A stretch of 35,778 nt of DNA from Thioalkalivibrio sulfidiphilus (GTDB taxonomy: Bacteria; Pseudomonadota; Gammaproteobacteria; Ectothiorhodospirales; Ectothiorhodospiraceae), in NCBI RefSeq assembly GCF_000377945.1, contig NZ_KB898950.1:1-35778 (forward strand), written 5' to 3'. Numbering within the stretch: position 1 is the stretch's first letter; every line of letters starts with the position of its first letter. Position numbers and translations under genes: made by a program. The notes under the pieces are model-generated. The model was not told the DNA's origin. It did not search any database and worked only from the letters and a program-made list of their open reading frames with translations. Below are positions 1-35,778 of the stretch, piece by piece.

Positions 1-207
1 GCTCACTTCAGCCGGCTTGACGTAGTGTCGGCTACGCCGGCGCCGTCTTCCGCTCCGCGCGCCCCGTCACAGCGGCATCTCGACGCCCTCGCTACGAACG
101 GTGGTGAGATATGCGGGCAGTGTATGACCCAGCCGCCGTCCGACGTACATTCACGAACCGCGGCCCCAGACTCAGGACCATTTCCTGCGTGTCTCCATGT
201 TCCCTTG

Positions 208-2772
208 TCAACTGATGGCCTGCAGGCCCGGGGTCAGGTGGGCAGGTACGCCACCAGTGTAACGCTCCAGCCATGCCTGGATTTCATCGAAGGCAACCGG
301 CCGGCACAGGTGGTAACCCTGGGCATAATCGCAGCCCAGGGCGGCCAGCAGGGTCATCACCTCGCCGGTCTCCACGCCCTCGGCCACCACCTTGTAGCCC
401 AGGTTGTGAGCGAGGTCGATGGTGGAGCGCACGATGATGGCATCGTTCTCGTCTTCGAGCATTTCCATCACGAAGGAGCGGTCGATCTTCAGGGTATCCA
501 CGGGCAGCAGCTTCAGGTAGCTCAGGGAGGAGAAACCGGTGCCGTAGTCATCGATGGACAGCGCCACGCCCATTTCACTGAGCACATTGAGGAGTTCACG
601 GGCGTGCACCGGATCGTTCATCATGGCGCTCTCGGTGATTTCCAGGCACAGCGAGAACGCCGGCAGTTCACACTGCCGCAAGGCATCGCTCACCACCTCC
701 GGCAGGTGGGGATCCTGAAGATTCCAGGCGGAGAGATTGACGGAGAGCGTCAGGTCAGGGTGCTGCTTGAGCAGCTGGCGGAACTGGCACAGGGCGGTCA
801 CCAGGACCCAGCGGGTCAGCGGTCCGATCAATCCCGTGTGTTCCGCCATGCGGATGATCTCGTCCGGCGGGATGGGGCCATGCACCGGATGCTGCCAGCG
901 CAGCAGCGCCTCCATGCCGGCGGCATTGCCGGACGGCAGGGCCGCCAGGGGCTGATAGTGGATGCAGAGATTGCGTGGATTCTGCAGTTCCTGGTGCAGT
1001 TCACCCACCAGGGACAGGCGGTCCGCACGGTTCTCGTCCTGTTCCGGACTGTAGATGCAGCTCCCCAGGCCCTGATGCTTGGCCGCGTACATGGCGATGT
1101 CGGCGCGGCGCATGAGGCTGCTGGCGTCGTTGCCGTGCTCCGGATACAGCGCGATGCCGATGCTGGTGCCTACATACACGTTCTGGTGTTCGATGGTGAA
1201 AACGCCGCTGATCGCCTGGTGGATCTTGCCGGCAAACTCCAGGGCACTGGCGCCATCGGTATTGAGCGCCAGGATGGCGAATTCGTCACCACCCAGACGC
1301 GCGACGGTATCCGATCCGCGCAGGCTGGTGCGCAGCCTCCGTGCAACCTGCTGCAGCAGCTTGTCTCCCACGGGATGCCCCAGGGCATCGTTGACCTCCT
1401 TGAATCGATCCAGGTCCAGCAGCAGCACGGCCAGCTGGCCCCCGTTGCGCTCCATCAGCTGGATGGCCTGTTCCAGGCGGTCGTTGAGCAGGACCCGGTT
1501 GGGCAGGCGGGTGAGCGCGTCATGCAGGGCCTGGTGCTCCAGCGCCTTCTGACGATGATGGATCTGGCGCTGCATGGTGTTGAAGGCGTGCATCAGCTGC
1601 TGGATCTCCTGGCTGCTGTGGTTGGCTGTGCCGGGCAACTGGTGACCGCCATCCTCGGTCAAAGAACGAGCAATGCCGTGAATGGGGGTCAGCACGGAGC
1701 GGTCCAGCATCAGATAGACCAGCAGCAGGAACAGCAGGCTGAGCCCGGTGAGGGCCCAGAGCTGGTAGGCGGTCTGGTGGGCTGCCGTTTCCAGGGAGGT
1801 GGTGTTGTAGGCCGACCAGTCCAGGATGGCGGTTTCCACCGCCGAGAGCATGTCGAAGACCTCCTGCTGGGCGGGGCGCACGGCCACATTCAAGTACTCG
1901 GTGTCGGCCCGCCAGATCTCCGACCGGCGGATCTCACGGGCGGTCTCCCAGCTTTCCATCCACTCCTGTGCCGCCGTGCGCATGACCTCCACGGCGTGCT
2001 CGGACTCGAGGCCCAGTTCACCGCGGCTGCGCCGGGACTCCAGGCGCCCGATGCGTTCCATGATCACCGGATAGAGAATCTCGATGTTCTGTTCCTGTTC
2101 CTCGATGCTGGTCTCGCTGAGACCCGCGTAACGGATCATGCCGGCGCGGAAGTTGAGAATCATGCGCCGCCACAGGTCACGCACCTCATCGAATTCGCCA
2201 AAGAGTTCTGATGCGTAGCTCCTGCCATCGATCTCGGCAATCTCCAGCAGCGCCAGATCGGCCGCGGATTCGAAATTGATGTTGGGGATAAGGAGTCTTT
2301 CGGTGAGGAAAGGCAGCAGGGGGTAGACCCAGTCAGGGTCTCGGCGCTGTTCGATCAGGCGCAGGACCTCGATGTTGAGATCGGACAGCCGGACATGAAG
2401 CGCATCGATGCGTGCGGAGAGTTCAGGTTCCTGGATATCCGGGTCGCGCCTGAGCAGGTCCAGGCTGTCCCGTGCCTTGAGCATCTGCCCGGTGATCTCC
2501 TCCTCATGCTCGGGCATGGGTGAGATCAGCATGGCATTGAGGGTGTTGTCCGCGATCCACACGGCGTTGCGGATCTCATCCAGTGCGGCCCTGGCACGGT
2601 TGCTCAGTTCAAGGGCAGCGGTGTTGTCCTGGATGGCCACGCGGGTATACCAGCCGGCCAGCAGTGCACCGCTGAGCAGGACGGTCGCCACGAGCGCGGA
2701 AAGCAGCGCATACCGGCTGCGCAGGCTGGGCAGCCGGGTAGACTTGTGAGTGGATCTTGCGCCTTGTTTCAT
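208..2772 (-). CDS. Membrane GGDEF-EAL cyclic-di-GMP turnover protein
   Basis: An 854-residue protein predicted to make and/or degrade cyclic di-GMP at the inner membrane. It has a transmembrane segment at about residues 21-41, a periplasmic sensing region of nearly 300 residues rich in charged helices, and a second transmembrane segment at about 335-357. A HAMP-like linker follows, then a GGDEF domain with an intact RLGGDEF motif near residue 494 and an EAL domain starting at EALLRW near residue 620. The EAL domain keeps the residues expected of an active phosphodiesterase: LEITES, DDYGTG, TLKIDRSF, VAEGVE and the final YAQGYH. Both activities could therefore exist; which one dominates cannot be told. 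The sensor region matches no domain I recognise. The ATG has no strong ribosome binding site; an ATG 11 bases upstream runs into a stop after four codons. The gene is not in an evident operon. Confidence 0.9.
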   Translation of the reverse strand: MKQGARSTHKSTRLPSLRSRYALLSALVATVLLSGALLAGWYTRVAIQDNTAALELSNRARAALDEIRNAVWIADNTLNAMLISPMPEHEEEITGQMLKARDSLDLLRRDPDIQEPELSARIDALHVRLSDLNIEVLRLIEQRRDPDWVYPLLPFLTERLLIPNINFESAADLALLEIAEIDGRSYASELFGEFDEVRDLWRRMILNFRAGMIRYAGLSETSIEEQEQNIEILYPVIMERIGRLESRRSRGELGLESEHAVEVMRTAAQEWMESWETAREIRRSEIWRADTEYLNVAVRPAQQEVFDMLSAVETAILDWSAYNTTSLETAAHQTAYQLWALTGLSLLFLLLVYLMLDRSVLTPIHGIARSLTEDGGHQLPGTANHSSQEIQQLMHAFNTMQRQIHHRQKALEHQALHDALTRLPNRVLLNDRLEQAIQLMERNGGQLAVLLLDLDRFKEVNDALGHPVGDKLLQQVARRLRTSLRGSDTVARLGGDEFAILALNTDGASALEFAGKIHQAISGVFTIEHQNVYVGTSIGIALYPEHGNDASSLMRRADIAMYAAKHQGLGSCIYSPEQDENRADRLSLVGELHQELQNPRNLCIHYQPLAALPSGNAAGMEALLRWQHPVHGPIPPDEIIRMAEHTGLIGPLTRWVLVTALCQFRQLLKQHPDLTLSVNLSAWNLQDPHLPEVVSDALRQCELPAFSLCLEITESAMMNDPVHARELLNVLSEMGVALSIDDYGTGFSSLSYLKLLPVDTLKIDRSFVMEMLEDENDAIIVRSTIDLAHNLGYKVVAEGVETGEVMTLLAALGCDYAQGYHLCRPVAFDEIQAWLERYTGGVPAHLTPGLQAIS

Positions 2773-3015
2773 CCGCTATCCATGTCTGCACTGGACGGTC
2801 TTATTGTTGTCTGTGGCGTCGCCGGCCTGCTCATCCAGACAGTCAACACCCCGTGGATACTCCTCGCTGTATCGGCAGATGCCGGGAAACCCTTGAATAT
2901 TCCCTCAACGCTACTCGGGTATGCCAACACTGGAGTATCAGCCTTGGCTTAAAGACCAGCATGAGGCGAAGGACAGCAGGAGGGTTTTTCCCGACAGGTG
3001 GAGGGCCTTACAAAG

Positions 3016-3043
3016 AAAAAGGCCCTGACCATCCCTGGCAGGG
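3016..3043 (-). terminator. Probable terminator of the LAGLIDADG gene
   Basis: Read on the minus strand, a stem of seven base pairs with one bulged base and a six-base loop is followed by CC and five T residues. It closely resembles the ssrA terminator at 3552-3585: both share an A-run followed by GCCCTGACC on the plus strand. It lies 25 bases beyond the endonuclease stop codon. Confidence 0.55.
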
Positions 3044-3067
3044 TGTGCACTGACAGCTGTGGATCGA

Positions 3068-3511
3068 TCAAGAGTTGGAGAGTGGTTTGATGTCGAGCAC
3101 AGCCTTTTCAAAATGCTGTCTCGCCTGCTGGAGTTTCTCTGTGTATTTGCCGTTTCGTGGCGTCAGGGCTAGATAGTCACGAAGTATCAGTTCCGTTCGC
3201 GCGGCCTTATAACCCCGCAGGTACGGTCGTACCTGTTCAAGCAGCCGGAGCGCCTGTCTGTTGTAGACGGCGTAGGTGTAGCTGGGTGAGTGGTGGGTCT
3301 GTGCAACCCGTTTTCGCGTGATCTTGCCGACCCCGAGGGTTTGTTTGACGAAGTCCAACAGATTCTGCTCGGTGCTGCTGATGGTCACCGCGAGCTGGCG
3401 GTTTTCGTTGCGGTGTTTCCGGGTGAGGGTGACCGTGCCTTCTCCATCAATCAGTCCAGCGATGTAGGCGGCGTCCACCTCGGGCAGCTTTTCCAGACTC
3501 ATCCCTGTCAC
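3068..3511 (-). CDS. Single-motif LAGLIDADG homing endonuclease-like protein
   Basis: About 147 residues. The N-terminal stretch YIAGLIDGEGTV (near residues 16-28) is a LAGLIDADG motif, and the acidic residue of GLIDGEG is the expected metal-binding residue. Only one motif is present, so the family rule predicts a homodimer that cuts a near-palindromic site. The rest is basic, as expected for a DNA-binding protein (KHRNENR, KITRKRV). The longest frame starts at GTG 3511; an in-frame ATG at 3502 (MSLEKL) is also possible and has AGGG directly upstream, so the start is uncertain. The gene has the same strand as ssrA and begins about 40 bases beyond the ssrA terminator, outside the ssrA intron. 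The natural inference is that it cuts, or once cut, intronless ssrA. It could instead be a maturase or an inactive remnant. Confidence 0.8.
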   Translation of the reverse strand: MTGMSLEKLPEVDAAYIAGLIDGEGTVTLTRKHRNENRQLAVTISSTEQNLLDFVKQTLGVGKITRKRVAQTHHSPSYTYAVYNRQALRLLEQVRPYLRGYKAARTELILRDYLALTPRNGKYTEKLQQARQHFEKAVLDIKPLSNS

Positions 3512-3551
3512 TCATTCGTCCGTGGCTGGCTGGCCTGAGTATAGCCCCAAG

Positions 3552-3585
3552 AAAAAAGCCCTGACCGTTACCGGTCAGGGCTTTT
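3552..3585 (-). terminator. Rho-independent terminator of ssrA
   Basis: A perfect 10-bp stem (3558-3567 with 3572-3581) with a four-base loop is followed on the minus strand by six T residues. It starts six bases beyond the CCA end of ssrA. Confidence 0.9.
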
Positions 3586-3607
3586 AGTGATGGTGGAGGC
3601 GGCGGGA

Positions 3608-3880
3608 CAGTGATCCATATCTTTCGATATGGGCTGGACTATACCTTCATCCTGTTGCCAGGATGCGGGGCGTGTTATTCACGGTATGGTTTTCCGTGAA
3701 TCCTAGTGCCGGCTCTGTTCCCATGAACTCAGCCGGTCTATGAGTCTCTACAGGGCAGGCCTGAGGTTAGCCCTCTTCCTACCCCTCGGTGTTGCCGTAG
3801 CAGGTTGCCCTGCCGTAGGGTCCACCGATGTGAGCCCCGTTTTCACTCTACCCTTACGGGTAGAGGCGACCATTGTGTTA
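3608..3880 (-). mobile_element. Group I intron in the tmRNA T-loop
   Basis: A 273-nt insert between the sixth and seventh bases of the T loop. The upstream exon ends in U and the insert ends in G, as group I splicing requires. Exon bases CGAU (3881-3884) can pair with GUCG (3867-3870) inside the insert, giving a P1 helix with the diagnostic U-G wobble at the 5' splice site. Near the 3' end lies GGTATAGTCC (3636-3645), matching the conserved S element of P7. An upstream GACTCATA can pair with its TATAGTC with one bulged base. Strong hairpins capped by GUAA (3846-3865), GCAA (3648-3665) and GAAA (3615-3632) fit P2, a P8-like and a P9-like helix. There is no internal reading frame. I recall group I introns at this site in some other bacterial ssrA genes. 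Self-splicing is inferred, not shown. Confidence 0.88.
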
Positions 3881-4086
3881 ATCGAACCCGCGTCCGCAGG
3901 ACCTACATCCTTGGATACTACATGCTTAGTGCCGTCATTTGATTTTACGTTTGAGTCTCCGACGGACAGGATACCCAGACGCGATCCCGATTGGATTTAA
4001 CGGTTAAGACCCGGGCGAGTCCGCTCCGCGAGCTTGTGTGCGATGACCTTCAAGTAGGACCCACAAGCAAGTCCAGTCGAAGGTCT

Positions 4087-4154
4087 AGCTGGTTTTACGC
4101 AGCCAGAGCGTAGTTGTCGTCGTTGGCAACTATAGCGTAACAGCTGGTTTTACG
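4087..4154 (-). repeat. 13-nt direct repeat flanking the tmRNA tag frame
   Basis: The 13-mer CGTAAAACCAGCT (minus strand) occurs at 4142-4154, upstream of the resume codon, and again at 4087-4099, where it contains the tag stop codon. The period is 55 bases. Each copy may sit in a different helix or pseudoknot of the tmRNA ring. Confidence 0.8.
4095..4127 (-). other. tmRNA tag reading frame (ANDDNYALAA)
   Basis: Ten codons and a TAA stop inside ssrA, from resume codon GCC (4125-4127). The translation ANDDNYALAA differs from the E. coli tag at one residue (D for E) and keeps the YALAA end read by ClpXP-type proteases. The AUAGU just before the resume codon is the usual upstream signal. Confidence 0.93.
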
Positions 4155-4354
4155 AGGGAAGCTGTCTCCTCGGCATGCACCTCGGGTTTCGCGAACCACG
4201 TCGAAGCCAGGTCGCCCCCATTTTTGGTACTGAACAATAAGACACACATGATCCGCGGAAGTTCCCCCTTCGGCATCGCTTCCGACGGTGCCGCGGACAG
4301 GCCTTTACAGTATCATAGTCGGCCTTCCTTCACAGCACTTTACCGGGGTCTGCG

Positions 4355-7300
4355 ATGCTGTTTCTGCCTGGGGCGCCCGCCCTGTCCGATTTCCGTCTGG
4401 AGCGCCTGCTGGGTCAGCTCCGGGAGACCGAACCCACGATCCAGGGGCTGGACGCCCGGTTCGTCTATTTCGTGGATCTGGACAGGGCCCTGACCACGGC
4501 AGAGCAGGCGATTCTCGAGGCCCTGCTGGAGACGGCGGGCACAGCCCCTGCGGAGACGGCGGACTTCCTGGTGGTGCCACGCCTGGGCACCGTCTCCCCC
4601 TGGTCCAGCAAGGCCACCGACATCGCCCATCACTGCGGCCTGGACGGCGCCGTGCGGCGCATCGAGCGGGGCATCAGTTACCGCCTCGAGGCCGACAAGA
4701 CGTTGGACATCCCCGGCCGGCGGCGCCTGGCCGGTCTGCTGCACGACCGCATGACCGAGACCGTCCTCCTGGATCCTGCCGAGGCGGATCGCCTGTTCGT
4801 GCACCATGAGCCCGCTCCGGTGACGGTGATCGAGCTGGGCGACGACGCCCGGGGCGCCCTCGAGCGGGCCAACGCCGAGATGGGGCTGGCCCTGTCCGGT
4901 GAGGAGATCGACTACCTGGCGGAGGCCTACGGCGCCCTGGGGCGGGCACCCACGGATGTGGAACTGATGATGTTCGCCCAGGCCAACTCCGAGCACTGCC
5001 GGCACAAGATCTTCAACGCGGACTGGGTGATCGACGGCGAGGCGAAGGAGAAGTCCCTGTTCGCCATGATCCGCAACACCTATCACCACGCACCCCAGGG
5101 CATCCTGTCCGCCTACCGTGACAATGCCGCCGCCATGGAAGGGGCCCGGGGCCGGCGTTTCATGCCGGATCCGGAGTCGGGCGAGTACCGGGCGGAGGAG
5201 ATGGACCTGCCCATCATCATGAAGGTGGAGACCCACAACCACCCCACCGCCATCTCGCCCTTCCCGGGGGCCGCCACCGGCGCCGGCGGCGAGATCCGCG
5301 ACGAGGGGGCCACGGGACGGGGCTCCAAGCCCAAGGCGGGGCTCACGGGCTTCTCGGTCTCCAACCTGCGCATCCCGGGCTTCGAGCAGCCCTGGGAGAC
5401 GGACCACGGGAAGCCCGGGCGCATCGAGAGCGCCCTGCGCATCATGCTGGACGGGCCCATCGGCGCGGCGGCCTTCAACAACGAGTTCGGCCGTCCCGCC
5501 CTGGCCGGGTATTTCCGCACCTTCGAGGAGCGGGTGCCGGGCCCCGGTGGTGAACAGCTGCGGGGCTATCACAAGCCCATCATGATCGCCGGCGGCCTGG
5601 GCAGCATGCGCCCGGAACACGTGGAGAAGCTGGGGCTGCCCGAGGGCACGCCGGTGGTGGTGCTGGGCGGTCCGGCCATGCTCATCGGCCTGGGCGGTGG
5701 CGCGGCCTCGTCGGTGGCCAGCGGCGAGAGCGCGGAGGACCTGGACTTCGCCTCGGTGCAGCGGGGCAACCCGGAGATGGAACGCCGCTGCCAGGAGGTG
5801 ATCGATCGCTGCACCGCCATGGGTGAGGCCAATCCCATCCTGTCCATCCACGACGTGGGCGCGGGTGGCCTGTCCAACGCGGTGCCGGAGATCCTGAACG
5901 ACGCCGGTCGCGGCGGTGCCATCGAACTGCGCACCGTGCCCTCTGATGAGCCGGGCATGTCGCCCATGGAGATCTGGTGCAACGAGGCCCAGGAACGCTA
6001 CGTGCTGGCCATCGACCCGGATCGCCTGGAGGTGTTCTCCGCCCTGTGCGAGCGGGAGCGGGCACCGTATGCCGTGATCGGCACCGCCACTGCCGATCAG
6101 CGCCTGCTGGTGGGTGACGGGTTGTTTCACAACGAGCCCGTGGACCTGCCCATGGAGGTGCTCCTGGGCAAACCGCCCAAGATGTTGCGCGAGGTCCATC
6201 ACCAGACCTTCCACAAGCCCGAGTTCGACACCTCGAACGTGGATCTCGTCGACGCGGTGCAGCGTGTGCTGCGTCTGCCCTCGGTGGCCTCCAAGTCCTT
6301 CCTCATCACTATCGGTGACCGGAGCATCACCGGCCTGGTGAGCCGGGACCAGATGGTGGGTCCCTGGCAGGTGCCGGTGGCGGACGTGGCGGTCACCGCC
6401 ACGGACCTGTTCGGCCACACCGGCGAGGCCATGGCCATGGGCGAACGCGCCCCCATCGCCCTGGTGCACCCCGCCGCCTCCGGTCGCATGGCCATCGGCG
6501 AGACCGTGACCAACCTGATGGCTGCCGACATCGGTGCCATCGGCAATATCCGCCTGTCCGCCAACTGGATGGCCGCCGCCGGTCATCCCGGCGAGGATGC
6601 GGCCCTGTTCGACACGGTGAAGGCGGTGGGCGAGGAACTGTGTCCGCGCCTTGGCCTCGCCATCCCCGTGGGCAAGGACTCGCTGTCGATGAAGACCGTG
6701 TGGAAGGACGCGGGCGGCGAGCAGGTGATGACCGCGCCGGTGTCCCTGATCGTCACCGGCTTCGCCCCGGTGGAGGACATCCGTCGGACCCGTACGCCCC
6801 AGCTGCGCACCGACCTGGGGGATACCGACCTGATCCTCATCGACCTGGGCAAGGGCCACAACCGCCTGGCGGGTTCGGCGCTCGCCCAGGTGTACAAGCA
6901 GGTGGGCCACCACGCCCCGGACCTGGACGACCCGGACATGCTCAAGCGCTGCTTCGCGGCCGTCCAGGAACTCAATCGCGAGGGGAGGGTACTGGCCCTG
7001 CATGACCGCTCCGACGGCGGCCTCATGGCCACGCTCTGCGAGATGGCCTTCGCCGGACACACCGGCGTGACCGTGCACCTGGACGACCTGGGACCGGACC
7101 CGGTGGCAGCCCTGTTCAGCGAGGAGCTGGGCATTCTCCTGCAGGTGCGTCACGAAGACACCGAGGAGGTGCTCTCGGCCCTGCGGGAGGCGGAGCTGGG
7201 TCATCACAGCCACGTGATCGGCAACCTCAACGGCGAGGATCGCATCGAGTTCTGCCGCGGCCGCCAGGTGCTGTACGGCGCCGCGCGTGCCGAGTTGCAG

Positions 7301-8233
7301 GCGGTCTGGTCCGAGACCAGTTACCGGATGCAGGCGCTGCGTGACAACCCGGACTGCGCCCGGGAGGAGTTCGAGCGCATCAGCGACGCCACAGACCCGG
7401 GCCTGTCCCCGGTGCTGGGCTTCGATCCGGAGGAGGACGTGGCCGCGCCCTTCATCAACACGGGCAGCCGCCCCCGGGTGGCCATCCTGCGCGAGCAGGG
7501 GGTGAACGGCCAGATCGAGATGGCCGCCGCCTTCGACCGGGCCGGTTTCGCCAGCGTCGACGTGCACATGACCGACATTCTGTCCGGCCGCCTGGACCTG
7601 TCCGGCTTCCGGGGCCTGGCCGCCTGCGGCGGCTTCTCCTACGGCGACGTGCTGGGTGCGGGTGGTGGCTGGGCGCGCTCCATCCTGTTCAACCCCCGTG
7701 CCCGGGAGGTGTTCCAGGCCTTCTTCGAGCGGGATGACAGCTTCGCTCTCGGGGTTTGCAACGGCTGCCAGATGCTCTCCCAGCTCAAGGACCTGATCCC
7801 CGGCGCCGCCCACTGGCCGCGCTTCCTGCGCAACCGTTCCGAACAGTTCGAGGCGCGCCTGTCCCTGGTGGAGGTGAGCGAGAGCCCGTCCATCCTGCTG
7901 GAGGGCATGGCGGGCTCAAGACTGCCGGTGGCCGTGGCCCACGGCGAGGGCAGGGTGGTGTTCGAGAGCGGAGGAGATCCGGCGGATGCGCCGGGCGTTG
8001 CGCTGCGTTACGTGGACAACCGCGGACAAGTCACCGAGCACTACCCCGAGAACCCCAACGGTTCCCCCCAGGGCATCACCGGCCTGACCACCCGGGACGG
8101 GCGTGTCACCATCATGATGCCCCATCCAGAACGGGTGTTCCGCACCGTGCAGCATTCCTGGCATCCGCCCCAGTGGGGCGAGACAGGTCCGTGGCTGCGG
8201 CTGTTCAGGAATGCCCGGAAATGGGTCTCCTGA
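4355..8233 (+). CDS. purL: Phosphoribosylformylglycinamidine synthase (single chain)
   Basis: 1292 residues, the normal length of the large proteobacterial FGAM synthase, which converts FGAR, glutamine and ATP to FGAM in step four of purine synthesis. The synthase region carries [18 protein letters not shown] (near 205-225) and [20 protein letters not shown] (from about 290), the conserved substrate and nucleotide segments. The C-terminal glutaminase domain begins near [11 protein letters not shown] (about 1045) and holds GVCNGCQM with the catalytic Cys1135, and MPHPER with His1257 and Glu1259, completing the triad. ATG 4355 follows CGGGG. A TATCAT at 4311-4316 could be a -10 box, but its -35 is weak. 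The gene is divergent from ssrA and appears monocistronic, ending at a strong terminator. Nothing appears missing. Confidence 0.97.
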
Positions 8234-8244
8234 AGTCGCGTCCT

Positions 8245-8276
8245 GAAGTCGGAAGTGGGAATTGGGAAGTGCGAAG
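8245..8276 (+). repeat. Dispersed GAAGTGGGAATT-type repeat
   Basis: The motif GGAAGTGGGAATTGGGAAG in the purL 3' region recurs, with small changes, at 14591-14626, 14680-14710 (inverted) and 19798-19826 (inverted), always between genes. Confidence 0.7.
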
Positions 8277-8279
8277 CTA

Positions 8280-8311
8280 CAAAAAAAGCGGGCCCAACGG
8301 CCCGCTTTTTT
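8280..8311. terminator. Bidirectional terminator between purL and the small gene
   Basis: A perfect 7-bp GC stem (8288-8294 with 8299-8305), loop CAAC, with eight A residues on one side and six T residues on the other. It can stop purL from the left and the convergent small gene at 8344-8538 from the right. Confidence 0.93.
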
Positions 8312-8343
8312 GATCCAACTTCCTGATTCGGACTTCCGACATC

Positions 8344-8538
8344 TTAGAAGTCCAGCTCGGTGGGTCCGTAGCTGTCCTCGCCGAAGGCGTCTTCCAGTTG
8401 CCGGCGCAGGGCGCGGCGTTCCAGGTAAAGCTCCAGGGAGCGTCGTGCGCCCGGGCGGCTTTTGGCGGTCTGATCCTGCTTCCATTCAGGACTGTCCATC
8501 TCTTCGTCCAGAGTCAGGATGTCTTCGGCCCGTGCCAT
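8344..8538 (-). CDS. Small PA3496-like charged protein
   Basis: A 64-residue, highly charged protein with no signal peptide or membrane segment. Its C-terminal half, ARRSLELYLERRALRRQLED, resembles the family of short proteins typified by Pseudomonas PA3496, annotated as putative envelope integrity proteins; the match is from memory and the function is not established. It is convergent with purL, shares its terminator, and has its own good promoter at 8593-8620. This makes it a real transcribed gene rather than a chance frame. The alternative is simply a conserved gammaproteobacterial protein of unknown role. Confidence 0.7.
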   Translation of the reverse strand: MARAEDILTLDEEMDSPEWKQDQTAKSRPGARRSLELYLERRALRRQLEDAFGEDSYGPTELDF

Positions 8539-8592
8539 GTGCGGAGGTCTCCAGGTTGGGGCGCCAATGTTTCATTGACGTTTCACGACGCC

Positions 8593-8620
8593 CTTATACC
8601 GCTGTGCAAAAAATCTGCAA
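8593..8620 (-). promoter_or_regulatory. Sigma-70 type promoter for the small gene
   Basis: On the minus strand, TTGCAG (8615-8620) and TATAAG (8593-8598, five of six to consensus) are separated by 16 bases, in an AT-rich tract about 55 bases upstream of the ATG at 8538. Confidence 0.6.
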
Positions 8621-8744
8621 CAAGATTTTTTTTATGGATCCTCCAAAGTTCCATTGATGGATTTGCCATGAGGAAACCAAACGACACCAGCGGTATCCAA
8701 GCACAGACGAGCGGTCATTTCGCCCTGTCGATCCGGAGCCTGCC

Positions 8745-9695
8745 ATGCTGATCCGAGTGCCTTCGCGCTACACCCCGCGCCCCTCCGAAATCACACCGCC
8801 GGAGGTCTATCGTGACCGGCGAAGGTTTCTGCAGATGGGCCTGGCCGCCGGCCTTGGCCTGAGTGTCGGCGCGTTGCACGGACCTGCGCGGTCGAGCACG
8901 ACACGCCCCCTGGCATTTACGGCCGGCCCCTTCGGTACCGACGAGCCACTGACGCCACGCCAGGACGTGACCACCTACAACAACTTCTACGAACTGGGCA
9001 CCGGCAAGTCGGACCCTTCACGCAACGCCGAGCGACTGGTCACCGAACCCTGGACCGTCACCGTGGACGGCCACTGCCTGAACCCCGGCCGTTACCCGTT
9101 GGAGGACTTCCTCAAGCCCCACGCCCTGGAGGAGCGCATCTACCGCATGCGCTGTGTGGAGGGCTGGTCGATGGTGATCCCCTGGGTGGGCTTCGAGCTG
9201 AACCGCATCATCGAACAGGCGGAGCCCACCAGACGGGCAAAGTACGTGGCCTTCACCACCATTCTGGATCCGGCGAATCTGCCAGGCCAGCGCCTGCGGG
9301 TGCTTGACTGGCCCTACGTGGAAGGCCTGCGTCTGGATGAGGCCATGCATCCCCTGACCATCCTGGCCGTGGGCCTCTACGGCGAGACCCTGCCCAACCA
9401 GAACGGCGCGCCCCTGCGCCTGGTGGTGCCCTGGAAGTACGGTTTCAAGAGCATCAAGTCCATCGTGCACATCCGTTTCACCGAACAGGAACCACCCACC
9501 AGCTGGAACAAGGCCACGCCCCGGGAATACGGCTTCTACTCCAACGTGAACCCGGATGTGGCCCATCCCCGCTGGAGCCAGCGCACCGAGCGTCGCATCG
9601 GTGATCTGCGCCGGCGGCCGACGCTCATGTTTAACGGCTACGCCGAAGAGGTGGGTCACCTGTATGCCGGGATGGACCTGAGGAAATTCTTCTGA
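8745..9695 (+). CDS. msrP: Periplasmic methionine-sulfoxide reductase, catalytic subunit
   Basis: 316 residues, formerly YedY. A molybdopterin enzyme that repairs oxidised methionines in periplasmic proteins using electrons from MsrQ. The N-terminus has a twin-arginine signal, [21 protein letters not shown] (residues 26-46), so the folded protein with its cofactor is exported by Tat. Cys137 in [12 protein letters not shown] is the family's molybdenum ligand. The NNFYELG and [12 protein letters not shown] segments are also typical. ATG 8745 follows GGAG at a good distance. msrQ lies 50-90 bases downstream, separated by a palindromic repeat, and the pair is likely cotranscribed. Confidence 0.96.
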
Positions 9696-9709
9696 GCCGG
9701 GTTAAGCCA

Positions 9710-9780
9710 GTAGGCCGGACAAAGCGCAGCGGTGTCCGGCATGAGTTGCCCGATACCGCTTGCGCTCTATCGGGCCTACG
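9710..9780 (+). repeat. REP/BIME-like palindromic element between msrP and msrQ
   Basis: The outer arms GTAGGCC and GGGCCTAC enclose two smaller palindromes, one built on CCGGACA/TGTCCGG and one on CCCGATA/TATCGGG. The layout resembles enterobacterial REP/BIME elements. It overlaps the longest possible msrQ start. Confidence 0.75.
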
Positions 9781-10426
9781 GAGCTTGCGCGATGGTCTCG
9801 TTATTCCAAGGCCGGTTGATAAAGGGCTCAAGGCTGCGGTTTTCATCCTCTGCCTGCTGCCCCTGGGGATGTTGAGCATACAGGCCCTGGGCGGCCTGGG
9901 CGGGCTTGGCACCAACCCCATCGAGTACCTCACCCACGAGACCGGTATCTGGGCCCTGCGCCTGCTGTGTCTGACCCTGCTCATGACACCGCTTCGACGC
10001 ATGACCGGCTGGTCATGGCCCATGCGGCTGAGGCGCATGCTGGGCCTGTTTGCCTTCTTCTACGCCTGCCTGCACCTGTCCATCTGGATCGGCCTGGACC
10101 TGTTCTTCGACTGGGCGCTGATCTGGGACGATGTGTTGAACCGCCCCTATATCACCCTGGGCTTTACCGCCTGGCTGCTGCTCCTGCCGCTGGCCGTCAC
10201 CTCCACGGACGCCATGATGCGCAGGCTCAAGCGTCGCTGGGTTCAGTTGCACCGGCTGGTCTACCCGGCGGCGATCCTGGCCGTGCTGCACCTCTGGTGG
10301 CTGACCCGGGCGGACTACCGGGAGCCGATGCTCTATGGGGTCATCCTGGCGGTTCTGCTCGGCTGGCGGGTGATCCAGCGCTGGCCGTGGAAGGCGTGGT
10401 CAGGGTCGGCCCGCAGGTTGGGGTGA
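9746..10426 (+). CDS. msrQ: Haem-binding membrane subunit of the Msr system
   Basis: About 226 residues (213 from the later start), formerly YedZ. A polytopic inner-membrane b-type cytochrome of the ferric reductase-like family that passes electrons to MsrP. Membrane segments begin with AAVFILCLLPLGMLSIQALG and continue through FFYACLHLSIWIGLDLFF, ITLGFTAWLLLLPLAV, AAILAVLHLWWL and YGVILAVLLGW. His in ACLHLS, VQLHRL and AVLHLW are candidate haem ligands. No ATG precedes the first helix. TTG 9746 lies inside the palindromic repeat, whereas TTG 9785, just past the repeat and preceded by GGAG, gives a leader closer to that of E. coli MsrQ. The TGA stop falls inside another repeat (10416-10443), so repeats bound the gene at both ends. 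Confidence 0.9.
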   Translation: MPDTACALSGLRSLRDGLVIPRPVDKGLKAAVFILCLLPLGMLSIQALGGLGGLGTNPIEYLTHETGIWALRLLCLTLLMTPLRRMTGWSWPMRLRRMLGLFAFFYACLHLSIWIGLDLFFDWALIWDDVLNRPYITLGFTAWLLLLPLAVTSTDAMMRRLKRRWVQLHRLVYPAAILAVLHLWWLTRADYREPMLYGVILAVLLGWRVIQRWPWKAWSGSARRLG

Positions 10427-10569
10427 GCGCAGCGAAGCCCAACGTAGTGAGGGGTGAGGGGTGAGGGGTGAGGGGGTAAATGGCAAAGATTGATTTTGGG
10501 GACTAACCCCTCACGCCTCACACCCCACCCCTCACCTCAATGTTGGGCTTCGCCTTGCTCACCCCAACC
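10416..10569. repeat. Inverted repeat with internal TGAGGGG tandem
   Basis: Arms of 28 bases (10416-10443 and 10542-10569), nearly complementary, begin GGTTGGGGTGAGCGCAGCG. Between them lie four tandem copies of TGAGGGG (10448-10475) and a partly complementary CCCCTCAC-rich tract (10506-10537). It fills most of the 247 bases between the convergent msrQ and acuI genes and could act as a transcript end for both. Confidence 0.8.
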
Positions 10570-10589
10570 TACCGTGTGATGGGGCGGGG

Positions 10590-10661
10590 GCGTAGGAGGC
10601 CCGACCCCGGGCCGAATAGCGGTGTCTGCCGGGCCACCGCTATTCGCGACGAAGTCGTCGC
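10590..10661. repeat. 27-nt repeat (copy 1) with adjoining hairpins
   Basis: A 27-base unit (10590-10616, core GGAGGCCCGACCCCGGGCC) also found exactly at 11948-11974 (inverted) and 24966-24992. Here it adjoins the inverted pair CGAATAGCGGTG/CACCGCTATTCG (10613-10624 and 10635-10646) and a small GCGAC/GTCGC hairpin. Confidence 0.8.
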
Positions 10662-10673
10662 GCCTACCCAGGC

Positions 10674-11666
10674 TCAATCCATGACCACCACCGCACGACC
10701 GCGGACCTGGCCCATGAGGATTTTTTCCGCATAGTCGGGCAGATCTTCCAGGCGGATCTCCGTGGTCATGGCATCGAGACGACTGGCATCCAGCAGGCCG
10801 GTGAGCCGTTCCCAGGCCAGCACCCGGGTGTCGTGGTCGCACATCACGGAATCGATCCCCAGCAGCTTCACGCCGCGCAGCAGGAAGGGCAGCACCGTGG
10901 TGTTCAGTCCCGGGCCTCCGGCCAGGCCGCAGGCAGCCACGGAACTCCCGTAGCGCATCTCGGCCAGCACGTGGGCCAGCATGTCGCCGCCCACGGCATC
11001 CACGCAGCCGGCCCAGCGTTCGCTCAACAGGGGCTTGTCCGGTGCGCCGGCCAGTTCCTCGCGGGGCACGATGGTGGTGGCACCCAGGGACTTGAGATAG
11101 TCCGCGTTGTCCGGGCGTCCGGTGACTGCGGCCACCGAGTAGCCCAGCCGGCCGAGCAGCGAGATGGCAACGCTGCCCACGCCACCGGAGGCACCGGTGA
11201 CCAGCACCTCGCCATCCTCCGGGCTCAGTCGATGGTCTTCCAGGGCCTGCACGGCCAGCATGGCGGTGAAACCCGCCGTGCCTACGGCCATGGCCTGCTT
11301 CGCCGTCAGCCCCTCGGGCAGCGGCACCAGCCAGTCGGCCTTGACCCGGGCCTTCTGGGCGTAGCCGCCCCAGTGCGCCTCGCCCACGCGCCAGCCAGTC
11401 AGCACCACGGCGTCGCCTGGCTTGTAGCGAGGGTCACTGGAGGCCTCGACGGTGCCGGCGAAGTCGATGCCCGGCACGTGGGGATAGTGGCGCACCAACC
11501 GGCCCAGCCCCTTGAGGATCATGCCGTCCTTGTAGTTGAGTCCCGAATGGGACACGCGTACCAGTACCTCCCCCTCGGGGAGATCGGTCGTGTTCAGTTC
11601 CTTGATGTGGATGCTGGGTGCCTTGTCGGCCGCTTCGAGGACAAGGGCCTTGAAGGTGTCGGACAT
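10674..11666 (-). CDS. acuI: Acrylyl-CoA reductase (AcuI/YhdH family)
   Basis: 330 residues of the zinc-free medium-chain dehydrogenase/reductase family, strongly resembling E. coli YhdH and AcuI, which reduce acrylyl-CoA to propionyl-CoA with NADPH. Family segments include SGLNYKDGMILKGLGR (about 40-55), HVPGIDFAGTV, VLTGWRVGEAHWGGYAQ and the nucleotide-binding VTGASGGVGSVAISLLGRLG near residue 156. ACGLAGGPGLNTTVLPF near the C-terminus is also typical. ATG 11666 follows an AAGGAG site. Its position downstream of the prp genes on the same strand fits a role feeding propionyl-CoA into the methylcitrate cycle or detoxifying acrylate. A general quinone oxidoreductase role is less likely. Confidence 0.9.
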   Translation of the reverse strand: MSDTFKALVLEAADKAPSIHIKELNTTDLPEGEVLVRVSHSGLNYKDGMILKGLGRLVRHYPHVPGIDFAGTVEASSDPRYKPGDAVVLTGWRVGEAHWGGYAQKARVKADWLVPLPEGLTAKQAMAVGTAGFTAMLAVQALEDHRLSPEDGEVLVTGASGGVGSVAISLLGRLGYSVAAVTGRPDNADYLKSLGATTIVPREELAGAPDKPLLSERWAGCVDAVGGDMLAHVLAEMRYGSSVAACGLAGGPGLNTTVLPFLLRGVKLLGIDSVMCDHDTRVLAWERLTGLLDASRLDAMTTEIRLEDLPDYAEKILMGQVRGRAVVVMD

Positions 11667-11702
11667 GGAGTGCTCCTTAACTGGATTGTATTGTCATGAT
11701 AC

Positions 11703-11762
11703 CTCTGTGACCGCTGTGGTTATTACGCCGGTTAGAGCATTTTTGCCACAGAGGTCACAGAG
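11703..11762. repeat. Inverted repeat upstream of acuI
   Basis: Arms CTCTGTGACCGCTGTGG (11703-11719) and CCACAGAGGTCACAGAG (11746-11762) pair with one mismatch. The 302 bases between acuI and the hydrolase gene hold this and the next two repeats; I see no gene there. Confidence 0.75.
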
Positions 11763-11824
11763 AAGAAAAGCCTGCTTCGCTGAGCTGCATCGGCTCGGTT
11801 CGAGGTATGAGGTCAGTTTCGTAG

Positions 11825-11886
11825 GTCGGGCTTCAGCCCGACAGCAATGCCTGACGAAGCCACCGCTTGTCGGGCTGAAGCCCGAC
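11825..11886. repeat. Paired GTCGGGCTTCAGCCCGAC palindromes
   Basis: Two 18-base near-palindromes, at 11825-11842 and 11869-11886, differ only in the centre (TTCA versus TGAA). They can fold separately or with each other. Confidence 0.8.
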
Positions 11887-11947
11887 GGTTGCGCGTGGGC
11901 TCGGCGATCCTGCCGCGAAAGCCGTTGCTTCATCCACCGGCGGGCTG

Positions 11948-11974
11948 TTCGGCCCGGGGTCGGGCCTCCTACGC
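11948..11974 (-). repeat. 27-nt repeat (copy 2), overlaps a stop codon
   Basis: An exact inverted copy of 10590-10616 and 24966-24992. Its GCGTAGG end supplies the TAG stop codon of the hydrolase gene that ends at 11969. Confidence 0.85.
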
Positions 11975-12928
11975 GGTGCCCATCTCCTTGTCCAGCCAGA
12001 CGCCGAGGCCCTGGACGTTCAGGCCCACGTCCGGCCCGAGCAGCCGGGTCATGTCCGCCTTGGGCAGCGTGCAGCCGTGGGCACGGGCACGCTGCAGCAG
12101 CAGGGTCATCATCTCGCGGCAGAGCTTCGCGTGGCGGGCTGTGCCCGCATGGGCATGCTCCCGCGCCATGGCCACAAAGGCGTCGATCAACTGGTGCATG
12201 TCCGCCTGCAGGCGGGGCAGGTCGCCCACCCGGCTGTAGTGGGTGAGGTACATGTAGGACAGCCCCTGACCCATCAGTCGGTCCACGGAGGCGTGCAGCG
12301 CGTCCGGGTCGAACTGGACGGGCGTGGTCGTGGGAAACACGAACGGACCGTTTTCGGTGTCGAACTCCCGGTAGGACAGGCCGAAGGTGTCACCGGAAAA
12401 GATGCCGTCGCCGGTCTTGTCCACCACGCAGAAATGGTGCCGCGCGTGGCCAGGTGTGTCCAGAAAGCGCAAGGGCCGGCCGTTGAAATCCAGCTCGAAT
12501 CCGTCGTTTGCCTCGATGATCCGGTCCTCGGGCACGGGAATGACCCGGCCGAACAGGCGTTCCATCTGCGTCTCGCCATACACGGCGGTGGCCCCCGCAT
12601 TGAGTTTCGAGGGGTCGATCATGTGCCGGGCGCCACGGGGGTGGATCACCAGGCGGGCATTGGGCAGGTGCTGCATCAGCGCGCCCGCGCCGCCGGCATG
12701 GTCCAGGTGCACGTGGGTAGGGATCACGTAGTCCACGTTCTCCCGGGGGATGCCCTTGAGATCCAGTACCTCCAAAAGTCCCGGCACGGAATGGGCGGTA
12801 CCCGTCTCTATGAACGCCGCCCGATCGCCCTGGACCACCAGGTAGGTGGACACCTGGCCCTGGCGATAGAGCTGGGCATCGATCATGGTGATGCCGTGGC
12901 CGAGATCTTCGTAATGTACGTTGGTCAT
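11969..12928 (-). CDS. Metallo-beta-lactamase-fold hydrolase
   Basis: 319 residues. The motif THVHLDHAGG (near residue 71) is the HxHxDH zinc-binding signature of the metallo-beta-lactamase superfamily. Later ligands are likely His in DTPGHARHH, Asp in FSGDTFGLS and His in LTHYSR. There is no signal peptide, so the protein is cytoplasmic. The C-terminal 90 residues, helical and rich in His, Arg and Met, lie outside the core fold. The substrate is unknown; relatives include glyoxalase II-like thioesterases. Its place between prpD and acuI suggests, but does not prove, action on an acyl-CoA or related ester. ATG 12928 is followed by a normal N-terminus; upstream is a long inverted repeat separating it from prpD. 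Confidence 0.88.
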   Translation of the reverse strand: MTNVHYEDLGHGITMIDAQLYRQGQVSTYLVVQGDRAAFIETGTAHSVPGLLEVLDLKGIPRENVDYVIPTHVHLDHAGGAGALMQHLPNARLVIHPRGARHMIDPSKLNAGATAVYGETQMERLFGRVIPVPEDRIIEANDGFELDFNGRPLRFLDTPGHARHHFCVVDKTGDGIFSGDTFGLSYREFDTENGPFVFPTTTPVQFDPDALHASVDRLMGQGLSYMYLTHYSRVGDLPRLQADMHQLIDAFVAMAREHAHAGTARHAKLCREMMTLLLQRARAHGCTLPKADMTRLLGPDVGLNVQGLGVWLDKEMGTA

Positions 12929-12955
12929 GTGGGTTACCTTCGAAGAGCCAGGATT

Positions 12956-13101
12956 GCCGCAGAGACGCGGAGGCGCAGAGGGACAAGGGATCTGACAGGA
13001 TTTACATGATTAACAGGATTGAATCAAAGAAAAATGGATTTCTGAGAATCCTGTTAATCCTGTCAAATTGATCTTTCTCTGCGCCTCCGCGTCTCTGCGG
13101 C
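12956..13101. repeat. Long nested inverted repeat between prpD and the hydrolase gene
   Basis: Perfect 25-base outer arms (12956-12980 and 13077-13101, core CAGAGACGCGGAGGCGCAG) enclose a second pair based on GACAGGATT...TTAACAGGATT (12994-13020) and AATCCTGTTAATCCTGTC (13047-13064). Elements of the same families occur at 17516-17617 and 35462-35523. A transcript of either strand would form a very stable hairpin. Confidence 0.92.
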
Positions 13102-13109
13102 AAAAGATC

Positions 13110-14558
13110 TCAAATCAAGAACAGATCCATGAATTCGTGCACCGGGGTCGCCGCGAGACGCTTCGGATCCTTGCACAGGTCGTAGATGCGCGCGGCCTGG
13201 CCCCGGGGGAAACGGGTGCGCAGGGCGTCGCGGAACTTGTTTTCCAGGACAGGTATGCCCTCGGCGCGGCGGCGGCGGTGGCCGATGGGATATTCCACCT
13301 CCACCTTCTCGGTGCTGCTGCCGTCCTTGAAGAAGACCTGCACGGCGTTGGCGATGGAGCGCTTGTCCGGGTCGTGGTAGTCCTTTGAGTAACGCGGATC
13401 TTCCACCACGCGCATCTTTTCGCGCAAGGCGTCGATACGCGGGTCGGCGGCCACCTCGTCCTCGTAGTGGCGGGCGGTGAGTTCGCCGAAGATCAGGGGC
13501 ACGGCCACCATGTACTGCAGGCAGTGGTCCCGGTCCGCCGGGTTGTGCAGGGGACCGTCCTTGCTGATGATGCGCACCGCGGATTCCTGGGTGCTCAGTT
13601 CGATGCGATCAATCTGGTCGAGGCGGTCCTTCACCTGGTCGTGCAACTGCATGGCGCATTCCACCGCCGTCTGGGCGTGGAACTCGGCGGGGAAGCTGAT
13701 CTTGAACAGCACGTTCTCCATCACGTAGCTGCCGTAGTCACGCTGGAAGCGGAACTTCTCGCCCTTGAACAGCACGTCATAGAAGCCCCAGCGGGGCGCG
13801 GACAGCACGCTGGGCAAGCCCATCTCGCCCTTCATCACCATCAGCGCCAGTCGCACCGCGCGGCCGCAGGCATCGCCCGCCGCCCAGGACTTGCGTGAGC
13901 CGGTATTGGGCGCGTGGCGATAGGTGCGCAGTGCCTGGCCGTCCACCCAGGCCTGGGACAGGGCATCGATTACCTGTTCACGGCTGGCGCCCAGCATGTG
14001 GGCGGCCACCGCCGCCGAGGCCACCTTCACCAGAACCACGTGGTCCAGGCCTACACGGTTGAAGCTGTTCTCCAATGCCAGCACACCCTGGATCTCGTGG
14101 GCCTTGATCATGTAACGCAGCACGTCGTCGATGTTCATGGGCTTCTTGCCCTCGGCCACCGCCTTGCGACTCAGGTGATCGGCCAGGCCCAGGATGGTGC
14201 CCAGGTTGTCCGAGGGGTGGCCCCATTCCGCGGCCAGCCAGGTGTCGTTGAAGTCCAGCCAGCGCACCATGGCGCCGATGTTGAAGGCGGCCTGGATGGG
14301 GTCGAGCTGAAACTGGGTACCGGGGATGCGGCTGCCATTGGGCACCACGGTGCCCGGGACCACGGGCCCCAGGTGCTTGGTGCATTCCGGGTACTGCAGT
14401 GCCAGCATGGCGCAGCCCAGGGAATCCATCAGGCAGTTGCGGGCCGTGTCCAGGGCCTCGGCGGAATCGATGGGGTAGTCGCAGACGTAGTCCGCGATGG
14501 CTTTCAGTTCCGGATCGGGTTCGGGGCGGACGTTGGTGTCGGCGATGTGGTGACTCAT
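13110..14558 (-). CDS. prpD: 2-methylcitrate dehydratase
   Basis: 482 residues, matching E. coli PrpD. It dehydrates 2-methylcitrate to 2-methyl-cis-aconitate in the methylcitrate cycle and needs no iron-sulfur cluster. Family segments include [22 protein letters not shown] (about 45-66), [20 protein letters not shown] (about 100), [13 protein letters not shown] and [18 protein letters not shown]. The frame is open for 45 codons further upstream, but that stretch is repeat sequence. ATG 14558 (MSHHIADTN) is preceded by GGAG at proper spacing and gives the family length, so I chose it. About 150 bases of repeats separate it from prpC. The cluster has PrpD rather than the AcnD-PrpF pair. Confidence 0.96.
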
Positions 14559-14590
14559 TGGTTGCTCCGCTAAGAGGTGAGATGTGAGAA

Positions 14591-14710
14591 CGAAAGTACG
14601 AAGTGGGAATTTTGAAGTGGGAATGACACCACCCTCACCCCGGCCCTCTCCCTGAGGGAGAGGGGGGCGGCAGGGTTTTATCCCACTTCCCAATTCCCAC
14701 TTCGCACTTC
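14591..14710. repeat. Composite repeat between prpC and prpD
   Basis: Two inverted copies of the GAAGTGGGAATT element (14591-14626 and 14680-14710) flank a CCCTCTCCC/GGGAGAGGG hairpin with a three-base loop (14644-14664). The right copy reaches the final two bases of prpC. It may terminate or attenuate transcription between prpC and prpD. Confidence 0.75.
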
Positions 14711-15869
14711 AACGTTTGTCCATGGGCACCCAGGGCTGATTCTCCGGACCCGTGTAGTTGGCGCTGGGACGGATGATCTTGCCGTCCTGGCGCTGTTCGA
14801 TCACGTGGGCCACCCAGCCGGTGGTGCGGGAGATGACGAAGATGGGCGTGAACAGGGCGGTGGGGATGCCCATCATGTGATAGGAGACCGCCGAGAACCA
14901 GTCGAGATTCGGGAACATCTTCTTCAGCTCCCACATCACGCTCTCAAGGCGATCGGCCACGTCGAACATGGTCAGCGTACCGCGCTCCTCGGACAGGCGC
15001 CGTGCCACTGACTTGATCACCTGGTTGCGCGGATCCCCGGTGGTGTACACCGGATGACCGAAGCCGATGATGATCTCCTTGCGACCCACCCGCTCGCGGA
15101 TGTCCGCCTCCGCCTGGTCCGGGTTCTGGTAGCGCAACTGGATCTCGCAGGCCACCTCGTTGGCGCCGCCGTGTTTCGGCCCGCGCAGCGCGCCGATGGC
15201 ACCGGTGAGGGCCGAGTACATGTCGGCGTTGGTGCCGGCGATCACCCGCGCGGTGAAGGTGGAGGCGTTGAACTCGTGTTCCGCGTAGAGGTTCAGCGAG
15301 GTGTGCATGGCGCGCACCCAGATATCCGGGGGCGTGCTTCCATGCATGAGATGCAGGAAGTGGCCGCCGATGCTGTCGTCGTCGGTCTCCACCTCGATGC
15401 GCTTGCCGTCGTGGGCGTAGTGATACCAGTAGAGCAGGGCGGAACCGAGGCAGGCGATCAGCCGGTCTCCGATGGCCCGGGCACCGGAAACGCTCATGTC
15501 GTCCTTCTCGGGTTCCAGGGTCCCGAGCACCGACACCGCGGTGCGCATCACGTCCATGGGATGGGCCGAGGGCGGGATCTGCTCCAGGGTGTTGCGCAGC
15601 GCCGCGGGCAGGCCGCGCAGGGCGCGCAGGCGGTCCTTGTAGGCGAGCAGTTCCGCGCGGCTGGGCAGGCTGCCGTGGATCAGCAGGTAGGCGATCTCCT
15701 CGAACTCGGCGATGTCGGCGAAATCGAGGATATCGTAACCCCGGTAGTGCAGGTCATTGCCGGTGCGCCCCACGGTGCAGATGGCGGTGTTGCCCGCCAC
15801 CGTGCCGGACAGGGCGACGGATTTTTTCGGCTTCGGCGTCGTGGCCTGGCTCTGGTCTGCATCACTCAT
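14709..15869 (-). CDS. prpC: 2-methylcitrate synthase
   Basis: 386 residues of the citrate synthase family. It condenses propionyl-CoA with oxaloacetate to 2-methylcitrate. The N-terminal [14 protein letters not shown] and [13 protein letters not shown] segments are typical of methylcitrate synthases. HGGANE (near 236), [14 protein letters not shown] (near 271) and the later active-site Asp region complete the catalytic set. The length is normal. The start overlaps the end of prpB by eight bases (GATGAGTGA), which suggests translational coupling. Ordinary citrate synthase is possible in principle, but the neighbours make PrpC far more likely. Confidence 0.96.
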
Positions 15870-16761
15870 CGCGTTTCCCCTTGTCCTGGCTGTAGAGTGC
15901 GTCGAGCTTTTCCTCGTAGGCGTGATAGCCCAGGTGATCGTAGAGCTGGTCGCGGGTCTGCATCAGATCAATGACCTCCTTCTGGGTCCCGTCACGGCGG
16001 ATGGCCTCGTAGACCTTGAGTGCCGCCTGGTTCATGGCGCGGAAGGCGGACAGCGGGTAGAGGGCCAGCGACACGCCCGCGGACTTAAGTTCCTCGACGG
16101 TGAACAGTGGCGTCTTGCCGAACTCGGTGATGTTGGCGAGCACCGGCACGCCGACGGCCTCCACGAAGCGCCGGTACTGCGCCAGTTCCGTGACCGCCTC
16201 CGGGAAGATCATGTCGGCGCCGGCCTCCACGCAGGCCACGGCCCGTTCGATGGCAGCGTCGATGCCTTCCACCGCCAGGGCGTCGGTGCGCGCCATGATC
16301 ACGAAGTCCCGGTCGCGGGCGTCGGCTGCGGCCTTGATGCGGTCCGCCATCTCGCTCTTGGTAACGATGGCCTTGCCGGGGCGGTGACCGCAGCGCTTGG
16401 CCTGCACCTGGTCCTCGATGTGACAGCCGGCGGCCTCGGCGCGGATCAGTTCGCGCACCGTGCGGGCAATGTTGAAGGCGCTGGGGCCGAAGCCGGTGTC
16501 CGCGTCCACCAGCAGGGGTAGTTCGGTGACGTAGGTGATGCGGCGCACGTCTTCCAGCACGTCGTGCAGGGTGCTGATGCCGAGATCCGGCAGGCCCAGG
16601 GAGCCGGCGGCCACGCCGCCGCCGGAGAGATACAGGGCGCGGTAGCCGGTCTGTTCGGCCAGCATGGCGTGGTAGGCGTTGATGGCGCCCATCACCTGCA
16701 GCGGTTGTTCTTCCTGCACGGCCTGGCGCAGGCGCGCGCCCGGTGTCTGGCTTTGATTCAT
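15862..16761 (-). CDS. prpB: 2-methylisocitrate lyase
   Basis: 299 residues of the PEP mutase/isocitrate lyase superfamily. It splits 2-methylisocitrate into pyruvate and succinate, the last step of the methylcitrate cycle. [18 protein letters not shown] (about 45-62), the metal-binding DADTGFG near 87 and the catalytic KRCGH segment near 122 are diagnostic. The open frame extends upstream through the regulator gene; ATG 16761 (MNQSQTPG) has GGAGTCACC directly before it and gives the family length. It lies eight bases from the regulator stop and overlaps prpC, so the three genes form one transcript. Confidence 0.97.
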
Positions 16762-16769
16762 GGTGACTC

Positions 16770-17468
16770 CTATCCCGCAGCCCGGATGCTGGGTGACTGG
16801 TTGGGGTGTTCGGCGAACTGGCGTGCCACGTTCTCCCGGGAGACACGCACATGGCGGCGCATGAGCAGTTCCGCCATCTCTGCGTCCCGGTCGGCGATGG
16901 CCTCGACGATGTGGCCGTGTTCGCGGAAGGCATTGCGCGCACGACTGCTGGCCATGCCGAACTGGTAGCGGTACATGCGCATCAGGTGGTAGAGGTCGTT
17001 GCACAGCAACTGGATCAGGCGGGCATTGCCGCTGCCCTGGATGATGCGGTAGTGGAAATCCATGTCGCCCTCCTTCTGGAAGTAGGCGACGCCCTCCTGG
17101 AGTTCTGCGCGCTGCTCGTGCTGGTGCAGCAGGTCCCGCAACTCGCGGATCTCCGCATCGCTCATGCGCTCTGCCGCCAGGCGTGCCGCGAGGCCTTCCA
17201 GGGATTCACGCAGCAGGTAGAGCTCCATCAGGTCTTCCAGACTCAGGGACACCACCCGGGCGCCCACGTTGGCGCGCCGTTCCACCAGGTGGCAGGCCTC
17301 GAGCCGCCCGATGGCCTCGCGCAGGGGGCCGCGGCTGATGCCGTAGGCACTGGCCAGTTCCGGCTCGCTGATCTTGCTGCCGGCGGGGATCTCGCCCTCC
17401 ACGATGGCCTGGCGCAGCCGGGCGAAGACGCGGTCGGCGAGGGTGATGCCGTGTTCTTCTGATTTCAT
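16770..17468 (-). CDS. GntR-family regulator, FadR/FCD subfamily
   Basis: 232 residues. An N-terminal winged helix-turn-helix (about 10-75) contains [21 protein letters not shown], followed by a mainly helical FCD ligand-binding domain with conserved Asp and His positions ([22 protein letters not shown]) that usually bind a metal and an organic acid. It sits directly upstream of prpB, so it probably controls propionate catabolism, with a methylcitrate-type effector being the obvious guess. Enterobacteria use the unrelated sigma-54 activator PrpR instead. ATG 17468 was chosen because the frame upstream is repeat DNA and GAGGCGACG precedes it. A matching operator candidate lies at 19668-19679. 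Confidence 0.92.
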
Positions 17469-17515
17469 CGTCGCCTCGGTGTTGTGAGCATCGGCGTCAC
17501 TGGAAGAAAAAACCT

Positions 17516-17617
17516 GGACAGGATTGACAGGATTAAAGACAAGGGCGGATACAGATTTAACCGGCCGATCATGACCTGACATGGGCATTAATCCCGTAAA
17601 TCCTGTCAATCCTGTCC
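17516..17617. repeat. GGACAGGATTGACAGGATT inverted repeat
   Basis: Perfect 19-base arms (17516-17534 and 17599-17617) separated by 64 bases lie in the 164-bp gap between prpE and the regulator. They belong to the same family as the inner arms at 12994-13064. Confidence 0.88.
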
Positions 17618-17632
17618 ATTCCTTTCTGTCTT

Positions 17633-19537
17633 TTAGATCTTTGCCTTGCCATCCGCATATCCGATGGCCGTCAGGGCGCTCCGGATCTCGTTGAGGATCG
17701 CAGGGTCGTCGATGGTCGCGGGCGCCTGATACGCCTCGTTGTCGGCGATCTTGCGCATCACCGCGCGCAGGATCTTGCCGGAACGGGTCTTGGGCAGACG
17801 GTCCACCACGGCCACTTTCTTGAACACCGCCACCGGGCCGATCTCCTCGCGCACCAGGTCCACCAGTTCCTTGCACAGGGTCGCCTTGTCCAGGTTGACG
17901 CCGCTCTTCATGACCACAAGGCCCAGGGGCAGGGAGCCCTTGAGTTCGTCGTTGACCGCGATCACCGCGCACTCGGCCACCGCCGGATGGGAGGCGAGCA
18001 CCTCCTCCATGGCGCCGCTGGAGAGCCGGTGGCCCGCCACGTTGATGGTGTCGTCGATGCGTCCCATGACGAACAGGTAGCCGTCCTCGTCCAGGTAGCC
18101 GGAGTCGCCCGTGAGGTAGTAGCCGGGTACCGCGTTGAGGTAGGCCTCCTTGAAGCGCTCGTCGTTGTTCCACAGGGTGGGCAGGCAGGCGGGGGGCAGG
18201 GGCAGCTTGACCACGATGCGCCCCATCTCGCCGGCGGCCACGGGCTTGCCGTTGTCGTCGACGATTTGCACGTCATAACCGGGCGAAGGCTTGCCGGCGC
18301 TGCCGGAGCGGATGGGCAGCAGTTCGATGCCCAGGAAGTTGCCTGCGATGGCCCAGCCGGTCTCGGTCTGCCACCAGTGGTCGATCACCGGACGGTCGAG
18401 GATCTTGCCGGCCCACTCCAGGGTGTCCGGATCGCAGCGCTCGCCGGCCAGGAACAGGGCGCGGAAGCCGCTCAGGTCGTAGCGCTTGAGGTGCTCGGCC
18501 GTCGGGTCTTCTTTCTTGATGGCGCGAAACGCGGTCGGGGCGGTGAACATCACCGCCACCTTGTGCTCGGAGATCACCCGCCAGAAGGCGCCGGCGTCAG
18601 GGGTGCCCACGGGCTTGCCCTCGTAGACCAGGGTGGTGCAACCGTGTAGCAGGGGCGCGTATACGATGTAGGAATGTCCCACCACCCAGCCCACGTCCGA
18701 GGCGGCCCAGTAGACCTCGCCGGGCTTCACGCCGTAGAGGTTCTCCATGCTCCACTTGAGCGCCACCGCGTGGCCGCCGTTGTCCCGCACCACGCCCTTG
18801 GGTTTGCCGGTGGTGCCGGAGGTGTAGAGGATGTAGAGGGGATCGGTGGCCTCCACGGTGACGCAGTCGTGGGGGCTGACACCGTCCAAGGCCTCGTCCC
18901 AGCTCAAATCCCGTCCGGGCAGGAGTTCAGCGGGTCCCTGGGGGCGTTGCAGGATGATGCAGTGCTCCGGTTTGTGGCTGGCCTGATCAATGGCCTTGTC
19001 CAGCATGGGCTTGTAGTGCACCACCCGGCTGGGTTCGATGCCGCAGGAGCCAGCCACCACCACCCGGGGCTTGGCGTCGTCGATACGGGTGGCCAATTCG
19101 TGGGCGGAAAAGCCGCCGAAGACGACCGAGTGAACCGCGCCCAGACGCGCGCAGGCCAGCATACTGATCAGGGCCTCAGGCACCATGGGCATGTAGATGA
19201 TCACCCGGTCGCCTTTGCCGACGCCAAGCCGCGCCAGGGCGCCGGCGAACAGGGCCACTTGGTCGCGCATCTCCCGGTAGGTGTAGCTGCGCTTGGTCTG
19301 GGTGACGGGGCTGTCGTAGATCACCGCCGCTTGGTCGCCGCGTCCGGCCTCCACGTGGCGGTCCAGGGCGTTGTAGCAGGTGTTGAGGCGCCCGCCACGA
19401 AACCAGCGGTAGAAGGGCGGGGCGCTATCGTCCAGGACTTTCTGCGCCGGGCCGTCCCAGTGGATGGCCTTGGCCGCCTCGGCCCAGAAGCCCTCGGGAT
19501 CCCGCACGGCGCGGGCGTAGACCTCGTCGTAACCCAT
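17633..19537 (-). CDS. prpE: Propionate-CoA ligase
   Basis: 634 residues of the acyl-AMP-forming synthetase family, the usual PrpE length. It activates propionate to propionyl-CoA. The ATP loop TSGTTGKPKGVV lies near 250, the VYWAASDVGWVVGHSY segment follows, and WWQTETGWAI is the adenylate-binding motif. RSGKILR near the C-terminus carries the catalytic Lys that is often controlled by acetylation. NGGHAVALKWSMENLYGV is closer to PrpE than to Acs. The frame opens at 19570, but ATG 19537 (MGYDEVYARA) is preceded by GAGGAGAGA and fits the family start. It heads the minus-strand propionate block and has its own promoter. Confidence 0.94.
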   Translation of the reverse strand: MGYDEVYARAVRDPEGFWAEAAKAIHWDGPAQKVLDDSAPPFYRWFRGGRLNTCYNALDRHVEAGRGDQAAVIYDSPVTQTKRSYTYREMRDQVALFAGALARLGVGKGDRVIIYMPMVPEALISMLACARLGAVHSVVFGGFSAHELATRIDDAKPRVVVAGSCGIEPSRVVHYKPMLDKAIDQASHKPEHCIILQRPQGPAELLPGRDLSWDEALDGVSPHDCVTVEATDPLYILYTSGTTGKPKGVVRDNGGHAVALKWSMENLYGVKPGEVYWAASDVGWVVGHSYIVYAPLLHGCTTLVYEGKPVGTPDAGAFWRVISEHKVAVMFTAPTAFRAIKKEDPTAEHLKRYDLSGFRALFLAGERCDPDTLEWAGKILDRPVIDHWWQTETGWAIAGNFLGIELLPIRSGSAGKPSPGYDVQIVDDNGKPVAAGEMGRIVVKLPLPPACLPTLWNNDERFKEAYLNAVPGYYLTGDSGYLDEDGYLFVMGRIDDTINVAGHRLSSGAMEEVLASHPAVAECAVIAVNDELKGSLPLGLVVMKSGVNLDKATLCKELVDLVREEIGPVAVFKKVAVVDRLPKTRSGKILRAVMRKIADNEAYQAPATIDDPAILNEIRSALTAIGYADGKAKI

Positions 19538-19602
19538 GTCTCTCTCCTCGCTTCCCTGGTGTGGAGCCACCCGGGATCAGGCGGCCCTGTTGTTATAGAT
19601 GC

Positions 19603-19633
19603 ACGGGTCTGTTCCGTCTTGGAACAGACCCGT
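19603..19633 (-). promoter_or_regulatory. Strong hairpin in the prpE leader
   Basis: A perfect 13-bp stem (ACGGGTCTGTTCC with its complement, loop of five) lies within about ten bases of the predicted prpE transcription start. There is no T run after it on the minus strand, so it looks like a leader stabiliser or a regulator site rather than a simple terminator. Confidence 0.7.
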
Positions 19634-19647
19634 CAGGGGCTTTTAAG

Positions 19648-19679
19648 AAGGTAGACGATCCTGAACGATTGTCAACAAT
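19648..19679 (-). promoter_or_regulatory. prpE promoter with candidate GntR operator
   Basis: On the minus strand TTGACA (19670-19675) and TACCTT (19648-19653) are spaced by 16 bases. The -35 box is embedded in the palindrome ATTGTTGACAAT (19668-19679), which fits the FadR-subfamily operator pattern TNGT-N(0-3)-ACNA. Binding there would block RNA polymerase. Confidence 0.6.
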
Positions 19680-19769
19680 ATATGGCTAATATGGGCGGAA
19701 TATACCGGTTAACCTGGCTTATATGGGGAATATTGATGACAACAATGGGTTGCTGACCGGGACTATCAA

Positions 19770-19826
19770 GCCAAAGAAGTATCACGCCTTCTTTGGCGTT
19801 CCCACTTCCAAAATCTCACTTCGTCC
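19770..19826 (-). repeat. Hairpin and GAAGTGGGAATT-type repeat after phaC
   Basis: A 10-bp stem (GCCAAAGAAG/CTTCTTTGGC, 19770-19797), possibly a weak terminator for phaC, adjoins an inverted, diverged copy of the dispersed GAAGTGGGAATT element (19798-19826) that reaches the phaC stop codon. Confidence 0.6.
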
Positions 19827-20886
19827 TTTCATCCAGCCACGCGCCGATGGCCGGCGGCACCTGTTTCTGTGCCTTGCCGCTCACATAGATGCCGATGTGG
19901 CCGCCGGGGAAGGACAGCTCGGTGTAGTCCTTGGTGCCCACCTTGCCTTCCAGTGCCTTGGAGGCAGCGGGCGGCACCAGGTGGTCCTGCTCGGCGAAGA
20001 TGTTGAGCACCGGCATGGTGACGTTGGCAAGTTTCGCCACAGCATCGCCGATCTGGACTCCGCCGTTGACCAGCTTGTTCTGCTGGTAGAAGTCCTTGAT
20101 GAACTGCCGGTAGGCCTCGCCGGCCTGGTCAGGGCTGTCGAAGATCCATTTCTCCATGCGCAGGAAGTTGTTCACCTGGCTGCTGTCGTCCAGCAGGTCC
20201 ACCATGTCCAGGTATTTCTGTCCGATCAGCCGGTAGGGCTTGAGCATCAGGAAGGTGGCGTTGAGCAGTTCGCCGGGGATGTTGCCCAGGGTATCCACCA
20301 GCAGGTCCACGTCCACGTGGCGCACCCAGCGGCTGAGCATGTTGTCCGGGGTATGGAAGTCCACCGGCGTGACCATGGTGATCAGGTTCTTCACCTTCTC
20401 CGGGTGCAGGGCGCTGTAGCAGAGGCTGAAGGTGCCGCCCTGGCAGATGCCCAGGATGTTGATGGCGTCCACCTTGTGACGCTTGCGGATCACGTCCACG
20501 CAGCGGTCGATGTAACCGTTGATGTAGTCGTCCAGGCCCAGGAAGCGGTCGGCCCGGTCCGGGTAGCCCCAGTCGATCAGGTAGACGTCCAGCCCCGCCT
20601 CCAGCAGACCGCGCACGGTGGAGCGGTTCTCCTGCAGGTCGGTCATGTAGGGGCGGTTCACCAGGGCGTAGACGATCAGCACCGGCACCGGGTTCTGGAC
20701 CTTTTTGGTGGAGGGCTGGAAGCGATACAGGGTGAGCTTGTCTTCCTGGTAGATGGCCTCCTTGGGGGTCACGCCGGTGGGGATTTCACCGGCCGCCATG
20801 AGGTTCTGGATTCCATGGCCCAGCTTGGTCTGGAACTCGCTGAGTTCGGCCAGGATCTGGTCGGGTCTGAGCTGCACGGGGATCAT
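19816..20886 (-). CDS. phaC: Class III PHA synthase, catalytic subunit
   Basis: 356 residues, the short class III size. With PhaE it polymerises hydroxyacyl-CoA into polyhydroxyalkanoate at the granule surface. The alpha/beta-hydrolase fold carries the lipase-like box GICQGG with the nucleophile Cys148. Asp301 in AEQDHLVPP and His330 in FPGGHIG complete the triad, almost at the positions known for Allochromatium PhaC. YLIDWGYPDRADR is another family signature. ATG 20886 lies four bases after the phaE stop, so the two are coupled. Confidence 0.97.
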   Translation of the reverse strand: MIPVQLRPDQILAELSEFQTKLGHGIQNLMAAGEIPTGVTPKEAIYQEDKLTLYRFQPSTKKVQNPVPVLIVYALVNRPYMTDLQENRSTVRGLLEAGLDVYLIDWGYPDRADRFLGLDDYINGYIDRCVDVIRKRHKVDAINILGICQGGTFSLCYSALHPEKVKNLITMVTPVDFHTPDNMLSRWVRHVDVDLLVDTLGNIPGELLNATFLMLKPYRLIGQKYLDMVDLLDDSSQVNNFLRMEKWIFDSPDQAGEAYRQFIKDFYQQNKLVNGGVQIGDAVAKLANVTMPVLNIFAEQDHLVPPAASKALEGKVGTKDYTELSFPGGHIGIYVSGKAQKQVPPAIGAWLDERTK

Positions 20887-20890
20887 GACA

Positions 20891-21973
20891 TCAGGTCCTC
20901 TGGGTATCTGACTTTGCGGACTTGGCCGACTTGGCTCTGCTGGCCTTGGCCTTGGGCGCTGCCTTGGGCCTGGCGGGCTGCGCGGGTGGGGGTGCCTCGG
21001 CCCTGGCCTCGAGCAGCGTCTCCATCTGGCTGCGCAGGCGCCGCATCTCCCGGCGGGTCTCCTGGAGGCGCTGCTGAAGGGTGCTCACCTCGCGCCGGGT
21101 GGGCATGTTCATGGTCTCCAGGGCTTCGTCCACCAGGCGCGAGCCTTCCTGCTTGACGGCCATGAGGGCGTTGACCAGGTCACCGTAGTGGCGTGCGTGC
21201 TCCTCGGAGATGGCGTAGTCTCCGTAGACCTCTTCGCAGACATCCACCCATTCGTTGAACAGTTCACGCAGGGAACTGATGGGCTGCTCCCGGTGCGAGG
21301 CCTCCTCCAGCCGGGCGCGAAAACGGTCCACGGAGTCCAGGGCGACCTTGGAGAGGGCGGCCTCGTAGGCCTGGTAGGCGCGCTGGTAGTCCAGCAGTCG
21401 CCGGCCGAAGTCCTGGACCTGGGCCTGGGACTCGCGGCTGTAGCCCAAGCCCGGCATGGACAGGAAACGGTCCAAGTGTTCGCGCATGCCTTCGCTGAAT
21501 GAGGCGGCGCCTTCCGGCTGAAAGGCCTTCATCAGGTCGCCCGGCACCGGCATGACCGAGGAGGCGAAACGCTGCCAGGTATCCATGGGCAGTTGCCAGA
21601 AGGCCATGAAATCCTTCATGCCCGGTGCGGCGTCGGCCCTGGTCGCGGGGTTGCGCAGGGCCTCGGATAGCTGGTCCATCCAGGTCTTGAATGCATCCAA
21701 CGGCACCTCGGAACCGCCGCTCTTGCGCATGAACTCCTCGGCCATGGAGAAGTAGCTGCGCCCCATCTCCACCATGCGGTCGTAAAACTCACGGGCATCC
21801 GGGGCAACCGCGGGCGAAACCCCCTGCCACCAGCGCTCCAGGGCACCGGTCCAGGGGTTGTCCGCTGGCGCGCCGGCCTCCATGGCCCGGCGCGACATGT
21901 CGAACCAGGCGTCCCAGTACTTGCGCTGGGCCTTCAGCCAGTCTTCTGAGGAGAAGGGATTGGAATCAGTCAT
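20891..21973 (-). CDS. phaE: Class III PHA synthase, PhaE subunit
   Basis: 360 residues, matching PhaE, the non-catalytic partner that class III PhaC needs for activity. It begins with the typical DWLKAQRKYWDAWFDM segment, continues with helical regions (MDQLSEALRNP, FMAFWQLPMDTWQRFA) and a coiled coil near 290-335 (TLQQRLQETRREMRRLRSQ). It ends in a long Ala/Lys/Pro tail that may touch polymer or DNA. It is the first gene of the phaEC operon; the ATG is 49 bases below the candidate -10 box. Confidence 0.95.
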   Translation of the reverse strand: MTDSNPFSSEDWLKAQRKYWDAWFDMSRRAMEAGAPADNPWTGALERWWQGVSPAVAPDAREFYDRMVEMGRSYFSMAEEFMRKSGGSEVPLDAFKTWMDQLSEALRNPATRADAAPGMKDFMAFWQLPMDTWQRFASSVMPVPGDLMKAFQPEGAASFSEGMREHLDRFLSMPGLGYSRESQAQVQDFGRRLLDYQRAYQAYEAALSKVALDSVDRFRARLEEASHREQPISSLRELFNEWVDVCEEVYGDYAISEEHARHYGDLVNALMAVKQEGSRLVDEALETMNMPTRREVSTLQQRLQETRREMRRLRSQMETLLEARAEAPPPAQPARPKAAPKAKASRAKSAKSAKSDTQRT

Positions 21974-22021
21974 GGGAACCGCTCCTGGTTATTTGGTGAT
22001 CTTCTGTTTCAATATCCTGGG

Positions 22022-22053
22022 AGATTAGCATAAAAATTGTGCAGTGCAACAAT
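22022..22053 (-). promoter_or_regulatory. phaEC promoter with candidate PhaR site
   Basis: A weak promoter (TTGCAC 22044-22049, TAATCT 22022-22027, spacer 16) overlaps TGCAGTGCAACAAT (22040-22053, plus strand). That 14-mer is identical to one in the phaP promoter at 26335-26348, which points to a common regulator, most simply PhaR. Confidence 0.55.
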
Positions 22054-22239
22054 ACGCGCGACCGGCAGAGTGCTTGAGCATCTGTTATAGATCAGGGTGT
22101 CAGGCTGAGCCTCCCGGTCGGCTCAAGACCTGATCGTACGGACCTTGAGCGTGGTCAATATCACCTTGTGCCGGCGTGCTTATGGTCCGCCGAATACCCA
22201 GTCCTCATACAAACCTAATGTCCATGCAGGAGACCCACC

Positions 22240-23424
22240 ATGAGTGATTCCGTCGTCATCGTCGAGGCCGTGCGAACCCCCGTAGGCAACTTCAACGGCG
22301 CCCTGGCGGGCATCCCTGCCAGCGAGCTGGGTGCGCGTGTGATCCGTGCGCTGCTGGAGCGAAGCGGTGTGTCCGGGGATCAGGTGGGCGAGGTCATCCT
22401 GGGACAGGTGCTTCAGGCCGCCGCAGGCCAGAACCCGGCCCGCCAGGCGGCCCTGGCTGCGGGTCTGCCGGTCAGCGTGCCTGCCATGACCATCAACAAG
22501 GTCTGCGGCAGCGGTCTGAAGGCGGTGCACCTGGCCTGGCAGGCGGTGCGCTGCGGCGATGCCGAGGTGGTGATTGCCGGCGGCCAGGAGAACATGAGCA
22601 TGGCCCCTCACGTGCTGCCCGGATCGCGCGTTGGCAAGAAGATGGGTGGCTGGGAGCTGGTGGACACCATGATCACCGACGGCCTCTGGTGTGCCTTCAA
22701 CAACTGCCACATGGGCAACACCGCGGAGAATATCGCCAAGCAGTTCGAGATCGGCCGCACGGACCAGGATGCCTTCGCCGCCGAGTCCCAGCAGCGCGCG
22801 GAGCGGGCCCAGAAGGCCGGGGTATTTCGCGACGAGATCGTGCCGGTGGAGATCCCCCAGCGTAAGGGCGATCCCATCCTGTTCGACACCGACGAGTTCC
22901 CCCGTCACGGCACCACGGCACAGACCCTCGCCGGCCTGCGACCGGCCTTCGACAAGGAGGGCAGCGTGACCCCGGGCAATGCCTCTGGCATCAACGACGG
23001 CGCCGCCGTGGTGATGGTCATGAGCGAGTCCCGCGCCAAGGCACTGGGACTCAAGCCGCTGGCGCGCATCGTCTCCTTCGCGGCCACCGGCGTGGACCCG
23101 GCGATCATGGGCACCGGGCCGATTCCCGCCACCACGAAATGTCTGGAGCGCGCCGGGTGGAAGCCCTCGGATCTGGATCTGGTGGAGGCCAATGAGGCCT
23201 TCGCCGCCCAGGCGATTGCGGTGAACCGTTCCCTGGGCTGGGATCTGTCCAAGGTCAACATCAGTGGCGGTGCCATCGCCCTGGGCCATCCCATCGGCGC
23301 CTCGGGCGCGCGGGTGCTGGTCACGCTGCTGCACGGCATGAAGCGCACCGGCGCCCGCAAGGGGCTGGCGACGCTGTGTATCGGTGGCGGCCAGGGCGTG
23401 GCCATGGCGGTGGAGGGACTGTGA
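22240..23424 (+). CDS. phaA: Acetyl-CoA acetyltransferase (beta-ketothiolase)
   Basis: 394 residues of the biosynthetic thiolase family. It condenses two acetyl-CoA (or acetyl-CoA with propionyl-CoA) to the 3-ketoacyl-CoA used for PHA. Cys89 in [12 protein letters not shown] is the acyl-carrying nucleophile; His350 in [10 protein letters not shown] and Cys380 in LCIGGGQG are the other catalytic residues. NEAFAAQA is also conserved. ATG 22240 follows GGAGACCC. The next gene, phaB, begins one base after the stop, so the two are cotranscribed. The 266 bases to divergent phaE hold the phaEC promoter; I see no convincing phaA promoter. Confidence 0.96.
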
Positions 23425-23425
23425 C

Positions 23426-24175
23426 ATGTGTGGTGATCTGAAGAACAAAGTGGCCCTGGTGACCGGCGGCACCGGCGGCATCGGTACGGCCATCTGTGCG
23501 CGTCTGAGCGATCTGGGCTGCCGGGTGGCCACCACCTACCGCAACCGGGAGAAGGCCGAGGCCTGGCAGGCGCAGATGAAGCAGAGCGGCCACCAGGTGA
23601 CCATCTACGCCTGTGACGTGGGCGACTATGAAGCCTGCGTGCAGCTGGCCGAGACCATCGAGAAGGATCTGGGGCCCGTGGACATCCTGGTGAACAATGC
23701 CGGCATCACCCGGGACACGACCCTCAAGAAGATGACCCCGGGTCACTGGCGGGAGGTGATCTGCGCCGACCTGGACAGCGTGTTCAACATGACCCAGCCG
23801 CTGCTGCCGCGCATGGCCGAGCGGGGCTGGGGCCGGGTGATCAACATCTCCTCCATCAATGGCCAGAAGGGCCAGTTCGGCCAGGCCAACTACAGTGCCG
23901 CCAAGGCCGGCATGCACGGCTTCACCATGGCGGCGGCCCAGGAGGTGGCCCGCAAGGGGGTCACGGTGAACACGATCTCCCCGGGCTACATCGCCACGGA
24001 GATGGTGATGGCCGTGCCGGAGGAGGTCCGGGACAAGATCATCGCCCAGATCCCCGTGGGGCGCCTGGGACGACCCGAGGAGGTCGCCCATGTGGTAGCC
24101 TTTCTCGCTTCCGAGCATGCCGGGTTCATTACCGGCGCCAATTTCGCCGCCAACGGCGGACAGCACATGCACTAG
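23426..24175 (+). CDS. phaB: Acetoacetyl-CoA reductase (copy 1)
   Basis: 249 residues of the short-chain dehydrogenase family, reducing acetoacetyl-CoA to (R)-3-hydroxybutyryl-CoA with NADPH. VTGGTGGIGTAIC near residue 10 is the nucleotide-binding loop, NNAGITRDTTLKKM near 90 is typical of PhaB, and the NISSINGQKGQFGQ segment followed by YSAAK gives the catalytic Ser, Tyr and Lys. The frame is open further upstream inside phaA; ATG 23426 has GGAGGG at good spacing. Its TAG stop is part of the CTAG target duplication of the MITE-like element that follows. A second copy is at 26809-27552. Confidence 0.95.
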   Translation: MCGDLKNKVALVTGGTGGIGTAICARLSDLGCRVATTYRNREKAEAWQAQMKQSGHQVTIYACDVGDYEACVQLAETIEKDLGPVDILVNNAGITRDTTLKKMTPGHWREVICADLDSVFNMTQPLLPRMAERGWGRVINISSINGQKGQFGQANYSAAKAGMHGFTMAAAQEVARKGVTVNTISPGYIATEMVMAVPEEVRDKIIAQIPVGRLGRPEEVAHVVAFLASEHAGFITGANFAANGGQHMH

Positions 24176-24440
24176 TGTCGTGTCCGGGAAATATCTTGCC
24201 ATTCAGAGCCCCGCAAAAGCGCCAAGGCAAGGCGCACACCGCAGGCAATGGCAAGCCCTTGGCAAGGTGTGCAACGCCGTATTGGCGCTTTTGCGGGGCT
24301 CCCTTTGGGCGCGGCTGTGCGGGCGTGTGGCGGTGTTACGCTTGCTTGAAAGGGGGGTGGCCATTCCTGCGCAAGCGTGCCTGGCCACGCGCCCGCACAG
24401 TCACGCTGAATGGTAAGATATTTGCCGGACACGACACTAG
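24172..24440. mobile_element. MITE-like element between phaB and phaR
   Basis: Terminal inverted repeats of 31 bases (24176-24206 and 24406-24436) begin TGTCGTGTCCGG and differ at only two positions. CTAG flanks both ends (24172-24175 and 24437-24440), consistent with a 4-bp target duplication. Inside are a perfect 19-base inverted pair (24207-24225 with 24282-24300) and a 17-base pair with one mismatch (24315-24331 with 24384-24400). No transposase is encoded, so a partner transposase elsewhere would have to mobilise it. CTAG is a known preference of some IS5-type elements; that link is a guess. Confidence 0.85.
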
Positions 24441-24451
24441 GAGAGTATCGG

Positions 24452-24931
24452 GTGAAACCGCCGCGCATCATCAAGAAGTATCCCAATCGTCGGCTCTACG
24501 ACACCGAGGAAAGCCGCTACGTGACCCTGGCGGACGTTCAGCAGCTGGTGCGCGGCGGCACGGACATCCAGGTGCTGGACAGCCAGAGTGGCGAGGACAT
24601 CACCCGCAGCATCCTGATCCAGATCATCACCGACCAGGAGACCGGCAAGGACCCGCTGTTCTCCACCGAGATGCTCACCCGCTTCATCCGCTTCTACGAC
24701 GACGCGGTCCACGACGCCTTTTCCGGCTACCTGGAACAGAGCATGAAGTTCTTCGCCGATCAGCAGCAGCACTTCAGCCGCCAGATGCAGGAGGCCATCA
24801 GCGGCAAGGGCGCCTGGGACGTGGCGGAGATGACCCGCCGCAACCTGGAGTTCTGGCAGGACATGCAGGGGGAATTCCTCAAGGCCGCGGGACTGGGCGG
24901 CGCGCCGAAGGACAAGTCCGGCGGCAAGTGA
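24452..24931 (+). CDS. phaR: PHA synthesis repressor
   Basis: 159 residues. The N-terminal half, starting RIIKKYPNRRLYDTEESRYV, is the PHB accumulation regulator DNA-binding domain. The second half (FSTEMLTRFIRFYDDAV and the following amphipathic helices) is the PHB_acc domain thought to bind polymer. PhaR proteins repress phasin genes and leave the DNA when granules form. The start is GTG 24452, preceded by AGGAGAG; the longer frame from 24410 lies within the MITE and is rejected. The MITE ends just before this ribosome binding site, so any original promoter upstream was displaced or replaced. Confidence 0.94.
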   Translation: MKPPRIIKKYPNRRLYDTEESRYVTLADVQQLVRGGTDIQVLDSQSGEDITRSILIQIITDQETGKDPLFSTEMLTRFIRFYDDAVHDAFSGYLEQSMKFFADQQQHFSRQMQEAISGKGAWDVAEMTRRNLEFWQDMQGEFLKAAGLGGAPKDKSGGK

Positions 24932-24965
24932 CCCTCAGGCCAGGAGCGCAAGGGCGCGGAGGTTT

Positions 24966-24992
24966 GCGTAGGAGGCCCGACCCCGGGCCGAA
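24966..24992 (+). repeat. 27-nt repeat (copy 3)
   Basis: An exact copy of the 27-base unit at 10590-10616 and, inverted, at 11948-11974. It lies between the convergent phaR and TPR genes. Confidence 0.85.
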
Positions 24993-25053
24993 CGTGCCTT
25001 TAGGCCTCAACGCATGCCCGTGATGCCAGCACGGAGTTTACGGCCGTCATCCC

Positions 25054-26202
25054 TCAACCATCCTGTCCAAGCCGCTGCAACGCCGCGCGCGCCTCGGCGT
25101 TGTCCGGGTCGAGCGTGAGCCCCCTGCGCAGATCCGTGACGGCCTGTTCCTGTCGATCCAGCGCCAGGTGCGCCAGTCCGCGCTGGACATAGCCCAGGGC
25201 ACTGCCGGGTGCCTGCGCCAGATACCGGTCCATCGCCTCGATCCCCTCCTCGACCCTGCCCAGCCGGGTCAGGGCCATCCCCCGGCCGAAATGGGCCTCG
25301 TACAGGTCGGCGTCGATCTCCAGCGCCGCGTCGTAGTGCGCGATGGCCTGCGGGTCGTCCCCTTTCAGGTACCGGGCATCGCCGCCCTTGACCCGCAGGT
25401 CCGCCCGCAGGGGTGTGATGCCGCTCTTGCGTGCGTACTGGCTGATGAGCTGATCCAGTGCCGCCTCGCTGTCCGGGCGAATGGCCGGCCATTGGGCGGT
25501 CCCGCGCAGATAATGCAGGGGGTCAATGTGCTCGCCGGCCTGTTCCTGGAGCGTGCCGAAACAGCGCTGGTAGGTGTCGCTCTCGGCGAGCGTCTCCTCC
25601 ACGGGGAAGAACTCGGCATCCAGCCACAGGGATTCACCTTCCAGTCGCCCCCGGCACTGCTCGTAGCGACGATTGCCCGAGGCGTCGAACTGGCGGAAGG
25701 CACGCAGTTCCCCGTGGTAGGCGTGCAGGTTGACCAGGGTGTTCATGGGCGCATTGCGAAACACGGGCAGATAGGCGGCGTAGTAGTCCACCCGTACGCG
25801 ACCCTCATCGTCGTGGAGGTAGACCTGGATGCTGTGGATGGTCTGCACCTGCTCCCGTTCCCACTGGATGCGGCTCAGCAGGCGTCCCGTGGCAGCGTCG
25901 TAGTAGTGCACTTCATGGAAGAAGTCCGGCCCTCCCAGGCTGCCCTCGGGGTAGCCACCCGGACGGCTCTCGGTACGCACCTCCGTGTCGCGCAGGTGCT
26001 GCAGATGGAGCTGGTAGACCCCGTCGACAAAACGGTTCCAGTTGCGAACCGTGTCCGGGTTCGCGCGGATGGCCGGGGCCTCCTGGGCTGCGGCGCTGCT
26101 GGTGCCGGTCAGCAGCAGGCCAGCGAGGCAGGAGAGGGCGATGGCCCTGCGGGCCGTGAGGCGCCGGGCGTCGTGACAGGGGGTGGCTGGAGCAGGGGAC
26201 AT
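25054..26202 (-). CDS. Exported TPR-repeat protein of unknown role
   Basis: 382 residues. A basic start, a hydrophobic stretch (AIALSCLAGLLLTG) and a likely cleavage site at SAAAQ near residue 40 predict export to the periplasm. The middle (about 60-260) is beta-rich, with RIQWEREQVQTIHSIQVYLHD and repeated aromatic residues, and matches no domain I recognise. The C-terminal third (about 275-378) is made of tetratricopeptide repeats: AIAHYDAALEIDADLYEAHF, LGRVEEGIEAMDRYLAQAPG and QEQAVTDLRRGLTLDPDNAE. TPRs bind partner proteins. It runs against the surrounding PHA genes and need not share their function. ATG 26202 follows AGGTCACCCC. Confidence 0.85.
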   Translation of the reverse strand: MSPAPATPCHDARRLTARRAIALSCLAGLLLTGTSSAAAQEAPAIRANPDTVRNWNRFVDGVYQLHLQHLRDTEVRTESRPGGYPEGSLGGPDFFHEVHYYDAATGRLLSRIQWEREQVQTIHSIQVYLHDDEGRVRVDYYAAYLPVFRNAPMNTLVNLHAYHGELRAFRQFDASGNRRYEQCRGRLEGESLWLDAEFFPVEETLAESDTYQRCFGTLQEQAGEHIDPLHYLRGTAQWPAIRPDSEAALDQLISQYARKSGITPLRADLRVKGGDARYLKGDDPQAIAHYDAALEIDADLYEAHFGRGMALTRLGRVEEGIEAMDRYLAQAPGSALGYVQRGLAHLALDRQEQAVTDLRRGLTLDPDNAEARAALQRLGQDG

Positions 26203-26305
26203 GGGGTGACCTGTTTCGATGGGTGTCCCAGTTTAAACGGGCCGGCCACCCGGATTATTCCAACGGGTCCGGGATCAGGCAGTCAGATTTTTTACTCCGG
26301 GGGGC

Positions 26306-26333
26306 TTGACACAGGTGTACCATGGGCTATATG
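26306..26333 (+). promoter_or_regulatory. phaP promoter
   Basis: TTGACA (26306-26311, consensus) and TATATG (26328-26333) with a 16-base spacer, 68 bases upstream of the phasin ATG. Confidence 0.75.
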
Positions 26334-26334
26334 T

Positions 26335-26360
26335 TGCAGTGCAACAATGCTGCATTGCAG
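26335..26360 (+). promoter_or_regulatory. Candidate PhaR operator at phaP
   Basis: TGCAGTGCAACAAT (26335-26348) is followed directly by CTGCATTGCAG (26350-26360), which fits the CTGC-N3-GCAG pattern I recall for PhaR sites. It covers the predicted transcription start, the right place for repression. Confidence 0.65.
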
Positions 26361-26400
26361 CATGATAGATCCAAACCTAGAACCCGTGGAGGGTAGCGCC

Positions 26401-26775
26401 ATGAAAGAAATGATCGAACTGATGAACAAGATGACCCAGGACGCCTTCGAGAACAGCCGTCGCCTGGCCGAGATCAACCAGAGCGCCATGGAAAAGCTCA
26501 TGGCCCAACAGGTGGCCCTGATGGACGCCTGGGTGGAGACCGGCGTGAAGAACCTGGAACTGGTGGGCAAGGCCAAGGGCTACCAGGATGTGGTGTCCGG
26601 TCAGGCCGAGCTGGCCCGCGAGTACAGCCAGAAGCTGATGGCCAGCGGCAAGTCCTGCGCCGAGGTGCTGACCGAGGCCCGCGAGGCCGCCGTGAAGCTG
26701 GTGGACACCGCCATCAAGAGTGCCGGTGAAGACGTCAAGCAGGCCACTGCCAGCGCCACCAAGCGTGCCGCCTGA
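26401..26775 (+). CDS. phaP: Phasin, PHA granule coat protein
   Basis: 124 residues, almost wholly helical, without membrane segments or signal peptide. The pattern MKEMIELMNKMTQDAFENSR at the start, the long amphipathic helices and the Ala/Lys-rich end (ATASATKRAA) match the phasin family, which covers PHA granules and controls their number and size. ATG 26401 follows GGAGGG; the much longer open frame upstream runs antisense through the TPR gene and is not real. The strong promoter and putative PhaR operator just upstream fit the usual control of phasins. Confidence 0.93.
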   Translation: MKEMIELMNKMTQDAFENSRRLAEINQSAMEKLMAQQVALMDAWVETGVKNLELVGKAKGYQDVVSGQAELAREYSQKLMASGKSCAEVLTEAREAAVKLVDTAIKSAGEDVKQATASATKRAA

Positions 26776-26808
26776 AAGTCTGAACACGCCCGAAAAGGAG
26801 GCGAAAAC

Positions 26809-27552
26809 ATGGTAAGGCGAGTCGCCCTGGTGACAGGGGGAACCGGTGGCCTCGGGACGGCCATCTGCCGGGAACTGACCCGGCAGGGCTGTCTGGTGGT
26901 CGCCAACTACCTGCCGTCGCTGGAGACCGAGGCCAGGGCCTGGCAACAGGCCCAGCTGGCCGAGGGCATCGAGGTGGAGATCGAGCCCGGTGACGTGTCC
27001 TCCTTCGAGGACGCCCGGGCCATGGTGGAATCGGTGGCCAAACGCATCGGACCCGTGGACATCCTGGTCAACTGTGCCGGCATCACCCGGGACAAGACCC
27101 TGCGCAAGATGAGCGAGCAGCAGTGGCGCGAGGTCATGACCACCAACCTGGACAGCGTGTTCAACGTCACCCGCCATGTGATCGATGCCATGGTGGAGCG
27201 GGGCTTCGGCCGGGTGGTGAACATCTCCTCGGTGAACGGCCAGAAGGGCCAGTTCGGCCAGTGCAACTACGCGGCGGCCAAGGCGGGAATCCACGGTTTC
27301 ACCATGTCCCTGGCCCAGGAAGTGGCCACCAAGGGCGTGACGGTCAACTCCGTCTCCCCGGGTTACGTGGCCACGGCCATGACCCTTGCCATGCCCGAAG
27401 AGGTGCGCAACGCCATCGTGGCCCAGGTGCCCATGGGGCGCATGGGAACGCCGGAGGAGATCGCCCACGTGGTGGCCTTCCTGTGCGATCCCCGCGCCGC
27501 TTACATCACCGGGGCCAACATCCCCGTCAACGGCGGTTTGTACATGTCCTGA
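26809..27552 (+). CDS. phaB: Acetoacetyl-CoA reductase (copy 2)
   Basis: 247 residues, a close paralog of the 23426-24175 product. It shares VTGGTGG near the start, NCAGITRDKTLRKM, the NISSVNGQKGQFGQ segment, and YAAAK with the catalytic Tyr and Lys. It differs mostly in residues 25-75. AAAAGGAGGCGAAAAC gives an excellent ribosome binding site before ATG 26809. It lies 33 bases downstream of phaP and before a strong terminator, so it should be induced together with the phasin. This gives two PhaB enzymes under different control. Confidence 0.94.
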   Translation: MVRRVALVTGGTGGLGTAICRELTRQGCLVVANYLPSLETEARAWQQAQLAEGIEVEIEPGDVSSFEDARAMVESVAKRIGPVDILVNCAGITRDKTLRKMSEQQWREVMTTNLDSVFNVTRHVIDAMVERGFGRVVNISSVNGQKGQFGQCNYAAAKAGIHGFTMSLAQEVATKGVTVNSVSPGYVATAMTLAMPEEVRNAIVAQVPMGRMGTPEEIAHVVAFLCDPRAAYITGANIPVNGGLYMS

Positions 27553-27579
27553 TGTGCCAATGACAGGACACCTCCTGCT

Positions 27580-27605
27580 GGGCCCCATCCGGGGCCCTTT
27601 TTTTG
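27580..27605 (+). terminator. Rho-independent terminator of phaP-phaB2
   Basis: A perfect 7-bp GGGCCCC/GGGGCCC stem (27580-27586 with 27591-27597), four-base loop and seven T residues, 28 bases after the stop codon. Confidence 0.93.
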
Positions 27606-27731
27606 TTCCGGGTGAGGCGATAGGCGCAAGGAGAGCGGGGTGAAAGGCGGGGGACAGCCCGGGGTTGATATACTCTGCGGCTGAACCATCCATTTCCCGC
27701 ACCACGCCACAGATCCTCCAGGAGCGCACCC

Positions 27732-28316
27732 TTGGCCACCTTTGAACTGCATCTCTCCCCCAGCGAATCCTCCCCGGTGATGATCAGGGCCGAGGGCGAA
27801 CTGCCCGAGTACGGCCAGGTCTGGATCTGGGACATGCTCTACGCCCGGGTGATGCACGAACTGGGCGACTGCAGCGAGGCGCGGGAACTGCGCGAGCAAC
27901 TGGAGCTCTGGGCGGTGAACATGTCCAGCAAGATCTTCCAGCCTTTCGACCACATCCGCAGCAAGGGGCACCTGGACATCGACCCCAAGCTCAAGCTGGG
28001 CGAGGTGAGCGGCCCGGCGCAGATGGTCAGGCTGGAGGTCCACGGTGCTGCCGGCGAACTGCCCGGCATCCGCATGGAGACCGGCGAGCTCTCCCGCGCC
28101 CTGCGCGCACGCATCCCGCTGGCCCTGGCCCAGCACTTCATCAACGCCAACGAGCTGTTCGCCAAGGAACTGCCCATCCACATCCTGGCGTTTCGCAAGT
28201 ATTACTCCGACGTGCGCACCCCGGATGCCGCCGAGAGCCTGGAAGAGGCGCCCATGTTCGCCATCCAGAAGGCCCTGGAATACTTCCAGAGCGCCAATCG
28301 CGGCACGGTGCAGTAA
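27732..28316 (+). CDS. Conserved-looking protein of unknown function
   Basis: 194 residues, acidic, probably cytoplasmic, with no signal peptide, membrane segment or cysteine cluster. I do not recognise the family. The N-terminal half has aromatic and acidic stretches (LPEYGQVWIWDMLYARVMHE), then an amphipathic helix (EARELREQLELWAVNM). The C-terminal half has FAKELPIHILAFRKYY and ends in a helix (MFAIQKALEYFQSA). No ATG is near; TTG 27732 is preceded by AGGAG seven bases upstream and is the best start. The gene is six bases from the DUF2007 gene, so the two likely form an operon. Confidence 0.75.
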   Translation: MATFELHLSPSESSPVMIRAEGELPEYGQVWIWDMLYARVMHELGDCSEARELREQLELWAVNMSSKIFQPFDHIRSKGHLDIDPKLKLGEVSGPAQMVRLEVHGAAGELPGIRMETGELSRALRARIPLALAQHFINANELFAKELPIHILAFRKYYSDVRTPDAAESLEEAPMFAIQKALEYFQSANRGTVQ

Positions 28317-28322
28317 GGCTGC

Positions 28323-28631
28323 ATGAAGCGGGTGTTCTTCGCCAGCGACCCGGCCGCGGCGGGCTTCATCCAGGGGGTGCTGGAGAACGAGGGCATCCAG
28401 TGCATGGTCAAAAACCGGCTGCTGTTCGGCGCCTCCGGCGAACTGCCACCCACGGAGTGCTGGCCGGAGGTCTGGGTCATGGAAGACGGGGACGAGGACC
28501 GTGCCCGGGAGATCATCGAGGCGGTCACGGCGGCGGGAGATGAGGGTCCCGGCTGGACTTGCCCGGGCTGCGGCGAGCAGCTTGAACCGGTCTTCACCCA
28601 GTGCTGGAACTGCGGCCGGGAGCGGGGCTGA
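28323..28631 (+). CDS. DUF2007 domain protein with C-terminal zinc ribbon
   Basis: 102 residues. Residues 1-70 (KRVFFASDPAAAGFIQGVLE, then EVWVMEDGDEDRAREIIE) match the small DUF2007 fold, described as a putative signal-transducing domain related to PII-like proteins. Residues 78-99 carry two pairs of cysteines (CPGCGE and CWNCG) spaced as in a zinc ribbon. The ligand or partner is unknown. ATG 28323 begins six bases after the preceding stop, and the pair ends at a long inverted repeat that probably terminates transcription. Confidence 0.85.
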   Translation: MKRVFFASDPAAAGFIQGVLENEGIQCMVKNRLLFGASGELPPTECWPEVWVMEDGDEDRAREIIEAVTAAGDEGPGWTCPGCGEQLEPVFTQCWNCGRERG

Positions 28632-28670
28632 CGTCCTTGCCTGTCTTCAGGATGCTGAATCAAAAGCCTT

Positions 28671-28760
28671 AACGCGAAGGCGCAAAGACGCAAAGTTCGC
28701 AAAGGTTTTTTAACAAGAAGATCTTTCTTCGCGTCCTTTGCGTCTTTGCGCCTTTGCGTT
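28671..28760. repeat. Long inverted repeat between convergent genes
   Basis: Arms of 25 bases (28671-28695 and 28736-28760, core AAGGCGCAAAGACGCAAAG) pair with one mismatch, and the flanking CAAAAGC/GCTTTTG extends the similarity. The loop contains a T run (28705-28711). It probably acts as a two-way terminator. Confidence 0.88.
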
Positions 28761-28781
28761 GAAGCTTTTGCTCCCGCCGCC

Positions 28782-29546
28782 TCACTCGACCGCGACCTTG
28801 CCCTCCAGCCGCACGATCTCGCCGGTGGTGCGGCCGGCGTCGGGGCCGAGGAAATACAGGTAGGGGGCGATGACGCTCTCCGGCGTCGGGTTCTTGTTGG
28901 GGTTTTCGCCTGGATAGTGCTGGGCGCGCAGCTGGGTACGCACTGGACCGGAGTCCACACCGTTGACCCGGATGAATCGCTCCCCCTGGTACTCGGCGGC
29001 GAGGATCTTCAGCATCGCCTCCTGGCCCGCCTTGGCCACGCCGAAGGCACCCCAGTAGGCCTTGGCGCTCTCATGGGCGGAGAACACCACCGCAGGATCT
29101 TCAGCCGCCTCCAGCAGCGGCAGCACCGCCCGGGTGAGCAGGAAGGGGGCGTGCAGGTTGGTGGTGATCACCCGTGACCAGAGCTCCACATCGTAGAGCT
29201 TGAGCGGGGTGAAGCCGCCGATCCAGCCGGCGTTGTGCACCAGCCCGTCCAGTCGGCCCAGTTCCTTTTCCACGTTCTGCGCCAGATCCTCGTGGTCCTT
29301 GGCCGTGGCGCCTTCCAGGTTCATGGGGTAGATGGCCGGCTGCGTGCCGCCTGCCTTCTCGATCTCGTCATAGACCGTCTCCAGGGCACGGATCTCCTTG
29401 TCCAGCAGGATCACCGTGGCACCCAGACCGGCGCAGGCCAGGGACAGGGCGCGACCGATGCCCATGCCGGCACCGGTGACGAGGATGACACGGTCCCTGA
29501 GCAGGTCGGGGGCGGGCTGATAGGCGAGCAGTTCTTCTGGGGTCAT
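28782..29546 (-). CDS. YciK-like short-chain dehydrogenase with altered active site
   Basis: 254 residues of the SDR superfamily, resembling E. coli YciK, whose substrate is unknown. The N-terminal LLRDRVILVTGAGMGIGRAL (about 16-35) is the nucleotide loop, LVHNAGWIGG is the NAG motif, and VFSAHESA holds the usual Ser position. In the segment AYWGAFGVAKAG the catalytic Lys is present, but the residue four before it is Phe168 rather than Tyr; the nearby Tyr is three residues out of register. Classical reductase activity is therefore doubtful. ATG 29546 is preceded by an A/G-rich stretch without a strong site. The gene lies 25 bases downstream of hpnE on the same strand and may be cotranscribed with it. 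Confidence 0.85.
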   Translation of the reverse strand: MTPEELLAYQPAPDLLRDRVILVTGAGMGIGRALSLACAGLGATVILLDKEIRALETVYDEIEKAGGTQPAIYPMNLEGATAKDHEDLAQNVEKELGRLDGLVHNAGWIGGFTPLKLYDVELWSRVITTNLHAPFLLTRAVLPLLEAAEDPAVVFSAHESAKAYWGAFGVAKAGQEAMLKILAAEYQGERFIRVNGVDSGPVRTQLRAQHYPGENPNKNPTPESVIAPYLYFLGPDAGRTTGEIVRLEGKVAVE

Positions 29547-29570
29547 GGTTTCGCGTTGCGTCAGAGGAAG

Positions 29571-30887
29571 TCAGGTGACGGGATGGCTGGCGAGGATGGC
29601 GCGGGCGCATTGTAAGCCATTGATCACCGCCCCTTCGAGGGTGGAGGGCAGACCGTTCTGCACGTGATCCCCGGCCAGCCACAGGCCGGTCAGGGCCGTG
29701 CGCATGGAGGGACGGTGCGCCTCGCAGCCGGCAGCGGCCTGGAAGGTGGCGCGTTTTTCCCGCACCACCCAGGCCTCGCCGGCGGCGGGCCAGTCCGGGT
29801 AGAGCAGGGCCAGTTCCGCGGCCACCTGCCGGGTCAGGGCGTCGTTGTCCAGCTCCATGTGGGGACCGGGACCCGAGATCACCACCGCCATGACGCCAGG
29901 ATTGCCGGTGTGTCGGCGGTCGAAGATCCACTGTGCGGTGAGGTCCAGGACGCCCACCATGGGCATGGGCAGGCGCACCTCGGGCGGGTAGCGCAGGTAG
30001 ACCGTGCAGATGGGCTCAAAGCCCAGGTGTTCCAGTCCGAGCACCACGTCCTTGAGTCCGGGCAGGCCGGTGCACAGGGCCGCGGTCACCCCGGCGGGGG
30101 TGGCCAGCACCACGTGCCGGGCCTCCAGGGCGAGCTCCCGCATGCGCACCCTGAGCCCGCCGCCATCGAGGGCTTCCAGGGCCGTGACCCGGTGGCCGGT
30201 GAGCAGGCGGCTGCCCCGGGCCTCGAGATAACGCCGTGCTGGTTCCGCCAGCACCAGATCGAGGTCCACCCGGGGGATCAGCAGGTCGCAGTGACGGCGA
30301 TGGCCGGTGAAGGCCAGGTTGAGCACCCGGGTGAACAGCCGCGCCGAGGCCGTTTCCACCGGGGTATTGAGGGCCGCCAGGCACAGGGGCACCCACAGGC
30401 CTCGGACCAGGTGATCCGGCTGTCCGCAGCGCTGCAGCAGGGTGGCGACCGTGATGTCTTCGGCCTCGTCCCAGCCCAGCATGCGGCGGATGCCGGGCAG
30501 GGCGCCCAGGGTCTCGAAGAATCCCACTCCCCGGGCGGAGAGCAGCCCACCCAGCAGGTGCAGGGGGGCGGGCAAGTACAGGGTGGACAGTGACAGGCCG
30601 CGGTGTTCCGGTGCGCGCATGGTCAGGTCCAGGGGCAGGCGCAGCAGGACCTCGGCCTCCGGGATGTCCAGGTGAGCGAGCAGCTCGAGCACATGACCAT
30701 AGGCGCCCAGCAGGATGTGCTGGCCGTTGTCCAGGGTCTGGTCACCGAGGCTCACGCTGCGCGCCCGCCCACCGGCCTGCGGCGCGGATTCCAGCACGGT
30801 CACCTCGCGGCCTGCCCGAGTCAGCTCCACGGCGGCGGCCAGTCCAGACCAGCCGGCGCCCACCACCACGGTATCCACGGGCCTCAT
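29571..30887 (-). CDS. hpnE: Hydroxysqualene dehydroxylase
   Basis: 438 residues of the flavin amine oxidase/phytoene desaturase family. HpnE turns hydroxysqualene into squalene in the three-step bacterial route. The FAD-binding VVVGAGWSGLAAAVELTRAG lies at residues 7-26, followed by ESAPQAGGRARSV. The C-terminal GLWLAGDHVQNGLPSTLEGA holds the second flavin contact. The start overlaps the end of hpnD by four bases (ATGA), so translation is coupled. Confidence 0.94.
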   Translation of the reverse strand: MRPVDTVVVGAGWSGLAAAVELTRAGREVTVLESAPQAGGRARSVSLGDQTLDNGQHILLGAYGHVLELLAHLDIPEAEVLLRLPLDLTMRAPEHRGLSLSTLYLPAPLHLLGGLLSARGVGFFETLGALPGIRRMLGWDEAEDITVATLLQRCGQPDHLVRGLWVPLCLAALNTPVETASARLFTRVLNLAFTGHRRHCDLLIPRVDLDLVLAEPARRYLEARGSRLLTGHRVTALEALDGGGLRVRMRELALEARHVVLATPAGVTAALCTGLPGLKDVVLGLEHLGFEPICTVYLRYPPEVRLPMPMVGVLDLTAQWIFDRRHTGNPGVMAVVISGPGPHMELDNDALTRQVAAELALLYPDWPAAGEAWVVREKRATFQAAAGCEAHRPSMRTALTGLWLAGDHVQNGLPSTLEGAVINGLQCARAILASHPVT

Positions 30888-31765
30888 GATGACGCACCCT
30901 TCAGCTGTTTCCGGTAGAGCTTTGCCCGGCGCTTTTCCAGGCGTGCCGTGCGCCAGGCGATCCAGAGCTTGCGGATCGGCGTGAGCCGGATGCGCCGCTC
31001 CAGGACCCGGTAGCCATCGGCCTCGATCTCATCCAGCAGAGTCTGGTAGATGGCCGCCATGATGATGCCGCTGCGCTGGGCGGGGCGGTCCACCTCGGGC
31101 AGTCGCTCGAAGGCGCGTTTGTAATAGTCCCGAGCGCGCCGGGCCTGGAACTCGAACAGGGACTTGAGGCGCTCCGAGGCCTGGGGCATCTGCAGTTCCC
31201 GGGGCTCGACGCCGAAACGGCGCATCTCGTCCATGGGGATGTAGACCCGGCCGCGCAGGGCGTCTTCGTGCACGTCGCGCAGGATGTTGGTGAGCTGGAA
31301 GGCCATGCCCAGGTCATGGGCGTAGCGGGTGGTCTGGCGGTCCTGGTAGCCGAAGATCTCCGCGGCCATCAGGCCCACCACCGAGGCCACCCGGTAGCAA
31401 TACAGGGACAGCTCCGTGAACGTGGGGTAGGCGTCGTAGTCCAGGTCCATCTGCATGCCGTCGATGATCTCCCGGAAATGCTCCTCCGGGAGATTGTAGC
31501 GCTCGATGGCCGGCAGCAGGGCCTTGCCCACCGGGTGATTCGGGTTGCCGGCAAACACCCGGGCGATCTCCTCCCGCCACCAGTCCAGTTTCCGGCGCGC
31601 GATGTCCGGCTCCTGGCATTCATCCACCACGTCGTCCACCTCACGGCAGAAGGCATACAGGGCGGTGATGGCCCGGCGCTGTTCCTCGGGCAGGAACAGG
31701 AAGCTGTAGTAGAAGCTGGACCCGCTGCGCGCGGCCTTGTCCTGGCAGTACTGTTCCGGTGTCAT
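30884..31765 (-). CDS. hpnD: Presqualene diphosphate synthase
   Basis: 293 residues of the trans-isoprenyl synthase family. It joins two farnesyl diphosphates to presqualene diphosphate. The two Asp-rich motifs that bind Mg-diphosphate are present: REVDDVVDE near 42 and DVHEDALRGRVYIP near 165. SSFYYSFLFLP and GMAFQLTNILRD are also typical. The frame is open upstream within hpnC; ATG 31765 overlaps the hpnC stop by four bases and fits the family length. Confidence 0.95.
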   Translation of the reverse strand: MTPEQYCQDKAARSGSSFYYSFLFLPEEQRRAITALYAFCREVDDVVDECQEPDIARRKLDWWREEIARVFAGNPNHPVGKALLPAIERYNLPEEHFREIIDGMQMDLDYDAYPTFTELSLYCYRVASVVGLMAAEIFGYQDRQTTRYAHDLGMAFQLTNILRDVHEDALRGRVYIPMDEMRRFGVEPRELQMPQASERLKSLFEFQARRARDYYKRAFERLPEVDRPAQRSGIIMAAIYQTLLDEIEADGYRVLERRIRLTPIRKLWIAWRTARLEKRRAKLYRKQLKGASS

Positions 31766-32661
31766 GGTGTTCTCGCAGTGGCGGTGCGGGCGGCGCGCGC
31801 CGGGAACAGGGCACCGCGCAGGATGACGGCGTAGTCGGCCAGGCGCAGACGGGGCCGGGAGAACAGGCTCGACTGCTGACGCTTGAGATGCCAGAGCACC
31901 CGGGCACCGGCCAGGGTGATGAGGCGGATCTCCAGGCCGAAGCGACCCTTGAGCATCCCGCCCAGGGGCGCGCCGGAACGCAGCAGCCGATCGGCGCGGG
32001 TAAACTGCAGGTGCATGAGGCGCTGCATACTCATGTCGGAGATGGCCTCGGCGATGTGCCGTTCGGTGACGCCGAAGCGGGCCATCTCGTCCTGGGGCAG
32101 ATAGATGCGCCCCATCTCGTGATAGTCCTGGCTCAGGTCCTGGTAGAAATTGATCAGTTGCAGGCTGGAACAAATGGCATCGGACCAGGCCAGGGAACGC
32201 TCGTCCGTGTGACCCACCAGGTGCAGCAGCAGGCGCCCCACCGGGTTGGCGGACAGGCGGCAGTACTGCATCAGTTCGCCGAAGTCCGCATAGCGCTTCT
32301 TGTTCACGTCCTGGCGGAAGGCATTGAGCAGGTCCTGGAACAGGGAGACAGGGAGTCCATGGCTGCGGATGGCATGGGCCAGGGCCACGAAGCCTGGATC
32401 GTCGTCCGGCCGGCCCTCGGCGGCGGCCAGCAGCTGCTGCTCCAGTGCATCGAGGGCACGCAGGCGTGCCTCGGCGGGCAGCGTACCCTCGTCGGCCAGG
32501 TCATCGGCACGGCGAGCGAACACGTAGATGGCCGCCACGGGACCGCGCAGCCGGGCCGGCAGCAGGCGTGAGGCCACGGGGAAATTCTCGTAATGGGCCC
32601 GGGCCTTGTCTATACACTGGGCATAGGCCCTGCGGATCTCACGGTCGGACGGGGCTGGCAT
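31762..32661 (-). CDS. hpnC: Hydroxysqualene synthase
   Basis: 299 residues, homologous to HpnD. It converts presqualene diphosphate to hydroxysqualene. The motifs are shifted relative to HpnD: ARRADDLADE near 49 and DLSQDYHEMGRIYLP near 175, with NPVGRLLLHLVG and LQLINFYQDL between them. It is the first gene of the hpnC-hpnD-hpnE operon. No squalene-hopene cyclase lies in the window, so the end product, probably hopanoids, must be completed elsewhere. The Ala/Arg-rich C-terminus looks non-catalytic. Confidence 0.94.
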   Translation of the reverse strand: MPAPSDREIRRAYAQCIDKARAHYENFPVASRLLPARLRGPVAAIYVFARRADDLADEGTLPAEARLRALDALEQQLLAAAEGRPDDDPGFVALAHAIRSHGLPVSLFQDLLNAFRQDVNKKRYADFGELMQYCRLSANPVGRLLLHLVGHTDERSLAWSDAICSSLQLINFYQDLSQDYHEMGRIYLPQDEMARFGVTERHIAEAISDMSMQRLMHLQFTRADRLLRSGAPLGGMLKGRFGLEIRLITLAGARVLWHLKRQQSSLFSRPRLRLADYAVILRGALFPARAARTATARTP

Positions 32662-32783
32662 TGCGAAGCGGGTGCCGACGTCGCGGCACGGGAACGGGAG
32701 GGAAACGATGAGTCAGCATGGGCCTCTGCATGGGGGGCGAGTCTACCACAGGACACCCGGTCTCAAGCTCCGGAGGGCGCCCC

Positions 32784-33536
32784 ATGGATGAACTGGAGAT
32801 CTACCGCGACACCCTGCTGTACCTGTTCCTGCTGATCGTCGTCACCCTGGTCACGGTGGTGCCCGCGCTCATCGCCCTGCGGCGCATGCGCGCCCGGGCC
32901 CGGCGCATGCGCACCGCGGGCAGCCGCCAGGGCTTCGAACCCTGGCCTGGCCAGCAGGTGCTGCTGCTCAAGGAACTGGTGCGTCTGGGGGTCATCGAGT
33001 CCATCGAGGCGGGCATGGTGTTTCATCCCCAGTACCGGGAGGAGGGCGGTCGTCGCTGGTGGCTGTTCGATCTGCTGAGCGGCCAGGCCCGCTGGCGGCG
33101 CTACCTGCTGCGCGATCGCGCCGCCGGCCCCATGCGCACCGTGGTGCTCATCTACAGCGACATCCTGGATGCGCCCTATCTCATGGTGGAGCCGGAAAAT
33201 CCCCGCTTTGCCGCCTTCGGCCACCTGGCCGACCGTGTGGAGACGCTCCATGACCTGGTGCCCCTGGAACTGCCGCCGGGCGTGCGGCCCGTGCCGGGTC
33301 TGCGGCTGCGTACCCACCCCGGCGAGAAGGATGAAGCCCTGCGGGTGGTGATGGAGTCGGGGGTGCTGGAGAGCCTGCGGCGGGAGCATGACCTGGCCCT
33401 GCGTGCCAGCGCCCGGGCCTTCGCGGTGATCCGTCCCCTCAGTCCCACGGAACCCCGGGAGATCGCCACGCTCCTGGGCAGCGCCGAGGTCCTGGTCTCG
33501 GAGCTTGAAACCGCGGCCCGCAGACGGGAGAGCTGA
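32784..33536 (+). CDS. Membrane-anchored protein of unknown function
   Basis: 250 residues. One N-terminal membrane segment (LLYLFLLIVVTLVTVVPALI, about 11-30) is followed by an Arg-rich stretch (RRMRARARRMR), so by the positive-inside rule the body is probably cytoplasmic. The rest is mixed, with WWLFDLLSGQARWRRYLL, a beta-rich centre (TVVLIYSDILDAPYLMVEPE) and a helical end (LLGSAEVLVSELETAARR). I recognise no family or catalytic motif. ATG 32784 is preceded by GGAGGG; the frame upstream is rejected. It is divergent from hpnC. Confidence 0.8.
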   Translation: MDELEIYRDTLLYLFLLIVVTLVTVVPALIALRRMRARARRMRTAGSRQGFEPWPGQQVLLLKELVRLGVIESIEAGMVFHPQYREEGGRRWWLFDLLSGQARWRRYLLRDRAAGPMRTVVLIYSDILDAPYLMVEPENPRFAAFGHLADRVETLHDLVPLELPPGVRPVPGLRLRTHPGEKDEALRVVMESGVLESLRREHDLALRASARAFAVIRPLSPTEPREIATLLGSAEVLVSELETAARRRES

Positions 33537-33589
33537 GGGTCATTCCCGGCACGATTCACCCTTGGTCACCCGCCCCGTTTTGTGGCTAA

Positions 33590-34144
33590 ATGTTCGCAAA
33601 CAAGAGAGCTGTCCGACCTTCCATGGCGAATCCCCGCCCCAAGCGGCAGACCCTGAGCTTCCGCCCCCTGCAGGAATCCGACTTCGCGGCCCTGCCACGG
33701 CTTACCGTGGACGAGGCCGAGGCCGCGCTCGTCTACTGGGAATGCAGCGAGCCCGGCAAGGCCAGCGCGGTGCGCGATCTGTTGCGTTCACGTCAGGACG
33801 TCACCGTGGCGGAGTTACAGGGCCGTGTGGTGGCGCTGGGTGCCCTCTACGAGGTGGAGGAAAGCCGCCAGGGCTACCTGGGTCCGCTGGTGGTGGACCC
33901 GGATTTGCGCAACCACGGCGTGGGCAGCGAGCTCATGGAGCATCTGCTGTACATCGCCTTTCGCAAGTATCGGCTGCGCGAGGTCCGGGTGCGACTGCTG
34001 GGCGAGAACGAGGATGGCATCATGCTGTGCTCGGAGATGGGCTTCCTGCCCTACAGCAACGAGGAACACCTGGGCTTTGACGGGCGCAGGCACGTGGTCG
34101 TGCAGATGCGCATCAATCGCAAGCAACTGGAAGACCTGGACTGA
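33590..34144 (+). CDS. GNAT-family N-acetyltransferase
   Basis: 184 residues. The fold starts near TLSFRPLQESDFAALPRLT. The acetyl-CoA-binding motif is GYLGPLVVDPDLRNHGVGSE (about 99-118), with the R/Q-x-x-G-x-G/A pattern as RNHGVGS, followed by the helix ELMEHLLYIAF. The substrate is unknown. The start is unclear: ATG 33590 has no ribosome binding site, and ATG 33623 (MANPRPKR) is about as good, giving 173 residues. It lies 53 bases downstream of the membrane protein gene and may share its transcript. Confidence 0.87.
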   Translation: MFANKRAVRPSMANPRPKRQTLSFRPLQESDFAALPRLTVDEAEAALVYWECSEPGKASAVRDLLRSRQDVTVAELQGRVVALGALYEVEESRQGYLGPLVVDPDLRNHGVGSELMEHLLYIAFRKYRLREVRVRLLGENEDGIMLCSEMGFLPYSNEEHLGFDGRRHVVVQMRINRKQLEDLD

Positions 34145-34177
34145 TCCGTCTGTACCGCCGCGCCAATGCACAGCGGG

Positions 34178-35431
34178 CTAGCTTCCGTTGTCCTCTTCCT
34201 GGATCGGCGGCCTGGGGGCCTGTTCCAGCGGCACGGGCTCTTCCATCTGCTTTCTCGCCTGGATGCCCAGTTCGGCGAAACGCCGCGCCCCGGGCATGAC
34301 GCTGCGCTCGAGCGAACCCACTGCCTTGTTGTAGTGGTCCACGCTGCTGCCCAGGCTCTTGCCGATGCGGCCGAGGTGTTCAGTGAACGTGGCCAGGCGT
34401 TTGTAGAGTTCCTCGCCCAGCTCGCGGATCTTCTCGGCGTTCTCCGCCACCGCCTGCTGGCGCCAGCCGTAGGCCACTGCGCGCAGCAGCGCCACGAGGC
34501 TGCTGGGCGTGGCGAGGATCACCCGGTTGGACAGGGCGTCCTCCAGCAGGGCCGGATCGTGTTCCAGGGCGGCGGACAGGAACTGGTCGCCGGGGATGAA
34601 CAGGATGACGAAGTCCGGCGATTCCTTGAACTGGGTCCAGTAGGCCTTGCTGGAGAGTTCGCGCATGCGCTCGCGCAGCTTGCGCGCATGGGTCTTCAGA
34701 TGCTGTTCCCGGTGCTTGTCGTCAGGGGCATCCACCGCCGCCAGGTAGGCATCCAGCGGGGTCTTGGCGTCCACCACCAGTTCCCGGGCGTCGGGCAGGC
34801 GCACGATCATGTCCGGGCGCATGGCGCCGTCCTCGGTGGCCCGGTGGGTCTGCTCCTGGAAATCGCAGTGCTCCACCATGCCCGCCAGCTCCGCCAGGCG
34901 CTTGAGGGTCATCTCGCCCCACTGGCCGCGCACCGTGGGACGTGACAGGGCCCGGGCCAGGTTGTGGGTCTCGTTCTGCAGCCGCTGCTGACCCTCGGCC
35001 ATGATGCGCAGGTGCTGGGTCAGGGAACCGAAGGCCGACTCCCGGGCCTGCTCCATGGCGCGGAGCTGGGCCTCGGTCTTCTCCAGGGTCTCGCGGATGG
35101 GTTTCACCAGACCCTCGAAGGACTTCTCCTTCTGGGTGAGTTCGGCGCTGGCCTGCACCTGGAAGGCCTTGAGCTGTTCCTGGGCAAGCCGCAGGAAGGC
35201 CTCGTTGTTCTGGTGCAGGGCCTGGTTGGCCATGGCGGAGAAACTGTCGGCCATCTGCCGGCGGGATTCCTCGAAGGCCGCCGCCCGTTCCTCGCCCCGG
35301 CGCCGCTCGGCATCCAGTTCCGCCTGCAGCACCGCCACCAGCCGCTGGGCGCGCAGGTGCGCGATGCCGTAACCGAGCAGCGCACCGGTGGCGAGGGCGA
35401 TCAGGGCGGCGATGATCAGGGTCGTGTCCAA
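34178..35431 (-). CDS. rmuC: DNA recombination protein RmuC
   Basis: 417 residues. An N-terminal membrane helix (LIIAALIALATGALLGYGIA) and a coiled coil (about 30-160) precede the nuclease-like core. Core motifs are PDMIVRLPDARELVVDAKTPLDAYLAAV (split near 205-232), FVILFIPGDQFLSAALE (near 270) and VILATPSSLVALLRAVAYGW (near 300). In E. coli RmuC limits inversion events at short inverted repeats, which is of interest in a genome this rich in them. It ends convergent with the acetyltransferase gene; upstream is a repeat and then an insertion sequence. Confidence 0.94.
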   Translation of the reverse strand: MDTTLIIAALIALATGALLGYGIAHLRAQRLVAVLQAELDAERRRGEERAAAFEESRRQMADSFSAMANQALHQNNEAFLRLAQEQLKAFQVQASAELTQKEKSFEGLVKPIRETLEKTEAQLRAMEQARESAFGSLTQHLRIMAEGQQRLQNETHNLARALSRPTVRGQWGEMTLKRLAELAGMVEHCDFQEQTHRATEDGAMRPDMIVRLPDARELVVDAKTPLDAYLAAVDAPDDKHREQHLKTHARKLRERMRELSSKAYWTQFKESPDFVILFIPGDQFLSAALEHDPALLEDALSNRVILATPSSLVALLRAVAYGWRQQAVAENAEKIRELGEELYKRLATFTEHLGRIGKSLGSSVDHYNKAVGSLERSVMPGARRFAELGIQARKQMEEPVPLEQAPRPPIQEEDNGS

Positions 35432-35461
35432 GGTGTTTCCTGGTCAGGGATCAATATCTAC

Positions 35462-35523
35462 CGCGGAGGCGCAGAGGAAAGACGGAAAAAGATTCTGACA
35501 GGATTTACATGATTAACAGGATT
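35462..35523 (+). repeat. Single arm of a nested inverted repeat
   Basis: CGCGGAGGCGCAGAG (35462-35476) and the GACAGGATTTACATGATTAA segment (35497-35516, continuing to 35523) match the left arms at 12967-13020. The complementary right arms are absent; instead the insertion sequence begins about ten bases further on. Confidence 0.8.
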
Positions 35524-35533
35524 AAACCACTAG

Positions 35534-35778
35534 TGTCCGGTTAACTCTGATGCATATTCGCATAACAATATGACTTTTAGTCATATTTTTCTGAAAATTG
35601 GTGGTGTCGACTTGAGCGCGAGGTCGTGTTCAAGGGATCGTACAAGGGGTATTCCATCGAGGACCCCCTATGTACACCGGAAAGACCTTGTTCGCGCAGT
35701 TGATGGACTTTCTGCCTTGGACGACTTTCGCCCGCATCGTCACACGCTATGGCGGAGATCACCGCGTCAGGACATTTC
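35534..35778 (+). mobile_element. Left end of an IS4-like insertion sequence (cut by window)
   Basis: TGTCCGGTTAACTC begins directly after CTAG (35530-35533). AT-rich sequence with ATATGACT/AGTCATAT (35567-35586) follows, and then a transposase start at 35670. The right end lies outside the window. The exact left boundary is a guess based on the similar TGTC end and CTAG flank of the MITE. Confidence 0.7.
35670..35778 (+). CDS. IS4-family transposase, N-terminal fragment
   Basis: The first 36 codons of a gene that runs off the window. MYTGKTLFAQLMDFLPW followed by RIVTRYGGDHRVRTF matches the N-terminal DUF4372 region of IS4-type transposases. The catalytic DDE residues lie beyond the edge. 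ATG 35670 fits the family start. Confidence 0.85.
   Translation, partial: MYTGKTLFAQLMDFLPWTTFARIVTRYGGDHRVRTF

Follow-up and report, generated by a model that had tools for sequence, protein, structure and literature searches.

A group I intron in the T-loop of ssrA and an adjacent free-standing LAGLIDADG endonuclease gene: a candidate collaborative homing pair in Gammaproteobacteria

Results

The interrupted ssrA gene

The window analysed here, a stretch of 35,778 nucleotides of the Thioalkalivibrio sulfidiphilus contig NZ_KB898950.1 (assembly GCF_000377945.1), carries an ssrA (tmRNA) gene with a group I intron in its T-loop and, as the next ORF about 100 bp downstream, a gene for a LAGLIDADG homing endonuclease that was absent from the original prediction (Table 1). 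The 5' exon of ssrA holds the tRNA-like 5' half, the tag frame, the pseudoknot region, the 5' strand of the T-stem and T-loop nucleotides 1-6 (UUCGAU), and the 3' exon holds the last T-loop base, the 3' strands of the T-stem and of the acceptor, and an encoded CCA. The Rfam tmRNA model RF00023 matches positions 3858-4219 of the minus strand (174.9 bits, E 9.3e-70) and loses its register only at the T-arm interruption. The terminator-like hairpin that follows ssrA was absent from the output of a simple consensus terminator scan, and a promoter scan returned no site within window positions 3000-4400. The genome (3.05 Mb in 69 contigs, rated 100% complete) has one copy of SmpB, and the ssrA of the window is its only RF00023 match over the cut-off. 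A second, uninterrupted ssrA was therefore rejected; such a contiguous copy elsewhere in the genome, which the original prediction had named as evidence that would speak against it, was looked for and none over the cut-off was found. ARAGORN, as run on the window, reported no tmRNA, and the RF00023 match extends into the intron; genes of this kind may therefore be lost or shortened in automatic annotation.

Table 1. Features of the ssrA locus, in positions of the window
Feature	Position	Strand	Basis or remark
ssrA (tmRNA gene)	3591-4219	minus	interrupted in T-loop at 3608-3880
ssrA 5' exon, 339 nt	3881-4219	minus	RF00023; comparison with uninterrupted relatives
ssrA 3' exon, 17 nt	3591-3607	minus	sequence; relatives
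Tag peptide frame, ANDDNYALAA then stop	4095-4127	minus	sequence, by eye
Group I intron, 273 nt, last base G, preceded by U	3608-3880	minus	RF00028; empty-site comparison; covariation of 33 distinct introns
P1 helix across 5' splice site, -1 U facing G	3867-3884	minus	U-G in 33/33 distinct introns
P3 5' strand, partner 3666-3671	3834-3839	minus	G-C/C-G and A-U/G-C exchanges, 97% of cells paired
P3 3' strand	3666-3671	minus	same alignment
P4-P5-P6 domain	3752-3828	minus	structure and alignment
P7 5' strand, guanosine-binding helix by position, partner 3636-3640	3743-3748	minus	five pairs, unchanged in 33/33
P7 3' strand, within GGTATAGTCC, a motif named in the original prediction	3636-3640	minus	structure and alignment
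P8, weakest helix	3648-3665	minus	62.8% of cells paired
P9 with GAAA loop	3615-3632	minus	99.1% paired; both-sided changes in 5/7 pairs
ssrA terminator-like hairpin into U tract, between ssrA and endonuclease gene	3554-3585	minus	fold -26.4 kcal/mol, z -6.0
LAGLIDADG homing endonuclease gene, free-standing, 144 aa from ATG 3502 (open to GTG 3511)	3068-3502	minus	Pfam, AlphaFold, I-CreI fold

Ends and structure of the intron

The ends of the insert can be read from four relatives with an uninterrupted ssrA (G006, G007, G010 and G016), all of which read GGACGCGGGTTCGATTCCCGCCGCCTCCACCA with the T-arm GCGGG-TTCGATT-CCCGC. The T-arm of the window is the same sequence with exactly 273 nt added after TTCGAT, which places the insert at 3608-3880. 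A one-base slide of these ends is possible because a U lies on both sides of the site, and the terminal-G rule fixes them at those positions. Removal of the intron leaves UUCGAU joined to U, a 7-nt loop as in the uninterrupted relatives, and by our own numbering of the loop gaps we take the insertion to be at T-loop position 7 of PMC11915505. The group I intron model RF00028, which together with the tmRNA model had been proposed as a check by the original prediction, matches positions 3615-3890 of the minus strand over its full length (1-253) with 33.8 bits (E 7.8e-7 for 681 nt), a score below the Rfam gathering score of 50; this is the only match in the genome up to E 1. The fold of the intron region is far stronger than that of its shuffles (z -7.0), and at 273 nt, without an ORF, the intron is too small for a core plus an endonuclease domain. 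Judged by its structure, the insert in the tmRNA T-loop is a group I intron, which would be expected to self-splice and restore the 7-nt T-loop.

Introns were located by sequence pattern in 45 loci, with the -1 U and the final G built into the locating patterns, and 34 of these introns, 33 of them distinct, were aligned; the duplicates L075, L076, G343 and G072 were left out, as were G004, L077, G195, G118, G338, G068 and G426. The structure drawn on the window sequence (P1, P2, P3, P4, P5, P6, P7, two hairpins after P7, P8 and P9) is kept in 90.4% of cells across the 33 distinct introns, for which covariation reached 0.437 compared to 0.162 in shuffled alignments and no more than 0.140 in slid versions of the structure. 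P1, P3, P4, P7 and P9 are preserved across the 33 introns; P7 is invariant, so that covariation neither supports nor contradicts it. The original prediction of a tmRNA gene split in its T-loop by a 273-nt group I intron at 3608-3880 is thus borne out by RF00023, the empty-site relatives and the covariation of the core, and its observation that the insert ends in G after a U, with a U-G wobble in P1, agrees with the empty-site comparison and with the G opposite the -1 U in 33/33 introns. One intron outside the alignment (L077:4547-4891) is 345 nt long, about 70 nt longer than its relatives, and by eye has a long inverted repeat near the expected P8.

The neighbouring endonuclease gene

The product of the neighbouring gene has a single motif, AYIAGLIDGEG, and matches PF14528 (E 1e-8) and PF00961 (E 8.3e-6), both above the cut-off. 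An AlphaFold model built on 20 sequences (mean pLDDT 93.5) was searched with Foldseek and VIA-align, and the top matches were the one-motif homodimers I-CreI, I-MsoI and I-CvuI (Z 15.1, 14.7 and 14.1), with the predicted fold shared over nearly the whole protein; I-CreI aligns over 129 residues with an rmsd of 2.6. The mRNA maturase 2ab5 ranked lower in structure (Z 11.9) and is the best PDB match by sequence (E 3.9e-5). Sequence identity to the three homodimers is 17-23%, and while I-CreI, I-MsoI and I-CvuI are intron-encoded, the gene described here lies outside the intron. The motif acid E21, at the position that we take to be the catalytic acid of the LAGLIDADG motif, is invariant in 20/20 family proteins, and a small one-motif endonuclease of this kind would, like I-CreI, be expected to function as a homodimer. 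Values of dN/dS fall at 0.05-0.17 in seven of eight endonuclease pairs, the eighth being saturated and dS exceeding 1 in most of the others, and as estimated from these pairs they indicate selection to keep the protein.

With a U-tract hairpin between it and ssrA, the endonuclease gene is part of neither the intron nor the tmRNA unit. An endonuclease encoded inside an intron with a distant 3' splice site was considered and rejected, because the 3' exon with its CCA and the terminator-like hairpin stand between. Among the 45 intron loci, duplicates included, the motif search succeeded in 39, and in these the motif starts 78-227 bp past the ssrA 3' end (median 113) on the same strand.

Distribution across genomes

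Most tmRNA introns have been reported from Bacillota, and the class sample used here consisted of 369 Gammaproteobacteria genomes, one per species. A match to the endonuclease family was found in 20 of the 369, at ssrA in 20/20 (with one piece in G071 at the start of another contig). The ssrA was interrupted in 17 of these genomes, ten of which have full-length open endonuclease frames, and uninterrupted in three, all with broken genes (a stop in G116, frame breaks in G050 and a fragment in G157). A search for the pattern of the intron 5' end added G118 and G068, without an endonuclease, and G338, with a fossil recognised by eye. An endonuclease or its remnant therefore accompanies 18 of 20 interrupted ssrA genes and 3 of 283 genomes with the uninterrupted pattern (Fisher p 5.7e-24), and full-length open frames occur in 10 of the 20 and in none of the 283. 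The latter number was obtained from 285 pattern-matching genomes by setting aside G229 and G352, in which an intron is also present and which were counted as interrupted, and it may include a few chance matches, such as G353:C27 and G376:C85 appear to be among the about 150 pattern matches listed; the 66 of the 369 genomes with neither intron nor uninterrupted pattern were left out of the counts. Contig ends and MAG errors touch G001, G071, G229, G352, G406 and L083.

The same association was seen in the other collections. The endonuclease family occurs in 8 of 58 relatives, seven of which have the intron (G000, G002, G003, G004, G005, G008 and G001), including a relative in the genus of the window (G003) and a genome outside the class sample (G001) whose contig starts inside ssrA and whose endonuclease gene has kept a few codons at its start but is otherwise missing its first half. 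In the eighth, G050, ssrA is uninterrupted and adjoins pieces of a broken endonuclease gene, with another copy 8.4 kb off. Among genome contigs, 20 of the 21 endonuclease loci follow closely after ssrA, which is interrupted in 18 of these and uninterrupted, with the loop TTCGAGA, in two (L090 and L092). The remaining locus (L087) is at a contig start. In a phylum sample that included other Gammaproteobacteria the endonuclease was found in 1 of 319 genomes, the window's own, a rate below the 20 of 369 in the class sample. The family had no plasmid match; 29 phage records matched at less than 60% identity, the 20 listed all at less than 40%, and in IMG/VR the best 80 of 277 relatives were all at 40% identity or less. 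Carriage by phage or plasmid was rejected on the absence of plasmid matches and the distance of the viral relatives.

Several loci show further rearrangements around the ssrA 3' end. In G050 the dead endonuclease gene occurs twice together with the ssrA 3' end (L073:4426-4725 and 12821-13120), 8.4 kb apart, as though loss of the intron had been followed by entry of an island at the ssrA 3' end. In L083, L090/L252, L103 (G081) and L163 (G221) the endonuclease gene is immediately followed by another copy of the ssrA 3' end and so sits between direct repeats, which could have originated either as island attachment sites or as repair scars. G002 has, on the reverse strand of a 301-kb contig (L064), a second, divergent, uninterrupted ssrA, its other ssrA having the intron and a broken endonuclease. 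Two different ssrA genes, one of the gammaproteobacterial intron type, were also found in a MAG labelled Anaerolineae (L083/L262), probably as the result of a misbinned contig.

T-loop variants beside open endonuclease genes

Across 27 distinct loci with an open endonuclease frame and a readable ssrA, 24 ssrA genes are interrupted, three have the uninterrupted loop TTCGAGA or TTCGAAA and none has the ordinary uninterrupted loop. The variant loop is rare, occurring in 1 of the 285 class genomes with the uninterrupted pattern (G128, TTCGAAA), which has no endonuclease. The endonuclease copies that adjoin the ordinary uninterrupted loop are broken (G050, G116 and G157). Live genes only where the target is split or changed, and ordinary loops only where the gene is dead or absent, are what would be expected of an enzyme that cuts the ordinary T-loop, and such an enzyme would produce the pattern seen in these sequences.

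A draw of 61 genomes from the Halieaceae, the family of Seongchinamella, included 48 with ssrA over the cut-off, and 46 of these ssrA genes were read. Seven of the 46 are interrupted, all with TTCGAT, and these have an intact endonuclease (G405 and G409), a broken one (G410, G416 and G449) or none that was recognised (G448 and G426). Three are uninterrupted with TTCGAGA or TTCGAAA, two with an intact endonuclease and one (G406) on a contig that ends 163 nt past ssrA. The other 36 have TTCAA, with neither intron nor recognised endonuclease and the rare loop in none; sequence downstream of ssrA exceeds 1 kb in 27 of them and is 325 nt or less in nine. The shift from TTCAA to TTCGAT in the interrupted genes fits exon flanks that would have been brought in with the intron. 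Endonuclease genes beside an uninterrupted rare-loop ssrA are those of L090:4977-5408, L092:3686-4135 and G459 (L301), with L090 and G459 from the Halieaceae draw, and this branch resembles a case of intronless homing in which the target is protected.

Intron types and the endonuclease tree

Among the introns compared, two types can be told apart: A, the type of the window, with 76-99% identity to the window intron, and B, with 53-61%. A maximum-likelihood tree of 28 endonucleases is poorly resolved, with 5 of 25 inner branches starred; on it type A requires 8 changes (shuffled mean 8.4; as low in 250/500) and type B 9 changes (shuffled mean 9.2; as low in 284/500), and the intron-less endonuclease genes form one starred branch (99/99). 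The endonuclease of G005, beside a B intron, is 71% identical to that of the window, compared to 59% for G008, beside an A intron. After removal of five duplicate loci, intron and endonuclease distances correlated with r 0.14 (p 0.01), and with 0.095 (p 0.06) when the tmRNA body was taken into account. The case for joint descent of the two is thus weak by distances and at chance level by tree labels, which counts against strict joint transfer, and we read the sequences as those of one endonuclease lineage that would serve two intron lineages at one site.

Discussion

The neighbouring endonuclease changes how the intron is read, from a lone element to one half of a two-part system. The arrangement, an ORF-less intron and a separate endonuclease gene that adjoin the same host gene, leads us to propose that the two are a collaborative homing pair in a chromosomal RNA gene, a reading to which we assign a probability of roughly three in four and for which cleavage, cut position and route of transfer were inferred from sequence. 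The endonuclease would most likely recognise the T-arm of an uninterrupted ssrA, which is a natural inverted repeat in DNA and as such would suit a homodimer; the T-arm of tRNAs may in this way be a plausible natural target for homodimeric enzymes. By splitting the target the intron would shield its carrier, and where a carrier and an empty ssrA came together in one cell the enzyme would cut the empty T-loop. Repair from the carrier would then copy the intron, the 17-nt 3' exon and the endonuclease gene some 0.1 kb further on, the start of the motif being near enough to the ssrA end for copying in the same repair tract.

Several observations count against the homing pair. Interrupted ssrA genes are found without a recognised endonuclease in two genomes of the class sample (G118 and G068) and two of the Halieaceae (G448 and G426), so that the intron persists there alone, and the weak correlation of intron and endonuclease distances gives no direct sign of joint transfer. 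Further, the uninterrupted pattern has an additional match in G352, where an open endonuclease adjoins an interrupted ssrA, and G128 has the TTCGAAA loop without an endonuclease. A more tentative suggestion, which we hold at somewhat below even odds, is that the two elements act as an addiction-like pair, in which the endonuclease would make an empty T-loop untenable in its own cell, the intron would be the antidote and introns would be interchangeable shields for one endonuclease lineage. Should this be true, intron loss would occur only after the death of the endonuclease (G050, G116 and G157) or a change of the T-loop, and the tRNA-neutral change to TTCGAGA or TTCGAAA would replace the intron as the shield in the Halieaceae branch.

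Other explanations for the shared neighbourhood were weighed. The endonuclease may target some other site near the ssrA 3' end, with intron and gene held together by the same recombination tracts, given that the exact cut site is not readable from sequence, that ssrA 3' ends attract insertions and that in several genomes the endonuclease gene or fossil lies between duplicated ends; this is unlikely because open endonucleases coincide with a split T-loop (24/27) or a rare loop (3/27) and in none of the 27 with an ordinary loop. Some LAGLIDADG proteins act as maturases, and a trans-acting maturase that binds the ssrA intron RNA and aids its splicing, with homing secondary or lost, would agree with 2ab5 as the best PDB match by sequence (E 3.9e-5) and with a gene kept beside the intron under purifying selection. 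We regard it as less likely still, as introns have survived beside genes that are frameshifted (G345), truncated (G367), split (G092), degraded (G195) or internally deleted (G001), and where the gene is absent (G118 and G068), the fold is nearer to I-CreI (Z 15.1) than to 2ab5 (Z 11.9), and the endonuclease is also found beside an intron-less ssrA (L090, L092 and G459). An obligate maturase was rejected as the main reading on the persistence of introns beside dead or absent genes.

It is very improbable that an ordinary ORF-less tmRNA intron has acquired an endonuclease neighbour by chance at an insertion hotspot, even though all but 36 of 883 tmRNA introns are without an internal endonuclease gene and islands often integrate at tmRNA genes, according to PMC11915505. 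The association in the class sample (18/20 versus 3/283), on which coincidence was rejected, and the recurrence of the motif on the same strand 78-227 bp past the ssrA end (39 of the 45 intron loci, counted with duplicates) both speak against it. An insert that no longer splices, with ssrA reduced to a pseudogene and rescue left to another pathway, is the least probable of the alternatives: the RF00028 score below the gathering threshold would favour such a loss, but this is the sole ssrA found in a genome in which SmpB is present, both exons and the tag frame look intact, and P1, P3, P4, P7 and P9 are preserved across 33 introns.

The proposed collaborative homing pair can be placed among several known systems. 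The intron by itself belongs to a class that the original prediction had named as known, and PMC11915505 describes 883 intron-form tmRNA sequences from 21 phyla, most at T-loop position 7, with founding introns that average 293 bp and a homing endonuclease gene inside 36 of the 883. The window's gene has in common with these the host gene, the subsite (by our own numbering), the size class, the -1 U and terminal G, and the lack of an internal ORF, so that the earlier description of this copy as small and ORF-free is true but marks it as ordinary for the class. Where PMC11915505 describes endonuclease genes inside introns, the gene here is beside the tmRNA gene, a placement not mentioned in the available part of that report. 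As far as our searches of the open-licence PMC literature go, no report of an endonuclease gene beside a tmRNA gene was found, and the combination of intron and free-standing endonuclease at this gene appears not to have been described there.

In PMC6083498, PMC3984707 and PMC10448857, collaborative homing is described for the endonuclease F-CphI and the psbA intron of cyanophage S-PM2, where the intron prevents self-cleavage. Both that pair and the present one join an ORF-less group I intron to an adjacent free-standing endonuclease, but F-CphI is an Endo VII-type enzyme at a phage protein-coding gene for which cleavage has been reported, whereas here cleavage is predicted, the enzyme is of the LAGLIDADG type and the pair occurs in bacterial chromosomes, at a non-coding RNA gene and in many genomes in intact and decayed states. 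The branch formed by L090, L092 and G459, with an endonuclease, a changed T-loop and no intron, is comparable to the intronless homing by free-standing endonucleases set out in PMC3984707, unlike the window's own copy, which is paired with an intron.

The uninterrupted relatives G010 and G016 (L071 and L072 being the corresponding pair of loci) have, by eye, integrase-like frames directly downstream of ssrA, and an intron in the T-arm might also hinder integration at ssrA by integrases of this kind. To our knowledge, collaborative homing has been described only in phages, and the reading proposed here, if true, would extend it to bacterial chromosomes and to a non-coding RNA gene. It would also suggest how tmRNA introns can recur at one site although few of them encode an endonuclease: in Gammaproteobacteria the gene for the enzyme may lie outside the intron. 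The origin of mobile introns by the meeting of a free-standing endonuclease and an ORF-less intron at one target would become directly testable in this system with small proteins and short DNA targets, and the sequenced genomes would offer intact, decaying, intron-only, endonuclease-only and post-loss states.
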